Source: Anaerosomatales bacterium (lineage in GTDB: Bacteria > Actinomycetota > Coriobacteriia > Anaerosomatales > Anaerosomataceae). Taken from it: 64,000 bases of DNA. A model generated the notes under the pieces. It had not been told where the DNA came from. It made no database searches and worked only from the letters and a program-made list of their open reading frames with translations. The position numbers and the translations under genes are program-made. The stretch is from assembly GCA_030019445.1 (NCBI GenBank), contig JASEEU010000004.1:1-64000 (forward strand), read 5' to 3'. This document shows positions 1-64,000 of this stretch, one piece after another; the first letter of the stretch is position 1, and each line of letters begins with the position of its first letter.

Positions 1-194
1 CCAAGACCGTCTGCGAGAACTGCCACAACCAGTTCTTCTGCGACAACTGCCACCATGAGGGTGCGGTCGCGGACACGGCGTGGAGGAACTATCACCCGAA
101 TCTCGTGAAGAAGAACGGTCTTGAACCGTGCCTGGCGTGCCACGACTTCGCGACGTACTGCGAGTACTGTCACGTCTCGATACTTCCTCGGTAG
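1..194 (+). CDS. Multihaem cytochrome c, C-terminal fragment
   Basis: Only the last 63 codons are in the window; the reading frame begins at base 3 and ends with TAG at 192-194. The fragment contains four CXXCH haem-binding motifs (CENCH, CDNCH, CLACH, CEYCH) within about 55 residues, so it is the haem-dense end of a c-type multihaem cytochrome. Such proteins carry electrons outside the membrane in anaerobic respiration, for example in NapC/NirT/NrfH-like or decahaem systems. The missing N-terminus prevents a family assignment. A hairpin terminator follows 8 bases after the stop, so this is the last gene of its transcript. Confidence 0.9.
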   Translation, partial: KTVCENCHNQFFCDNCHHEGAVADTAWRNYHPNLVKKNGLEPCLACHDFATYCEYCHVSILPR

Positions 195-202
195 TCCGGG
201 AA

Positions 203-234
203 GGGCGCTCCCGCCTCGCGTGGAGCGCCCTTTG
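203..234 (+). terminator. Rho-independent terminator after cytochrome gene
   Basis: An 8-bp perfect stem (GGGCGCTC at 203-210, GAGCGCCC at 223-230) is followed by TTT. Its tail overlaps the -35 box of the next promoter. Confidence 0.75.
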
Positions 235-260
235 CCCTAACGAGCGCGACGCGGTATGAT
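232..260 (+). promoter_or_regulatory. Sigma-70-type promoter for tRNA-Pro
   Basis: TTGCCC (232-237) and TATGAT (255-260) are separated by 17 bp, which predicts a start about 4 bases before the mature tRNA end at 271. Confidence 0.65.
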
Positions 261-270
261 ACCGGCTCGT

Positions 271-347
271 CGGGATGTGGCTCAGCTTGGTAGAGCGCTG
301 CGTTCGGGACGCAGAGGTCGTGGGTTCGAATCCCGCCATCCCGACCA
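271..347 (+). tRNA. tRNA-Pro (CGG)
   Basis: Complete cloverleaf. The acceptor stem is CGGGATG/CATCCCG, the anticodon stem is CTGCG/CGCAG with loop TTCGGGA and anticodon CGG at 305-307, and the T-arm contains GGTTCGAATCC. The 3' CCA (345-347) is encoded. It is a single tRNA gene with its own promoter. Confidence 0.97.
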
Positions 348-404
348 TTCGACCACTTGCGGCAGGCCTCCCGGGGCCTGCCGTCGCCGTTCGAAGGGCA
401 GCAC

Positions 405-1082
405 ATGCAAGGTCTGCTCACGTGGCTCGGCTACGGACTCTGTCATCAGCTGCCCGAGCGCTCGTTCTTCGCGGGCGGGTACCAGCTGCCCGTCTGTGCG
501 CGTGACACCGGGATCTACATCGGATTCGTCGTCTCGCTCGCGATCGTCGCCCTGCTGCATCGCGGGCGCCGGCCCTCCGGCTTCCCGCGCCCGCTCCTCC
601 TCGGCATCGCGTTCCTCATGGTGGCGGCGATGGCGGCGGACGGATTCACGTCATACGCCAGCCTGCGTGACACGAGCAACGACCTTCGGCTGATGACGGG
701 TCTGCTCGCAGGGTACGCGCTGGCGGTGGCGGTGGTGCCGATCCTCAACGGTCAGTTCTGGGAGCGGGCATCCGATGAGCCGCCGTTGAACAGATGGCCA
801 CTGCTCGCCGCATGGCTGCTGTCGATTCTCCCGGTCTTTGCCGTCGTGCGGTGGGTGCTTCCGTTCGCGGGCATCGTCTACCCAGTGCTTCTAAGCGTGG
901 CGATCGTTGCGACGTTCACGGTCATCAACCTGGTCGTGATCTGCCTCATCCCGCGTTTCGAGCGTGCCGCGACCACGCTCGTCTCGGCATGGCCGCAGGT
1001 GCTCGTGGGCGTCGTCGCAGCGTTCATCGAGCTCGCATTCGTCGGTTGGATACGGGACCTGCTCATCGGTCTCGTGGCCTGA
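405..1082 (+). CDS. DUF2085 family membrane protein
   Basis: A 225-residue integral membrane protein of unknown function. The start is the ATG at 405; the upstream in-frame TTG at 357 is rejected because it lies just behind the tRNA. The N-terminal signature CHQLPERSF...QLPVCARDTGIYIG (about residues 13-41) is the hallmark of DUF2085, with conserved cysteines and histidine that suggest a metal site near the membrane surface. About six hydrophobic segments follow. It stands alone between tRNA-Pro and a small unknown gene, so the context gives no hint of function. The family assignment is from recognised motif; the function is unknown. Confidence 0.85.
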   Translation: MQGLLTWLGYGLCHQLPERSFFAGGYQLPVCARDTGIYIGFVVSLAIVALLHRGRRPSGFPRPLLLGIAFLMVAAMAADGFTSYASLRDTSNDLRLMTGLLAGYALAVAVVPILNGQFWERASDEPPLNRWPLLAAWLLSILPVFAVVRWVLPFAGIVYPVLLSVAIVATFTVINLVVICLIPRFERAATTLVSAWPQVLVGVVAAFIELAFVGWIRDLLIGLVA

Positions 1083-1187
1083 CGCTCCGCGCTCGCGCGC
1101 ACGCACCCCCGACTCCGGCGTTCCGCAGGCAGCACGCTTGGTGTACATTCGCTACGGGACCTGTGGCCCGCAGGAGGAGGGAGAGCT

Positions 1188-1433
1188 GTGGTCTTCACGA
1201 GCAAGGACACCGTGCGGGTGATGATCATCACCAAGGACCATCGCATCGAAGGCGACATGCACATTCTCGAGGGAAGCCGGTTGACCGACGCCCTCAACTC
1301 CAAGGGCAAGGACTTCTACGCGATCACCTCCGCCAGGATCTGGCCCATCGGCTCGAATGAGGCGCTCGCGACACCTGAGTACGTCGCCGTGGCACGCGAG
1401 GCTATCTCGGCGATCTTCCCGCTCGAGTCCTAG
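1188..1433 (+). CDS. Small conserved protein of unknown function
   Basis: An 81-residue protein with a GTG start at 1188 behind a strong GGAGGAGGGAG Shine-Dalgarno. It has no signal peptide or membrane segment. The residue pattern (VRVMIITKDHRIEGDMHI, then a mixed alpha/beta C-terminus) suggests a small beta-barrel-like fold similar to other short actinobacterial proteins that bind ligands or RNA, but I do not recognise a named family. Codon usage matches its neighbours. Confidence 0.8.
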   Translation: MVFTSKDTVRVMIITKDHRIEGDMHILEGSRLTDALNSKGKDFYAITSARIWPIGSNEALATPEYVAVAREAISAIFPLES

Positions 1434-1523
1434 CGTCCCGCGCCGCCCGAGCGCACCCTCGGCGGTTCGATGTCAGAGCCGCATCGTACGCTGCTTCCGA
1501 ACAGACGTTCGGAGGTGGTCGCG

Positions 1524-1925
1524 ATGCAACAACTGGATCTTGGACTCTGTCAGGAGACGTCGCTCGAGCAACTGCTGGCCCGACTGCGCCGGGAGTCGCT
1601 CGCCAACGGTGTCACGGAGCGGACGGCTGTACGGGCCGGGGACGCTACTCGGACCAGGTTCCGTGACGAGTACCCCTGCGGACTGCCACGTCGCGGTCAG
1701 GCCCGGGTACGGGACTACTACACGGCGGTCGTGCGTCGGATGGCCCTGCGCCGCTCCCCGGACGGCGATGATGCGTACCGAGAACTGCTGAGGGCGGTGA
1801 CTATCGCACGCGAACTCCGGTCTGGCGGCATGCAGCCCGACGACGTCGTGAGCGAGTTGGTTGCCACGTTCCGCATCCCCGAGCATGTCGCGTCGCGTGC
1901 GGTGCGTACGCGACCGGCGGCCTAA
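1524..1925 (+). CDS. Hypothetical protein, arginine-rich, possible nucleic-acid binder
   Basis: A 133-residue protein. The ATG at 1524 is chosen over the in-frame ATG at 1470 because GGAGGTGG lies 9 bases upstream of 1524. It is soluble and basic, with a helical middle (YYTAVVRRMALRR) and a C-terminal helix-turn-helix-like stretch (PDDVVSELVATFRIPEHVASRAV), which makes DNA or RNA binding possible. No family is recognised. Its TAA stop overlaps the stop of the convergent lipoprotein gene by two bases. Confidence 0.65.
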   Translation: MQQLDLGLCQETSLEQLLARLRRESLANGVTERTAVRAGDATRTRFRDEYPCGLPRRGQARVRDYYTAVVRRMALRRSPDGDDAYRELLRAVTIARELRSGGMQPDDVVSELVATFRIPEHVASRAVRTRPAA

Positions 1926-2377
1926 CGGAACGACGAGGACCCGACGAGCCGCAGAGTCTCGCGGTCGAACAGCCAGACTCGCCGGTGTGCCAGCGGGCCG
2001 TCATCGTCGCCCCACGCTTCGACGACGATCCATACATCGGCGCCGTCGACGACCGCGGCCTCAACGAGGAGCGGGACTGCTGCCGAGTCGGCCGGCAGCT
2101 GTGTCGTCAGGACGTCCGCGAGCGCTCGCGCCGCCTCGCCTTCCCCCCGCAGCCGCGCGAGGCGCTCCTGGCGCTCCTGGCGCGCTTCATCCGGCGTGAG
2201 ATCCCGTACGCTGTCGGTGTTGGCACTGCTCCCAAGGTCCTGCGCCTCGGCAAGTGTGTAGGTGCCGCCCTCGGGAATGTACTGCATGTCCCCCGACGCG
2301 CACCCGCCGAGCGCGAGGGAGGCCATCAGCGTCGCCGACACCAGTACCATAGCGACCCCCGGACGTCGTGGGAACAT
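1922..2377 (-). CDS. Putative lipoprotein
   Basis: A 151-residue protein on the minus strand, with the start at ATG 2377. The N-terminus (MFPRRPGVAMVLVSATLMAS) is a signal peptide ending in a lipobox LGGC, so the mature protein should be lipidated on Cys and anchored outside the membrane. A helical charged segment follows (about residues 55-85), then a compact beta-rich C-terminal domain (VLLVEAAVVDGADVWIVVEA) that could be NTF2- or PepSY-like; this is a guess. Function is unknown. The gene converges on and overlaps the preceding plus-strand gene. Confidence 0.75.
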   Translation of the reverse strand: MFPRRPGVAMVLVSATLMASLALGGCASGDMQYIPEGGTYTLAEAQDLGSSANTDSVRDLTPDEARQERQERLARLRGEGEAARALADVLTTQLPADSAAVPLLVEAAVVDGADVWIVVEAWGDDDGPLAHRRVWLFDRETLRLVGSSSFR

Positions 2378-2460
2378 GCGCGCCTCCCGCTTCGGTGGTT
2401 CAATGAAGCCAGTGTACCCGCACCTCGGCGATGCCACCACGGCATGAAGGGAGGACCTCG

Positions 2461-3270
2461 GTGCAATCGATCATCTGCTTCACGTCCGACTTCGGCCTCG
2501 GTGACACGTGGGTGGGCGTCTGCCACGCGGTGATCTTCAAGGCCTGTCCACAGGCGCGGGTGGTCGATCTCGCTCACGACATCGATGCGTTCGACATCCG
2601 CAAGGCGGCGTCGGTGGCGGCGTCCGGCGCCTGGCAGATGCCTGACGCCATCCATCTCGTCGTCGTGGATCCGGGCGTCGGCGGTGGCCGTCGCGACCTC
2701 ATCCTTGTGACGCGCGATGGCGTCCTGCTCGTCGGTCCCGACAACGGCGTCTTGTTGCCCGCCACGTGGCGAAGCGGCGGGACGGTCGAGGCATACGCCA
2801 TCGACCCCGCGAACCTTCATGCCCAGCCGCCGTTGGCGACGTTCCACGCCCGGGACGTCCTCGCCCCGGCTGCCGCGGCCCTGGCATGCGGTGTGGAGCC
2901 GTCCGCCCTCGGCGACCCCGTCGACCCTCTCACCCTCGTGGCGGCTCCCTTCGAGCGCTGTCGCGAAGAGGGGGGCGACCTGCTGGCCGAGGTCGTGGAC
3001 ATCGATCGCTTCGGTTCGGTGCGGCTGACGATCGCCGCTGACGAGGTCGCCGCACGCGGGCTTGACCGCGGTCGGATCGAGGTCTCTCTCGGCGGGCACA
3101 AGGAAACGCTGCCATTCGGGGCCACGTTCTCGGATGTCGAGGAGGGCGCGGCGGTGGCGCTCATCGACTCATCGGGGTGGCTCACGCTGGCGGTTCGGAT
3201 GGGCAGCGCCGCCGAGCGCTACGACATCAAGGCCGGCTCGACGGCGCGCGTGCGACCCGCGACCCGGTAG
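2461..3270 (+). CDS. S-adenosyl-L-methionine hydrolase (SAM hydroxide adenosyltransferase, DUF62)
   Basis: 269 residues from a GTG start at 2461 with AGGGAGG upstream. Members of this fluorinase/chlorinase-related family that lack halogen-specific loops use water or hydroxide to cleave SAM into adenosine and methionine. Recognisable motifs are FTSDFGLGDTWVG near the N-terminus (SAM-binding Asp), VVVDPGVGGGRRD and GPDNGVL, with a C-terminal beta-barrel domain. The length is typical. Together with the methylthioadenosine phosphorylase two genes downstream, it suggests local concern with SAM-derived nucleosides, although the genes are not clearly in one operon. Confidence 0.9.
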   Translation: MQSIICFTSDFGLGDTWVGVCHAVIFKACPQARVVDLAHDIDAFDIRKAASVAASGAWQMPDAIHLVVVDPGVGGGRRDLILVTRDGVLLVGPDNGVLLPATWRSGGTVEAYAIDPANLHAQPPLATFHARDVLAPAAAALACGVEPSALGDPVDPLTLVAAPFERCREEGGDLLAEVVDIDRFGSVRLTIAADEVAARGLDRGRIEVSLGGHKETLPFGATFSDVEEGAAVALIDSSGWLTLAVRMGSAAERYDIKAGSTARVRPATR

Positions 3271-3374
3271 GGCCGTCGCGCGAGGCGCTCGCAGGATGTG
3301 GTGCAGCGCTGATCTCGGCCGGGTGTCAGACGGCCGAGCTACGCTCTCTCCAGAGCAGATCAGGAGGGAGCGTC

Positions 3375-4373
3375 ATGAAGCGACAGTATGTGCGGGACCT
3401 TGCCGAGGGTTGTCGGGTCGACTGCGTGCTCGCCTTGCGGGCGAAGGAGGTCCGCAGCACCCGGACGGGCGAGGCCTACCTGGCGCTCGAGCTCGCCGAC
3501 CGCACCGGCCGGATCGCGGGTGTCATGTTCCGCCCTGATGCTGATGCACAGCGCATCCCTGTGAGCTCGGTCGCGCGGGTCCGTGGCGTGGTCACCACGT
3601 TCCGCGGCACGACGCGTGTCTCGGTAGAGTCGCTGGTAGCGGTGACCGATTGGGATGCCGCCGACCTGCTCCCGTCGGCGCATCGGGACCGCACCGAGAT
3701 GGTTGCCGAGCTCCGTGCGCTCATCCGCGGCGTGAGCGACCCCGACCTCGTCCGCCTGCTGCGTACCGTCTTCGGAGACCGCGGCTTCTTCAGGCGGTTC
3801 GCCCGGTGTCCTGGCGCCCAGGAGCATCACCACGCCTACATCGGCGGCCTTCTGGAGCACACTGTCTCGGTGGCCACGCTCTGCCGTGACCTCAGCAGGC
3901 TCTACCCGGCCGTGGACGCCGACTTGCTGCTCGCGGGCGCGCTGTTGCACGACATCGGCAAGGTAGACGAACTGTCCTGCGCGACGCAGATCGAGTACAC
4001 GGACGAGGGGCGGCTCGTGGGGCACGTCGTGCTCGGCGACCGGCGGCTGCGCGACGCGATCGCCAAGGCGGGGCTGCCCGAGAAGACCGCGCTGCGCCTG
4101 TCGCACCTCGTGCTGTCGCACCACGGTGAGCTCGAGTGGGGCGCGCCCAAGCGGCCATCATCGGTCGAGGCGCTGGTGCTTCACCACGCCGACAACCTGG
4201 ACGCCAAGACGAACGGCTTCCTGGAGGCTGCCGCCGCGGCTGCCCGGGTCGAGGAGGGATGGACCGACGCCACGAATCTCTTCAGGCGGCCGCTCTATGC
4301 GCCACGCGCCGCGGAGGACGATCGATGGCACCCCGCGACGGAAGACGACCAGTACCTCGCCCGCGGCGCCTGA
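3375..4373 (+). CDS. YhaM-type 3'-5' exoribonuclease (OB fold plus HD domain)
   Basis: 332 residues, ATG at 3375 behind AGGAGGGAG. The N-terminal ~95 residues form an OB-fold nucleic-acid-binding domain (YLALELADRTGRIAGVMF), and residues ~150-290 are a metal-dependent HD phosphohydrolase domain with EHHHAYIGGLLEHT and LLHDIGK, the latter carrying the His-Asp pair. This is the architecture of Bacillus YhaM, a 3'-5' exonuclease for RNA and ssDNA. The C-terminal tail resembles the YhaM family consensus. Substrate is inferred from architecture only. Confidence 0.87.
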   Translation: MKRQYVRDLAEGCRVDCVLALRAKEVRSTRTGEAYLALELADRTGRIAGVMFRPDADAQRIPVSSVARVRGVVTTFRGTTRVSVESLVAVTDWDAADLLPSAHRDRTEMVAELRALIRGVSDPDLVRLLRTVFGDRGFFRRFARCPGAQEHHHAYIGGLLEHTVSVATLCRDLSRLYPAVDADLLLAGALLHDIGKVDELSCATQIEYTDEGRLVGHVVLGDRRLRDAIAKAGLPEKTALRLSHLVLSHHGELEWGAPKRPSSVEALVLHHADNLDAKTNGFLEAAAAAARVEEGWTDATNLFRRPLYAPRAAEDDRWHPATEDDQYLARGA

Positions 4374-4465
4374 CGGATCGGGCCCGACACGCGATGGTCT
4401 ACAATCGTCGGGTATGTACAGAGCGCGGCCGTGTCCGCACGTCACCCGATGAACGAGGAGCCACG

Positions 4466-5260
4466 ATGACGTACCCCCAGGCTGAGATCGGCGTATTCGG
4501 CGGCAGTGGATTCTACTCCCTGCTCGAGAGCCCGCACGAGATCAAGGTCGACACGCCGTACGGCGCCCCGTCCTCTCCCGTCATGTACGGTGAGATCGGA
4601 GGCAAGACCGTCGCCTTCCTGCCCCGTCACGGCACGGAGCATACGCTGCCTCCGCACATGATCAACTACCGGGCCAATGTCTACGCTATGAAGCTTCTGG
4701 GCGTCGAGCGCATCATCGGTCCCAATGCCTGTGGATCGCTGCAGCCGCACGTGGAGCCGGGCGACTTCGTGATCTGCGACCAGTTCGTCGATCGCACGTG
4801 GGGGCGCAAGGATACGTTCTACGACGGTCCGACGACCACGCACGTGTCCTCGGCCGATCCTTACTGCCCCACGATGCGGACGATCGCGACCGACAAGGCC
4901 CGGGAGCTCGGCATCAGCGTCCATGAGAAGGGCACGGTCGTCGTCATCCAGGGCCCGCGGTTCTCGACACGCGCGGAGTCCAGGTGGTTCGCCTCGCAGG
5001 GGTGGGAAGTCATCAACATGACGCAGTACCCGGAGTGCTACCTCGCCCGCGAGCTCGAGATCTGCTACTGCAACATCTCGCTGATCACCGACCACGATGC
5101 CGGTGCGGAAGGTGTCGAGCCCGTGACCAACGATGAGGTCGTCCGCGTGTTCAATGAGAACAACGAGAAGCTCAAGGCGCTGCTGCACGCGATGATCCCC
5201 GCACTCCCCGCTGAGCGCCCCTGCCCGTGCGCGACAGCGTTGGAGGGAGCGGCCTTCTAA
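4466..5260 (+). CDS. mtnP: S-methyl-5'-thioadenosine phosphorylase
   Basis: 264 residues. It phosphorolyses 5'-methylthioadenosine (MTA) to adenine and methylthioribose-1-phosphate, the first step of methionine salvage after polyamine synthesis. Diagnostic motifs are IGVFGGSGFY (phosphate loop), FLPRHGTEHTLPPHMINYRAN, QGPRFSTRAES, NMTQYPE and SLITDHDAG, where the Asp contacts the purine base. The TDHD form differs slightly from the common TDYD, so methylthioinosine or guanosine as substrates cannot be excluded. A TACAAT -10-like box lies at 4400-4405. The start has a GAGGAG Shine-Dalgarno. Confidence 0.9.
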   Translation: MTYPQAEIGVFGGSGFYSLLESPHEIKVDTPYGAPSSPVMYGEIGGKTVAFLPRHGTEHTLPPHMINYRANVYAMKLLGVERIIGPNACGSLQPHVEPGDFVICDQFVDRTWGRKDTFYDGPTTTHVSSADPYCPTMRTIATDKARELGISVHEKGTVVVIQGPRFSTRAESRWFASQGWEVINMTQYPECYLARELEICYCNISLITDHDAGAEGVEPVTNDEVVRVFNENNEKLKALLHAMIPALPAERPCPCATALEGAAF

Positions 5261-5310
5261 CGGGAGCATCCGCACGAGGGCTCGTTCCCACCGACCGCCG
5301 AGGAGGTGCC

Positions 5311-6438
5311 GTGTTCAACCTGCCGTCATTCCGCATCGGCCGGTTCTTCGGCATCCCGGTCGAGATCAACACAAGCTGGTTCATCATCTTCCTGCTCGTG
5401 GCTGTCACGCTCACGACGAGCTACTTCCCGGCTACGGTGGAGGGGCTCTCCTCGGCTGTCTACATCCTCATGGGCGCGCTGACGACGCTCGCGTTCTTCG
5501 GCTCCGTGCTGCTCCACGAGTTCGCGCACTCCCTCGTCGCGCGCGCGGGCGGCTTGACGATTACCCGGGTGACGCTCTTCGTGTTCGGCGGCGTCTCGCA
5601 GATGGAGGAGGAGCCGAGAAGCCCCGGGCATGAGTTCGTGATGGCATCCGCGGGACCCGGCATGAGCCTCGTGCTTGCGGCGTTGCTCTACATCGTTGCC
5701 GCGTTCCTCGACGCCGCAGGGGCGCATGATGCGGTGCTCGCGTGCGTGGATTACCTGTGGATCATCAATCTGTCGCTCGCGATCTTCAACCTGCTACCGG
5801 GCTTCCCGCTCGACGGCGGCAGGGTGCTGCGCGCCCTGTTGTGGGGGATCACGGGCGACCTGTTGCGGGCGACGCGCTGGGCGAGCAGGATGGGCCAGGC
5901 GCTTGGGGTAGCGCTGATCGCCACTGCGGTGCTCGGCGTGCTGCTGTGGCAGACCCTCGACCTGATCTGGCTCGCCGTGATGGGTTGGTTCCTCTCAACC
6001 CTTGCGGCCAGCGCGTATCAGCAGCAGCTCGTCAGGGCGCAGCTTGCCCGCGTGCCGCTCGAGCGCATCATGTCATCGCCGGCCGCGCTCGTCCCCGCAG
6101 CCACCACGCTCGAGGAGATGGCGCACTCGTACTTCCTCGGAGGGCGGCACTCACGCTACCCCGTCGTCGAGGATGACCGGGTCGTGGGGCTGGTGGACCT
6201 GCGCAAGGCGAACCAGGTCGACCGTTCGCTGTGGCCGGAGACGACCGCCGGTGACGTCGCCCGCCACGATCTGGCCGACATCGTTGCGCTGCCGACGACC
6301 TCCGTCGACCGCATACTCCCCAAACTGGATCCCAACGGGCCGGGCGCGGTGCTCGTCGTGGAGGACGGGCGTCTGGCCGGGATCGTGACACGTGCGGACG
6401 TGATCCGCCTCGTCCGCTCCATCGCCGAGGAGAGCTGA
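5311..6438 (+). CDS. Site-2 protease family zinc metalloprotease (M50) with CBS domains
   Basis: 375 residues, GTG start at 5311 behind GAGGAGGTG. It is a multi-pass intramembrane protease with zinc motif HEFAH (residues 69-73) and the second motif LLPGFPLDGGRVLRA carrying the third metal ligand Asp. About six transmembrane segments occupy residues 1-230. The C-terminal ~130 residues form a CBS-domain pair, probably a cytosolic sensor of adenine nucleotides. This matches the Rip3/SpoIVFB-like group. Targets are unknown; membrane-tethered anti-sigma factors are typical for the family. Confidence 0.9.
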   Translation: MFNLPSFRIGRFFGIPVEINTSWFIIFLLVAVTLTTSYFPATVEGLSSAVYILMGALTTLAFFGSVLLHEFAHSLVARAGGLTITRVTLFVFGGVSQMEEEPRSPGHEFVMASAGPGMSLVLAALLYIVAAFLDAAGAHDAVLACVDYLWIINLSLAIFNLLPGFPLDGGRVLRALLWGITGDLLRATRWASRMGQALGVALIATAVLGVLLWQTLDLIWLAVMGWFLSTLAASAYQQQLVRAQLARVPLERIMSSPAALVPAATTLEEMAHSYFLGGRHSRYPVVEDDRVVGLVDLRKANQVDRSLWPETTAGDVARHDLADIVALPTTSVDRILPKLDPNGPGAVLVVEDGRLAGIVTRADVIRLVRSIAEES

Positions 6439-6457
6439 CGGCGGCTTGCCCGAGTTT

Positions 6458-6472
6458 GTAACAACCCGTTAC
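6458..6472 (+). promoter_or_regulatory. Inverted repeat just upstream of rex, candidate operator
   Basis: GTAAC (6458-6462) and GTTAC (6468-6472) form a 5-bp palindrome with a 5-bp centre, ending one base before the rex ATG. Extended halves TTTGTAAC/GTTACC loosely resemble Rex operators (TTGTGAA-N4-TTCACAA type). Autoregulation is common for Rex; binding here is an inference. Confidence 0.35.
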
Positions 6473-6473
6473 C

Positions 6474-7163
6474 ATGACGATTGACCTATCGCAGCTGGAT
6501 GAAACGAGAGTCCCGTTGAGCGCCATCTCGCGTGATCGCATCCCCGAAGGCGTCATCGAGCGCCTCCCACTCTATCTCGGCGTGCTCATCCAGCTGCGGC
6601 AGCAGGGCGAGTCGACCGTCTCGTCCGCGCGTCTCGGCGAGCTCACCGACATCAACCCGGCCCAGATCCGGCGTGACCTCACGCACTTCGGCTCGTTCGG
6701 TAAGCGGGGAGTCGGCTACGACATCGTCACGCTCGTCGATCGCGTTCAGCGCATCCTCGGCGCCGACCACGTGCACCGTCTCGCGCTCGTCGGTGCCGGG
6801 CACCTCGGTTCGGCCATAGCGGACTACAACGGGCTGCGGCAGCATGGCTTCAATGTCACCGCCATCTTCGACAACGATCCGCGCAAGGTGGGCACGAAGA
6901 TCGGCGACATCATCGTCCAGTACATCGACGACCTGGAGCGGGTTGTCGCGGACCAGAGCATCCGCATCGGCATCGTGGCCGTGCCTCCCGCGGCCGCTCA
7001 GGAGGCCGCGGACCGGCTTGCCGAGGCAGGCGTGAAGATCATCCTCAACTACACGCCCGTCATCGTGCGGGTGCCCGCAGGCGTCACGCTCCACAACACC
7101 GACCCGGTCCACGAGCTGTTGCACACGCTCTACTATCTCTCGCGCACCGAGGACGTCGTCTGA
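6474..7163 (+). CDS. rex: Redox-sensing transcriptional repressor Rex
   Basis: 229 residues. Rex senses the NADH/NAD+ ratio and represses fermentation and respiration genes when NADH is low. The N-terminal winged helix (about residues 25-90) includes INPAQIRRDLTHFGSFGKRGVGYD, the family signature. The Rossmann domain carries GAGHLGSAI and FDNDPRKVGTKIG. The C-terminal domain-swap helix ends in LHTLYYLSRT. The ATG at 6474 has no visible Shine-Dalgarno; instead a palindrome abuts it, which suggests a short-leader or leaderless transcript. It precedes tatA by about 110 bp. Confidence 0.96.
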   Translation: MTIDLSQLDETRVPLSAISRDRIPEGVIERLPLYLGVLIQLRQQGESTVSSARLGELTDINPAQIRRDLTHFGSFGKRGVGYDIVTLVDRVQRILGADHVHRLALVGAGHLGSAIADYNGLRQHGFNVTAIFDNDPRKVGTKIGDIIVQYIDDLERVVADQSIRIGIVAVPPAAAQEAADRLAEAGVKIILNYTPVIVRVPAGVTLHNTDPVHELLHTLYYLSRTEDVV

Positions 7164-7271
7164 CGGACGGCTGTGGGCAGCGATGTGCAATGGTGGTATT
7201 GTCATGGTTCAGTCGTCAGGTTCCGCGGACCGGTATCCGCGGGGCGGTAGTGCAAGGAGGTCTGTGAGAGC

Positions 7272-7529
7272 ATGACTCCCATCACCCAGGGTTTGAGCCT
7301 CATGGCTGTCTTCGGTCTTCCCGGCGGCATGGAGTGGATCATCATCCTGGCCGTCGTTCTGTTGCTGTTCGGTCCGACGCAGCTTCCCAAGCTCGCGAAG
7401 ATGTTCGGCAAGTCGGCCAAGGCGTTGCGCGAGGGCATGAACGAGGGTCTGGCCGATGAGGACGAAGCGCCGGCCGCCGAGACGAAGGACAAGAAGGCCG
7501 TCGCCTCCGAGAAGGAGTCCGACGCTTAG
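7272..7529 (+). CDS. tatA: Sec-independent translocase component TatA/TatE
   Basis: 85 residues. It forms the pore-forming or multimeric element of the twin-arginine pathway, which exports folded cofactor-containing proteins. One N-terminal transmembrane helix (WIIILAVVLLLFG) is followed by the conserved FGPTQLPKLAKMFGKSAKALREG hinge and amphipathic helix (split here by an in-text description, about residues 34-57) and a charged acidic/lysine tail. The start at 7272 has AGGAGG upstream; a second Met at codon 11 is possible. A terminator follows immediately. Confidence 0.92.
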   Translation: MTPITQGLSLMAVFGLPGGMEWIIILAVVLLLFGPTQLPKLAKMFGKSAKALREGMNEGLADEDEAPAAETKDKKAVASEKESDA

Positions 7530-7555
7530 AGCCGCATCGCCGGTTTCGCACCACG

Positions 7556-7582
7556 AAGGGCGCCCGGAGGGGCGCCCTTTCT
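7556..7582 (+). terminator. Rho-independent terminator after tatA
   Basis: An 8-bp perfect stem (GGGCGCCC, 7558-7565 and 7570-7577) has a 4-base loop and is followed by TTT. Flanking AA/TT extends it by two pairs. Confidence 0.85.
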
Positions 7583-7590
7583 CGTGTCGC

Positions 7591-7619
7591 TTGTCTCCGG
7601 CACGCCTCGCCGCTATACT
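7591..7619 (+). promoter_or_regulatory. Promoter for greA-lysS
   Basis: TTGTCT (7591-7596) and TATACT (7614-7619) with a 17-bp spacer, just past the tatA terminator and about 70 bp before greA. Confidence 0.7.
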
Positions 7620-7689
7620 CTCACGAGCGTTTTGGGCCGGTAGCACGGCCGACAGGCCATGTAGCCGGAGACAATCGGGAGTCCCTGTG

Positions 7690-8163
7690 ATGAACAAAGA
7701 GATCGCACTCACCCCCGAGGGCCAGACCCGCCTCGAAGAGGAGCTCGTCTACCTCGAGACCGTTCGTCGCCGTGAGGTCGGTGAGCGCATCAAGGAAGCG
7801 AAGGAGTTCGGCGACATCTCCGAGAACTCCGAGTACGACGATGCCAAGAACGAGCAGGCGTGGGTCGAGAGCCGGATCGCCGAGATCAACCAGATACTCG
7901 CCCATGCGACCGTCATCGAGACGCCCAAGCGCAAGGACAAGGTGACCCTCGGATCGAAGGTCGAGCTGCGCGACGTGTCCGACGGAGAAGTACATCGCTA
8001 TCAGGTCGTCGGTTCCGCCTCGGCGGAACCGACGCACGACCGCATCTCCAACGAATCGCCGGTCGGTCAGGCGATCATGGGCGCCAAGAAGGGCGATATC
8101 GTGAGCGTGTCCACGCCTCGTGGCTCGGTCATCGAGTACGAGGTCGTCAGGATCACGAACTGA
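7690..8163 (+). CDS. greA: Transcription elongation factor GreA
   Basis: 157 residues, the normal length. GreA enters the RNA polymerase secondary channel and stimulates cleavage of backtracked transcripts. The N-terminal coiled coil carries the acidic tip GDISENSEYDDAK (Asp42, Glu45), and the C-terminal FKBP-like domain ends with KGDIVSVSTPRGSVIEYEV. ATG at 7690 is used; a GTG directly before it is an alternative. The next gene, lysS, begins three bases after the stop, so the two are co-transcribed. Confidence 0.97.
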   Translation: MNKEIALTPEGQTRLEEELVYLETVRRREVGERIKEAKEFGDISENSEYDDAKNEQAWVESRIAEINQILAHATVIETPKRKDKVTLGSKVELRDVSDGEVHRYQVVGSASAEPTHDRISNESPVGQAIMGAKKGDIVSVSTPRGSVIEYEVVRITN

Positions 8164-8166
8164 GCC

Positions 8167-9672
8167 ATGGCTGACGGCGAGACGACAGCCGAGGGCACGG
8201 GGGTCCCGCCTGAGGACGAGTTCGCCGCACGCTGTGAGCGCCTGCAGGCCCTGCGCGATACGGGCGTCGAGCCCTATCGCGACCGCTTCGACCGTACCCA
8301 CACGCTTGCCGGGATCGCCGGGGAATTCGGAAGCCTGGAGCCAGGCGCCGAGGCCGACGGGGTCGTCTCGGTAGCCGGCCGCATCATCGCCCGTCGCGAC
8401 CAGGGCAAGGTCACGTTCCTCGTCATCCGTGACGGTAGCGGTGAGGTCCAGCTCTTCTGCCGGGTGAACGTCCTGGGCGCCGACGCCTACGACTTCATCG
8501 GCGGACTCGACCTCGGCGACTGGATCGGGGTGACCGGGACCGTCCTGCGCACGCGCCGCGGTGAGCTCTCGGTGTCGCCCACCGAGGTGACGCTGCTGTC
8601 GAAGTCGTTGCGCCCCCTGCCCGACAAGTTCCACGGTCTCACCGACGTGGAGACCCGTTATCGCCAGCGCTACGTGGACCTCATCGCCAATCCCGAGGTT
8701 AAGGAGACGTTCGAGAAGCGCTTTGCGATCGTCTCGGCCATCAGACGCGAGATGGAGACGCGGGGATTCGTCGAAGTCGAGACGCCGATGCTGCATCCGG
8801 TTCCCGGCGGCGCCACCGCGCGTCCGTTCGTGACGCACCACAACGCGCTCGACATGCAGCTGTACCTGCGCATCGCGCCGGAGCTCTACCTCAAGCGCCT
8901 GCTGGTCGGCGGATTCGAGCGCGTCTTCGAGATCAACCGCTCCTTCCGCAACGAGGGCATGTCGCCGCGGCACAACCCCGAGTTCACCATGCTCGAGGCG
9001 TACCAGGCGTTCACCAACCTCGACGGCATGATGGAGCTCACCGAGGGTATCATCCGCGCCGCCGCTGCCGCCGTCGGTCCGCTCCTCATCTCGTATCAGG
9101 GCGCCGAGATAGACCTCGGCGCGCCCTGGGCGCGACGGACGATGCTCTCGCTCGTCGGGGAGGCGATCGGCGAGGATGTCTCGTTCGCGACCTCGGACGT
9201 GCACCTGCGGCACCTCTGCGAGCAGCACGGTGTCGCGGTCGAGCCGTCCTGGGGCAAGGGCAAGCTCATCACCGAGCTCTTCGAGAAGCTCGTAGAGCAC
9301 ACGCTGGTGCAGCCGACGTTCGTCACGGAGTACCCGCTCGAGACGTCACCGCTGGCGCGCAAGAAGCCCGGAGAGCCCCAGCTCACCGAGCGCTTCGAGC
9401 TCATCGTGACGGGCCGCGAGATGGCCAACGCCTTCTCGGAGCTCATCGACCCCGCCGACCAGCGGGAGCGCTTCGCCGAGCAGGTCCGCGCGAAAGGCGC
9501 CGGTGACGAGGAGGCCATGGGCTACGACGAGGACTACCTCCGCGCCCTGGAGCACGCCATGCCGCCGGCCGGGGGGCTGGGCATCGGCATCGACCGCCTC
9601 GTCATGCTCCTGACCGATCAGGCTTCCATCCGGGACGTGCTGCTCTTCCCGCACATGCGGCCGGAGGCCTAG
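8167..9672 (+). CDS. lysS: Lysine--tRNA ligase, class II
   Basis: 501 residues. The N-terminal OB-fold anticodon-binding domain (about residues 65-160, [21 protein letters not shown]) is followed by the class II catalytic core: motif 1 near VETPMLHP, motif 2 [20 protein letters not shown], and motif 3 [13 protein letters not shown]. It charges tRNA-Lys in the cytoplasm. It is translationally close to greA (3-bp gap). The same greA/lysS proximity to the clpC cluster is seen in Bacillus. Confidence 0.97.
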
Positions 9673-9762
9673 CGCCCGCGACCCGTGCGTGGAGTCGCTG
9701 ACATCTGAGTGTGAGGCGCTCATATCCCGTGGCACCGGGCTTGCTGGTATCCCCGCACCGCC

Positions 9763-9791
9763 TCGCCTCGCGTGTGCGGCGGGGGTAGAAT
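9763..9791 (+). promoter_or_regulatory. Possible clpC promoter
   Basis: A good -10 (TAGAAT, 9786-9791) is preceded at 17 bp by a weak -35 (TCGCCT). No CtsR heptad repeat, CIRCE or HAIR element was seen in the 180-bp spacer. Confidence 0.4.
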
Positions 9792-9854
9792 CAACGTACA
9801 GCTGACGACGCCGCATCCGGGCGACCGACCGGCGTGCCGATAGGAGATGGGGCC

Positions 9855-12413
<2,559 letters not shown>

Positions 12414-12414
12414 G

Positions 12415-13770
12415 GTGCCCAGGGCCAAGACCACCTGGCGCTGCCAGCAGTGCGGCCATGCCGCACCGAAGTGGCTCGGCCGCTGCCCCGACTGCGGTGA
12501 GTATGCGACGTTCGCGGAAGAGGCGGTCGTGGCCGGCAGGCCCGCCGCCTCTTCGGCTGCGCCGGCCGCAAGCACGCCGCTCGATGCGGTGACCGCATCG
12601 GCCGATGAACGCGTGGCCACCGGCATCGCCGAGTTCGACCGGGTGCTCGGCGGCGGGCTCGTGAGGGGCTCGCTCGTCCTGCTCGCCGGTGAGCCCGGAA
12701 TCGGCAAGTCGACGCTGCTCCTGCAGGCTGCGGTATCGCTCGGGTCAGCAGGACGCGGAGTGCTCTACGTCTGCGGCGAGGAGTCTGCCGAGCAGGTCAA
12801 GTTGCGGGCCGATCGCATCGGCGCCACCGGCGGCATCGCGTTGTTGCCCGAGGTGGACATGGCCGTCGTCGAGGCGACCGCTGAGGTCGAGCGCCCCTGG
12901 TTGCTCGTGGTCGACTCGATCCAGACGATGACGGACCCCGATCTCGACGGCGTGCCGGGGAGCGTCGGCCAGGTACGCGCGTGCGCCGCGCGACTCATGC
13001 GCCTCGCCAAGGAGCGCGGCATCACGGTCCTCGTCGTGGGGCACGTCACGAAAGACGGCGCCATCGCCGGACCACGGGTGCTCGAACACCTCGTCGACGC
13101 CGTGCTCACATTCGAGGGCGATCAGGACCACGCCCTCCGCATCGTGCGGGCCACCAAGAACCGGTTCGGTGCGGTCTCGGAGATCGGCATCTTCGAGATG
13201 GCGCCCGAGGGTCTGCTGGGTGTGGGTCAGCCATCCGGAGCGCTGCTGGCCGAGCGCTCGTCTGATGTGGCGGGCTCGGCGGTCACCGCCGTGCTCGAAG
13301 GCTCCCGGCCGCTGCTCGTCGAGGTGCAGGCGCTCGTCACTCCGACGTATCTGCAGATGCCGAGGCGACTGTCGACCGGCATCGACACGGGTCGCGTCCT
13401 CCAGGTCCTCGCGGTGCTGGAGCGACGGGCGGGGATGACGTTCGGCCAGCATGACGTGTACGTATCGGTCGCGGGCGGCATCCGCGTCTCGGAGCCCGCC
13501 GTCGACCTGCCGCTTGCCCTCGCGCTGGCGTCCGCCCGGACCGACTCGCCCCTGGACGCGGATGTCGTCGCCTTCGCCGAACTCGGCCTGACCGGCGAGC
13601 TGCGCTCGGCCCGCCAGCCAGAGGCGCGCGTGCGCGAGGCGGGCCGGCTCGGCTTCACGCGTGTGCTCACCGCACCGGGCAAGGGCGCGCTCGACGGCGG
13701 TCCGGCGGTGACCCAGCCGCGCACGATCGCCGGCGCCCTTGAGGCGGCCGGTCTCGCGCGGTCGCGGTAG
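12415..13770 (+). CDS. radA: DNA repair protein RadA (Sms)
   Basis: 451 residues from a GTG at 12415, one base after the clpC stop, so translation is probably coupled. The N-terminal zinc finger is CQQCGHAAPKWLGRCPDC. The RecA-like ATPase has Walker A GEPGIGKST near residue 93 and the RadA-specific KNRFG motif. The C-terminal domain is Lon-protease-like and non-proteolytic. RadA helps branch migration of recombination intermediates and, in the Firmicutes, regulates DisA, which is the next gene here. Confidence 0.96.
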   Translation: MPRAKTTWRCQQCGHAAPKWLGRCPDCGEYATFAEEAVVAGRPAASSAAPAASTPLDAVTASADERVATGIAEFDRVLGGGLVRGSLVLLAGEPGIGKSTLLLQAAVSLGSAGRGVLYVCGEESAEQVKLRADRIGATGGIALLPEVDMAVVEATAEVERPWLLVVDSIQTMTDPDLDGVPGSVGQVRACAARLMRLAKERGITVLVVGHVTKDGAIAGPRVLEHLVDAVLTFEGDQDHALRIVRATKNRFGAVSEIGIFEMAPEGLLGVGQPSGALLAERSSDVAGSAVTAVLEGSRPLLVEVQALVTPTYLQMPRRLSTGIDTGRVLQVLAVLERRAGMTFGQHDVYVSVAGGIRVSEPAVDLPLALALASARTDSPLDADVVAFAELGLTGELRSARQPEARVREAGRLGFTRVLTAPGKGALDGGPAVTQPRTIAGALEAAGLARSR

Positions 13771-13848
13771 GCCGCTCCCTGGCCCGGTCCGTGCGGTTCG
13801 TGGCACAATGCCAGTCGAGAGCCGCGGCACGGTCAGCGAGGATCGGGG

Positions 13849-14916
13849 GTGCTCATGGACGCGAAGCACGACGACGTCATGGTCGGCGCGCTCGAGGCGG
13901 TCGCTCCCGGCACGCCGCTGCGCGAGGGCCTCGAGTACATCATCTCGGCCAGGACGGGTGCGCTCATCGTCATGGGCGATGCCGACGCCGTCGACGTGCT
14001 CTGCAACGGAGGCTTCGTCATCGATGCGCCGTTCGAGCCGCAGCGTCTCTACGAGCTCGCGAAGATGGACGGCGCCATCGTGCTTGCCGACGATGCGTCC
14101 CGGATCCTACGCGCCAACGTCCACCTCGTGCCCGACGCGTCGCTCCCCACCGCCGAGACGGGCATGCGCCACCGCACCGCCGAACGCGTGAGCCGCCAGA
14201 CGGGCGCGCTCGTGATCTCCATCTCACAGCGCAGGGAGGTCGTCAGCCTCTACCTCGGCGGGAAGCGACTGATCCTCGAGGACATCGAGGTCGTGCTCGC
14301 CAAGGCGGACCAGGCGCTCCAGACCCTGCAGCGCTATCGCGCGCGGCTCGACGAGGTCTCGGCCCATCTGACCACGCTCGAATTCGAGAACGCCGTCACC
14401 ATCGGCGACGTCGTGCCGGTGATCCAGCGCGCCGAGATGGTCCAGCGTGTCGCTCGCGAGGTGAATCGCTACATCGTGGAGCTCGGCATCGAAGGTCGCC
14501 TCGTCAGGATGCAGGCCGAGGAACTCATGGCGAACGTCGACGAAGACTACACGATGCTGCTGCGTGACTACGCCAAGGACGCCGGCCCGCGCAAGATCGC
14601 GGCGCTGCGCGGGAAGCTCGGCCAGATGACGCCCGACCAGATGCTCGAAGGCACCGCCGTGGCGCAGGCGCTCGGCTACGCGGGCACGAGCGATGTGACC
14701 GAGGCGCACGTCCGGCCCGCCGGCTACCGCTTGCTCAACCACATCCCGATGCTTCCGACCACCGTGGCGAACCGCGTCGCGGAGAGCTTCGACGGCCTTC
14801 CGACGTTGCTGGCCGCCACGGAGGAGGAGCTCGACGACGTCGACGGCGTGGGCGCCCGTCGCGCCCGCGCCATCATCGAGGGGCTTCGCCGGATCCGCGA
14901 GCACGCAGTATTCTGA
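13849..14916 (+). CDS. disA: DNA integrity scanning protein DisA, diadenylate cyclase
   Basis: 355 residues from GTG 13849 (ATG at 13855 is equally plausible). It makes cyclic di-AMP from two ATP and stops when it meets branched DNA. The N-terminal DAC domain has the catalytic DGA (74-76) and RHRT (107-110) motifs, both intact. A helical spine follows, and the C-terminal HhH domain (ELDDVDGVGARRARAIIEGLRRIRE) binds DNA junctions. It sits between radA and a PIN/TRAM gene exactly as in Bacillus, implying c-di-AMP signalling in this organism. Confidence 0.96.
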   Translation: MLMDAKHDDVMVGALEAVAPGTPLREGLEYIISARTGALIVMGDADAVDVLCNGGFVIDAPFEPQRLYELAKMDGAIVLADDASRILRANVHLVPDASLPTAETGMRHRTAERVSRQTGALVISISQRREVVSLYLGGKRLILEDIEVVLAKADQALQTLQRYRARLDEVSAHLTTLEFENAVTIGDVVPVIQRAEMVQRVAREVNRYIVELGIEGRLVRMQAEELMANVDEDYTMLLRDYAKDAGPRKIAALRGKLGQMTPDQMLEGTAVAQALGYAGTSDVTEAHVRPAGYRLLNHIPMLPTTVANRVAESFDGLPTLLAATEEELDDVDGVGARRARAIIEGLRRIREHAVF

Positions 14917-14955
14917 CGCGGCCGTCGGGCTCATGCCCTGCGCTGTTCCTGCCGA

Positions 14956-14982
14956 TTCATACCGTTGTCATCTGTTTCATAC
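14956..14982 (+). repeat. Direct repeat of TTCATAC in the disA-PIN/TRAM spacer
   Basis: TTCATAC occurs at 14956-14962 and 14976-14982, 20 bp apart (two helical turns), with a TTGTCA between. It may mark a regulator site or a promoter for the downstream cluster; no convincing -10 fits the TTGTCA. Confidence 0.3.
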
Positions 14983-15057
14983 GCGACCGTCACCGCGGCA
15001 ACAGCGGTCGAGCCAACGAAAGGGGTGAAGACGCTCGGACATAGCCCCTAGCGTCCA

Positions 15058-16110
15058 GTGACCATGATCGTCCAACTCGCCCGGATCGTCTTCATGACGG
15101 CCGGAGCGCTTGGAGGGTTCGCTGCGTCGCAGAGCCTCGACTGGTCGGAGCAGACCGGCTTCTCGTACGAACTCGTCATCTTCATATTCATCATCCTCGG
15201 AAGCTCGATCGGCTACGTCCTCGGCGGCATTCTCGGCAGAGAGCTCTCATCCGCGTTCCGTCGCCTCGAAGAGCAGGCACAGGAGTTCGAAACGACCGAC
15301 CTCGTCCTTGCGGCGGTAGGTCTTGTCGTCGGGCTGCTGGTCGCGCTCTTGCTTTCCATACCGCTCCGCTACATCGAGCCCGGCTGGATCGCGTTCCTCG
15401 CAACCGTCCTGCTCTACGGTCTCTCGGGATACAGTGGAGTGAAGCTCTTCTTGCTGAAGCGCGAGGACGTGCGTCACCGCATCGGCACGGTCGAGTCCGT
15501 GCTGCCGTCCGCCGACCCGATGGTGTATCTCGACACGAGCGCCGTGATCGACGGACGCTTCGAGCAGATACGCGGGGCCGGCTTCCTGTCGGGACCGCTA
15601 CGCGTGCCGCGCTTCGTCCTTGCCGAGCTCCAGACGCTCGCCGACTCGGCCGATGACACGAAACGCGCTCGCGGCCGCCGCGGCCTCGACCTGCTGACGC
15701 GCCTGTCCGCAGGCGAAGACGCCATCGGCGTCTTCGAGGCCGACTACCCTGAGATCCCCACGGTCGACGCCAAGCTCGTCCGGCTCGCGCGGGAGACCGA
15801 CGGCGCATTGCTCACCATGGACTACAATCTCACCAAGGTCGCGCGCGTCGAGGGGGTGACCGTGCTCAACCTGAACGAGCTTGCCGAGTCCGTGCGCCCG
15901 AACTACCTGCCCGGCGACAAGCTCCGGCTCGCAGTCCTCAAAGACGGCAAAGAGCCCGGCCAGGGCGTCGGCTACCTTGAAGACGGCACCATGGTCGTCG
16001 TGCAGGATGGCCGAGACGCCATCGGTCGGGAGATCGACGCCGAGGTCACGTCCGTGCTCCAGACATCCGCGGGGCGGATGATCTTCGCGCGGCCGGGGGA
16101 CGCCCGGTGA
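15058..16110 (+). CDS. PIN/TRAM domain membrane protein (YacL family)
   Basis: 350 residues. The start is GTG 15058 or ATG 15064. Four transmembrane helices (residues ~5-135) precede a PIN-like nuclease domain starting VYLDTSAVIDGR (acidic Asp ligands; further acids at VDAKLVRLA and LTMDYNLTKVA), and a C-terminal TRAM domain (about 290-345) that binds RNA. This matches Bacillus YacL and mycobacterial homologues, whose target is not established. It overlaps ispD by four bases, so the two are translationally coupled. Confidence 0.92.
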   Translation: MTMIVQLARIVFMTAGALGGFAASQSLDWSEQTGFSYELVIFIFIILGSSIGYVLGGILGRELSSAFRRLEEQAQEFETTDLVLAAVGLVVGLLVALLLSIPLRYIEPGWIAFLATVLLYGLSGYSGVKLFLLKREDVRHRIGTVESVLPSADPMVYLDTSAVIDGRFEQIRGAGFLSGPLRVPRFVLAELQTLADSADDTKRARGRRGLDLLTRLSAGEDAIGVFEADYPEIPTVDAKLVRLARETDGALLTMDYNLTKVARVEGVTVLNLNELAESVRPNYLPGDKLRLAVLKDGKEPGQGVGYLEDGTMVVVQDGRDAIGREIDAEVTSVLQTSAGRMIFARPGDAR

Positions 16111-16808
16111 ACGCGGCGATCATCGTAGCCGGCGGCGAGGGCACGCGTCTCGGCCGCGACGGCGGTAAGCAGCTCGCACCCGTCGCGGGCGCCCCTGTGC
16201 TCGCACACACCGTGCGCGCGTTCGAGGCCGCGTCCGCCATCGACGTCATCATCGTGGTGGCACACCCGCTGCGCCTCGGGGAGTACGAAGCGGCCGTCGC
16301 CGGGGTGGCGAGCAAGCTCCAGGCCGTCGTGGGTGGCGGAGATTCGCGCCAGGAGTCGGTCGCGGCCGGTCTTGAGTCGCTGCCCGCCGAGACGCGCGTC
16401 GTGGCGATCCACGACGGCGCCAGACCCCTCGTGCGCCCGGCGGTCATCGACGAAGCGATCCGCGTCCTGCTCGAGGACCCGTCCGCTGCCGGCGTCGTCG
16501 TGGGCCACCCCTCGTACGACACGGTCAAGTCCGTCGACGCCGACGGGTACGTGGAGCGTACCGAGGACCGTGACCGGCTGTGGGCCGCCCAGACGCCACA
16601 GGTGTTCCGTGCCGGAGCGCTCCGCGCCGCGTACGCGGCAGCCGCACGCGACGGCTTCGCGGGGACCGATGACGCGTCGCTCATCGAGCATGACGGCGGC
16701 CGGGTGCGGCTGGTGCTCGGTCCGCGTGACAACATCAAGGTGACCGTGCCCGAGGACCTGGTCGTCGTCGATCGCCTCCTCGCGGCGCGGTCGCGAGAGG
16801 AGTCGTGA
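16107..16808 (+). CDS. ispD: 2-C-methyl-D-erythritol 4-phosphate cytidylyltransferase
   Basis: 233 residues from a GTG overlapping the previous stop (GTGA). It transfers CMP from CTP to MEP in the non-mevalonate isoprenoid pathway. The nucleotide loop AGGEGTRLGRDGGKQ, the substrate motif HDGARPLVRP and QTPQVF are all present. The gene is followed one base later by ispF, so two pathway steps are made together. Confidence 0.95.
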   Translation: MNAAIIVAGGEGTRLGRDGGKQLAPVAGAPVLAHTVRAFEAASAIDVIIVVAHPLRLGEYEAAVAGVASKLQAVVGGGDSRQESVAAGLESLPAETRVVAIHDGARPLVRPAVIDEAIRVLLEDPSAAGVVVGHPSYDTVKSVDADGYVERTEDRDRLWAAQTPQVFRAGALRAAYAAAARDGFAGTDDASLIEHDGGRVRLVLGPRDNIKVTVPEDLVVVDRLLAARSREES

Positions 16809-16809
16809 G

Positions 16810-17286
16810 ATGCGTATCGGCCTCGGCTACGATGTCCACGCATTCAGCCCGGGTCGCCGGCTCGTGCTCGGCGGCGTGGACGTCCCGTTCGAACGCGGGC
16901 TCGAAGGGCACTCGGATGCGGACGTGCTCACCCACGCGCTCATGGACGCGATCGTGAGCGCGATGCGGGCCGGCGACATCGGCGCGCTCTTCCCGGACAC
17001 GGATCCCGTCTACCAAGACGCATCCAGCATCGAACTCCTGCGGCACGTCGTCGAGACCATGCGCGCTGACGGCTGGGAGCTCGTGGACGCGGACACGGTG
17101 CTCGCGCTCGAGGAGCCCAGGATCGCCCCGTATCGCGATGCGATGCGCGAGCGGCTGGCCGGGGCGCTCGGCATGCCGCTGGACGCCGTCGGCGTCAAGG
17201 CGACCACCACCGAAGGACTGGGTGCGACGGGCCGCGGCGAAGGCGTCGCCGCCATGGCGGTCGTCCTGCTGCGTCGCGCCGGCTAG
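16810..17286 (+). CDS. ispF: 2-C-methyl-D-erythritol 2,4-cyclodiphosphate synthase
   Basis: 158 residues, the standard trimeric enzyme. It cyclises CDP-ME-2-phosphate with loss of CMP. Metal ligands are visible in GYDVHAF (Asp8, His10) and GHSDADVLTHA (His42). The C-terminal ATTTEGLGATGRGEGVAA motif is the nucleotide-binding signature. It is the last gene of the isoprenoid pair; a fresh promoter follows for cysE. Confidence 0.96.
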   Translation: MRIGLGYDVHAFSPGRRLVLGGVDVPFERGLEGHSDADVLTHALMDAIVSAMRAGDIGALFPDTDPVYQDASSIELLRHVVETMRADGWELVDADTVLALEEPRIAPYRDAMRERLAGALGMPLDAVGVKATTTEGLGATGRGEGVAAMAVVLLRRAG

Positions 17287-17324
17287 CGGTCACACGCAGC
17301 CGCCCGGGTCGCTCGCGCGCTCGG

Positions 17325-17354
17325 TTGACACCCTGCGTGAGCAGACGAGATAGT
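17325..17354 (+). promoter_or_regulatory. Promoter for cysE-cysS-rlmB-yacP
   Basis: A perfect TTGACA (17325-17330) and GATAGT (17349-17354) with an 18-bp spacer, about 40 bp before the cysE start. The sequence TTGACACCCT is shared with the promoter at 25459. Confidence 0.65.
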
Positions 17355-17397
17355 AGTCGGGCCCGAAGTCACGGTTGCCGAGGAGGACCGTCGAGCC

Positions 17398-18090
17398 ATG
17401 TTCTCGCGCATGCGAGCAGATATCCGAGCGGTCATGCAGCGCGACCCGGCATGCCCGTCGACCTTCTCGGCGCTCACGAACTACCCGGGCCTGTGGGCGA
17501 TCTGGTGGCACCGCCTGACGAACCGGCTGCACCGCGCCGGGCGCACGTGGCTGGCCCGCCGCATCAGCCAGGTCGTGCGCCACTACACCGGCATCGAGAT
17601 CCACCCGGGCGCTGCCATCGGAGAGCGCTTCTTCATCGACCACGGGATGGGTGTCGTGATCGGTGAGACGACGATCATCGGCGACGATGTGACGCTGTAC
17701 CAGGGCGTCACGCTCGGCGGGACGGGCAAGGAGCACGGCAAGCGTCATCCCACCATCGAGGACCACGTCGTCGTCGGCGTCGGTGCGACCGTGCTCGGCG
17801 ACATCACCATCGGGCAGTACTCCAAGATCGGCGCCGGGGCGGTGGTCATCCAGGATGTCCCCGCCGACTCCACGGTGGTCGGCATCCCCGGTCGCGTGGT
17901 CGTGCGCGAGGGCCGCCGCATCGAGGCCGTGGACCTGCACCACGAGGACCTGCCCGACCCGGTGGTCGAGATGTTCCGCAGCATGCAGCGGCGCATCGAT
18001 CGCCTCGAGGCGCGTGTCGCCTCGGACGAGGCGTACGCCGCCGGGTCGACCGAGCGCCCGGATCCCGGGCCTTCAAGCGAGAAGGAGTAG
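17398..18090 (+). CDS. cysE: Serine O-acetyltransferase
   Basis: 230 residues. It acetylates serine, the first step of cysteine synthesis. The N-terminal helical domain (to ~60) is followed by left-handed beta-helix hexapeptide repeats ([23 protein letters not shown], described at residues ~61-83) containing the catalytic His in [10 protein letters not shown]. The loop [14 protein letters not shown] is diagnostic of the family. The hydrophilic tail of about 30 residues is slightly longer than in Bacillus. It directly precedes cysS, so cysteine supply and charging are linked. Confidence 0.95.
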
Positions 18091-18091
18091 C

Positions 18092-19594
18092 ATGGCCATC
18101 CGCGTCCACAACACCCTGACCCGCTCCAAAGAGGAGTTCGTGCCACGCGAGCCGGGCAGGGTGGCGATGTACGTGTGCGGACCGACCGTCTACAACCACA
18201 TCCACATCGGCAACGCGCGCACGTTCCTCACGTTCGACGTCATCCGTCGCTATCTCGAGTGGCGCGGCTTCGATGTGCGCTTCGTTCAGAACATCACCGA
18301 CGTCGACGACAAGATCATCAACCGCGCCAACGAGGAGGGCCGCACGGCCGCTCAGGTGGCCGAGGAGTACACCCTGGCGTTCCGCGCGGCGATGGACGCG
18401 TTGGGGATCCGCCGTCCGACGGCCGCTCCCCGCGCGACCGAGACCATCCCCGCCATGATCGACATGGTGAAGCGCCTCATCGCGACCGACCACGCATACG
18501 TCGTGGACGGCGACGTGTACTTCTCGGTACGCAGCTTCCCGGAGTACGGCAAGCTCTCCGGGCGAGACATCGATGAGCTGGAGTCGGGTGCGCGCGTCGA
18601 TGTCGACGAGCGCAAGCGCGACCCGCTCGACTTCGCGCTCTGGAAGGCGGCGAAGCCCGGGGAGCCGCACTGGCCGAGCCCGTGGGGCGAGGGTCGCCCC
18701 GGCTGGCATCTCGAGTGCTCGGTCATGTCGGAAGCCGAGCTCGGTCTCCCGTTCGACATCCACGGCGGCGGCTCGGACCTCGTCTTCCCGCACCATGAGA
18801 ACGAGATCGCGCAGTCGGAAGCGGCGACCGGGAAGCCGTTCGCGCGGTACTGGCTGCACGGCGGGATGCTGCAGATCGACTCCGAGAAGATGAGCAAGTC
18901 GCTCGGCAACTTCACGCTGCTGCGCGACGTGCTCGAGGCCTATCCCGCCCCGGTCGTGCGGCTGTTGATGCTCCAGACGCACTACCGGAGCCCGCTCGAC
19001 TTCTCGGCGGACCGTCTGGCCGAGGCGACCTCGGCATACGAACGCGTCGTGACGCTCGTGCGCAACATCCGCTGGGTCCATGAGGCCACGGCGACGGGAG
19101 AGGGCGCCCCCGTGCAGGCGCGCGAGGCGCTCGAGGCGGCGGTCGACCGTGCGCGCGAGAAGTTCGTGGCCGAGATGGACGACGACTTCAACACCGCGGG
19201 TGGGCTCGCTGCGCTCTTCGAGCTCGCGAAAGCGGCGAACAGCATGCTGGCCGAGCACCAGGCCGACCTCGCGGGCCCCGACTTCGATACCCTGGGGCGG
19301 GCAGAGGCGCTCGTCGTCGAGCTCCTGGGGGTCCTCGGTATCGAGCTGCCCGCGCACAGCCCGTCCGCTCCCGAGTACCCTGACGATGTCGTCGCCCTCG
19401 CACGCGACCTCGGCGGTTACGCCGGCTCGGACGCACAGGAGGCGGTACGCGCGTTGCTCGCGATGCGCGATGCCGCCCGCAGCGAACGCAACTGGGCGGC
19501 AGCGGACGCCGTGCGCGACGGGCTCGCCATGCTCGGCTTCGTCATCGAAGACACTCCGCGAGGCGCGCGCGTGACGTACCGCCCGAAGGGGTAG
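18092..19594 (+). CDS. cysS: Cysteine--tRNA ligase
   Basis: 500 residues; ATG at 18092 one base after the cysE stop, with AAGGAG in the cysE end. The class I signature HIHIG is at residues 36-40, the first zinc ligand Cys29 sits in [10 protein letters not shown], further zinc ligands lie in ECSVMSE and HHENEIAQ, and the KMSKSLGNF loop is intact. The C-terminal helical domain binds the anticodon. The MrnC-type ribonuclease gene found next in Bacillus is missing here. Confidence 0.97.
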
Positions 19595-19597
19595 CCG

Positions 19598-20335
19598 ATG
19601 AGCGCGGTCATCGAGGGGCGCAACGCGGTCACAGAGGCCCTGCGCTCGGGCGCCCGACTCACACGGGTGCTCGTCGCCCGCGGCGTCAAGCCGCATCCGG
19701 CGCTCGAGGAGATACGGGCGCGGTGTGCTGAAGCCGGCATCCCGCTGGCCGAGGTGCCGCGCGCCGAACTCGACCGGCGGAGCGAACGGGGTGCGCACCA
19801 GGGTGTGCTGGCCGAGGTCGCACCGTTCGAGTACGCGGAGCTCGCCGACATCGTCGCCGCGACATCCGGGCGCCCGGCGGCCCTCGTCGTGTGTCTGGAC
19901 CATGTGACCGACCCGGGGAACCTCGGTGCGGCCATCCGGTCGGTCGAGGTGGTCGGGGGCGCGGGCGTCGTCATCCCGCGGGACCGCGCGGCGGCGGTCA
20001 CTCCGGTGACCCACAAGGCGTCGGCGGGGGCGACGGCCCATCTCCCGATCGCGCAGGTCACGAACCTTCCACGCGCGCTCGACGAGCTCAAGGCGGCCGG
20101 CTTCTGGGTCGTCGGAGCTGACGCGAGCGCCCGGGCGATGCTGTGGGAAGCTCCGATCGAGGGACGCATCGCGATCGTGGCGGGCGCCGAAGGCTCCGGC
20201 CTCTCCCGCCTCGTCCGCGAGCGATGCGACCTGCTCGTCGGCCTCCCGGTGCGCGGTCGGGTCGATTCGCTCAACGTCGCGCAGGCGGTCACCGTGCTCG
20301 CCTACGAGTGGCTCCGCCGCTCGGGAACGTCGTGA
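19598..20335 (+). CDS. rlmB: 23S rRNA (guanosine-2'-O-)-methyltransferase RlmB / TrmH family
   Basis: 245 residues. The N-terminal substrate-binding domain (VIEGRNAVTEAL, about 1-75) precedes a SPOUT knot domain with DHVTDPGNLGAAIRS, GAEGSGLSRLVRERCD and LPVRGRVDSLNVAQA. It methylates the ribose of a 23S rRNA guanosine in E. coli (G2251). The exact site here is inferred from family and synteny. The stop overlaps the next start in a TGATG arrangement. Confidence 0.9.
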   Translation: MSAVIEGRNAVTEALRSGARLTRVLVARGVKPHPALEEIRARCAEAGIPLAEVPRAELDRRSERGAHQGVLAEVAPFEYAELADIVAATSGRPAALVVCLDHVTDPGNLGAAIRSVEVVGGAGVVIPRDRAAAVTPVTHKASAGATAHLPIAQVTNLPRALDELKAAGFWVVGADASARAMLWEAPIEGRIAIVAGAEGSGLSRLVRERCDLLVGLPVRGRVDSLNVAQAVTVLAYEWLRRSGTS

Positions 20336-20847
20336 TGGTGCGCTACATCGTCGATGGCTACAACGTCGTGCACGTGAGCGACCGCTATCGATCGCTGGCG
20401 GACTCGGATCTCGACGCGGCGCGGGCACGGCTCGTCGAGGACGTGGCCTCGTTCTGCCCCGGGGAGGGTCGGTGCGTCATCGTGTTCGACGGTGCCGGCA
20501 ATCCCTCGTCTGACGGGACGCCGCACCACGTCGCGGGCGTGACGGTGATCTTCTCGGCGGCGGGGGAGAGCGCCGACACCGTGATCGAGGCGCTGGCCGC
20601 GCGGGGTCGCGATCGCGGCGAGCAGGTCATCGTGGTGACCTCGGACGCCGCCACGCAGTGGACGGTCATGCGCGCGGGCGTGGCACGGATGTCGGCGCGG
20701 GAGTTCTCCGAGCGGCTGGCCGAGCACGGCGGCGAATGGCGCGAGCACGCGCCGACCGGCAGCCTTCGCGGGCACCTGGAGGAACGCATCGACGCCGACG
20801 TGCGCCGCAGGCTCGCCCGATGGGCGCGCGGCGACCTCCCGGACTGA
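20335..20847 (+). CDS. NYN domain ribonuclease-like protein (YacP/Rae1 family)
   Basis: 170 residues, ATG overlapping the rlmB stop. The PIN-like NYN fold shows YIVDGYNVVH at the N-terminus, VIVFDGAGNP and VTSDAATQW, giving the expected Asp cluster. The Bacillus homologue Rae1 is a ribosome-A-site-associated endoribonuclease; that role is transferred by family and by identical gene position between rlmB and sigH. Confidence 0.9.
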   Translation: MVRYIVDGYNVVHVSDRYRSLADSDLDAARARLVEDVASFCPGEGRCVIVFDGAGNPSSDGTPHHVAGVTVIFSAAGESADTVIEALAARGRDRGEQVIVVTSDAATQWTVMRAGVARMSAREFSERLAEHGGEWREHAPTGSLRGHLEERIDADVRRRLARWARGDLPD

Positions 20848-20931
20848 GGGCGCCGTCGGCGAGGACAGGTTCGTTCAGGCTTAAGGGCAGCGGTTGACAG
20901 GGGCAGCGGGCTGCTGCACATTCGTTATGCG

Positions 20932-20955
20932 TTCACAAGTTCGGTCATTCACAAG
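20932..20955 (+). repeat. Direct repeat TTCACAAG upstream of sigH
   Basis: TTCACAAG occurs at 20932-20939 and 20948-20955, 16 bp apart. A TTGACA at 20894-20899 lies upstream, with no strong -10 at 17-18 bp. The repeat resembles the right half of a Rex operator and may be a regulator site. Confidence 0.35.
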
Positions 20956-21018
20956 CGCGTGCTCGAAGGCGCCAGTCCTCTCCCCGCACCTGGGGGGTTC
21001 TCGGGAGGGACGACGACA

Positions 21019-21669
21019 TTGCAAAGACTGGCTGGGAACTCGCGACGTAGGCTTGCGACACACACGGACGAACTGGCGCTGATCGCTGCCGCTCAGGCGG
21101 GGGACGAAGCCGCAAGCGCCGCCATCGTCACCAGGTATCGTGCTTTCGTGCGCTGCAAGGCGCGGTCCTACTTCCTTGCGGGCGCAGACCGCGACGACGT
21201 GGTCCAGGAAGGCATGATCGGCCTGTACAAGGCCATCCGTGACTACGACCCTGACCGTCAGGCGAGCTTCCGTTCGTTCGCCGAGCTGTGCGTGACGCGT
21301 CAACTGATCACGGCGATCAAGTCGGCCACCCGTCAGAAGCACACTCCGCTCAACACGTACGTCTCGCTCAACCGCTCCACGCACATGGAGGAGGAGGGCG
21401 ACCGCGTGCTCGAGGACATCCTCGCGGCCAAGGAGGTCTGCGACCCGGCGGACATCGTGATCTCAGCATGGGAGACCACCAATATCCGCGAGGGATTCAT
21501 GCAGGTCCTCTCTCCCTTCGAGTCCGAGGTCCTGCGCCTGTACGTGGAGGGCAAGTCATACCAGGAGGTCGCCGATCTTCTCGGCCGGCACGTCAAGTCC
21601 GTCGACAACGCGCTCCAGCGCGTGAAGCGCAAGATCGAGTTCCAGATCGAGCGCTGCCGCGCCTGCTGA
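21019..21669 (+). CDS. sigH: RNA polymerase sigma factor, SigH (sigma-30) family
   Basis: 216 residues from TTG 21019, chosen because GGGAGGG lies 9 bases upstream and the length then matches Bacillus SigH (218); an in-frame GTG at 20959 has no ribosome site. Region 2 contains YFLAGADRDDVVQEGMIGLY and the core-binding/-10-melting stretch DYDPDRQASFRSFAELCV. Region 4 ends with a helix-turn-helix (YQEVADLLGRHVKSVDNALQ). In Bacillus it directs transition-state genes; its regulon here is unknown. Position after yacP is the conserved synteny. Confidence 0.9.
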   Translation: MQRLAGNSRRRLATHTDELALIAAAQAGDEAASAAIVTRYRAFVRCKARSYFLAGADRDDVVQEGMIGLYKAIRDYDPDRQASFRSFAELCVTRQLITAIKSATRQKHTPLNTYVSLNRSTHMEEEGDRVLEDILAAKEVCDPADIVISAWETTNIREGFMQVLSPFESEVLRLYVEGKSYQEVADLLGRHVKSVDNALQRVKRKIEFQIERCRAC

Positions 21670-21695
21670 AGGACGGACGACCGCTTCCCTGCTCG

Positions 21696-21725
21696 CTGGC
21701 ACGGCGTTGTGGCGGTGGGTACAAT
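21696..21725 (+). promoter_or_regulatory. Promoter for tRNA-Thr (TGT)
   Basis: CTGGCA (21696-21701) and TACAAT (21720-21725) with an 18-bp spacer; the tRNA begins 12 bases after the -10. Confidence 0.6.
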
Positions 21726-21737
21726 AGCCTGACGCGT

Positions 21738-21812
21738 GCCGGCGTAGCTCAACGGCAGAGCAATCGCCTTGTAAGCGATAGGTTGTGGGTTCGATTCCCT
21801 CCGCCGGCTCCA
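21738..21812 (+). tRNA. tRNA-Thr (TGT)
   Basis: Acceptor stem GCCGGCG/CGCCGGC, anticodon stem ATCGC/GCGAT with loop CTTGTAA and anticodon TGT, T-arm with GGTTCGATTCC, and an encoded CCA. Confidence 0.97.
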
Positions 21813-21824
21813 TGACGACGACCG

Positions 21825-21851
21825 CACGACCCGGGATCATCCCGGGTCGTG
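21825..21851. terminator. Bidirectional hairpin between tRNA-Thr and the cyclase gene
   Basis: A perfect 12-bp stem (21825-21836 pairing with 21840-21851) closes on a 3-base loop. It lies between two convergent transcripts and lacks a strong U-run on either side. Confidence 0.7.
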
Positions 21852-21857
21852 TCGCTG

Positions 21858-23399
21858 TCAGGAGGGTTCGTCCCGGGTGATGGTCATCGGCTCCATGCCC
21901 TCCGCCCAGAGGATCTCGACGACCTCCACAGGACGCCTGATGTTCTTGAGGCGGAACGCGCCGTGGTCGTGGCAGCGCTCGTAGCCCGACGCAGCCCAAA
22001 CGCTCTTCTCGGCCAGGACCCTGCCGCCATCGGCCAGATCCATGACGCGCGCCGCCAGGTTCAGCGCAGCGCCGAGGAACGGCCGTCCGCCGCGATCCAG
22101 GACGACCTCGCCGCGCGCGATGCCGATGCGGACGGCGACGGTGGCCGGCAGCTCGTGCTCCTCGGCGAACGCGGTGAGCCGCCGCTGCATCTCGGCCGCT
22201 GCGGCGATCGCGTCCGCCGGGTCGCCGAAGGCCGCGACGAGCCCGTCGCCGCCGGTGGACTTGCCGGCGCCGCCGTGACGGTCGATGAGCGGGAGCAGCA
22301 GGTCCCGGTGCCGTTGCACGATCTTCGCGGACTCGACGCTCCCGACCTCCTCGGTCATCCGGGAGAACGACTTCATGTCCGTGATGAGCACGACCGCCTC
22401 GGTGGTGTGCTTCGTCGCGAGTTCGTCTTCCGCTGAGGCGATCAGGCCGAGCAGCTCGTCGACGTCCGCGTCCTCGGTGCGGAGCCCGTGCGTGGGCGGC
22501 GTCGCGGTGGCTGGGGCCGCCGTCGGGATGGCCGAGCGGGGGAACAACCACTCGCTGGCAGCCGTCACGGCGACGCCCGCAAGCAGCGAGGCGCCTGCGG
22601 TGAGCGCGAGCAGACCGGCGGCGGGGGTGTGCCCGAGGGCTGCCAGGGCTGCGGACGACACCGCTCCGACAGCGAGCACGCCGACACCGACGCCTACGAC
22701 CGCCCGGATCCGGGGTGCGCCGGGTCTGCGGAACAGTCCGCCGATGATCGCTCCACCGGCCCAGATCAGGGGTTGCACCGCGAGCAGAACGGCGTTCCTG
22801 GCGCCGAGCAGGGCGTCGAGCACGCGCCCCGGTTCGGCTGCTGCCACGGCGGAGCCGAGCCATCCGAAGCCGAGCGCGGCATCCGGTGCCGAGGCGAAGG
22901 CGAGAAAGCCCGGGCTCGTGCCGCCGACTGACAACGTCCCGATGGCATCGACGCCGAGGAGCAGACCCGCGGTCTCGATGAGCACGCACGCGATCGCGGC
23001 GGTCACCGCTCCGGACGCCGAGCCGAGAAGATAGCCCGCAAGCACGGCGACGCCCCACTCGGCGTGGAGCACGACTGCGAGCACCGCTGCCGCGATCACC
23101 AGGAAGCCCTCAGCGCGGTTCGCCGTGAGGTACTGGGTGGCGGCCAACCCGACGATCAGGAAGAGGATGCCGACGACGAAGTCGGCGGCCAGCACCGGGA
23201 TCCCGGCGACGATCACCACGAACAGCGCGGCGAGCGAGGGTGAGAACAGTGCGATCGCACCGGTCGCGAGCGCCAGGGCGACGATCAGCGGAGTCGGGAA
23301 GAACGGCATCACGACCAGGGCGACCGCGATGAACGTCGCCAGGAAGGCAGCCCGGATCCAGTCGAGAGTGCGCGCGTTCGCGCGTGTATACTTGGTCAC
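21858..23399 (-). CDS. Membrane-anchored class III nucleotidyl cyclase
   Basis: 513 residues on the minus strand. About residues 15-285 are hydrophobic, with roughly nine transmembrane segments forming a sensor or anchor domain I cannot name. A linker leads to a class III adenylate/guanylate cyclase domain (~330-500). Metal ligands Asp341 (VVLITDMKSFSRM) and Asp385 (GGDGLVAAF) and the transition-state pair Asn447/Arg451 (LNLAAR) are present. The base-recognising Lys and Asp of adenylate cyclases are not in their usual register: KSTGGDG has an extra residue and PFLG replaces DxxG. The product could therefore be cAMP, cGMP or something else. A DUF3307 gene lies 13 bp upstream in the same operon. 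Confidence 0.88.
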   Translation of the reverse strand: MTKYTRANARTLDWIRAAFLATFIAVALVVMPFFPTPLIVALALATGAIALFSPSLAALFVVIVAGIPVLAADFVVGILFLIVGLAATQYLTANRAEGFLVIAAAVLAVVLHAEWGVAVLAGYLLGSASGAVTAAIACVLIETAGLLLGVDAIGTLSVGGTSPGFLAFASAPDAALGFGWLGSAVAAAEPGRVLDALLGARNAVLLAVQPLIWAGGAIIGGLFRRPGAPRIRAVVGVGVGVLAVGAVSSAALAALGHTPAAGLLALTAGASLLAGVAVTAASEWLFPRSAIPTAAPATATPPTHGLRTEDADVDELLGLIASAEDELATKHTTEAVVLITDMKSFSRMTEEVGSVESAKIVQRHRDLLLPLIDRHGGAGKSTGGDGLVAAFGDPADAIAAAAEMQRRLTAFAEEHELPATVAVRIGIARGEVVLDRGGRPFLGAALNLAARVMDLADGGRVLAEKSVWAASGYERCHDHGAFRLKNIRRPVEVVEILWAEGMEPMTITRDEPS

Positions 23400-23412
23400 G
23401 GTCGTGCTCCTC

Positions 23413-24129
23413 TCAGGGTCCCGTTGCCCCGGTCATCCGCACGAACAGGGCGAGCAGGCCCCAGACGAGCACGCACAACACCATGCCCACCGCAACATCC
23501 AACAACGCCGAGGCGCGTCGGCGCTCGCTGCCTGCGAGTGCGTACACGACGCGGGGTCCGAACGCCAGCAATCCGAGCGCCGGCAGGGGCGAGATGAGCG
23601 CGACGCCGAGCGCAAGGGAGCGCTCGGCCATGCCGTAGACGCGGCGCGCGTCGAGCCCGATGACCGCCTGCAGCGGTGCGCCTGCGACCATGCGGGTCTC
23701 GAATGCGAGGATCGAGCCGAAGAAAGCGACCGTCCCGACACCGGCTATCGCCGCGAGGCTCCCGGGGGTCACGTCCCAAATCACGAGGATGCTCCTGTCG
23801 GGCGTCCGGAGCACGAGGGCGACCAGCACGAGCGAGACGACGTGGAGCGCCTGGTCCAGCAAGAGCAGCGACAAGCCCGATGCCTCGGTGTGATTGCGCG
23901 CCCGGATCGTCAGGGGCTCGATTCCCGCATGAGCGATGCCGGCGATGAGCACCGCAGGCCACTGCGTACGCAGCGAGCCGAGCATCACGAGCGCGGTGCA
24001 TGCGACCACGACGAGCGTGTGGAGCACGAGGCCGCCGGCTCCCCGTCTCTTGGCCAGAACGAGCCGTCCCGGCTGGAAGACGAAGTCGCCGAGCAGGTGG
24101 CCAACGTAGAGCTGCAGGAACAGCACCAT
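23413..24129 (-). CDS. DUF3307 family membrane protein
   Basis: 238 residues on the minus strand, with about seven transmembrane helices. The N-terminal HLLGDFVFQPGRLVLAKR followed by LVLHTLVVVACT is the DUF3307 signature, with conserved polar residues inside helices. Function of the family is unknown. It is the first gene of a two-gene operon with the cyclase, separated from it by only 13 bp, so a role in sensing or in the cyclase pathway is possible but unproven. Confidence 0.82.
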   Translation of the reverse strand: MVLFLQLYVGHLLGDFVFQPGRLVLAKRRGAGGLVLHTLVVVACTALVMLGSLRTQWPAVLIAGIAHAGIEPLTIRARNHTEASGLSLLLLDQALHVVSLVLVALVLRTPDRSILVIWDVTPGSLAAIAGVGTVAFFGSILAFETRMVAGAPLQAVIGLDARRVYGMAERSLALGVALISPLPALGLLAFGPRVVYALAGSERRRASALLDVAVGMVLCVLVWGLLALFVRMTGATGP

Positions 24130-24259
24130 CGCCTCTCCCTCGTGCGCGTGACCCTATTGTGCACCAAGGGAGCGCGGGGGTGCACGGCGTCGTGCTTTGC
24201 GACGCGGGTCGGGTAGTCTAGCATGGAGGGCAGGCCGACGACGAAGGGGGTGTGGTCGC

Positions 24260-24673
24260 GTGACGCACGAGGAGTTCCTGGCGCGCGTGCCCATCTTCGA
24301 ACACTGCACGCCGGATGAGATCGCGAGCATAGCGGGGGTCGCGCAGGAGCACGGGTTCGCCCCCGGGCAGATCATCGTCACGCAGGGAACACCGGGTCAG
24401 GCGTTCTACCTGATCCTCACCGGGCGCGTCGGGATCGAGCGTGACGGCCGTGCGCTGGGCGCTTTCGGCCCCGGGGACTTCTTCGGGGAGATGTCGCTTC
24501 TCGACAAGGCGCCTCGGTCGGCGACGATCACCGCCATCGAGCCGACCACCTGCCTCATGCTGTCGAGCTGGGACTTCAAAGCGGTGCTGGAGCGCACGCC
24601 GTCCATCGCGATCAAGCTGCTCGAGGTGCTGAGTCGGCGGCTCAGGGTCGCCGATGAGCGGCTCGCCACCTAG
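24260..24673 (+). CDS. Cyclic nucleotide-binding domain protein
   Basis: 137 residues from GTG 24260. It is a stand-alone Crp-type sensor domain with no DNA-binding helix-turn-helix. The beta-roll (GQIIVTQGTPGQAFYLIL) leads to the phosphate-binding cassette FGEMSLLDKAPRSATITA, whose Glu and Arg, needed for ribose and phosphate contacts, are both intact. It is divergently transcribed from the cyclase/DUF3307 operon, 130 bp away, which suggests that it reads the cyclase product. The partner it regulates is not obvious; the next gene 39 bp downstream is a candidate. Confidence 0.92.
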   Translation: MTHEEFLARVPIFEHCTPDEIASIAGVAQEHGFAPGQIIVTQGTPGQAFYLILTGRVGIERDGRALGAFGPGDFFGEMSLLDKAPRSATITAIEPTTCLMLSSWDFKAVLERTPSIAIKLLEVLSRRLRVADERLAT

Positions 24674-24712
24674 GCCGTTCGGGCCGGGTGCCGAGGGGGG
24701 ACGAGAGAGGGG

Positions 24713-25345
24713 ATGACCATGCTGCAGGGCAGCGCCTTGCTCCATCACGTCGCGGTCCGCATACTCGCCCGCTATCTGGAGCGCCAGGGGCGGGGCGACG
24801 TGACGGTGCAGCGCACGCTCCTCGGCGATGCCGAGGCGGTCGATCTGACGTTTCGCGACCAAGGTCGCACGCTGGCGGTCAAGGTGAAGGCGGACTCGTA
24901 CTACGGGTCCGATCCGGTGAAGATCGCCGATCGCACGCTCACTTACTATCGGCCGGAGACGCACAGTTACGGCCTCGAGGTCATCGCGAACTCCGCGACA
25001 CGAGAGCCGGGATGGGTTAGCCGGTCGCGGGCCGACCAGCTCTTCTACTACCGATTCGTGATCGCGCAGACCGAAGAGGAGGTGGCGGCGCTCGCCGAGG
25101 AGCCCGATGACGTGTTCTTCGCCGAGCTCGCGGTCGAGCGCGACGACCTCCGGATCCTCCCGATGCCCGAGCTGCGTGCGTGGTTCGAGCGGACGAAGGA
25201 CCGGTTCACGCCACGGCCCGTCATGACCGATGGCCGCCCTGCCTGGTATCGGATCGCCCCGTCCGAGGATGTCGAGGCGGGAGTGACGGGTATCAGGTCG
25301 GTCGGCCCGGTGTTCGCCGCGATCGCCAGCGGCGCGGCGCGTTAG
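24713..25345 (+). CDS. Conserved protein of unknown function, possible nuclease-like fold
   Basis: 210 residues from ATG 24713 (ATG 24719 also possible). It is soluble, with an N-terminal helix, then VDLTFRDQGRTLAVKVKADS and later SRADQLFYYRFVIAQ. Alternating Asp/Lys strand patterns resemble restriction-endonuclease-like (PD-(D/E)XK) folds, but the central acid before the Lys is missing (VKVK), so catalysis is doubtful. The hydrophilic middle mentions no known domain. It probably shares a transcript with the upstream nucleotide-binding protein, being 39 bp away on the same strand. Function is unknown. Confidence 0.75.
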   Translation: MTMLQGSALLHHVAVRILARYLERQGRGDVTVQRTLLGDAEAVDLTFRDQGRTLAVKVKADSYYGSDPVKIADRTLTYYRPETHSYGLEVIANSATREPGWVSRSRADQLFYYRFVIAQTEEEVAALAEEPDDVFFAELAVERDDLRILPMPELRAWFERTKDRFTPRPVMTDGRPAWYRIAPSEDVEAGVTGIRSVGPVFAAIASGAAR

Positions 25346-25431
25346 GCGACGCGGCGCAGGAACGCGCTGCCGTGAGGTGACGGAAGCTGGTCGGGAACGG
25401 TGGGTAGATACCCGTGTGACCGGTTGTTTTG

Positions 25432-25453
25432 TGGACACGCCCGGCACCGTTGT
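25432..25453 (+). repeat. Translation-spacer motif, copy A
   Basis: GGACACGCCCGGCACCGTT lies 7 bases upstream of the TTGACA of the tRNA-Tyr promoter. Near-identical copies lie at 29247, 39970 and 46304 (see findings). Confidence 0.5.
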
Positions 25454-25458
25454 AAGCG

Positions 25459-25488
25459 TTGACACCCTACGGGCCCATAGAGTAGTAT
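25459..25488 (+). promoter_or_regulatory. Promoter for the tRNA-Tyr/Thr/Met cluster (and possibly tuf)
   Basis: A perfect TTGACA (25459-25464) and TAGTAT (25483-25488) with an 18-bp spacer. The predicted start leaves a ~60-base leader before tRNA-Tyr, ending in an AT-rich TTTTTTATT stretch. Confidence 0.7.
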
Positions 25489-25552
25489 TCCTTCTGCCTT
25501 ACGCCCAGGCGAGCAACTTGAAAAGTGAGATAGCACGGCGTTTTTTATTGTT

Positions 25553-25637
25553 GGGGGTGTGCCCGAGTGGCTAAAGGGGACGGGCTGTAAACCCGTTGGC
25601 TATGCCTACCTTGGTTCGAATCCAAGCGCCCCCACCA
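25553..25637 (+). tRNA. tRNA-Tyr (GTA)
   Basis: 85 nt with the long variable arm expected for bacterial tRNA-Tyr. Acceptor stem GGGGGTG/CGCCCCC, anticodon stem ACGGG/CCCGT with loop CTGTAAA and anticodon GTA, CCA encoded. Confidence 0.97.
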
Positions 25638-25667
25638 GCGATACCACCCGCCTTGTCGGGTTGCAGC

Positions 25668-25743
<76 letters not shown>

Positions 25744-25775
25744 CGATACAGACGCCGGTCTCGCGACCGGCTCGG

Positions 25776-25852
25776 GGCGGCGTAGCTCAGTTGGTTAGAG
25801 CACACGGTTCATACCCGTGTTGTCACTGGTTCGAGTCCAGTCGCCGCTACCA
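25776..25852 (+). tRNA. tRNA-Met (CAT), elongator-like
   Basis: Acceptor stem GGCGGCG/CGCCGCT (first pair G-U), anticodon stem CACGG/CCGTG with loop TTCATAC, CCA encoded. The first pair is not the C-A mismatch of initiator tRNA, so this is an elongator; a lysidine-modified Ile tRNA cannot be excluded by sequence alone. Confidence 0.93.
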
Positions 25853-26003
25853 TGGCATCTATCGAGGACGCACTGTCGTCCACGCGCACATAGATATATA
25901 AGAGTGAGAACGAGACGAAAGCAGGATGACGGAAGGTCGCTGATCGTCGGTATGCCCGACATCGACGCTGACCGTCGAATTCGCCCCCTGAAGGAGGAGA
26001 CTC

Positions 26004-27188
<1,185 letters not shown>

Positions 27189-27224
27189 TCGAGGCGCAGT
27201 CTCGATTCGACGGAGGGCTGAGAG

Positions 27225-27533
27225 TTGGCGAACCAGAAGATCAGGATCCGGCTGAAGGCCTACGATCACGAGATCGTAGACAAGTCGACCCAGATGATCG
27301 TAGAGACGGCGCAGAAGACCGGTGCCAAGGTCGCGGGACCCATCCCGCTGCCGACCGAGCGCAACCTCTACTGTGTCATCCGGTCGCCGCACGTGAACAA
27401 GGACAGCCGGGAGCACTTCGAGATGAGGACGCACAAGCGTCTCATCGACATCCTCGAGCCCACGCCGAAGACGGTCGACTCGCTCATGCGCCTCGACCTT
27501 CCCGCCGGTGTGGACATCGAGATCAAGCTGTAG
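27225..27533 (+). CDS. rpsJ: 30S ribosomal protein uS10
   Basis: 102 residues from a TTG start (27225) with GGAGGGC upstream. It is the first gene of the S10 ribosomal operon and also acts as NusE in antitermination. [16 protein letters not shown] and the C-terminal [22 protein letters not shown] (residues ~81-102) are characteristic. The spacer to rplC carries two hairpins. Confidence 0.97.
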
Positions 27534-27538
27534 GGAAT

Positions 27539-27604
27539 CACCCGGCGACCATCGCCGGTGTCAGGGCAGACGCGGTCCTCTGGGAGCGCGGCGGGTGCGC
27601 CGCG
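27539..27604 (+). promoter_or_regulatory. Two hairpins in the rpsJ-rplC leader
   Basis: CGGCGA/TCGCCG (27543-27548 and 27552-27557, loop CCA) and CGCGGCG/CGCCGCG (27587-27593 and 27598-27604, loop GGTG). They fill the unusually long 109-bp spacer before rplC. They could be an autoregulatory site for a ribosomal protein such as L4, or an attenuator; neither has a U-tract. Confidence 0.4.
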
Positions 27605-27642
27605 GACGGACCCAAGACCGCACGAGTGTGAAGGTGAATGGA

Positions 27643-28263
27643 ATGGGAAAGGCGATCCTCGGACGTAAGCTGGGCATGACCCAGGTCTGGAGCGACGACG
27701 ACAAGCTCATCCCGGTCACGGTCATCGAGGCCGGCCCGTGCGTCGTCTCGCAGGTCCGCACCATCGAACGCGATGGCTATCGGGCCATCCAGCTCGCGTA
27801 TGGCGACATCAAGGAGTCGAAGGTCAACAAGCCCATGAAGGGCCACTTCGACAAGGCCCGCGTCGAGCCCAAGCGCTACGTGCGCGAGGTGCCGGTCGAC
27901 GAGGGCGAGGAGTACAAGCTCGGCCAGGAAGTCACCGTGGCGATCTTCGAGCCCGGTGCCGAGGTCCACGTGACCGGCACGAGCAAGGGCAAGGGATTCC
28001 AGGGCGTCATGAAGCGCCACAACTACCGTGGTGGCCCCGGCGGCCACGGCTCGCACTTCCATCGCGAGCCCGGCTCGATCGGCCAGGCGTCGACGCCGTC
28101 GCGCGTCTTCAAGGGCCTGAAGCTTCCCGGCCGCATGGGCGGCGATACTGTGACCGTTCGCAACCTCGAAGTGGTGCGTGTCGATGCCGAGCAGAACCTG
28201 CTGCTCGTCAAGGGCGCGGTACCCGGGGGCAAGGACGGCCTGCTGACCATCCGTACCGCCTGA
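27643..28263 (+). CDS. rplC: 50S ribosomal protein uL3
   Basis: 206 residues, ATG at 27643. It is an early assembly protein near the peptidyl transferase centre. [10 protein letters not shown] opens the protein. The long loop [20 protein letters not shown] and the [21 protein letters not shown] region (positions ~138-158) reach into the 23S core. Order rpsJ-rplC-rplD-rplW-rplB is the universal S10 operon order. Confidence 0.97.
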
Positions 28264-28290
28264 CGCGGCTCAGGCTTGGAGGAGTGAACG

Positions 28291-28917
28291 ATGGCAACGG
28301 TTGATGTGAAAGACAAGACGGGCAAGAAGGTGGGAACCGCCGAGCTGGCGGACTCCGTCTTCGGCATCGAGCCCAACATGTTCGCCATGCATCAGGTGGT
28401 GCGCAGCCAGCAGGCGGCGCGTCGCCAGGGCACGCACAGCACCAAGGGCCGCAGCGATGTCTCGGGCGGCGGTGCCAAGCCGTGGCGCCAGAAGGGCACC
28501 GGCCGCGCCCGCCAGGGCACGATCCGTGCGCCCCAGTGGAAGGGCGGCGGCGTGGTCTTCGGTCCGAACCCGCGCAGCTACGCGTTCAAGGTACCGAACA
28601 AGGTCGTCAAGCTCGCGATGCGCAGCGCGCTCGCGGCCAAGCTCGGCGATGGCGAGCTCGTCGTGATCGAAGGGTTCGGTCTCACAGAGCCCTCGACCAA
28701 GAGCGCGGCTTCCGCGCTCAAGGCGCTCGAGCTCGACGCTAAGCGTGTGACGGTCGTCGTTCACGACGACGACACCCCGGCGATCCTCTCGCTCCGCAAC
28801 CTCGAGAAGGTGCGCGTCATCACCGCCTCCGAGGCGAACACCTACGATCTCATCGACAACGCGTCGGTCGTCTTCACGCGCCCGGCTCTGGAGTGGCTCG
28901 AGGGGGTGCTCAAGTAA
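28291..28917 (+). CDS. rplD: 50S ribosomal protein uL4
   Basis: 208 residues. The extended loop [20 protein letters not shown] lines the exit tunnel, and the C-terminal domain has the Rossmann-like fold. In E. coli L4 also represses its own operon. It is followed by rplW after a single base. Confidence 0.97.
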
Positions 28918-28918
28918 C

Positions 28919-29203
28919 ATGGACGCCCGCAGCATCATCATCCGGCCTGTCGTCTCGGAGAAGTCGTACGGGCAGATGGAGCTCAATCGCTACACCTTCG
29001 AGGTGGACAAGCGTGCGAGCAAGCCGGCGATCGCCCAGGCCGTCGAGGAGATCTTCGGCGTCAGGGTCGCGAAGGTGAACACGATGAACGTCCCTGGCAA
29101 GCCGCGCAGGCTCCGGTACAATAAGGGCTTCACGCGTTCGTGGAAGAAGGCGATCGTGACCCTCGCCGAAGGCGACACGATCGACCTGTTCGAGGGCGTG
29201 TAG
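28919..29203 (+). CDS. rplW: 50S ribosomal protein uL23
   Basis: 94 residues at the tunnel exit, where it docks trigger factor and SRP. The signature is IIRPVVSEKSYGQME and the loop VNTMNVPGKPRR. The ATG is at 28919. A 145-bp spacer, longer than any other in this operon, separates it from rplB and contains a copy of the translation-spacer motif. Confidence 0.97.
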   Translation: MDARSIIIRPVVSEKSYGQMELNRYTFEVDKRASKPAIAQAVEEIFGVRVAKVNTMNVPGKPRRLRYNKGFTRSWKKAIVTLAEGDTIDLFEGV

Positions 29204-29246
29204 ATCCCCGGTAGGACGTAGTTGCGGGGCGGTGTGCGTAGCACGA

Positions 29247-29268
29247 TGGAGCCGCCCGGCACCGTGGT
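29247..29268 (+). repeat. Translation-spacer motif, copy C
   Basis: GGAGCCGCCCGGCACCGTGG shares 13 contiguous bases (CGCCCGGCACCGT) with copy A at 25432. It lies in the unusually long rplW-rplB spacer, with no recognisable promoter after it. Confidence 0.45.
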
Positions 29269-29348
29269 AGAAGGTCCGGCGTCGAGCCGTTCCGCACCAG
29301 GAGGCGCGGAGTCCCAGGCGGCCCGGCAATCGGACGGAAGGAGACACG

Positions 29349-30179
29349 ATGGGACTGAAGAAGTACAAGCCGACCTCACCGGGTCGCCGTTTCCAGACGG
29401 TCTCGGATTTCTCCGAGATCAGCAAGGTGGCGCCCGAGAAGTCGCTGCTTGAGCCGCTCCATAACACGGGTGGCCGCAACAACAACGGACGCATCACCAC
29501 CCGCCACCAGGGTGGCGGGCACAAGCGGCGCTACCGCAAGATCGACTTCAAGCGGAACAAAGACGGCGTTCCCGCCAAGGTCGCGACCATCGAGTACGAT
29601 CCCAACCGGTCGGCCCGGATCGCGCTGCTGCACTACGCGGACGGCGAGAAGCGCTACATCCTGGCGCCCGAGAAGCTCACCGTCGGTGACACCGTGATGT
29701 CCGGCGCGGGTGCGGACATCCGTCCGGGCAACGCTCTGCCGCTCGCGGACATCCCGACCGGTACCGTCGTGCACGCGATCGAGATGCAGCCCGGCAAGGG
29801 CGCCGCGATCGCTCGCTCGGCGGGCACCTCGGCGCAGCTGATGGGCAAGGAGGGCGACTACGCCATCCTCCGTATGCCCTCCACCGAGATGCGCATGGTG
29901 CCGGTCACGTGTCGCGCCACCGTCGGCGAGGTCGGGAACTCCGACCACGCGAACATCTCGGTGGGCAAGGCGGGCCGCAACCGTCACCTCGGCAAGCGCC
30001 CGACCGTTCGTGGTACTGCGATGAACCCGGTCGACCACCCGCACGGTGGCGGCGAGGGCAAGAACAAGACCGCCGGTCGTCATCCCGTGACGCCGTGGGG
30101 CACGCCCACCAAGGGCCACCGCACGCGCCACAAGAAGAAGGCGTCCGACCGTCTCATCATCCGTCGCCGGAAGAAGTAG
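29349..30179 (+). CDS. rplB: 50S ribosomal protein uL2
   Basis: 276 residues. L2 supports subunit joining and the peptidyl transferase centre. [20 protein letters not shown] marks the N-terminal extension, and the C-terminal [14 protein letters not shown] carries the conserved functional histidine. The ATG at 29349 has GAAGGAGA upstream. Confidence 0.98.
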
Positions 30180-30193
30180 GAGCTGGAGCCGAG

Positions 30194-30469
30194 ATGAGCA
30201 GAAGCCTGAAGAAGGGACCCTACGTCGAGCCGCGTCTCCTGAAGCGTGTTCAGGACATGAACGAGGCCGGCGAGAAGAAGGTCATCAAGACCTGGTCGCG
30301 CGCGTCGACCATCTTCCCGGAGATGGTGGGCCACACGATCGCCGTGCACGACGGCCGCAAGCACGTCCCGGTGTACGTCACCGAGTCGATGGTCGGCCAC
30401 AAGCTGGGCGAGTTCGCGCCCACGCGCACGTTCCGCGGCCACGCGGCCGACAGGAAGGGCCGCCGCTAG
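30194..30469 (+). CDS. rpsS: 30S ribosomal protein uS19
   Basis: 91 residues in the head of the 30S subunit. [36 protein letters not shown] and the C-terminal [11 protein letters not shown] are diagnostic. It starts at ATG 30194, just after rplB, with GGAG spacing of about eight bases. Confidence 0.97.
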
Positions 30470-30538
30470 CGGCGTGGAGACACCCGATTACGGTCAGCCG
30501 CACACGGCGAGCCGGTGATCCGGAGGTACGAGGAGTAG

Positions 30539-30880
30539 ATGGAAGCCAAAGCAACAGCGAGATACGCGAGAGTGAGCCCGCGCAAGGCGCGACTCGTCGT
30601 CGACCTCGTTCGCGGCAAGTCCGTGCACGAGGCCGAGGCCATTCTCAAGTTCACGCCGCGTGCCGCAGCGGAGGTCGTGGGGAAGGTCGTGGCGAGCGCC
30701 GCGGCCAACGCCGAGCAGAACCTGAAGCTTAGGCCGGAGACGCTCTACATCTCCGAGGCGTATGTGAACGAGGGCCCGACCCTGAAGCGGATCCGTCCGC
30801 GCGCCATGGGTCGCGCAAACCGCATCGACAAGCGCACGAGCCACATCACGGTGGTCGTGAAGCAGCGAGAGGAGGCTTAG
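30539..30880 (+). CDS. rplV: 50S ribosomal protein uL22
   Basis: 113 residues. The beta-hairpin ([17 protein letters not shown]) reaches into the exit tunnel. The N-terminal [20 protein letters not shown] is typical. It is followed four bases later by rpsC. Confidence 0.97.
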
Positions 30881-30884
30881 GCGC

Positions 30885-31616
30885 ATGGGTCAGAAAGTCT
30901 ACCCGATCGGCCTGCGCCTCGGCATCACCGAGGAGTGGCGCTCCCGCTGGTACCAGGACAAGGGATACAGCGAGACGCTGGCCGAGGATCTTGCCATTCG
31001 CAAGTATCTGAACGCCCGGCTTGCGCGCGCTGCGGTCTCCCGCATCGACATCCAGCGCAAGGGCGACAAGGTGATCGTCGACGTGTGGACCGCGCGTCCG
31101 GGCATCGTGATCGGCAAGAAGGGCTCCGAGGTCGACGCTCTGCGTAAGGAGCTCGAGACCCTCGCGGGTCGGCCGGTCGCCGTGAACATCGTCGAGATCA
31201 AGCGGCCGGAGCTCGATGCCGCTCTGGTCGCGCAGAGCGTGGCCGAGCAGCTCGTCGCTCGCGTGTCGTTCCGCCGTGCGATGAAGAAGGCCGTTACGAG
31301 CGCCATGAAGAGCGGCGCCCTCGGCATCCGCATCCAGTGCTCCGGTCGCCTCGGCGGTTCCGAGATGGGTCGTCGTGAGTGGTACCGCGAGGGACGCGTG
31401 CCGCTGCACACGCTGCGCGCCAAGATCGATTACGGTGCCGTGGATGCTGTGACCACGTTCGGTGTCATCGGCGTGAAGGTCTGGATCTATCGCGGTGACG
31501 TCGTCGGCGGCAAGATGCCTGAGCTCCCCGAGCAGGCGCAGCGTCCGTCCCGTGAGCGGCCGTCCCGCGGCCGCCGGCGTGGCAACGGAGGAGGTGCGTC
31601 CGATGCTTCTGCCTAA
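30885..31616 (+). CDS. rpsC: 30S ribosomal protein uS3
   Basis: 243 residues at the mRNA entry channel, with helicase activity shared with S4/S5. [14 protein letters not shown] opens the protein, the KH domain has [15 protein letters not shown], and [20 protein letters not shown] belongs to the C-terminal domain. A ~25-residue basic Arg/Gly/Ser tail extends the end, as in many actinobacteria. The last 14 bases overlap rplP. Confidence 0.97.
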
Positions 31617-32028
31617 GCGCGTCAAGCACCGCAAGGTCATGCGTGGTACGATGCGCGGTCCGGCCAAGGGCGGCACCGAGGTCCACTTCGGCGACTATGG
31701 CCTGAAGGCTATGGAGGCCGCATGGATCACGAACCGTCAGATCGAGGCAGCCCGTATCGCGATGACCCGTTACATGAAGCGTGGCGGTAAGGTCTGGATC
31801 AACATCTTCCCGGACAAGCCGGTCACCCAGAAGCCTGCCGAGACCCGCATGGGCTCGGGCAAGGGCAACCCGGAGAAGTGGGTCGCGGTCGTCAAGCCGG
31901 GTCGCGTCATGTTCGAGGTGGCGGGCGTCAGCGAGGAGGTCGCGAAAGAGGCCATGCGGCTCGCGGCCCAGAAGCTGCCCATCAAGTGCAAGTTCGTCAC
32001 CAGGGCCGATGTTGGCGGTGAGGGATAA
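31603..32028 (+). CDS. rplP: 50S ribosomal protein uL16
   Basis: 141 residues, ATG at 31603 inside the rpsC end with a GGAGGTGCG ribosome site. It organises the A-site finger region. [30 protein letters not shown] and [20 protein letters not shown] are characteristic. Coupled translation with rpsC is likely. Confidence 0.97.
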
Positions 32029-32029
32029 G

Positions 32030-32242
32030 ATGAAAGCTTCCGAGATCCGAGACCTGCAGGACGTCGAGCTTCAGGAGAAGCTGAAGGACGCCCGCACGGA
32101 GTTGTTCAACCTGCGGTTCCAGTTGGCCACCGGTCAGCTGGACAACCCGCAGCGCATCAAGGCTGTCAAGAAGGACATCGCCCGGCTGCACACGGAGCTT
32201 CGCGCACGCGAGCTCGAGGCCGCGCGCCAGCAGGCGTCCTAG
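32030..32242 (+). CDS. rpmC: 50S ribosomal protein uL29
   Basis: 70 residues, two-helix protein by the tunnel exit. The core [20 protein letters not shown] and [15 protein letters not shown] are diagnostic. The ATG overlaps the rplP stop region (TAAGATG). Confidence 0.96.
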
Positions 32243-32262
32243 GGCGAGGAGGAGACGTACGG

Positions 32263-32520
32263 ATGACTGAGCGCAACCAGCGTAAAGAGCGTCAGGGCGT
32301 GGTGGTCTCGGCGGCAGGCGACAAGACCTGCGTCGTGCTCGTCGAGGACCGTAAGAAGCACCCCCTGTACGGCAAGATGATGACGCACAGCACCAAGTTC
32401 CACGCACATGACGAGGAGAACGCGGCTGCCGTCGGCGACCGTGTCCGGATCATGGAGACACGTCCCGTTTCGAAGCTGAAGCGGTGGCGCCTCGTGGAGA
32501 TCGTAGAGAAGGCCAAGTAG
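32263..32520 (+). CDS. rpsQ: 30S ribosomal protein uS17
   Basis: 85 residues, OB-fold early-binding 16S protein. [19 protein letters not shown] and [19 protein letters not shown] are the family signatures. It starts at ATG 32263 with GAGGAGA upstream. Confidence 0.97.
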
Positions 32521-32583
32521 TCAGCACCGGTCCGCTCGGCCGGAAACGAACGGTCCGATGACCGGGAAGGTACGGAGGAAACG

Positions 32584-32952
32584 ATGATCCAGGCAGAAAG
32601 CCGACTGAAGGTTGCCGACAACTCCGGCGCCCGCAAGGTGCTCTGCATCAAGGTGCTGGGCGGGTCCCGCCGCCGCTATGCGCGTGTGGGCGACACGATC
32701 GTCTGCAGCGTCAAGGAGGCCATCCCCAACGGCCAGGTCAAGAAGGGCGACGTGGTCAAGGCGGTCGTGGTGCGGACGGCGAAGGAGGTCCGTCGACCTG
32801 ACGGCAGCTACATCAAGTTCGACGAGAACGCCGCGGTCATCATCGACCAGCAGGGCAATCCTCGTGGAACCCGGATCTTCGGGCCGGTGGCACGCGAGCT
32901 TCGTGATCGCAAGTTCATGAAGATCGTGTCCCTCGCGCCCGAGGTGCTCTAG
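32584..32952 (+). CDS. rplN: 50S ribosomal protein uL14
   Basis: 122 residues at the subunit interface. [20 protein letters not shown] and the C-terminal [20 protein letters not shown] are diagnostic. GGAGG precedes the ATG. Confidence 0.98.
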
Positions 32953-32963
32953 GAGGATATGAG

Positions 32964-33287
32964 ATGGCGAACTCGATGACGATCCGCAAGGGCGACCGTG
33001 TCAAAGTCATCGCCGGCAAGGACAAGGGCAAGGAAGGCAAGGTCCTTCGCTCGGTGCCGGAGAAGCAGCGCGTGGTCGTCGAGAACGTGCACATGATCAA
33101 GAAGCACAGCCGCCCGAGCCAGAAGAACCCGCAGGGTGGCATCGTGGAGATGGAGGGCACCATCCACGTGTCCAACGTCATGCTCGTCTGCCCCAACTGC
33201 GGGGAGCCGACGCGCGTCGGCCGGCGGCGTGAAGACGGCACTCGCGTGCGCGTCTGCAAGAAGTGCGGCAAGGACGTCGACAAGTAA
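32964..33287 (+). CDS. rplX: 50S ribosomal protein uL24
   Basis: 107 residues. The KOW motif KGDRVKVIAGKDKGKEGKVL starts the protein. The C-terminal extension carries CPNCGEP and CKKCGK pairs, a potential zinc ribbon as found in many Gram-positive L24 proteins. It initiates 50S assembly. AGGAGGA precedes the ATG. Confidence 0.97.
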   Translation: MANSMTIRKGDRVKVIAGKDKGKEGKVLRSVPEKQRVVVENVHMIKKHSRPSQKNPQGGIVEMEGTIHVSNVMLVCPNCGEPTRVGRRREDGTRVRVCKKCGKDVDK

Positions 33288-33368
33288 ACCGCGCGGTCAC
33301 GGTGACCGCGAGAAGTCCCGCCGGGTCGGCAATCCGTCGGGCGCGAACGAACCGGAGGTAGGAGCCGA

Positions 33369-33911
33369 ATGACACCACGGCTGAAAGAGCGGTACAGGAC
33401 GGAGATCGTCCCCGCACTCATCGATGAGCGCGGGTACGGGAACGTGCACCAGGTGCCGCGACTCGAGAAGGTCGTCGTCAACATGGGCGTCGGCGCGGCG
33501 GTCCAGGACCCCAAGGCCCTCGACGCCGCCATGGAAGACCTCGCGACGGTCACCGGACAGAAGCCGGCGATCACGAGAGCCAAGAAGTCCATTGCGGGCT
33601 TCAAGGTCCGCCAGGGAATGCCCATCGGCGCGAAGGTGACGCTGCGAGGCGACCGCATGTGGGAGTTCGCCGACAGGCTGCTCTCGACCGCGCTGCCGCG
33701 TATCCGCGACTTCCGCGGCGTGAGCACCAAGTCGTTCGACGGTCGGGGCAACTACTCGCTCGGCGTCACGGAGCAGCTGATCTTCCCGGAGATCGACTAC
33801 GACAAGGTCGATCGGGTCCGGGGCATGGACATCACGTTCGTCACGAGTGCAGACAACGACGAGGACGCCCGCGCGCTGCTGACGGCGCTCGGTTTCCCGT
33901 TCAAGCGATAG
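33369..33911 (+). CDS. rplE: 50S ribosomal protein uL5
   Basis: 180 residues. It binds 5S rRNA and the P-site tRNA elbow. [19 protein letters not shown] and GISNGVRGMD-like sequence ([13 protein letters not shown]) are present. Starts at ATG 33369 behind GGAGGTAGG. Confidence 0.97.
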
Positions 33912-33959
33912 TACCGGCGGGCGGGTACGACGCCCGTCCAGGCAAGGAGGTCACCTACA

Positions 33960-34145
33960 GTGGCTAAGAAGTCGATGATCGCCAAGGCGAAGCGCAAGCC
34001 GAAGTACGGTGTGCGCGCGGTGAACCGCTGCAACCGATGCGGGCGCCCGCGCGGGTACTTCCGCCAGTTCGGCCTGTGCAGGATCTGCCTGCGTGAGCTG
34101 GCGAGCCGCGGCGAGCTTCCCGGCGTCCGCAAGGCAAGCTGGTAG
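33960..34145 (+). CDS. rpsZ: 30S ribosomal protein uS14, type Z (zinc-binding)
   Basis: 61 residues from a GTG start with AAGGAGG upstream. The zinc ligands Cys24, Cys27, Cys40 and Cys43 (CNRC...CRIC) are complete, so this is the short zinc form. If a zinc-free paralogue exists, it lies elsewhere and would be zinc-repressed. Confidence 0.97.
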
Positions 34146-34238
34146 ACGACGGGAGCCGGCCGTCCGGCAGGCGTCGTGACCACGGGTCGCGGCGAACCGC
34201 CGGGACGGAAGTCTCTGGATCATAGGAGGAATCGAACG

Positions 34239-34637
34239 ATGAGCATGACAGACCCCATCGCCGACATGCTGACGCGGGTGCGCAACGCCAACTCCGCGTT
34301 CCTGCCGTCGGCGGCCATGCCGTCTTCCAAGAAGCTCGTGGAGATCGCGCGCATCCTGAAGGAAGAGGGCTATATCGAGGACTACGTGGTCACAGCCACC
34401 GAGCCGCAGGCGACGCTGGAGATCACCCTGCGCTACGGTCCCAAGAAGGAGCGCGTCATCACGGGCATCCGCCGGATCAGCAAGCCCGGCCTGCGCGTGT
34501 ACGCGAAGAAGGACGAGCTCCCGCGCGTCCTCGGCGGCCTTGGAACGGCCGTCATCTCGACGTCCAAGGGCGTCATGACCGAGAAGCAAGCGCGTTCGGC
34601 CGGTGTCGGCGGCGAAGTCATCGCCTACATCTGGTAA
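34239..34637 (+). CDS. rpsH: 30S ribosomal protein uS8
   Basis: 132 residues from ATG 34239, preceded by AGGAGGA; an earlier in-frame start would add an atypical N-terminus. [16 protein letters not shown] and the C-terminal [20 protein letters not shown] are characteristic. In E. coli S8 is the translational repressor of the spc operon. Confidence 0.97.
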
Positions 34638-34667
34638 CCGGACAGGACAGGAAAGGAGCGATAAGCC

Positions 34668-35204
34668 GTGTCTCGTATCGGCAAGCAGCCTATCCCGGTC
34701 CCGTCCGGGGTCAAGGTGACGATCGACGGGAGCGAGGTCGTGGTCGAGGGGCCGAAAGGCACCCTGAGCCAGACTTTCGACAGCGACATGCAGATCGTGC
34801 TCGAGGGTGACACCGTGGTGGTCACGCGCCCGAGCGACGAGCGGCGTCATCGCGCGCTGCACGGGCTCACGCGGACGCTGATCGCCAACATGGTGCAGGG
34901 CGTCTCCGAGGGCTTCAGCAAGAACCTTGAGATCGTCGGCGTGGGCTACCGCGCGACGCTGAAGGGCACTGACCTGGATCTGAGCCTGGGCTTCAGCCAC
35001 CCTGTGGTCGTCCCGGCCGAGGAGGGGATCACGTTCGAGGTTCCCGCTCCGACCAAGATCACCGTGCGCGGCATCGACAAGCAGCGCGTCGGTCAGGTGG
35101 CCGCCGAGATCAGGAAGATCCGTCCACCCGAGCCGTACAAGGGCAAGGGCGTGCGCTACGCCGGCGAGCACGTTCGCCGCAAGCTCGGCAAGGCCGCTAA
35201 GTAA
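34668..35204 (+). CDS. rplF: 50S ribosomal protein uL6
   Basis: 178 residues from a GTG start with AAAGGAG upstream. [17 protein letters not shown] and the C-terminal [20 protein letters not shown] flank two repeated beta-sheet domains. It sits near the factor-binding site. Confidence 0.97.
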
Positions 35205-35254
35205 CGGACCCGAAGCGCGCACATCGCGCGTCGTGAGGAGAGCTAGGACCAGTC

Positions 35255-35623
35255 ATGAACAAGATGAGAGCAAAGGCAGCAGGGCTGAGCCGGCGCCAGG
35301 CACGGGTCCGGGGCAAAGTCTCCGGCACAGCCGAGCGTCCGCGCCTGCGCGTCACGCGTTCGAATGCGAACATCTACGCGCAGGTGATCGATGATGCGTC
35401 CGGTACGACGCTCGTGGCCGCATCGACGATCGATCCCGAGCTTCGTGATGGACTCTCGAGCGGCTCGAACGTCGAGGCCGCCCGAGCGGTGGGCGAGCTT
35501 CTCGGCCGTCGTGCCATCGAAGCCGGCGTCAAGAGCGTGGTCTTCGACCGCGGCGGACGCCTGTACCACGGCCGTGTTAAGTCGCTCGCCGAAGGCGCCC
35601 GTGGCGCCGGCCTCGAGTTCTAG
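35255..35623 (+). CDS. rplR: 50S ribosomal protein uL18
   Basis: 122 residues. It binds 5S r[22 protein letters not shown] and [20 protein letters not shown] are diagnostic. The N-terminus is basic. Spacing to rpsE is 15 bases. Confidence 0.97.
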
Positions 35624-35638
35624 GCAGGGAGGAGTCTG

Positions 35639-36154
35639 ATGGCACGCGAACAGAATCCCGCTCCGGTCGCCGAGTTGCAGGAGAGGGTCGTCTACATCAA
35701 CCGGGTCGCGAAGGTCGTCAAGGGCGGTCGTCGCTTCTCGCTCACCGCGCTTGTCGTGGTCGGCGATGGCGCCGGCCGGGTCGGCGTCGGTCTCGGCAAG
35801 GCCGGTGAGGTGCCGGTCGCGATCAAGAAGGGCGTCGAAGACGCCAAGAAGAACATGTTCAGCTTCCCGCTGCAGAACGGCACGCTGCCCCACGAGGTGC
35901 TCGGTCGTTTCGGCGCCGGGAAGGTGTTGCTCAAGCCGGCCGCTCCCGGTACCGGGATCATCGCCGGCGGCCCCGTCCGTGCGCTGCTCGAACTCGGAGG
36001 CGTCACGGACGTCCTGTCGAAGTCGCTCGGGACGAACAACGCGCTCAACATGGTGAAGGCCGCTGCCGAAGGCCTGCGCGAGCTGCAGTCGGCGGACAAG
36101 GTCGCCCGCAAGCGCGGGAAGTCCGTGTCCGAGGTATACGGATGGGAGGGCTGA
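35639..36154 (+). CDS. rpsE: 30S ribosomal protein uS5
   Basis: 171 residues. The dsRBD-like domain [20 protein letters not shown] and C-terminal domain with [19 protein letters not shown] are clear. S5 contributes to translational fidelity. The short N-terminal tail lacks the long extension of some actinobacteria. Confidence 0.97.
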
Positions 36155-36159
36155 TCCGT

Positions 36160-36348
36160 ATGGCCAAGCAGGCGACTCTGCGCATCACCCAGGTGAAGAG
36201 CGTCATCGGTGCCCCCAGGGACCAGAAGGCGACGGTCAAGGCTCTCGGTCTCAAGCGCATCAACCACACCGTGGAGCAGCCGGACACCCCGGAGATCCGC
36301 GGCATGGTCTTCAAGGTCAAGCACCTGGTCAAGGTCGACGAGGGCTGA
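36160..36348 (+). CDS. rpmD: 50S ribosomal protein uL30
   Basis: 62 residues from ATG 36160, whose GGGAGGG site lies in the rpsE end; the in-frame ATG at 36142 is rejected as it overlaps rps[21 protein letters not shown] and [20 protein letters not shown] are typical. Confidence 0.95.
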
Positions 36349-36357
36349 TCGGTCGGA

Positions 36358-36384
36358 ACCGCACCCGCTTCCGGCGGGTTCGGT
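36358..36384 (+). promoter_or_regulatory. Hairpin in the rpmD-rplO spacer
   Basis: ACCG-C-ACCCGC (36358-36368) pairs with GCGGGT-T-CGGT (36374-36384), one mismatch, followed by a short T-rich CTTGTAGTCT. It may be an attenuator inside the spc operon or only a processing site. Confidence 0.4.
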
Positions 36385-36460
36385 CTTGTAGTCTGCCGGC
36401 GGCGAGCGGCCGGCGACCGGGATGCTGTCCCGGTGGCGATACGAGAAGGAGCAACGAACG

Positions 36461-36903
36461 ATGCAGATCAACGACCTGTTCCCGGCACCGGGCTCGCGCA
36501 AGGCGCGCAAGCGCGTGGGCCGCGGTCACGGCAGCGGTCACGGCGGCACGTCCGGCCGTGGCGATAAGGGCCAGCTGTCCCGTTCCGGCGGCGGCAAGGG
36601 CCCGGGCTTCGAGGGCGGACAGAATCCGCTCCACATGCGGTTGCCCAAGCTTCCCGGATTCAAGAACCGCAACCGGGTCGAGTATGCGGTGGTCAACGTG
36701 TCCCGTCTCGACGAGTTGTTCGAGAAGGGTGCCGTCGTGGATATCGACGCGCTGTTCAGCAAGGGCGTCATCAAGTCCAAGACCGTTCCGGTCAAGGTGC
36801 TCGGAGACGGCGAGCTCTCCAAGTCGCTCACGGTGAAGGTGGACAAGGTGTCCGCCTCGGCCCGCACCAAGATCGAGGCGGCGGGAGGGACGGTCGAGCT
36901 CTC

Positions 36904-36907
<4 letters not shown>
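36461..36907 (+). CDS. rplO: 50S ribosomal protein uL15
   Basis: 148 residues, ATG at 36461 behind GAAGGAG. The glycine/arginine-rich N-terminus [20 protein letters not shown] is typical, and the C-terminal domain has [19 protein letters not shown]. The stop overlaps the GTG start of secY. Confidence 0.97.
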
Positions 36908-38166
<1,259 letters not shown>

Positions 38167-38190
38167 GAGCGCAGCAACGAACGGGCGAAC

Positions 38191-38220
38191 ATGGGGCCTC
38201 GGACCGATCCGGGGCCCCAT
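38191..38220 (+). terminator. Hairpin after secY
   Basis: An 8-bp stem (ATGGGGCC at 38191-38198, GGCCCCAT at 38213-38220) has additional inner pairs and no clear U-tract. It may attenuate rather than end transcription, since adk follows at 38248. Confidence 0.55.
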
Positions 38221-38247
38221 CGCGCATGACGAGCAGGGAGGGGTTCG

Positions 38248-38895
38248 ATGAACATCATGCTTCTGGGCGCTCCCGGCGCCGGCAAGGGTACGCAGGCAGC
38301 TCGGATCGTCGATGACTTCGGGCTCGTGCACCTGTCCACCGGAGACATCCTCAGGGCCGCGGTGGCCGACAAGACCGCGCTCGGCCTGGAGGCCAAGCGG
38401 TACATGGACGAGGGCGCTCTCGTCCCCGACGAGGTCGTCATCGGCCTCGTCGCCGAGCGGATCGCCAAGCCCGACGCGCGAGAGAAGGGCGTGCTGTTCG
38501 ACGGCTTCCCGCGGACCATCCCGCAGGCGGAGGCGCTCGATGAGGCGCTGTCCGAGGGCGGCATGCGGCTCGACGCGGTCGTCAACATCGCAGTCGACAC
38601 CGAAGCCATCGTGGCCCGCATCACCTCGCGTCGCCAGTGCCGCGAGTGCGGTCGCGTGTACAACGTGATCACCGATCCGCCGACCAGCGAGGGCGTCTGC
38701 GACGCGTGTGGTGGCGAGGTCTACCAGCGCGACGACGACCGCGAAGAGGTCGTGCGCAAGCGGCTCGAGGCCTACGAGGCGCAGACCAGCAAGCTGATTC
38801 CCTACTACGAGGCGCAGGGCCTCCTTCGGACCGTCGACGGCAACCAGGCGCCGGACCAGGTCTACTCGGCCATCAAGGCGATCCTCGAGGGCTGA
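38248..38895 (+). CDS. adk: Adenylate kinase, zinc LID type
   Basis: 215 residues. It interconverts ATP plus AMP and two ADP. P-loop GAPGAGKGT at 7-15, the AMP-binding STGDILR and DGFPRT motifs, and a LID domain with Cys131, Cys134, Cys151 and Cys154 forming a structural zinc site. The next gene, map, starts 8 bases after. Confidence 0.97.
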   Translation: MNIMLLGAPGAGKGTQAARIVDDFGLVHLSTGDILRAAVADKTALGLEAKRYMDEGALVPDEVVIGLVAERIAKPDAREKGVLFDGFPRTIPQAEALDEALSEGGMRLDAVVNIAVDTEAIVARITSRRQCRECGRVYNVITDPPTSEGVCDACGGEVYQRDDDREEVVRKRLEAYEAQTSKLIPYYEAQGLLRTVDGNQAPDQVYSAIKAILEG

Positions 38896-38903
38896 TCGAC
38901 AGC

Positions 38904-39650
38904 ATGATCATCACCAAGTCGCTGGCAGAGCTCGAGACGATGCGCGAGGCAGGCCGTATCACCGCGGCATGCCTGCGGATCGTCGGCGAAGCCGTACGGC
39001 CCGGCATCACCACCGCCGAGCTTGACGCCCTGGCCGAGGAGTACATCCGCGGCGAGGGCGCCCTCCCGGCGTTCAAGGGCTACCATGGCTTCCCGGCGAC
39101 GCTGTGCACGTCGGTCGACGAGGAGGTCGTGCATGGGATTCCCGGGCCCCGGGTGCTGACCGAGGGCCAGATCCTGTCCGTGGACTGCGGCGCTATCGTC
39201 GAGGGGTACTACGGCGATGCTGCGCGGACGTTCCCCGTCGGCGCGGTCTCTGCCGAGGTGACGCGGCTACTGGAGGTCACCCGTGCGTCGCTCGAGGCCG
39301 GCACGGCATGCTGTAGGCCGGACATGCGTCTCTTCGACATCTCGCATGCCGTACAGCATGTCGTGGAAGACGCCGGCTTCTCGGTGGTGCGCGAGTATGT
39401 CGGTCACGGCATCGGTCGCACCATGCACGAGGAACCACAGGTCCCCAATTATGGCCCCGCAGGCAAGGGGCCGCAGTTGAAGCCGGGGATGGTCTTCGCG
39501 ATCGAGCCGATGGTCAACGCCGGCGGGGCGCCCGTGCGTTCGCTCGATGATGGCTGGACCGTGGTGACCGAGGACGGGAGCCGGTCCGCTCACTTCGAGA
39601 ACACGATCGCGGTGACCGAGGAAGGCCCGTTGGTGCTGACACGCGAGTAA
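38904..39650 (+). CDS. map: Methionine aminopeptidase, type I
   Basis: 248 residues. It removes N-terminal Met from new proteins. Metal ligands are visible as the Asp in VDCGAIVEGYYGDAARTF, the His in YVGHGIGRTMHEEP, the Glu in FAIEPMV and the Glu in HFENTIAVTE. It has no N-terminal extension. Start ATG 38904. Confidence 0.97.
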   Translation: MIITKSLAELETMREAGRITAACLRIVGEAVRPGITTAELDALAEEYIRGEGALPAFKGYHGFPATLCTSVDEEVVHGIPGPRVLTEGQILSVDCGAIVEGYYGDAARTFPVGAVSAEVTRLLEVTRASLEAGTACCRPDMRLFDISHAVQHVVEDAGFSVVREYVGHGIGRTMHEEPQVPNYGPAGKGPQLKPGMVFAIEPMVNAGGAPVRSLDDGWTVVTEDGSRSAHFENTIAVTEEGPLVLTRE

Positions 39651-39658
39651 ACCCGGCC

Positions 39659-39687
39659 TGGACGGGAATACGATGCTTGGTTATACT
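39659..39687 (+). promoter_or_regulatory. Possible internal promoter before infA
   Basis: TGGACG (39659-39664) and TATACT (39682-39687) with a 17-bp spacer, just after the map stop. It would let infA-rpmJ-rpsM-rpsK-rpsD-rpoA-rplQ be expressed apart from the spc genes. Confidence 0.5.
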
Positions 39688-39727
39688 GCGAGTTTGTGAC
39701 TAAAGACCATTCGAGGAGATCGGGTAT

Positions 39728-39949
39728 TTGAGCAAGCGCGAAGACGCCATCGAGATGGAAGGCACCGTCGTCGAGCCGCTCCCGAACGCGATGTTCCGGG
39801 TCGAGCTTGAGAACGGCCACAAAGTGCTTGCCCACATATCGGGCAAGATGCGGATGCACTACATCCGTATCCTGCCTGGCGACAAGGTCATCGTCGAGCT
39901 GTCGCCATACGACCTCAGCAGGGGACGGATCACCTACCGCTACAAGTAG
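39728..39949 (+). CDS. infA: Translation initiation factor IF-1
   Basis: 73 residues, OB fold, binding the A site of the 30S subunit during initiation. [28 protein letters not shown] (residues ~9-36) and the C-terminal [14 protein letters not shown] are classical. The start is TTG at 39728 with GAGGAGAT upstream; an initiation factor with a poor start codon hints at autogenous control. Confidence 0.97.
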
Positions 39950-39969
39950 GGAATCCTCCTCAGGCCTGA

Positions 39970-39991
39970 TGGAGACTCCCGGCGCCGTGTT
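39970..39991 (+). repeat. Translation-spacer motif, copy D
   Basis: GGAGACTCCCGGCGCCGTG lies in the infA-rpmJ spacer, and its GGCGCC pairs with a second GGCGCC at 39993-39998 to give a small hairpin. It shares CCCGGCGCCGT with copy B. Confidence 0.45.
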
Positions 39992-40081
39992 AGGCGCCAC
40001 TGGTGTCTGTACGACCGCAGGAAAGCACACGCGAGCGGCTGCGCGTGGAGATAGAGACTAGGTGAACCGAAAGGACGATCG

Positions 40082-40195
40082 ATGAAAGTTCGACCGTCGG
40101 TCAAGAAGATGTGCGAGAAGTGCAAAGTGATCCGCCGCCATGGCAGGGTGCTCGTGATCTGCGACAACCCTCGCCACAAGCAGCGGCAGGGTTAG
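40082..40195 (+). CDS. rpmJ: 50S ribosomal protein bL36
   Basis: 37 residues, too short for most ORF callers. [19 protein letters not shown] and the zinc ligands Cys11, Cys14, Cys27 and His32 show the zinc-binding type. It sits between infA and rpsM as in most bacteria. The start is the ATG at 40082. Confidence 0.97.
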
Positions 40196-40211
40196 GCAGG
40201 AGGGAACCGGA

Positions 40212-40586
40212 TTGGCTCGTATCCAAGGCGTCGACCTTCCGCGCGAGAAGCGCGTCGAGGTAGGACTGACCTACATCTACGGGATCGGGCTCACCACGAG
40301 CCAGACGATCCTGCGAGAGACCGGGATCAACCCGGACACGCGCGTCCGCGACCTCACCGAAGAAGAGGTCGTTCGGCTTCGCGAGTACATCGACCGCTCC
40401 CTCAAGGTGGAGGGCGACCTTCGCCGCGAGGTGAACCAGAACATCAAGCGCCTCATGGAGATCGGCTGCTACCGTGGCTTGCGCCATCGTCGTGGACTGC
40501 CGGTGCGTGGCCAGAGGACCCACACCAATGCACGTACGCGTAAGGGTCCCCGCCGCCAGATCGGCGCTAAGAAGAAGGGCAAGTAA
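40212..40586 (+). CDS. rpsM: 30S ribosomal protein uS13
   Basis: 124 residues from a TTG start at 40212 with AGGAGGG upstream. It contacts tRNA and intersubunit bridges. [20 protein letters not shown] and the tail [20 protein letters not shown] are diagnostic. Followed three bases later by rpsK. Confidence 0.97.
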
Positions 40587-40589
40587 GGT

Positions 40590-40991
40590 ATGGCAGCCAA
40601 GAAGAGGACAGCCAAGACGCGCGTCCGACGCAGCGAGCGCAAGAACATCGCCGTCGGCCAGGCGCATATCAAGAGCACGTTCAACAACACCATCGTGAGC
40701 ATCACCGACCCCCAGGGCAATGTGATCGCGTGGCAGTCAGCGGGAACGGTGGGCTTCAAGGGGTCGCGCAAGTCGACCCCGTTCGCTGCGCAGCTTGCCG
40801 CCGAGGCGGCGGCCAAGATGGCGCAGGAGCATGGCGTCCGCAAGGTCTCCGTGTTCGTGAAGGGTCCCGGATCCGGTCGCGAGACCGCTATCCGCTCGCT
40901 GCAGGCCGCAGGCCTGGAGATCGCGAGCATCCAGGACCGGACCCCTGTCCCGCACAACGGCTGCCGGCCGCGCAAGCGCCGCCGCGTGTAA
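40590..40991 (+). CDS. rpsK: 30S ribosomal protein uS11
   Basis: 133 residues on the 30S platform. The motifs [20 protein letters not shown] and the C-terminal [18 protein letters not shown] are invariant. ATG at 40590. Confidence 0.98.
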
Positions 40992-41012
40992 GTACTGGGA
41001 GGACGTACTCTT

Positions 41013-41639
41013 ATGGCACGTTACGTTGGGGCGGACTGCAGATTGTGCCGCCGTGAAGGTATCAAGCTCTTCCTGAAGGGCGATCGATGCTACACCGACA
41101 AGTGCGGTGTGGAGCGTCGCCCGTACCCTCCGGGCCAGGCCGGCAAGAGGCGGCCGCGGGACTCGGAGTATCGCCTGCAGCTTCGTGAGAAGCAGAAGGC
41201 GAAGCGCATCTACGGGCTGCTCGAGAAGCAGTTCCGCAACTACTACGACATCGCGACCCGTCAGTCGGGCATCACGGGCGAGAACCTGCTGCGTCTCCTT
41301 GAGAGCCGGCTGGACAACGTCGTGTATCGACTCGGTTTCGCTGCGTCGCGCGATGAGGCCCGTCAGTTGATCCGACATGGGCACTTCCTCGTCGAGGGCC
41401 GCCGGGTCACCATCCCGTCGTTCCGTGTCCGACCGGGTCAGACGGTCGCCGTGGCCGAGAAGTCCAAGGACCTCACGGTCATCAAGGCCGCCATCATCTC
41501 CTCGTCGAAGGTAGAGATCCCCGGTTGGCTCGAGGTCGACGTCGAGAAGCTCGCCGGCAAGGTCCTCTCGCTCCCGAACCGCGAGCAGATCGATGCGCCG
41601 GTGCGCGAGCAGCTCATCGTCGAGCTGTACTCGAAGTAA
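41013..41639 (+). CDS. rpsD: 30S ribosomal protein uS4, zinc type
   Basis: 208 residues. The N-terminal Cys9, Cys12, Cys26 and Cys31 form the zinc-finger variant. The S4 RNA-binding domain begins at [20 protein letters not shown]. It nucleates 16S folding. Starts at ATG 41013 and lies immediately before rpoA. Confidence 0.97.
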
Positions 41640-41663
41640 ACGTAGGCCAAGGAGGCTTTGAGC

Positions 41664-42602
41664 ATGACCGAGTTCATGAGGCCGCAGGTGACGGTCGATC
41701 CCATCGACGAGCGCACTGCCCGATTCATGGTCGAGCCCCTCGAGCGTGGCTATGGCTACACGCTGGGCAACTCGATGCGCCGCGTGCTGCTGTCGTCCCT
41801 TCAGGGCGCGGCGGCGACGTCCATCCGCATCGAGGGCGTGCAGCACGAGTTCGCGACCATCGAGGGCGTGCGCGAGGACGTCACCGATATCGTCCTCAAC
41901 GTGAAGGGCCTCGTCTTCCGCGCCGCCGGCGTCGGCGAGGACGAAGCCGTCGCGACGCTCGCGGCGAGCGGCCCCGGGGATGTCACCGGTGCCGACCTCA
42001 AGGTTCCCGCGGAGTTCGAGCTGGTGAACCCCGGGCACCGTATCGCGACGCTTGAGAAGGGCGCCAAGCTCGAGATGAGCGTGCGTATCGGTGTCGGTCG
42101 CGGCTATGCGACCGCCGACAAGAACAAGCGCACCGAGGACCCGCTCGGCGTCATAACCGTCGATTCGCTGTTCAGCCCGGTCTCGCGTTGCACCTACACC
42201 GTGCAGAACACGCGTGTCGGCCAGCGGACCGACTACGACAAGCTGGTGCTCGAGGTGGAGACCAACGGTGCCGTCGAGCCCGCCGATGCGGTCGCCCGTG
42301 CGGCCCGCATCATCAACGAGCACATGATGCTCTTTGCCGAGGAGGCGGTGACGTCGCTGCCTGAGGAGGGCATCTTCACCGCGCTTCCCGACGAGCACGA
42401 CACCGTGCTCGACACGCCCATCGAGGAGCTCGACCTCTCGGTCCGCTCCTACAACTGCCTGAAGCGGCAGGGCGTCAACAGCATCGGTCAGCTGACCGAG
42501 TGCACCGAGGCGGATCTGCTGAACATCCGCAACTTCGGCGCGAAGTCCATCGAAGAAGTCAAAGACAAGCTGCAGGCCATGGGCCTGGGCCTGGCTGGGT
42601 AG
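41664..42602 (+). CDS. rpoA: RNA polymerase alpha subunit
   Basis: 312 residues from ATG 41664, whose AAGGAGG is 9 bases upstream; the TTG two codons before is too close to it. The N-terminal dimerisation domain includes EPLERGYGYTLGNSMRRVLL, and the C-terminal domain (LSVRSYNCLKRQGVNSIGQL) binds UP elements and activators. It belongs to the alpha operon, so ribosomal proteins and polymerase are co-produced. Confidence 0.98.
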   Translation: MTEFMRPQVTVDPIDERTARFMVEPLERGYGYTLGNSMRRVLLSSLQGAAATSIRIEGVQHEFATIEGVREDVTDIVLNVKGLVFRAAGVGEDEAVATLAASGPGDVTGADLKVPAEFELVNPGHRIATLEKGAKLEMSVRIGVGRGYATADKNKRTEDPLGVITVDSLFSPVSRCTYTVQNTRVGQRTDYDKLVLEVETNGAVEPADAVARAARIINEHMMLFAEEAVTSLPEEGIFTALPDEHDTVLDTPIEELDLSVRSYNCLKRQGVNSIGQLTECTEADLLNIRNFGAKSIEEVKDKLQAMGLGLAG

Positions 42603-42614
42603 GAGTACGCCGGT

Positions 42615-42968
42615 ATGAGACACGCCAAGCAGGGACGGAAGCTGGGCACCGACGCCAGCCACCGCAAGGCGATGCTGCGCAGCCTCGCGGCCGCTCTCCT
42701 CGCCAACGAGCGCATCAAGACCACGGAGCCGAAGGCCAAGGAGGTCCGTGCGCTCGCCGAGCAGATCATCACCTGGGGCAAGCGTGGCGACGTGCATTCG
42801 CGCCGTCTCGCGCTCGCCGAGATCAACGACAAGGCGCTCGTCAAGAAGGTGTTCGATGACATCGCCCCTCGCTACGAGGAGCGCAACGGCGGCTATACGC
42901 GCATCCTGAAGCTCGGTCCCCGCAAGGGCGACGCCGCGCCGATGGTGCTCATCGAGCTCGTCGACTAG
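42615..42968 (+). CDS. rplQ: 50S ribosomal protein bL17
   Basis: 117 residues, last gene of the ribosomal superoperon. [20 protein letters not shown] and the C-terminal [18 protein letters not shown] are typical. A strong terminator follows. Confidence 0.97.
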
Positions 42969-42992
42969 CGCTGAGCGCAACGATCGTTCGTC

Positions 42993-43021
42993 GAAAGGCC
43001 CCCGCCGAGCTGGGGCCTTTC
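42993..43021 (+). terminator. Rho-independent terminator after rplQ
   Basis: A perfect 10-bp stem (GAAAGGCCCC and GGGGCCTTTC) with a 9-base loop at 43003-43011 closes the operon; the TTT in the 3' arm gives a short U-tract. Confidence 0.85.
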
Positions 43022-43045
43022 CGCGTTCAGTGAGACAATGCGGTC

Positions 43046-43861
43046 ATGATCGAGTTCATCGACGTAGCATTCACATATCCCGGTGTCGCTGAGCCCGCTG
43101 TGAGCGACGTGTCGCTGCTCGTGCGCCCCGGCGAGGTCGTCGCCGTGGTCGGGCCCAACGGCTCGGGCAAGTCGACCATCGCCCGTCTGGCCGACGGGCT
43201 CCTGACGCCGGGCCACGGTCGGATCATGGTCGATGGCATGGACACCCGCGACACGGAAGCGATCTACCACGTACGAGCACGCGTCGGCCTTGTCCTCCAG
43301 AACCCCGACAACCAGATCGTCGGTACCGTGGTCGAGGAGGATGTGGCGTTCGGCCCGGAGAATCTCGGCGTGCCGCTCCCGGAGTTGGCCGAGCGTGTCG
43401 CCGAGGCCATCGAACTGGTAGGACTCGCAGGGCTTGAGCGTCGTGAGCCGCACCTCCTATCCGAAGGGCAGAAGCAGCGGCTTGCGATAGCGGGTGCCCT
43501 CGCGCTCGGCCCCCGGTATCTCGTGCTCGATGAGCCGACCGCCATGCTCGACCCTGAAGGGCGGACCGCGGTGCTCGCTATCATCGAACGTCTACGCGCC
43601 GAGGGTCGCGGTATCGTTCATGTGACGCACCACCTGGAGCACGTGGTCCGGGCCGATCGCGTGCTCGCGCTCGATCGCGGTCGCATCGTCTTCGCCGGCG
43701 TTCCCGAGGAGTTGCTCTCCGACGTCGGGCTTCTCGGACGGCTCGGCCTAGAACCGCCCGCGCTCGTTCGTCTAGCCGAGGAACTGGGCCGTCATGGGTT
43801 CGCGGTCCCGCGCGCAGTGTCGACCGCCGAGGAGCTCGCGGGGGCGCTATGGCGCTCGTAG
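43046..43861 (+). CDS. ecfA1: ECF transporter ATPase subunit A1
   Basis: 271 residues. It is an energy-coupling-factor ATPase for vitamin or metal uptake. Walker A GPNGSGKST, Q-loop LQNPDNQIVG, signature LSEGQKQRLAIA, Walker B LVLDEPTAMLD and the switch His in VTHH are intact. It overlaps ecfA2 by 13 bases. No substrate-binding S component is nearby, so the module probably serves several S units encoded elsewhere. Confidence 0.96.
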   Translation: MIEFIDVAFTYPGVAEPAVSDVSLLVRPGEVVAVVGPNGSGKSTIARLADGLLTPGHGRIMVDGMDTRDTEAIYHVRARVGLVLQNPDNQIVGTVVEEDVAFGPENLGVPLPELAERVAEAIELVGLAGLERREPHLLSEGQKQRLAIAGALALGPRYLVLDEPTAMLDPEGRTAVLAIIERLRAEGRGIVHVTHHLEHVVRADRVLALDRGRIVFAGVPEELLSDVGLLGRLGLEPPALVRLAEELGRHGFAVPRAVSTAEELAGALWRS

Positions 43862-44688
43862 CGAAAGGCCTGTCGTACACGTATGCCGTTGGGACCGGTT
43901 TCGCGACGCCGGCGCTGCGGAACGTCGACCTGACGGTCGAGCGGGGAGCGGTGGCGGTCGTGCTTGGCGCTACCGGCTCGGGCAAGTCTACCCTCCTGCG
44001 CCTGTGCGCCGGACTGCTCGAGCCCGGATCGGGGAGCGTGACAGCCGACGGGACGCTCATCGCCGGCCACGGTGCCCGCCCGGCGCGTGGCATGATCGGT
44101 CTCGCTTTCCAGAATCCCGAAGCTCAGCTCTTCGCCGAGTCGGTGCTCGACGATGTCGCGTTCGGTCCCCGCAACCTCGGCATGCCGGACCCGGAGGCGG
44201 CAGCGCGCCACGCGCTGGCGAGGGTCGGTCTCGATCCGGATGAGTTCTGCGGGCGATCGCCGTTCACGCTGTCCGGTGGCGAGGCCAGGAGGGTCGCGCT
44301 GGCCGGGGTCCTGGCGATGTCCCCAGCGTATCTCCTGCTCGACGAGCCGACCGCCGGACTTGACCCGCTCGGCCGCTCGGCGGTGCGGGACGCGATAGCG
44401 GCAGCGCGCGAACGAGCGGGCGTCGTCATCGTGACGCACGATGCCGAGGACTTCCTCGGCATGGCGGATGAGATCGTCGGTATCACCGGTGGAGAGGAAG
44501 CGTTCAGGGGTGCTCCGGCGGAGTTGCTCGCCTCCGAGGAGCCGTGGCGGCGCGCGGGCATCAGGCTGCCCGAGATCGTCCGCGTCCAGCTGCTTGCCGC
44601 GCACCATGGCGCCCGCATCGATGCGCCGACGCTCGAGCCGGAGTCCGCGGCGCTCCTGCTCGCCCGCGCGATCGGGGGTGCGCAGTGA
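43849..44688 (+). CDS. ecfA2: ECF transporter ATPase subunit A2
   Basis: 279 residues. Walker A GATGSGKST, Q-loop FQNPEAQLFAESV, signature LSGGEARRVALAG, Walker B LLLDEPTAGLD and VTHD complete a functional ABC ATPase. It forms the heterodimer partner of ecfA1. The stop overlaps the GTG start of ecfT (GTGA). Confidence 0.96.
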   Translation: MALVAKGLSYTYAVGTGFATPALRNVDLTVERGAVAVVLGATGSGKSTLLRLCAGLLEPGSGSVTADGTLIAGHGARPARGMIGLAFQNPEAQLFAESVLDDVAFGPRNLGMPDPEAAARHALARVGLDPDEFCGRSPFTLSGGEARRVALAGVLAMSPAYLLLDEPTAGLDPLGRSAVRDAIAAARERAGVVIVTHDAEDFLGMADEIVGITGGEEAFRGAPAELLASEEPWRRAGIRLPEIVRVQLLAAHHGARIDAPTLEPESAALLLARAIGGAQ

Positions 44689-45482
44689 AGGTACCCACCA
44701 CGTTCGGGCAGTACGTCCCGATCGAGTCGCCCGTCCACTCCCTCGATGCGAAGGTCAAGCTCGGGCTCGTCGCGGCGTTCACGGTAGCGCTCTTCATGGT
44801 GGACGGCTTCCCCGGCCTCGGGGCGCTCGGCGCGGCGACCGTGGCCGCTGTCGCCATCTCCCGGGTCCCCTGGCGCATCGCCGTGCGTGGCGTCAAGACG
44901 GTGCTCGTCATCCTGCTCTTCACCCTCATCGTGCATGCGCTCCGATTCGACGCGGCGACTGTCGCTCTCGTCCGCATCGGACCCGTCTCGATCGATTCCG
45001 GTGGCCTTCGCACCGGCCTGTTCTTCGTGACGAGGATCGTGCTGCTGGTGGTCGGTACGTCGTTGCTCACCCTGACGACCACCCCGGTGCAGTTGACCGA
45101 CGCCATCGAACGTCTGCTGCGTCCGCTCGAGCGCTTCGGGTTCCCCGCCGGAGACGTCGCCATGATGCTCACGATCGCGCTTCGTTTCATCCCCACGACC
45201 GCCGCCGAGGCCGAGAAGATCGTCGTGGCCCAGACCGCGCGGGGCGCCCGCTTCAGGGAGGGAGGGCTTCTGGCGCGCGCACGCGCATATGTGCCGGTGC
45301 TCGTCCCGCTGTTCGTGAACCTGTTCCGGCGTGCCGAGGATCTTGCCACCGCGATGGAAGCGCGCTGCTACCGGGGCGGTGTCGGCCGCACACGTCTGCA
45401 TCCCGCGGTGATGGGGGCAGGCGACTGGGCGGTGCTATGCTGTGCCTCGGTCGGGCTGATCGCGCTCGGCGTGCTCCTGTGA
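44685..45482 (+). CDS. ecfT: ECF transporter transmembrane subunit T
   Basis: 265 residues, GTG start. About six transmembrane helices and the coupling motifs of EcfT are visible: ALRFIP, VAQTARGARF, and AMEARCYRG, which contact the ATPases. GQYVPIESPVHSLDAKVKLG is the family N-terminus. It links S components to the EcfA dimer. The operon continues into truA. Confidence 0.94.
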   Translation: MKVPTTFGQYVPIESPVHSLDAKVKLGLVAAFTVALFMVDGFPGLGALGAATVAAVAISRVPWRIAVRGVKTVLVILLFTLIVHALRFDAATVALVRIGPVSIDSGGLRTGLFFVTRIVLLVVGTSLLTLTTTPVQLTDAIERLLRPLERFGFPAGDVAMMLTIALRFIPTTAAEAEKIVVAQTARGARFREGGLLARARAYVPVLVPLFVNLFRRAEDLATAMEARCYRGGVGRTRLHPAVMGAGDWAVLCCASVGLIALGVLL

Positions 45483-45493
45483 GAGGGGGAGAC

Positions 45494-46267
45494 GTGGGAG
45501 GCACCATCGCGCTGACGCTCGCGTACGACGGCTCGGGATTCGCGGGGTTCGCGCGGCAGCCGGGACAGCGCACGGTGCAGGGCGAGCTCGAGCGGGCGCT
45601 CGGGACCGTGCTGCGTCGCGAGGTCGAGGTGGTCGGCGCAGGTCGTACCGATGCCGGTGTGCACGCGCTCGGCCAGGTCGTGAGCTTCCCTGCAGCCGGA
45701 GATGAGCCGGATCACGGCGTGTTGTTGCGGTCGCTGAACGCGCTATGCGGTGATGGGATCGTCGTGACCGAGGTCCGCCCTGCCGAGAAGGACTTCAGCG
45801 CGCGGCACTCGGCAGTCGCGCGCGAGTACCGGTACCGTCTCGTTCCGGGGCCGGTGCCCCCGCTGTTCCTCGCTGACCTGGCATGGTGGGTGAAGGGTCC
45901 GCTCGCGCTGGGGCCGATGCGGGACGCGGCCTCGTATCTGATCGGCGAGCATGACTTCCGCTCGTTCTGCGTGGTGGCGTCCGCAGAGGGCAGGCGCACC
46001 TTCCGCTGCGTCGAGCACATCGACATCGCACCGGAGACCGCCCTGGGCGAGCACTGTCTGGTGATACGTATCGTCGGCAATGCCTTCCTCCACTCGATGG
46101 TCCGCATCATCGTCGGGAGTCTCGTCGAGGTCGGACGCGGTCGTCGTCCGGCCGAGTGGATGGGCGAGGCGCTCGAGGCCGGGGACCGCGCGGCGGCAGG
46201 GCCGACCGCGCCCCCGCACGGGCTCGTGCTGTGGCACGTCGACTACCCGGAGGAGTGCTGGCTGTAG
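45494..46267 (+). CDS. truA: tRNA pseudouridine(38-40) synthase TruA
   Basis: 257 residues from GTG 45494, which has GAGGGGGAG upstream; a GTG at 45479 overlapping the ecfT stop is an alternative start. Catalytic Asp is in GAGRTDAGVHA. TLAYDGSGFAGFARQPGQRT opens the fold, and FLHSMVRIIVGSLVEVGRG is the C-terminal signature. It modifies the tRNA anticodon stem. The ecfA-ecfA-ecfT-truA-rplM-rpsI order is as in Firmicutes. Confidence 0.95.
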   Translation: MGGTIALTLAYDGSGFAGFARQPGQRTVQGELERALGTVLRREVEVVGAGRTDAGVHALGQVVSFPAAGDEPDHGVLLRSLNALCGDGIVVTEVRPAEKDFSARHSAVAREYRYRLVPGPVPPLFLADLAWWVKGPLALGPMRDAASYLIGEHDFRSFCVVASAEGRRTFRCVEHIDIAPETALGEHCLVIRIVGNAFLHSMVRIIVGSLVEVGRGRRPAEWMGEALEAGDRAAAGPTAPPHGLVLWHVDYPEECWL

Positions 46268-46303
46268 CCCCCGTGCGGGCGTGCCGCGAGTCGTTCGACG
46301 GCA

Positions 46304-46325
46304 TGGACACGCCCGGCGCCGTTTG
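46304..46325 (+). repeat. Translation-spacer motif, copy B
   Basis: GGACACGCCCGGCGCCGTT matches copy A (25432) at 18 of 19 positions and lies 2 bases upstream of the TTGACA of the rplM promoter. Confidence 0.5.
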
Positions 46326-46354
46326 TTGACAGCCCCCAGACTCGCCGATATAGT
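46326..46354 (+). promoter_or_regulatory. Strong promoter for rplM-rpsI
   Basis: TTGACA (46326-46331) and TATAGT (46349-46354) with a 17-bp spacer is close to consensus. The predicted leader is about 65 bases. Confidence 0.8.
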
Positions 46355-46424
46355 CAAAGGGTTCGCTTCTCGAGCCCCGTGAACTTGAGAAACGGAAACG
46401 TCCAGCACCATCTTGGAGGAGCAG

Positions 46425-46859
46425 TTGAAGACCTATCACGCCAAGCCTGGCGAGGTCGAGCGCGAGTGGCTCGTCATCGATGCCACCGATATCCCGCTTG
46501 GCCGTCTCGCGAGCGAGGTGGCGTCCATCTTGAAGGGGAAGCGCAAGCCGCAGTACACCCCGCACGTGGACACCGGTGACTTCGTCATCGTCGTGAACGC
46601 CTCGAAAGTGAAGCTTACGGGCAACAAGCTCGCCGACAAGAAGAAGTACCGCCACTCGGGTTACCCGGGCGGGCTCAAAGAGACCCCGATCGCGGACATG
46701 CTCGCAACGCGGCCTGAGCGCGTCATCGAGGGCGCCGTCAAGGGCATGCTGCCGAAGAACACGCTCGGGCGGGCAATGGGCAAGAAGCTCAAGGTGTACG
46801 GGGGACCCGATCACCCGCACCAGGCCCAGAACCCCCGCCAGATCACCCTGGAGGTCTAA
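46425..46859 (+). CDS. rplM: 50S ribosomal protein uL13
   Basis: 144 residues. TTG 46425 is chosen because GGAGGAG lies 4 to 10 bases upstream and the family N-terminus is MKTYxAKP; TTG at 46413 is less likely. [20 protein letters not shown] and the KxYxGxxHPHxAQxPxxL end are diagnostic. It is co-transcribed with rpsI. Confidence 0.96.
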
Positions 46860-46862
46860 CGC

Positions 46863-47258
46863 ATGGCTGAGAACAAGGCTGTCTACTGGGGAACGGGTCG
46901 CCGCAAGACCTCGGTCGCGCGCGTTCGCATCACCCCCGGTACCGGACGCTACTTCATCAACGGTCGCGATTTCGACGACTACTTCGGACGCGCCACGCTG
47001 AAGACCTACGTCGAGCAGCCGTTCAAGGTGACCGACACGATCGGCCGCTTCGACGTGCATGCCAACATCAAGGGTGGCGGACTCTCCGGTCAGGCCGGGG
47101 CGCTGCGGCACGGTGTCGCCCGCGCTCTGCTCGAGGCCGGCGAGTACCGAGACGACCTCAAGCGTGCCGGGTTGCTGACCCGCGATTCGCGCATGGTTGA
47201 GCGCAAGAAGTACGGCCTCAAGAAGGCGCGCAAGCGCCCGCAGTTCTCCAAGCGCTAG
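46863..47258 (+). CDS. rpsI: 30S ribosomal protein uS9
   Basis: 131 residues. The C-terminal [18 protein letters not shown] reaches the P-site tRNA, and [20 protein letters not shown] is the family start. It begins three bases after the rplM stop and is closed by a terminator. Confidence 0.97.
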
Positions 47259-47284
47259 GACTGCGAGGCACCGGAATCAAAGAC

Positions 47285-47310
47285 AGGGCCCGCCCTCGCG
47301 GCGGGCCCTT
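47285..47310 (+). terminator. Rho-independent terminator after rpsI
   Basis: A perfect 10-bp stem (AGGGCCCGCC at 47285-47294, GGCGGGCCCT at 47300-47309) with a 5-base loop. The next gene starts only 20 bases later, so read-through into glmM is likely partial. Confidence 0.8.
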
Positions 47311-47329
47311 CGCGTGAGGGGAGCGCAGG

Positions 47330-48664
47330 ATGCCCAGACTGTTCGGCACCGACGGCGTACGCGGCATAGCGAACGCCGATCTCACCCCTGAGCTTGCCTT
47401 CAAGCTCGGCGAGGCGGCAGGACACTTCCTCGGCGAACGCGGCCGGGGCCGCATCGTCGTCGGCATGGACACGCGGCGCAGCGGCGACATGCTCGAAGCC
47501 GCGCTGGTCGCGGGCGTGTGCTCGGGAGGCGCGGATGCCCTGCGGTGCGGCATCGTTCCCACGCCGGCGGTCGCGTACCTCACGCACGCCCTGGGTGCTG
47601 ACGGCGGCGTGGTCATCTCGGCATCACACAACCCCGCCGAGTACAACGGCATCAAGTTCTTCGACCGCGACGGCTTCAAGCTTCCCGATCTCGTGGAAGA
47701 CGAGATCGAGGAGTTCCTCGTGTCCGAGCGGGATTGGGACCGGCCGATCGGGGCGGGCGTGGGCAGGGCGATCGCGGTGCCTGACGCTGCCGAGCGCTAC
47801 ATCGTCCACGCTGTCGGGACCGTGCGCGGTGACTTCGCCGGCATGCGGATCGCCGTCGACTGCGGGCATGGCGCGAGCGCGCTCACGACGCCGGCCGCGC
47901 TGGAGCGGCTCGGTGCGGAGGTCGTCGCGACCAACTGCGACTGGAACGGCACCGACATCAACGACGGATGCGGTTCGACGCACCTGGGCGTCGTCGCCGA
48001 CCTCGTACGGGAGAGCGGTGCCGTTCTCGGCATCGCGCACGATGGAGACGCTGACCGCGTGCTCGCGGTGGACGAGACCGGCGCCGAGGTCGACGGTGAC
48101 GCGATCATGGCCATGTGCGCGCTCCACCTGCACGACCAGGGGACGCTCAAGGGCGATACGGTCGTCGCGACCGTGATGAGCAACCTGGGGCTCGAGGTCG
48201 CGCTCAAAGGTCACGGCATCACGGTGATCAAGACGAGGGTCGGCGACCGCTACGTCCTCGATCAGATGCGCACGTCCGGCGCGGTGCTCGGCGGCGAGCA
48301 GTCGGGGCACGTGATCTTCCTCGCGCACAACACGACCGGCGACGGCCTCGTGACCGCGCTCCAGCTCATCCAGATGGTGCGCGACGCAGGAGCGCCGCTC
48401 TCGGAGCTGCGGCAGGTCATGCCGCACTTCCCGCAGCACATGATGAACGTGAAGGTCGCCGATAAGACCCGGCTGGCGACCAGCGCTGCCGTGCGGGACG
48501 CGATCGCTGAAGCCGAGACCGAGCTCGGTGACGCCGGGCGCGTGCTGGTCCGCGCATCGGGCACCGAACCGCTCGTGCGGGTGATGGCCGAGGCCGCCGA
48601 CGAGGCGACCGCCGCGCGGATCGTCGACCGCCTGGCCGGGGTCGTCCGCGCGGAGCTCGGGTAG
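47330..48664 (+). CDS. glmM: Phosphoglucosamine mutase
   Basis: 444 residues. It converts glucosamine-6-phosphate to glucosamine-1-phosphate for peptidoglycan and UDP-GlcNAc. LFGTDGVRGIAN begins the protein, the phospho-serine loop is SASHNPAEYNGIKFF, the metal loop is DGDADR, the sugar-binding loop is GGEQSGH, and the phosphate site is RASGTEPLVRV. It directly precedes the glmS leader, so the first two steps of the hexosamine pathway are adjacent. Confidence 0.97.
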   Translation: MPRLFGTDGVRGIANADLTPELAFKLGEAAGHFLGERGRGRIVVGMDTRRSGDMLEAALVAGVCSGGADALRCGIVPTPAVAYLTHALGADGGVVISASHNPAEYNGIKFFDRDGFKLPDLVEDEIEEFLVSERDWDRPIGAGVGRAIAVPDAAERYIVHAVGTVRGDFAGMRIAVDCGHGASALTTPAALERLGAEVVATNCDWNGTDINDGCGSTHLGVVADLVRESGAVLGIAHDGDADRVLAVDETGAEVDGDAIMAMCALHLHDQGTLKGDTVVATVMSNLGLEVALKGHGITVIKTRVGDRYVLDQMRTSGAVLGGEQSGHVIFLAHNTTGDGLVTALQLIQMVRDAGAPLSELRQVMPHFPQHMMNVKVADKTRLATSAAVRDAIAEAETELGDAGRVLVRASGTEPLVRVMAEAADEATAARIVDRLAGVVRAELG

Positions 48665-48715
48665 CCGCTGCCACACGGTCGTGTACGAGCGGTAACCGTC
48701 GATATCGCCCCGCTC

Positions 48716-48724
48716 TGGTAGAAT
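48716..48724 (+). promoter_or_regulatory. Possible extended -10 promoter for glmS
   Basis: TGGTAGAAT (48716-48724) is an extended -10 with no good -35 at 17 bp. It lies 60 bases upstream of the ribozyme cleavage site, which is the position expected for the glmS transcript start. Confidence 0.5.
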
Positions 48725-48782
48725 CGCAGCGACCTGTCGCACGCGACCGGAGGAGGGATGCGCGGCACGATGTCGCTCGGCA

Positions 48783-48935
48783 AGCGCCTGGCCTGACGCT
48801 CCGTCAGGTGACGAGGTGAGGGCTTATCGAAAGACTCGGCGGATGGCCCTCCGGCTCAACCCGGGGTCGAGACGGCGTCGACAAAGCCCGCGGGCGACCG
48901 CGGAGACAAAGCGACGGCGGACCGGGAACGCGCAT
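48783..48935 (+). ncRNA. glmS ribozyme: glmS ribozyme / riboswitch (glucosamine-6-phosphate activated)
   Basis: The glmS leader carries the conserved ribozyme core. The cleavage site is A48783|G48784 followed by GCGCC. The P1 stem is CCTGAC (48792-48797) and GTCAGG (48803-48808), then GACGAGG (48810-48816). P2 is GAGGGC (48818-48823) and GCCCTC (48846-48851). Between them lie TTATCGA and TCGGCGGATG, and CCGGCT follows. These match the textbook glmS ribozyme order and letters. Two ACAAAGC elements (48881 and 48906) lie in the less conserved P3/P4 region, whose 3' boundary is approximate. The ribozyme uses glucosamine-6-phosphate as cofactor and cleaves its own mRNA, so it shuts glmS off when product is abundant. 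The rest of the 367-bp spacer is a GC-rich linker with a small hairpin (48976-48992) and the GGAGGAGG ribosome site. Confidence 0.93.
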
Positions 48936-49031
48936 CGAGCATCGACGCGCCCGAGGGGAAGCGAACCCTCGTTCGAGCGGCGAGCAGCCGCTGATACCCC
49001 GCTACCACCACCTCACGGAGGAGGACTGCCC

Positions 49032-50858
<1,827 letters not shown>

Positions 50859-50861
50859 CCC

Positions 50862-51377
50862 ATGACCGAGCTCGGCAACGCCGGGATCTCCGGCCTCGGA
50901 GTCGATATCGTCGAGATCGACCGCATGCGCGCAGCGCTCGAGCGTCATCCGCGCATGCGGGAGCGTATCTTCTCGGCGGAGGAGCGTGCCTACTGCGAGG
51001 GCAGGAACAAGCCCGAGATCCACTACGCGATGCGCTTCGCCGCGAAGGAGGCGGTGCTCAAAGCGCTCGGGACGGGTTTCTCGGGCATCCGCTTCACCGA
51101 TGTCGAGGTGCTGCGCGACGACCGCGGGAGGCCGGTGCCGCGCCTGTCGGGCCGCGCCGCTGAGGCCGCGGCCGCGGCCGGCGTGATCGAGATGCACCTC
51201 TCGCTGTCGTTCACGCACACCACGGCGGTCGCGTCCGCCGTGGCGATCACCGACAAGATGCGTCCCCGCGCCGAGGAGAGCGAGCCGACCCCGGCCGAGA
51301 AGCTCGCGGCGTCGTTCAAGGAGGCGCGCGCGCTCCTCGACGAGATGCCGGGGAAGGAAGAAGACGACGAGGCGTGA
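50862..51377 (+). CDS. acpS: Holo-[acyl-carrier-protein] synthase with C-terminal extension
   Basis: 171 residues. It attaches 4'-phosphopantetheine to acyl carrier protein. GLGVDIVEIDRM (metal Asp) and RFAAKEAVLKALG (Glu, Lys) are intact. Standalone AcpS is about 120-125 residues; here a ~45-residue acidic, helical tail (after VAITDK) has been added, of unknown purpose. The gene is tightly packed after glmS. Confidence 0.93.
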   Translation: MTELGNAGISGLGVDIVEIDRMRAALERHPRMRERIFSAEERAYCEGRNKPEIHYAMRFAAKEAVLKALGTGFSGIRFTDVEVLRDDRGRPVPRLSGRAAEAAAAAGVIEMHLSLSFTHTTAVASAVAITDKMRPRAEESEPTPAEKLAASFKEARALLDEMPGKEEDDEA

Positions 51378-51425
51378 CCGGTTCGCGGAGCGCTGCGACT
51401 CCGCGACGTGATCCCGGGGGGAGCC

Positions 51426-52955
51426 ATGCGTTACGCGCTGACGGCGGGTCAGATGCAGGCGGCTGAGCACAGAGCCGTCGAGCGAGGCACGACCGTCGAG
51501 AGCCTGATGGCGCGTGCGGGCGAGGCCGTGGCCGAGGAGGTCTTCTCGCGCGTCGCGCTCGGGCCGATCGCGATCGTCACCGGGAAGGGAGACAACGGCG
51601 GTGACGGCTGGGTCGCCGCCCGCGCGCTGCATGCGGGCGGCAGGGAGGTCGAGGTGCTCGCGCTCGCCGCGCCCGACGACCTCTCGGGCGCCGCTCGCGC
51701 CGCCGCTCAGGCAGCCGTCGAGGCGGGCGTACCCTCCAGGACGCTCGCCTCCGCGGAGGAGTTCGCCGATGCGCTCGTGGGGGCCACGTGCGTGGTGGAT
51801 GCGATCTTCGGCTTCGGCCTGGCGGGCGAGGCCCGCGAGCCGTACGCCTCGGCCATCCGGGCGATCGCCGCGAGCGACGCGTACGTCGTCGCTGTGGACA
51901 TCCCGTCCGGCGTGGGCGCCGACAGCGGCGCCGTCGAAGGCCCGGCGGTGCACGCGGATGTCACCGTGACCTTCTCGGCGCCCAAGGCGGGCTGCGTGCT
52001 CGAGCCCGGCGCCTCGCACTGTGGCGAGGTCGTGGTAGCGGACGTCGGCGTGCCGGAGGAGCTGCTCGCACACACGGGGGCGCTGGAGCTGTGGGAGCCG
52101 GCCGAGTACGCGGCGCTCCTGCCGACGGTGCACCCGACCGACCACAAGGGCAGCCGCGGTCGCGTGCTCGTGGTGGCGGGCTCGCAGGCGTTCACCGGCG
52201 CGGCGGTGCTCGCGACCGGCGGCGCCGTGCGCATGGGCGCCGGGTACGTGCGAGCGGCGGTGCCCGCACCGGTCACGGCCGTCGTGCAGTCCGCGCTGCC
52301 GCAGGCGATCGTGATGGGCATGGCCGCCGACGAGAGCGGCGCGTTCGGGCCGGAGGCGGTGCGACCCATCCTGCACCTGGCCGAGGAGAGCGACGCCGTC
52401 GTCCTCGGCCCTGGCATCACGACCGGTCACGGCGCGCGCGACGTGGTGCGCGCGCTGCTCGGGGAGTGCGACCGACCGCTCGTGATCGATGCCGACGCGC
52501 TCACCGTGCTGGCCGAGGAGGGCACGGAGCTGGCGCTCGCTCGCCCGGCGCCGACGGTCCTCACGCCCCATCCCGGCGAGATGGGTCGCCTGCTCGGCAT
52601 CTCACCGACCGACGTGCAATCCGATCGCGTCGCCCACGCACGGGCGCTCTCGAGCGACACCGCGGCCTGCCTCCTCAAGGGTGCGGGATCCGTGACCTGT
52701 GGCGACGGCCGGTGCGTCGTCAACCGCAGCGGCAACGCCGGGCTGGCCAAGGCGGGGACCGGCGACGTGCTCTCGGGGATGTTGGGGACGCTCCTTGCGC
52801 AGGGGACCGCGGCGTTCGCGGCGGCGGCCCTGGGAGCGTATCTGCATGGCAGGGCAGGGGACCTGGGCGCAGCGGAGCTCACGGAGCGCTGTCTTGCGAC
52901 CACCGATCTCTGGCGCTACCTGCCGCAGGCGGTCGCGGAGCTCGAGCGCGGGTGA
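51426..52955 (+). CDS. nnr: Bifunctional NAD(P)H-hydrate epimerase / ADP-dependent dehydratase
   Basis: 509 residues from ATG 51426 (GGGGGAG upstream). The N-terminal YjeF domain (~1-215) epimerises damaged NAD(P)HX: GKGDNGGDGWVAAR and VDIPSGV. The C-terminal ribokinase-like domain (~225-509) dehydrates it using ADP: HKGSRGRVLVVAGS, LTPHPGEMGRLL and NAGLAKAGTGDVLSGMLG. The acpS-nnr-alr neighbourhood is typical of many Gram-positive bacteria. Confidence 0.96.
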   Translation: MRYALTAGQMQAAEHRAVERGTTVESLMARAGEAVAEEVFSRVALGPIAIVTGKGDNGGDGWVAARALHAGGREVEVLALAAPDDLSGAARAAAQAAVEAGVPSRTLASAEEFADALVGATCVVDAIFGFGLAGEAREPYASAIRAIAASDAYVVAVDIPSGVGADSGAVEGPAVHADVTVTFSAPKAGCVLEPGASHCGEVVVADVGVPEELLAHTGALELWEPAEYAALLPTVHPTDHKGSRGRVLVVAGSQAFTGAAVLATGGAVRMGAGYVRAAVPAPVTAVVQSALPQAIVMGMAADESGAFGPEAVRPILHLAEESDAVVLGPGITTGHGARDVVRALLGECDRPLVIDADALTVLAEEGTELALARPAPTVLTPHPGEMGRLLGISPTDVQSDRVAHARALSSDTAACLLKGAGSVTCGDGRCVVNRSGNAGLAKAGTGDVLSGMLGTLLAQGTAAFAAAALGAYLHGRAGDLGAAELTERCLATTDLWRYLPQAVAELERG

Positions 52956-53041
52956 ATCCCGCCCGCGCCGGCCGACGACGGGTATCATGTGAACGAAGAG
53001 GACGCGTGCCGGGGATCCCGGCCACCCCGGATGGAGGCACC

Positions 53042-53503
53042 ATGGCATCGCTCACCGCGCGGGACATCATGACCGCCGAGCCCATCAGCGTCGCGCCGGA
53101 CCTCAGCGTGACGGACGCCGCCCGGCTCATGGTCGAGCACCGGATCGGCGCCCTCCCCGTCGTCGAAGGCGGCGTGCTCGTGGGCATCGTCTCCGAAGGC
53201 GATCTGATCATGCAGGACGTCAAGATGGAGTTCCCGACCTACATCCACCTGCTCGACGGCTTCATCATGTACCCTCCGGCGACGGCGCGCTTCGAGGACG
53301 AGCTCAAGAAGGCAGTCGGCGCCACGGTCGGCGACGTCATGACCGCGGAGCCCGTCACGGTCAGCGTGGACGCGCCGGTCGAGGACATCGCGACGACCAT
53401 GGTGGATCGCGACGTCAGCCGCGTGCCCGTCCTCGACGGCGACCGGGTCGTCGGTATCGTGAGCAAGTCCGATATCGTCCGCTCGCTGCTCCTGGAGGAG
53501 TAG
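53042..53503 (+). CDS. CBS-domain pair protein
   Basis: 153 residues, ATG 53042. Two CBS motifs (TARDIMTAEPISVAPDLSV and VGDVMTAEPVTVSVDAPVED), each with the DIMT/DVMT start and the GIVSEGDL/GIVSKSDI end, form one Bateman module that usually binds adenosine nucleotides. It has no attached catalytic domain. It ends two bases before alr, so they share a transcript; a link to cell-wall or energy sensing is a guess. Confidence 0.92.
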   Translation: MASLTARDIMTAEPISVAPDLSVTDAARLMVEHRIGALPVVEGGVLVGIVSEGDLIMQDVKMEFPTYIHLLDGFIMYPPATARFEDELKKAVGATVGDVMTAEPVTVSVDAPVEDIATTMVDRDVSRVPVLDGDRVVGIVSKSDIVRSLLLEE

Positions 53504-53504
53504 G

Positions 53505-54623
53505 ATGGCGTACCGCCGGTACGCCTGGGTCGAGATCGACCGGGCGGCCATCACCGCCAACGTCCGCGCGCTCAAGGCGCTCACTCCCTCGGCCACCCGC
53601 TTCATGGCGGTCGTGAAGGCTGACGGCTACGGCCACGGCGCTCTCGAGGCCGCCCGGGCGGCTCTTGACGGAGGCGCCGACCGCCTCGGCGTCGCAACGG
53701 TCGAAGAGGCGCTCCAGCTTCGTGAGCACGGGCTCGACGTGCCGCTCCACCTGCTGTCCGAACCGCCCGCGGAGGCGGCGCCGCTCGTTCTTGAGCACGG
53801 CATCGTCCCGGCGGTGACCACGCGGGAGTTCGCCATCGCGCTCAGCAGGGCGGCGATGCTGGCCCAGAGGGCCGGTCGCTACCACCTCAAGATCGACAGC
53901 GGGATGAACCGCATCGGCGTCCGCGCCGAGGAGAGCGTCGATTTCGTCGCGTGGCTATCGGGTCTTCCGGCCATCGAGATGGAGGGCGTGTTCACGCACT
54001 TCGCCACGGCCGACACGCCCGGCGACTGGGAGTTCGACCGGCAGGTGCAGCGATTCCGTGACGCGCTCGCCCGCCTGAAGACCGAAGGCGTACGACCCGC
54101 TCTCGTTCATGCAGCCAACAGCGCCGCGACCATCCTGCACCCCGAGACGCATCTGGACATGGTGCGCTGCGGGATCGCCATCTACGGCCTCCACCCCGCC
54201 GAGTCGACCTACCGGGCGATCGATCTCGCCCCCGCCCTGTCGGTAAAGGCGCGCCTCTCGTTCGTGAAGCGCGTGGGCCTCGGTGAGGGTGTGAGCTACG
54301 GCTTCACGTGGCATGCGCCCGCACCCACCACGATCGCGACGATCCCGCTCGGTTACGCGGACGGTCTGCACCGCGTGCTGTCGAACAAGATGGACGTGCT
54401 GATCGGCGGTCGGAGATGCCCCCAGGTGGGGCGGATCTGCATGGACCAGTTCATGGTGGAGGTTCCCGCCGGGCTCGACGTCCGGCAGGGGGACGAGGCG
54501 GTCCTCATCGGGCGGCAGGGCAGCGAGTCGCTGCTCGCGGATGAGCAGGCGGCGCTCGCGGGAACCATCAACTACGAGATCGCGTGCGGGTTCGCCCAGC
54601 GTATGCAGCGACGATACGTCTAG
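53505..54623 (+). CDS. alr: Alanine racemase
   Basis: 372 residues. The PLP enzyme supplies D-alanine for peptidoglycan. The PLP lysine is Lys38 in MAVVKADGYGHG, and the catalytic Tyr lies in GVSYGFTW. The PLP-phosphate region HAANSAATI and the C-terminal GRICMDQFMVEV are present. Start ATG 53505. The 217-bp spacer after it contains a TCGCC/GGCGA hairpin (54668-54680) but no obvious promoter for the ATPase operon. Confidence 0.97.
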   Translation: MAYRRYAWVEIDRAAITANVRALKALTPSATRFMAVVKADGYGHGALEAARAALDGGADRLGVATVEEALQLREHGLDVPLHLLSEPPAEAAPLVLEHGIVPAVTTREFAIALSRAAMLAQRAGRYHLKIDSGMNRIGVRAEESVDFVAWLSGLPAIEMEGVFTHFATADTPGDWEFDRQVQRFRDALARLKTEGVRPALVHAANSAATILHPETHLDMVRCGIAIYGLHPAESTYRAIDLAPALSVKARLSFVKRVGLGEGVSYGFTWHAPAPTTIATIPLGYADGLHRVLSNKMDVLIGGRRCPQVGRICMDQFMVEVPAGLDVRQGDEAVLIGRQGSESLLADEQAALAGTINYEIACGFAQRMQRRYV

Positions 54624-54840
54624 CGGCACCGGCGCGACATTTCTTCGCCACTCTTGCAGGAACACCCTCGCCTTCGGCGAAATCCCCTCCTGAGAGCGCA
54701 CGCATGCCCTCGTACGTCGCGCGTGCACGCTTACGGCTCAGCAGCGACCTTCTAGGCGGGTCGTTGGCATGCGGTTCCGATCTCGTCCGGTCTGACGTCG
54801 ATCGGGCCTGCAAAGAGAACAGACACGAGAGGGGAGCTCG

Positions 54841-55209
54841 ATGGACGAGAAGGTTCTGGAGGAGATCAGATTCCATCAGGACGTCCTGGACAAGGACGCC
54901 AGCTCGCCCCTGTACCAGATCCGCGAGAAGGAGATGGAGATCTCCGGTCGCGTGCTGGCCGCCAAGAACCAGGCCGAGAAGGTCGTCGCGGAAGCCCGCA
55001 AGAAGGCGACCGAGATCGTCCAGCAGGCCGAGGTGGAGGCGGAGCGCCTCGCGAAGGAGCACATGGAGAAGTCGCTGAAGGAGGCCGAGGAGGAGGCTGC
55101 GTCCATCAGGGCGGGAGCCACCGGCGAGGCTAAGAAGCTCGAGGAGGAACTGTCCGGGCGCAGGGCCGAGGCGGTCGACTTCGTCGTCCGCATGGTCACG
55201 ACGGCCTAG
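54841..55209 (+). CDS. ntpF: V/A-type ATPase peripheral stalk subunit (G/H type)
   Basis: 122 residues, almost entirely coiled coil with a heptad-rich run of Glu, Lys and Ala (residues ~25-115). It pairs with subunit E to form the peripheral stalk. Position at the head of the operon before subunit I, the coiled-coil content and length identify it; sequence identity alone would not. ATG 54841 with GAGGGGAG upstream. Confidence 0.85.
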   Translation: MDEKVLEEIRFHQDVLDKDASSPLYQIREKEMEISGRVLAAKNQAEKVVAEARKKATEIVQQAEVEAERLAKEHMEKSLKEAEEEAASIRAGATGEAKKLEEELSGRRAEAVDFVVRMVTTA

Positions 55210-55258
55210 AACCGGATTCGATCGGACCGGTCCCGGCACACGGGGGGAGGGTACGCGC

Positions 55259-57232
55259 ATGTTGGTCCCAATGGCCAAGGTCGAGCTCATCGGCCCGAAG
55301 AACCGCTTCTTCGAGGTCGTGAGCTTGCTGCATGACCAAGGCACCCTGCACATCGAGGACCTCTCAAAGAAGATCCAGCAAGGCGAGGTCCCGCTGGAGC
55401 AGATGGAAGTCGTCGAGAACCAGCAGGCCGAGAAGGAGCGCATGGAGGACCTGCTCATCAGGTTGCGCTCGATCTTGAAGGCCCTGCACCTGCCGGATAC
55501 CACGGTGGATGAGGCCGCCCGGCAGAAGTCATATCTCGAGTTGTGGCAGAAAGACGCCAAAGAGCTGGCGTCCGACGTCACCGACGTGCTCGAGCAGGTC
55601 GAGGACAAGACCTCGGCGCTCGCGCAGGCCCAGTCGTCGATGGAGGCCGAGATAGCGCTTCTCGGCCGGTATGAGCCGATCCTCCAGAAGATCCAGCCCC
55701 TCGCCAAGCAGATCGTGACCACCGGTGCGTACGATTCCGTGGCGCTCCTCGTGGAGCGGCGCTACAAGGGCGCGCTCGAGGAGCTCAAGAAGGAGCTCGA
55801 CCAGATCACGAACGCCCAGTGCGAGATCGTGTCGACGGACGTCGATGAGGACACGACCGCGGTCATCGTGGTGTTCGCGAAGAAGTACTCCGAAGCGGTC
55901 CACAAGTTCCTGGCCATGGAGAACGTCAACCAGGTCCGTCTGCCCTCCGACTTCCAGGACATGCCGTTCGACGTGGCCTACGACCAGATCAAGGAGCGTC
56001 GCGCGGAACTGCCGAAGAAGCTGGAGGCCGTGCGCAAGGAGCTCGACGAGCTCTCCGGGACCTGGTACCTGCGTCTCGTCAGCATCAGGGACGTCCTCGT
56101 CGACAAGATCGACGAGCTCAGCGCGATCCCGAAGTTCGGCCAGACCGAGTACGCGTTCGTCATCACCGGCTGGCTGCCGGCCGACGATGTCAAGGCGCTG
56201 CGCAAGATGATCGTCGAGCACTTCGGGACCGACGTGATCGTCGACCAGCTCGAGATCGACGAGCACGACTTCGATGAGACCCCGGTCGCGCTCAAGAACC
56301 CCAAGTGGGCCGAGCCGGCATCGTTCGCCATGAGCTACCTCATGGGCGGCAAGCCGAAGTACGGCACGATCGACCCGTCGATCATCTGGGCGATCAGCTA
56401 CCCGCTCATCTTCGGCATGATCGTCGGCGACATCGGCTACGGCGCCATCATGCTGGCTATCATCCTGTGGCTGCGGTTCAAGTACAAGGAGAACAACGCG
56501 GTCCAACTGGCCACGGGCCTGCTCGGTCCCGCGGCGACGGCCGCGATCCTGTTCGGCTTCTTCTACGGCGAGTTCTTCGGCGGCGTGTTCTGGGAGGCCG
56601 GCTGGATCCAGACGTTCGACGTGCTCGGCTTCACGATCCCGTACAACCGTGAGCATGTGGTCGAGCCGTTGATGCTCATGGCGCTCGGCCTGGGCGTCGT
56701 GCAGATCCTGTTCGGCCTGATCCTGGGCACCGTGAACTCCATCAAGACGAAGCACAAGAAGCACGCGTTCGTGAAAGGCGGGCTCACCGGCTTCATCGTC
56801 GGAGCCATCATCCTCCTTATCGCTGCGTTCTTGCTGAGCGCGAACCTCGCCCCCATCGTCCAGGCGATCGGTGCGGTCGTCATGCTGGTCGGTTTCCTGG
56901 CCGTGCTGCGGTTCGGCGGCATCATGGGCGTGGTTGAGACGCTGGAGTCCGTCTCGCACATCGCGAGCTACATCCGTGTCATGGCCGTCGGTCTCTCGGA
57001 CGCGATCTTCGCGACCGCCATCAACCGCATGGCCGCGAACGACATGATCCCTACCGTGGTCGGCATCGTGCTCCTCCTGCTCTTCCACGGCCTGCATCTC
57101 ATCCTGGCGATCTTCACGCCCACCATTCATGCACTACGTCTCAACTTCCTGGAGTTCGGCGGGAAGTACTACGAGGCGAGCAAGTCAGAGTACGAGCCGT
57201 TCCATAAAACCGGAGGTGAAAAGAGCGCATGA
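55259..57232 (+). CDS. ntpI: V/A-type ATPase subunit I (a)
   Basis: 657 residues. The soluble N-terminal half (1-~350) with long helices links to the peripheral stalks. The C-terminal half has about eight transmembrane helices forming the stator half-channel; GYGAIM, ASYIRVMAVGLSDAIFATAI carries the conserved Arg beside the rotor. The stop overlaps the start of subunit K by ATGA. GGGGGAGG precedes its ATG. Confidence 0.95.
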   Translation: MLVPMAKVELIGPKNRFFEVVSLLHDQGTLHIEDLSKKIQQGEVPLEQMEVVENQQAEKERMEDLLIRLRSILKALHLPDTTVDEAARQKSYLELWQKDAKELASDVTDVLEQVEDKTSALAQAQSSMEAEIALLGRYEPILQKIQPLAKQIVTTGAYDSVALLVERRYKGALEELKKELDQITNAQCEIVSTDVDEDTTAVIVVFAKKYSEAVHKFLAMENVNQVRLPSDFQDMPFDVAYDQIKERRAELPKKLEAVRKELDELSGTWYLRLVSIRDVLVDKIDELSAIPKFGQTEYAFVITGWLPADDVKALRKMIVEHFGTDVIVDQLEIDEHDFDETPVALKNPKWAEPASFAMSYLMGGKPKYGTIDPSIIWAISYPLIFGMIVGDIGYGAIMLAIILWLRFKYKENNAVQLATGLLGPAATAAILFGFFYGEFFGGVFWEAGWIQTFDVLGFTIPYNREHVVEPLMLMALGLGVVQILFGLILGTVNSIKTKHKKHAFVKGGLTGFIVGAIILLIAAFLLSANLAPIVQAIGAVVMLVGFLAVLRFGGIMGVVETLESVSHIASYIRVMAVGLSDAIFATAINRMAANDMIPTVVGIVLLLLFHGLHLILAIFTPTIHALRLNFLEFGGKYYEASKSEYEPFHKTGGEKSA

Positions 57233-57561
57233 TCAAGAACAAGCTCGCAAAGGTGGTCTTCGGAAGCGCATTCCTGACCACCATGATGGTCCCGGCGATG
57301 GCGCTCGCCGAGGAAGCTGCCGAGGCTGGCGGCGCCGCACCCGACTGGCGCGCAGAGGTCGCCCGCTACGCGGCTGCCGGCATCTCGATGGCCGTCGCGG
57401 CGTTCAGCGCCGGCTATGCCCAGGCCAAGATCGGTTCGGCTGGCGCGGGTACGCTCGCCGAGCGCCCCGAGGCCGGTACGAACATCATCGTTCTGCAGGC
57501 TCTGCCGGAGATCATCGTCCTGCTCGGCTTCGTCATCGCCTTCATGGTGGGTACTGCGTAG
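57229..57561 (+). CDS. ntpK: V/A-type ATPase rotor ring subunit K (c)
   Basis: 110 residues. A cleavable signal-like segment (VVFGSAFLTTMMVPAMALA) is followed by two transmembrane helices only, as in Thermus; the Enterococcus form has four. The ion-binding carboxylate is Glu94 in QALPEIIVLLGF. The Thr/Gln ligands that give Na+ specificity (PETQ) are absent, so proton coupling is more likely. The loop between helices is GAGTLAERPEAG. Start overlaps the ntpI stop. Confidence 0.92.
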   Translation: MIKNKLAKVVFGSAFLTTMMVPAMALAEEAAEAGGAAPDWRAEVARYAAAGISMAVAAFSAGYAQAKIGSAGAGTLAERPEAGTNIIVLQALPEIIVLLGFVIAFMVGTA

Positions 57562-57606
57562 AGACGCTACGACCGTACAGCCATGCGAACGCGGAAGGAC
57601 TGACGA

Positions 57607-58185
57607 ATGGCGATTGAGGACATCTTCAAAGCGCTCGAAGAGCAGGCGGACGCCGAGTGCGACCAGATCCGCCGGGCGGCTGAAGCACAGGCCAAGGCCA
57701 TCAAGGCCGAGGCCAAGCAGGAGGCCGAACGGATCAAGGAGCAGCGGCTGAAGGCTGTCAACGAGGTCGTGGAGACGAAGACCGGCAAGACGTTGAACGC
57801 CGCCCGGCTCGACGTCAAGAAGGCCCTCGCAGCCGTTCGCGAATCGACTGTGGAAGCCGTGTTCGAGGATGCGCAGAAGAAGCTCGCGGACCTTCGTTCC
57901 GGCAAGGAGTACGAGGACGTCTTCACGCGGCTGGTCCAGGAGGCCGTCAAGAACGTCGACGGCGCGTGCGTGCTCCTTGTGGATCCGGCGGACAAAGCGG
58001 TCGCCGAGAAGGTCGTCGGCAAGCTTGGCATCTCCTGCGGGGTCGATCCGTCCATCGAGACCATCGGTGGCGCGGTCGTCTCCTCGGACGGGGGACGGGT
58101 GAACCGGAGGAACACGTTCGAGTCACGTCTTGAGAAGACGAAGGGCATCGCGCAGGCGAAGATCGCGGAGATCCTGACCCAATGA
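57607..58185 (+). CDS. ntpE: V/A-type ATPase subunit E
   Basis: 192 residues. The N-terminal coiled coil (Ala/Glu/Lys-rich, ~20-90) pairs with the G/H subunit, and the C-terminal globular domain (KNVDGACVLLVD, SIETIGGAVVSSDGGRVNRRN) binds the catalytic head. Starts at ATG 57607. The stop overlaps the ATG of subunit C. Confidence 0.92.
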   Translation: MAIEDIFKALEEQADAECDQIRRAAEAQAKAIKAEAKQEAERIKEQRLKAVNEVVETKTGKTLNAARLDVKKALAAVRESTVEAVFEDAQKKLADLRSGKEYEDVFTRLVQEAVKNVDGACVLLVDPADKAVAEKVVGKLGISCGVDPSIETIGGAVVSSDGGRVNRRNTFESRLEKTKGIAQAKIAEILTQ

Positions 58186-59273
58186 GCACAGCGACGCGGG
58201 AAAGCACACGCAAAGGACCCGGCGGCAAGGACTACGGCTACGGGAACGCACGTGTGCGCGGCATGCGGTCGCGCCTCCTGAAGCCGGCCTTCTTCGAAGA
58301 CCTGATGCACGCCAAGGACATCGGTGCCGTCATCCAGACGCTGATGGACACGGAGTACAGCAGCGAGCTCGAAGAACGCCTCCTGCAAGGGCGCACCGCG
58401 AACAACGTCGACGAAGCACTGCGCGACAACATGGTGCACACCTTCAACAAGGTGCTCAGCGTCATCAACGACGAGGCGTACGAGCTCGTCACGACGCTGC
58501 TCGGTCGGTGGGACGTGTTCAACATCAAGACCATCGTCCGTGGTCTGCATATGCATCTCGCCGAGGAGGAGATCACCGAAGGGCTCGTCCCGGTTGGTCA
58601 GCTGTCCTACATCGATCTCGAGGAGCTGACGAGGCAGGGCGATATCAAGGCCCTGGTCGACACGCTCAGCACCTGGGACCTGCCGTTCGGTGTCCCGCTG
58701 CGCGAGGTGCTTCCGCAGTACCTGGAGAACGAAGACCTGTCGCTGCTCGAGCTCGCGCTCGACAAGTACTACAGCGAGTGGGCGGCGAAGGAGCTCAAGG
58801 GGCGCGGGCACAACGAACAGCTGTCACGTCGCTTCCTCGGCATCCAGGTCGACACGATCAACCTTGTGACCTGCCTGCGACTGTTGAACTCGGACATCGG
58901 AGACCAGGACCCCAAACGCTTCTACCTGCCGGGTGGACTGCGCGTGACCGAGCAGCTCTTCCTCGATCTCGCCGCCAAGTCCGACGTGGACGAAGTCTAC
59001 GACCGGCTGAAGAAGACGCCGTACGGGCGAACGGTCGAAGAGGTGGCGGTCAAGTACATCGAGAGCGGGTCGGTGGCCGTGTTCGAGCGCGCGCTCGAGG
59101 ACTACCTCATGCGCAAGGCGTTCGCCGCCGGACAGGGCGATCCCCTCGGCGTCGGCATCGTCATCGGCTACCTGTGGGCGAAGGCGAACGAGGTGACCAA
59201 CCTGCGTATCGTCGTGAAGGGCGTCTCGGTCGGCATGCCGGTCGATCGGATGAGGGAGGAGCTCATTGTATAA
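58182..59273 (+). CDS. ntpC: V/A-type ATPase subunit C (central-axis socket)
   Basis: 363 residues. The helical funnel-shaped subunit connects the central shaft to the rotor ring. DYGYGNARVRGMRSRLL at the start and the C-terminal GIVIGYLWAKANEVTNLRIV are characteristic. Start overlaps ntpE; stop overlaps the TTG of subunit F by 8 bases. Confidence 0.94.
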   Translation: MSTATRESTRKGPGGKDYGYGNARVRGMRSRLLKPAFFEDLMHAKDIGAVIQTLMDTEYSSELEERLLQGRTANNVDEALRDNMVHTFNKVLSVINDEAYELVTTLLGRWDVFNIKTIVRGLHMHLAEEEITEGLVPVGQLSYIDLEELTRQGDIKALVDTLSTWDLPFGVPLREVLPQYLENEDLSLLELALDKYYSEWAAKELKGRGHNEQLSRRFLGIQVDTINLVTCLRLLNSDIGDQDPKRFYLPGGLRVTEQLFLDLAAKSDVDEVYDRLKKTPYGRTVEEVAVKYIESGSVAVFERALEDYLMRKAFAAGQGDPLGVGIVIGYLWAKANEVTNLRIVVKGVSVGMPVDRMREELIV

Positions 59274-59598
59274 GCTCATCGTTCTCACCGATCCGGACAC
59301 GGCCGACGGCTTCGGGCTTGCGGGCGTGGACGTCGTCACCGCGTATGACGACGACGACGCGCGCAAGAAGCTGAACGGGCTCCTTGACGACGACACCAGC
59401 GGCATCGTCGCTGTGAACCAGGCGTTCATGACGGACATCGATGAGCGCACGCAGCAGAAGATCAACCAGACGTATCGGCCGATCGTGATCTCCCTGCCGA
59501 TACAGGAACGGCTGCACGAGGAAGAGGACCATCGGGCGTATCTGTCGCGCCTGATCAGACGGGCAATCGGATTCGATATCACACTGAGGCGAGGCTGA
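59266..59598 (+). CDS. ntpG: V/A-type ATPase subunit F (central shaft)
   Basis: 110 residues from a TTG start inside the ntpC end (GAGGAG site). A Rossmann-like N-terminus ([20 protein letters not shown]) and C-terminal helix are typical of the shaft partner of D. The stop and the next ATG overlap (TGATG). In Enterococcus nomenclature this position is NtpG. Confidence 0.93.
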
Positions 59599-61352
59599 TG
59601 ATAGTCGGAACGCTAGCCAAGATCACCGGCCCCGTCGTCGTTGCAGACGGCATGACGGGGACCAAGATGTACGACGTCGTCCGGGTCGGTCATGCCGGCC
59701 TGATGGGCGAGGTCATTCGACTCGAAGGGGATCTCGCGACGATCCAGGTCTATGAGGATACCTCGGGCCTGCTCATCGGCGAGCCGGTCGAGTCGACCGC
59801 CGGACCGCTCATGCTCGAACTCGGCCCGGGACTCCTGTCGTCCATCTACGACGGCATCCAGCGGCCGCTGCCGGTGATCGCTGAACAGACGAACAGCGAC
59901 TTCATCGCACGCGGTACCGTCGTCGCGGCACTCGATCACGAGAAGGAGTGGGAGTTCACTCCGACGGTCGAGGTGGGTCAGGAAGTGGTCGCGGGCGATG
60001 TGCTCGGGACCGTGCCCGAGAGCGCGACCATCCTGCACCGGGTCATGGTGCCGCCAGGCCTGCGCGGGAAGGTCACGAAGATCGTCCCGGCGGGGTCGTA
60101 CACGGTCAAGGACGTCATCGTCGTGCTCGACGGCGAGCATGAGATCCGGATGAGCCAGTGGTGGCCGGTCCGTGAGGGCCGCCCGTACGTCCGGAAGCTC
60201 GATCCGACGACCCCGTTCCTGACGGGCATGCGCATCCTCGACACGTTCTTCCCGATCGCGCTCGGCGGCAACGCCATCATCCCGGGCGGGTTCGGGACGG
60301 GCAAGACGGTCACCCAGCAGTCGCTCGCGAAATGGGCCGACGTCGACATCATCATCTACGTCGGTTGCGGCGAGCGCGGCAACGAGATGACCGAGGTCCT
60401 GAAAGAGTTCCCCGAGCTTGAGGACCCGCGCACCGGCAATCCGCTCATGGAGCGGACGGTGCTCGTGGCCAACACCTCGAACATGCCGGTGGCGGCGCGT
60501 GAAGCCTCCATCTACACCGGCGTCACCCTGGCCGAGTACTACCGCGACCAGGGCTACAGCGTCGCCATGATGGCCGACTCGACGTCCCGCTGGGGCGAGG
60601 CGCTGCGTGAGGTATCCGGCCGGCTCGAGGAGATGCCGGGCGAGGAAGGCTACCCGGCGTATCTGGCGACCCGGCTCGCGGCGTTCTACGAGCGCTCCGG
60701 GCGCGTCGAGGCTCTCGGCAGCGACAAGCGGGTCGGCTCGGTCACCATGGTCGGCGCCGTCTCACCTCCCGGTGGCGACATGTCCGAGCCGATGACGCAG
60801 AACTCGCTGCGCGTGAGCGGCGCCTTCTGGGCGCTCGACACCTCGCTGGCGCACCGTCGTCACTTCCCGGCCATCTCATGGACCAAGTCGTACACGCTGT
60901 TCCTCGGCCAGGTCCGCACGTGGTTCGAGGAAGAGGTCGCCGACGACTGGGCCGAGGTCCGCGAGCGCGCGATGTTCATCCTCCAGAAGGAGACCGAGCT
61001 TCAGGAGATCGTGCAACTCGTCGGCCCCGACGCGTTGCCCGAGACCGAGAAGATCATCCTCGAAGTCGCCCGGATGCTGCGCGAGGACTTCCTCCAGCAG
61101 TTCGCGTTCGACGACGTTGATGCGTACTGTCCGCCGAAGAAGGCGTACTGGCTGCTCAAGACCGTCCTCGGCTTCTACGACCAGGCGACGCAGGCGATGT
61201 CGCGCGGCGTATCGCTGCGCCAGATCATGCAGCTCCCGCTGCGTGATGAGATCGCGAGCCTGAAGACGACGCCACACGAGGAGGCGCTGGAGCGAATGCC
61301 CAAGCTGGTGGAGCAGCTCGCCGACGAGATCGCCGGAATCGAGGTGCTGTAG
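59598..61352 (+). CDS. ntpA: V/A-type ATPase catalytic subunit A
   Basis: 584 residues, close to Thermus and Enterococcus. The P-loop is GGFGTGKT. The non-homologous insertion (~120-190) is present, the catalytic Glu lies in GCGERGNEM, and [20 protein letters not shown]-like sequence follows. It hydrolyses or makes ATP at the head. Starts at ATG 59598, overlapping the previous stop; the stop is directly followed by subunit B. Confidence 0.97.
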
Positions 61353-62777
61353 ATGGCCGTGGAATCCTTGCTTGAACGCTCGCTGCTCTCGGTCGAATAC
61401 CAGACCGTCAGCTACGTCACGGGCCCGCTCGTCTTCGTGGAGAACGTCCACGGCGTCGCGTACAACGAGATGGTCGCGCTCCTGATGCCCGACGGCTCCG
61501 AGCGGAGCGGCCAGGTCCTCGAGGTAGCCGGCAATACCGCCGTTATCCAGGTCTTCGAAGGCACGCAGGGCATCGACGTCGACCGCACGCGGATCCGCTT
61601 TCTCGAAGAGGTCGCGAAGATCGACGTATCGCCTGAGCTGCTCGGCCGTATCCTCAACGGCACCGGCAAGCCCATCGATGGCGGCGCGCCCATCATCCCC
61701 GAGCAGCGTCTCGACATCACCGGCTCGCCGATCAACCCGTTCAGCCGCGAGCAGCCTGCGGACTTCATCGAGACGGGCATCTCGGCCATCGACGGGCTCA
61801 ACACGCTCGTCCGTGGGCAGAAGCTGCCGATCTTCTCGGGCTCGGGTCTGCCGGCCAACGAGCTCGCCGCACAGATCATCCGACAGGCGCGCGTCATCAG
61901 CGGTGAGGAGTTCGCCATCGTGTTCGGCGCGATGGGCATCACCCACCGCGAAGCGGCGTACTTCATGTCGCAGTTCGAGACGACCGGCGCTCTGGAACGC
62001 GTCGTGTTCTTCCTGAACCTCGCAGACGACCCGACCGTCGAGCGTATCCTGACGCCGCGTTGCGCGCTGACCGTGGCCGAGTATCTTGCGTTCGAGAAGG
62101 GCCTCCAGGTGCTCGTCGTCCTCTCGGACATGACGAACTACTGCGAGGCGCTGCGCGAGGTCTCGACCGCCCGCGAAGAGGTCCCCGGTCGCCGTGGCTA
62201 TCCCGGCTACATGTACACGGACCTCTCGACGATCTATGAGCGCGCGGGCCGTATCAAGGGCAACAAGGGCTCGGTGACGCAGTTGCCCATCCTGACGATG
62301 CCCGACGACGACATCACGCACCCGATCCCGGACCTCACCGGCTACATCACCGAGGGTCAGATCGTGCTCTCGCGGCACCTGCACCGCCGCGGCGTCTATC
62401 CTCCGATCGACGTGCTCCCCTGCCTGTCGAGGCTCATGAACCTCGGCATCGGTGAAGGCAAGACCCGTGAGGACCACCGGGCGGTCGCCAACCAGCTCTA
62501 CGCCGCATACGCGCAAGGCCGCGACCTGCGGCGCCTCGTGGCGATCGTCGGTGAGGAAGCGCTGTCCGACACCGACCGCCGCTATCTGCACTTCGCCGAT
62601 GCGTTCGAGAAACACATCATCGGCCAGGGCGAGAGCGGGCGATCCATCGAGCAGACGCTGTCGATCGGCTGGGAGCTCATGTCCGAGCTGCCGATGGGCG
62701 AGCTCAAGCGCGTGCGTGACTTCATCGACAAGTACCATCCGACGGCCGGCGAGCAGGCCGCAGCAGAGAAGAACTGA
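61353..62777 (+). CDS. ntpB: V/A-type ATPase regulatory subunit B
   Basis: 474 residues. It lacks a P-loop as expected (the matching site reads [14 protein letters not shown]), and has [20 protein letters not shown] and the [20 protein letters not shown] region that supplies the arginine finger. It alternates with A in the hexameric head. ATG directly follows the ntpA stop. Confidence 0.97.
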
Positions 62778-62812
62778 CGACCCGCTCGCGACGAACCGGA
62801 GGAGGTGGGTAG

Positions 62813-63466
62813 ATGGAGGAAGTCCGGCCGACACGATCAGAGCTGCTGGAGCGCAAGCAGCAGATCACGCTTGCCGAGCAGGGCATGGACCTGCTCAAGC
62901 AGAAGCGCGATGCGCTGCTCATCGAGTTCATGTCCGTCATGGACGAGACGCTCCGGCTCAGCAATGACCTGCAGCGGACGGTCTCCGAAGCCCAGTACAG
63001 CCTGGCGATCGCCAAGGCCGTCGACGGCGTGGTGTCGGTGCGCTCGGCGGCGATGGCCACTCGTGGCGAGATCACCATCGACATGACCGGTACGAAGATC
63101 ATGGGCGTGTCGGTCCCGGTCGTGACCAAGGGCGAGAGCCCCGTGCGCTCGTCGTTCACACGCGGATACGCCATCACGGGCGTCTCATCACGTATCGATG
63201 AGACCGCCGACAAGTTCGAGCGGATCCTGGACGTCATCATCGAGTACGCCGATATCGAGACCCGCCTCAAGCGGCTCGGTGAGGAGATCCAGAAGACGAA
63301 CCGGCGCGTGAACGCCCTCGAGCAGGTGACGGTCCCCGCGCTGCGGGAGCAGGTGGCGTATATCCGCCAGGCGCTTGACGAACGCGCACGCGAGGATCTC
63401 TTCAGGCTGAAGAAGGTCAAGAAGAAGATCGAGCGACGGGAGGCGGAGCGCAGGCAGGTCGGCTGA
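62813..63466 (+). CDS. ntpD: V/A-type ATPase subunit D (central shaft)
   Basis: 217 residues. Two long antiparallel helices form the shaft: N-terminal RPTRSELLERKQQITLAEQG and C-terminal NRRVNALEQVTVPALREQVA. ATG 62813 with GGAGGAGGTG upstream. It is the last gene of the ATPase operon; a hairpin terminator follows about 107 bases later. Confidence 0.96.
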   Translation: MEEVRPTRSELLERKQQITLAEQGMDLLKQKRDALLIEFMSVMDETLRLSNDLQRTVSEAQYSLAIAKAVDGVVSVRSAAMATRGEITIDMTGTKIMGVSVPVVTKGESPVRSSFTRGYAITGVSSRIDETADKFERILDVIIEYADIETRLKRLGEEIQKTNRRVNALEQVTVPALREQVAYIRQALDERAREDLFRLKKVKKKIERREAERRQVG

Positions 63467-63572
63467 GCTTCGCTCGCTCGCTCGTCACAGTGTGGGGCGG
63501 TGCCGCCTACCGGGGGGTGTCTGGCGCCGTCCCGCGCCTATTCTAGGCGAAGATCGCGCATACGGACACGAC

Positions 63573-63600
63573 GATGGCCGCCTCCCGGGGGGCGGCCATC
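63573..63600. terminator. Bidirectional hairpin between ntpD and the minus-strand gene
   Basis: A 10-bp perfect stem (GATGGCCGCC at 63573-63582, GGCGGCCATC at 63591-63600) with an 8-base loop, placed between convergent genes. Confidence 0.75.
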
Positions 63601-63624
63601 GGCCTTCTCGGTCATGTGTCGAGA

Positions 63625-63969
63625 TCAGACGCTGCGGGCGCGGATGATGTCACCGGCCCGCTCCAGCGACTCGACCGTGTTCTTGGGGTCGGAGCGCAGG
63701 CCCTGCGCGATCTCGATGAGCGCGCGCACGTCATCGGAGTCGAGCTTGCTGAAGTGCAGGTCATCCCAGTCGGCCCGCTTCTCGAAGGCCCAGAGCTCGC
63801 CGATGATCCAGCGAAGGTCGTCGAGCTCGTGCTGTGTGAAGAAGCTCCACGCGGTCTTCAGTCCTTGACGGAGCCGGTCGAGCGAGCGCTCGATCGCCTT
63901 CTCCTTGCGGAGCTGGAACGCACGCATTCCGATGTCCTCGTCCGTGAGGTCGGGGCGGTTCGGACTCAT
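63625..63969 (-). CDS. Hypothetical protein, small and helical
   Basis: 114 residues on the minus strand, starting at ATG 63969 with AGGAGGTGAG upstream. It is soluble and predicted helical, with a Trp-rich central part (WIIGELWAFEKRADWDDLHF) and an N-terminus resembling MSPNRPDLTDEDIGMRAFQ. It has no membrane segment or cysteine and no family is recognised. Convergent with the ATPase operon. Confidence 0.72.
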   Translation of the reverse strand: MSPNRPDLTDEDIGMRAFQLRKEKAIERSLDRLRQGLKTAWSFFTQHELDDLRWIIGELWAFEKRADWDDLHFSKLDSDDVRALIEIAQGLRSDPKNTVESLERAGDIIRARSV

Positions 63970-64000
63970 GTAGCTCACCTCCTGACTGGTGGATTCCACA

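Follow-up and report, generated by a model that had tools for sequence, protein, structure and literature searches.

How is glmS controlled in a high-GC actinobacterium in which a spacer of 367 nt separates the gene from its neighbour glmM, and what does the RNA encoded in this spacer contribute? We addressed these questions in a window of 64,000 nt (the whole stretch of DNA that was analyzed; contig JASEEU010000004.1, positions 1 to 64,000), the host of which is a Coriobacteriia-like actinobacterium. The upstream gene glmM, encoding phosphoglucosamine mutase, can be found in the ORF list at 47330-48664 on the forward strand (TIGR01455, 554.5 bits, cut-off 447.55). The gene directly downstream of the spacer on the same strand is glmS (49032-50858), which encodes a glutamine--fructose-6-phosphate transaminase of 608 aa (TIGR01135, 848.7 bits, cut-off 418). 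A first-pass annotation of this DNA had proposed that the spacer houses a self-cleaving glmS ribozyme. Family membership, an intact core, genomic position and conservation by descent make it very probable that the 5' leader of glmS does contain a functional glmS ribozyme under product feedback. The ribozyme is another member of the known class RF00234; the novel leads are a Shine-Dalgarno (SD)-like element in the leader and, in a related family, the linkage of the ribozyme to nagB.

Results

Scanning the whole window with cmscan (Infernal) returned a match to RF00234 at 48772-48929 on the forward strand, which scored 90.8 bits (E 1.1e-19) against a gathering score of 37 bits for this family. 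The alignment is full-length (model positions 1-167 of 167), and no other match is present in the 2.09 Mb of the genome. Together with the TIGR01135 gene downstream, this match bears out the earlier placement of a glmS ribozyme 5' of glmS in a high-GC actinobacterium. The alignment predicts self-cleavage (A-1/G+1) between A48783 and G48784, the bond that had been named at first pass, and the catalytic RNA proper starts at 48784.

All of the core blocks that the first-pass annotation listed for 48783-48935 can be found there in order. These are AGCGCC with the scissile A|G (48783-48788), the two arms of P1 (48791-48798 and 48802-48809), GACGAGG (48810-48816) and, 3' of the latter, TTATCGA, TCGGCGGATG and CCGGCT. 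The conserved core block CGGCGG is present beside GACGAGG and AGCGCC, and CGCC at 48785-48788 matches GGCG inside TCGGCGGATG as expected of the P2.2 pseudoknot, judged by inspection and as complementarity alone. None of the 49 ribozymes of the window's order, and none of the 15 examined from a second Coriobacteriia family, f18, lacks A|GCGCC or GACGAGG. The outer P3/P4 domain had been described as GC-rich and diverged. It is GC-rich, but the model aligns throughout: non-standard pairs are few, P4 has a GNRA loop (GCGA, 48894-48897), and both ACAAAG segments are present. In pseudoknot-blind free folding of 48731-49040, the native fold was not the minimum-free-energy structure.

Transcription is predicted to start near 48731, as judged from an extended -10 element (TGG-TAGAAT, 48716-48724, forward strand) of the form TGnTAnnnT, which recurs, with hardly any variation in distance, in 46 of the 49 order leaders. 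A generic sigma-70 promoter scan showed no full consensus at the leader. The ribosome-binding site of glmS, GGAGGAGG, is located at 49018-49025 on the forward strand, 6 nt 5' of the ATG, and the gene's own site is normal in 44 of 48 loci. An open frame of 680 aa also runs from a GTG at 48816 through the ribozyme to the end of glmS (48816-50858). Since such frames are expected in GC-rich DNA, this one is probably an accident of the sequence.

The 5' fragment that cleavage would release contains an SD-like element, GGAGGAGGG (48749-48757, forward strand), recognized by its duplex with the 16S anti-SD and its conservation in 64 Coriobacteriia leaders. The standard 16S tail, GGCTGGATCACCTCCTTT, was found in the window's genome, and the purine element matches its complement. 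The best anti-SD duplex in the window leader reaches -14.7 kcal/mol, compared with -8.7 kcal/mol in shuffles. Across the 64 leaders, which come from related genomes and are hence not fully independent, the mean is -14.1 kcal/mol, compared with -9.2 kcal/mol in dinucleotide shuffles. A purine run of the GAAAGGAGG, GAGAGGAG or GAAGGGAGG type can be seen 5' of the cut at essentially every Coriobacteriia locus in the leader alignment, with a median distance of 30 nt 3' of the -10 box. Ungapped SD scores were above those of shuffled leaders in both the order (20.5 versus 14.3) and f18 (21.7 versus 16.1), and a control region 200 nt further upstream was at background (13.6). Plain folding of the leader gave a stability below that of shuffles. 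In genus g2 (L145-L148), where the glmM-glmS neighbourhood is conserved, the ribozyme and the leader SD are missing together; all that is left is a promoter with roughly 65-80 nt of leader behind it and one ribosome-binding site, that of glmS.

The leader SD is not general to structured leaders in this order, since cobalamin-riboswitch leaders are at background (11.2 versus 12.1 shuffled). TPP riboswitch leaders were meant as a further control, but nothing in the order scored above the cut-off. Many of the order's cobalamin aptamers (L243-L264, position 1500) start right after a -10-like hexamer (TACAAT, TATGAT or TACGAT), and these numerous riboswitches have almost no leader 5' of the aptamer. 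Nor does ribozyme control need a leader SD, as the element is absent from a further 30 ribozymes of actinobacteria, most of them from family f40 (14.9 versus 16.4 shuffled), and varies among single examples from Bacilli, Clostridia and Fusobacteria. Clostridia and their relatives carry longer SD-like versions further upstream (23.4 versus 16.0). Bacillota leaders such as L164 and L182 contain a stretch of up to 13 nt (AAAGGAGGTGATC) that is perfectly complementary to the 16S tail, 40-100 nt 5' of the cleavage site.

The leader SD might drive a short upstream ORF of 12 codons (MRGTMSLGKRLA followed by a stop; 48758-48796, forward strand), which overlaps the cleavage site and P1, and translation across the cleavage site might then modulate ribozyme folding. 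We consider this unlikely. An ATG does lie right behind the purine run in the window (1-4 nt from the element, depending on register) and weak upstream initiation is possible there; an ATG occupies the equivalent position, in frame with this one, in the sister genus g4, and short ORFs in some Clostridia leaders end at the cleavage site. However, start codons 4-10 nt past the element are depleted (3 of 64 seen versus 13.1 expected), stop positions are scattered among relatives from +11 to +269, and most codon differences in g4, by inspection, alter the amino acid. A conserved upstream ORF was thus rejected on the depletion of start codons and the unrelated places of the stops, and the ORF in the window is probably incidental.

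We give very little credence to a second function, an RNA switch in which the purine element pairs with the C-rich 3' strand of P2 (GCCCTCC) and keeps the ribozyme inactive. In the window, CCCTCC of P2 could pair with GGAGGAGGG, but there is no covariation across the order, and leaders pair no better with their own P2 than with those of other species (307 of 500 permutations were as good). In f18, moreover, the element is kept where the P2 strand reads CTGCCACGG, and its duplex with 16S (-14.8 kcal/mol) is far stronger than that with P2 (-6.0 kcal/mol). The permutations and the f18 duplex energies led us to reject this pairing.

The first-pass annotation regarded the ribozyme as unusual in an actinobacterial background, a view that our wider search contradicts. 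Of the 69 genomes that represent the window's order in the class-wide search, 49 carry it, or 49 of about 57 if only those with an orthologous glmS are counted. It is also present in 15 genomes of f18 and in 75 of 397 genomes of a phylum-wide sample, where it is spread over several families. For the phylum to which a Clostridium locus belongs, the count is 98 of 150 genomes. The 20 ribozyme-less genomes of the order comprise eight with an orthologous glmS, seven with a foreign-looking GlmS (51-53% identity) and five whose assemblies lack a full glmS match.

Coriobacteriia and other actinobacterial metagenome assemblies supply the nearest GlmS proteins in public genomes. A GlmS tree unites the order in a clade (support 1.0) of 48 ribozyme-bearing and seven ribozyme-less members in which the losses are nested. 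The f18 proteins are placed beside Eggerthellaceae, which is probably the identity of this family, and both the order and f18 group with other actinobacterial GlmS and not with Bacillota (support 0.73 at the deepest node involved). This placement points to a ribozyme that is old, vertically inherited and repeatedly lost; recent transfer from Firmicutes was rejected, as the tree shows no sign of it. That the ribozyme is non-functional, being decayed or recently transferred, is hardly credible. Scores in the order do range from 62.8 to 111.5 bits, and several relatives have lost the ribozyme, but the window's match is full-length with its core intact, the ribozyme is retained by most genomes with an orthologous glmS, and the tree puts the genes among actinobacterial homologues.

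In several genomes of the window's family (L152-L157), GlmS is ~50-53% identical, falls outside the actinobacterial GlmS clade and is encoded without a ribozyme; here glmS has apparently been swapped for a foreign copy. In family f3 (L149 and L158), the ribozyme-less glmS leaders extend roughly 130-220 nt past the -10 box and possibly hold another regulatory RNA. No Rfam match was seen in the L149 leader.

In f18 (L130-L144, alignment A1), the last ~45 nt 5' of the cut form a hairpin of ten pairs that has the SD-like element in its loop and extends with its 3' arm right up to the site of cleavage. In this alignment, 92.8% of cells are paired, compared with 32-57% in slid controls, five pairs are changed on both sides, and the covariation score was reached by no shuffle. 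This f18 hairpin is stable and its loop GGA-rich, which might suggest a CsrA binding site, but CsrA (PF02599) is absent from 22 of 22 Coriobacteriia and was found in the four Bacillota genomes tested alongside, which refutes CsrA binding for Coriobacteriia at the sensitivity of this search and leaves the reading with practically no probability.

Seven f18 genomes carry a ribozyme directly 5' of nagB, which encodes glucosamine-6-phosphate (GlcN6P) deaminase (TIGR00502, 381 bits, cut-off 237). The loci are L135, L137, L139, L141, L142, L144 and L140 (4588-5567). A GlmU-C-like acetyltransferase gene follows in some of them and glmM, in the same direction, in two; in G397 the order is ribozyme-glmS-ribozyme-nagB-acetyltransferase-glmM. 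The six genomes in which nagB has the only copy still encode GlmS elsewhere. An off-switch triggered by GlcN6P would be illogical on a deaminase whose role is catabolic alone; within an operon of UDP-GlcNAc-pathway genes, it would fit a NagB that works toward GlcN6P synthesis. Cleavage at nagB may instead have a different output. The titles and abstracts that we searched contained no report of nagB- or Eggerthella-linked glmS ribozymes or of self-cleaving ribozymes in Coriobacteriia.

Discussion

Feedback on glmS by GlcN6P is the natural reading of this locus. By analogy with the family, GlcN6P at high concentration would bind a pre-folded pocket and serve as coenzyme, and the RNA would then cut between A48783 and G48784. 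The downstream mRNA, with its 5'-OH, would decay 5'-to-3', most likely through RNase J, and the net effect would be repression of GlmS by its own product. In B. subtilis, GlcN6P-dependent cleavage of glmS leaves a 5'-OH mRNA that is a substrate of RNase J1 and is degraded by it (PMC3997798); a separate 2-nt trimming of the 5' end at the glmS cleavage site has also been described (PMC11780869). RNase J (TIGR00649) is encoded in the window's genome (G000; 584 bits), and 67 of the order's 69 genomes have matches.

The leader could potentially add to this effect. The roughly 50 nt 5' of the cut would hold a ribosome-binding sequence that, class-wide, has no start codon at a working distance. A 30S subunit held near the 5' end by this leader SD would stabilise the mRNA, and cleavage would both strip the protective end and expose a fresh one. 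We propose a stabiliser role on the precedent of ribosome-binding sites and hairpins near the 5' ends of mRNAs in B. subtilis, including aprE, and in mycobacteria. That the window's leader element is a 5' mRNA stabiliser of the STAB-SD kind, removed by cleavage, is a serious possibility that we put just short of an even chance. We advance the wider form of this idea more tentatively: in Coriobacteriia and many Clostridia, the start-less SD might act as a removable cap that is cut off for attack by RNase J, and f18 might use the same module on a nagB operon whose NagB serves GlcN6P synthesis. No report linking the glmS ribozyme with STAB-SD was found in the titles and abstracts searched.

These findings extend the ribozyme class to an actinobacterial order in which its presence is evidently both ancient and common. 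The start-less SD bears on how self-cleavage lowers expression, since loss of a stabiliser may count besides the new 5'-OH end. If the copies at nagB are a guide, a GlcN6P sensor can be re-used for another GlcN6P enzyme, and the linkage opens a direct test of the direction in which that enzyme works physiologically.

In comparison with the RF00234 type known from B. subtilis, B. anthracis and T. tengcongensis, the window's ribozyme has the same core, cleavage site, P1-P4 architecture and position upstream of glmS, together with RNase J. It differs in its GC-rich arms, its Coriobacteriia-like genome and the conserved SD, start-less across the class, 5' of the cleavage site. In mycobacteria, the polypurine stabiliser of katG lies four bases 5' of its own start codon, and stability requires the translation of at least 20 codons (PMC2358910). 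The window's element is likewise an SD-like polypurine in an actinobacterium, with a putative stabiliser role, but it is located far upstream of the gene and has no conserved ORF behind it. In B. subtilis, a hairpin or ribosome-binding site near the 5' end can protect mRNA over long distances downstream (PMC3997798), and the aprE leader has a 5' stem-loop and an SD (PMC11805744); stabilisers of the STAB-SD and aprE types go back to Agaisse and Lereclus (1996) and Hambraeus (2002), as summarized in these two papers. Like them, the glmS leaders carry an SD-like sequence near the inferred 5' end; across the class a usable start codon is generally missing, with the nearby ATG making the window's own leader less clear-cut, and in f18, as in aprE, this sequence is combined with a 5' stem-loop. 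In contrast to these leaders, the element at glmS, a putative stabiliser, lies 5' of a self-cleavage site and could therefore be removable on demand.
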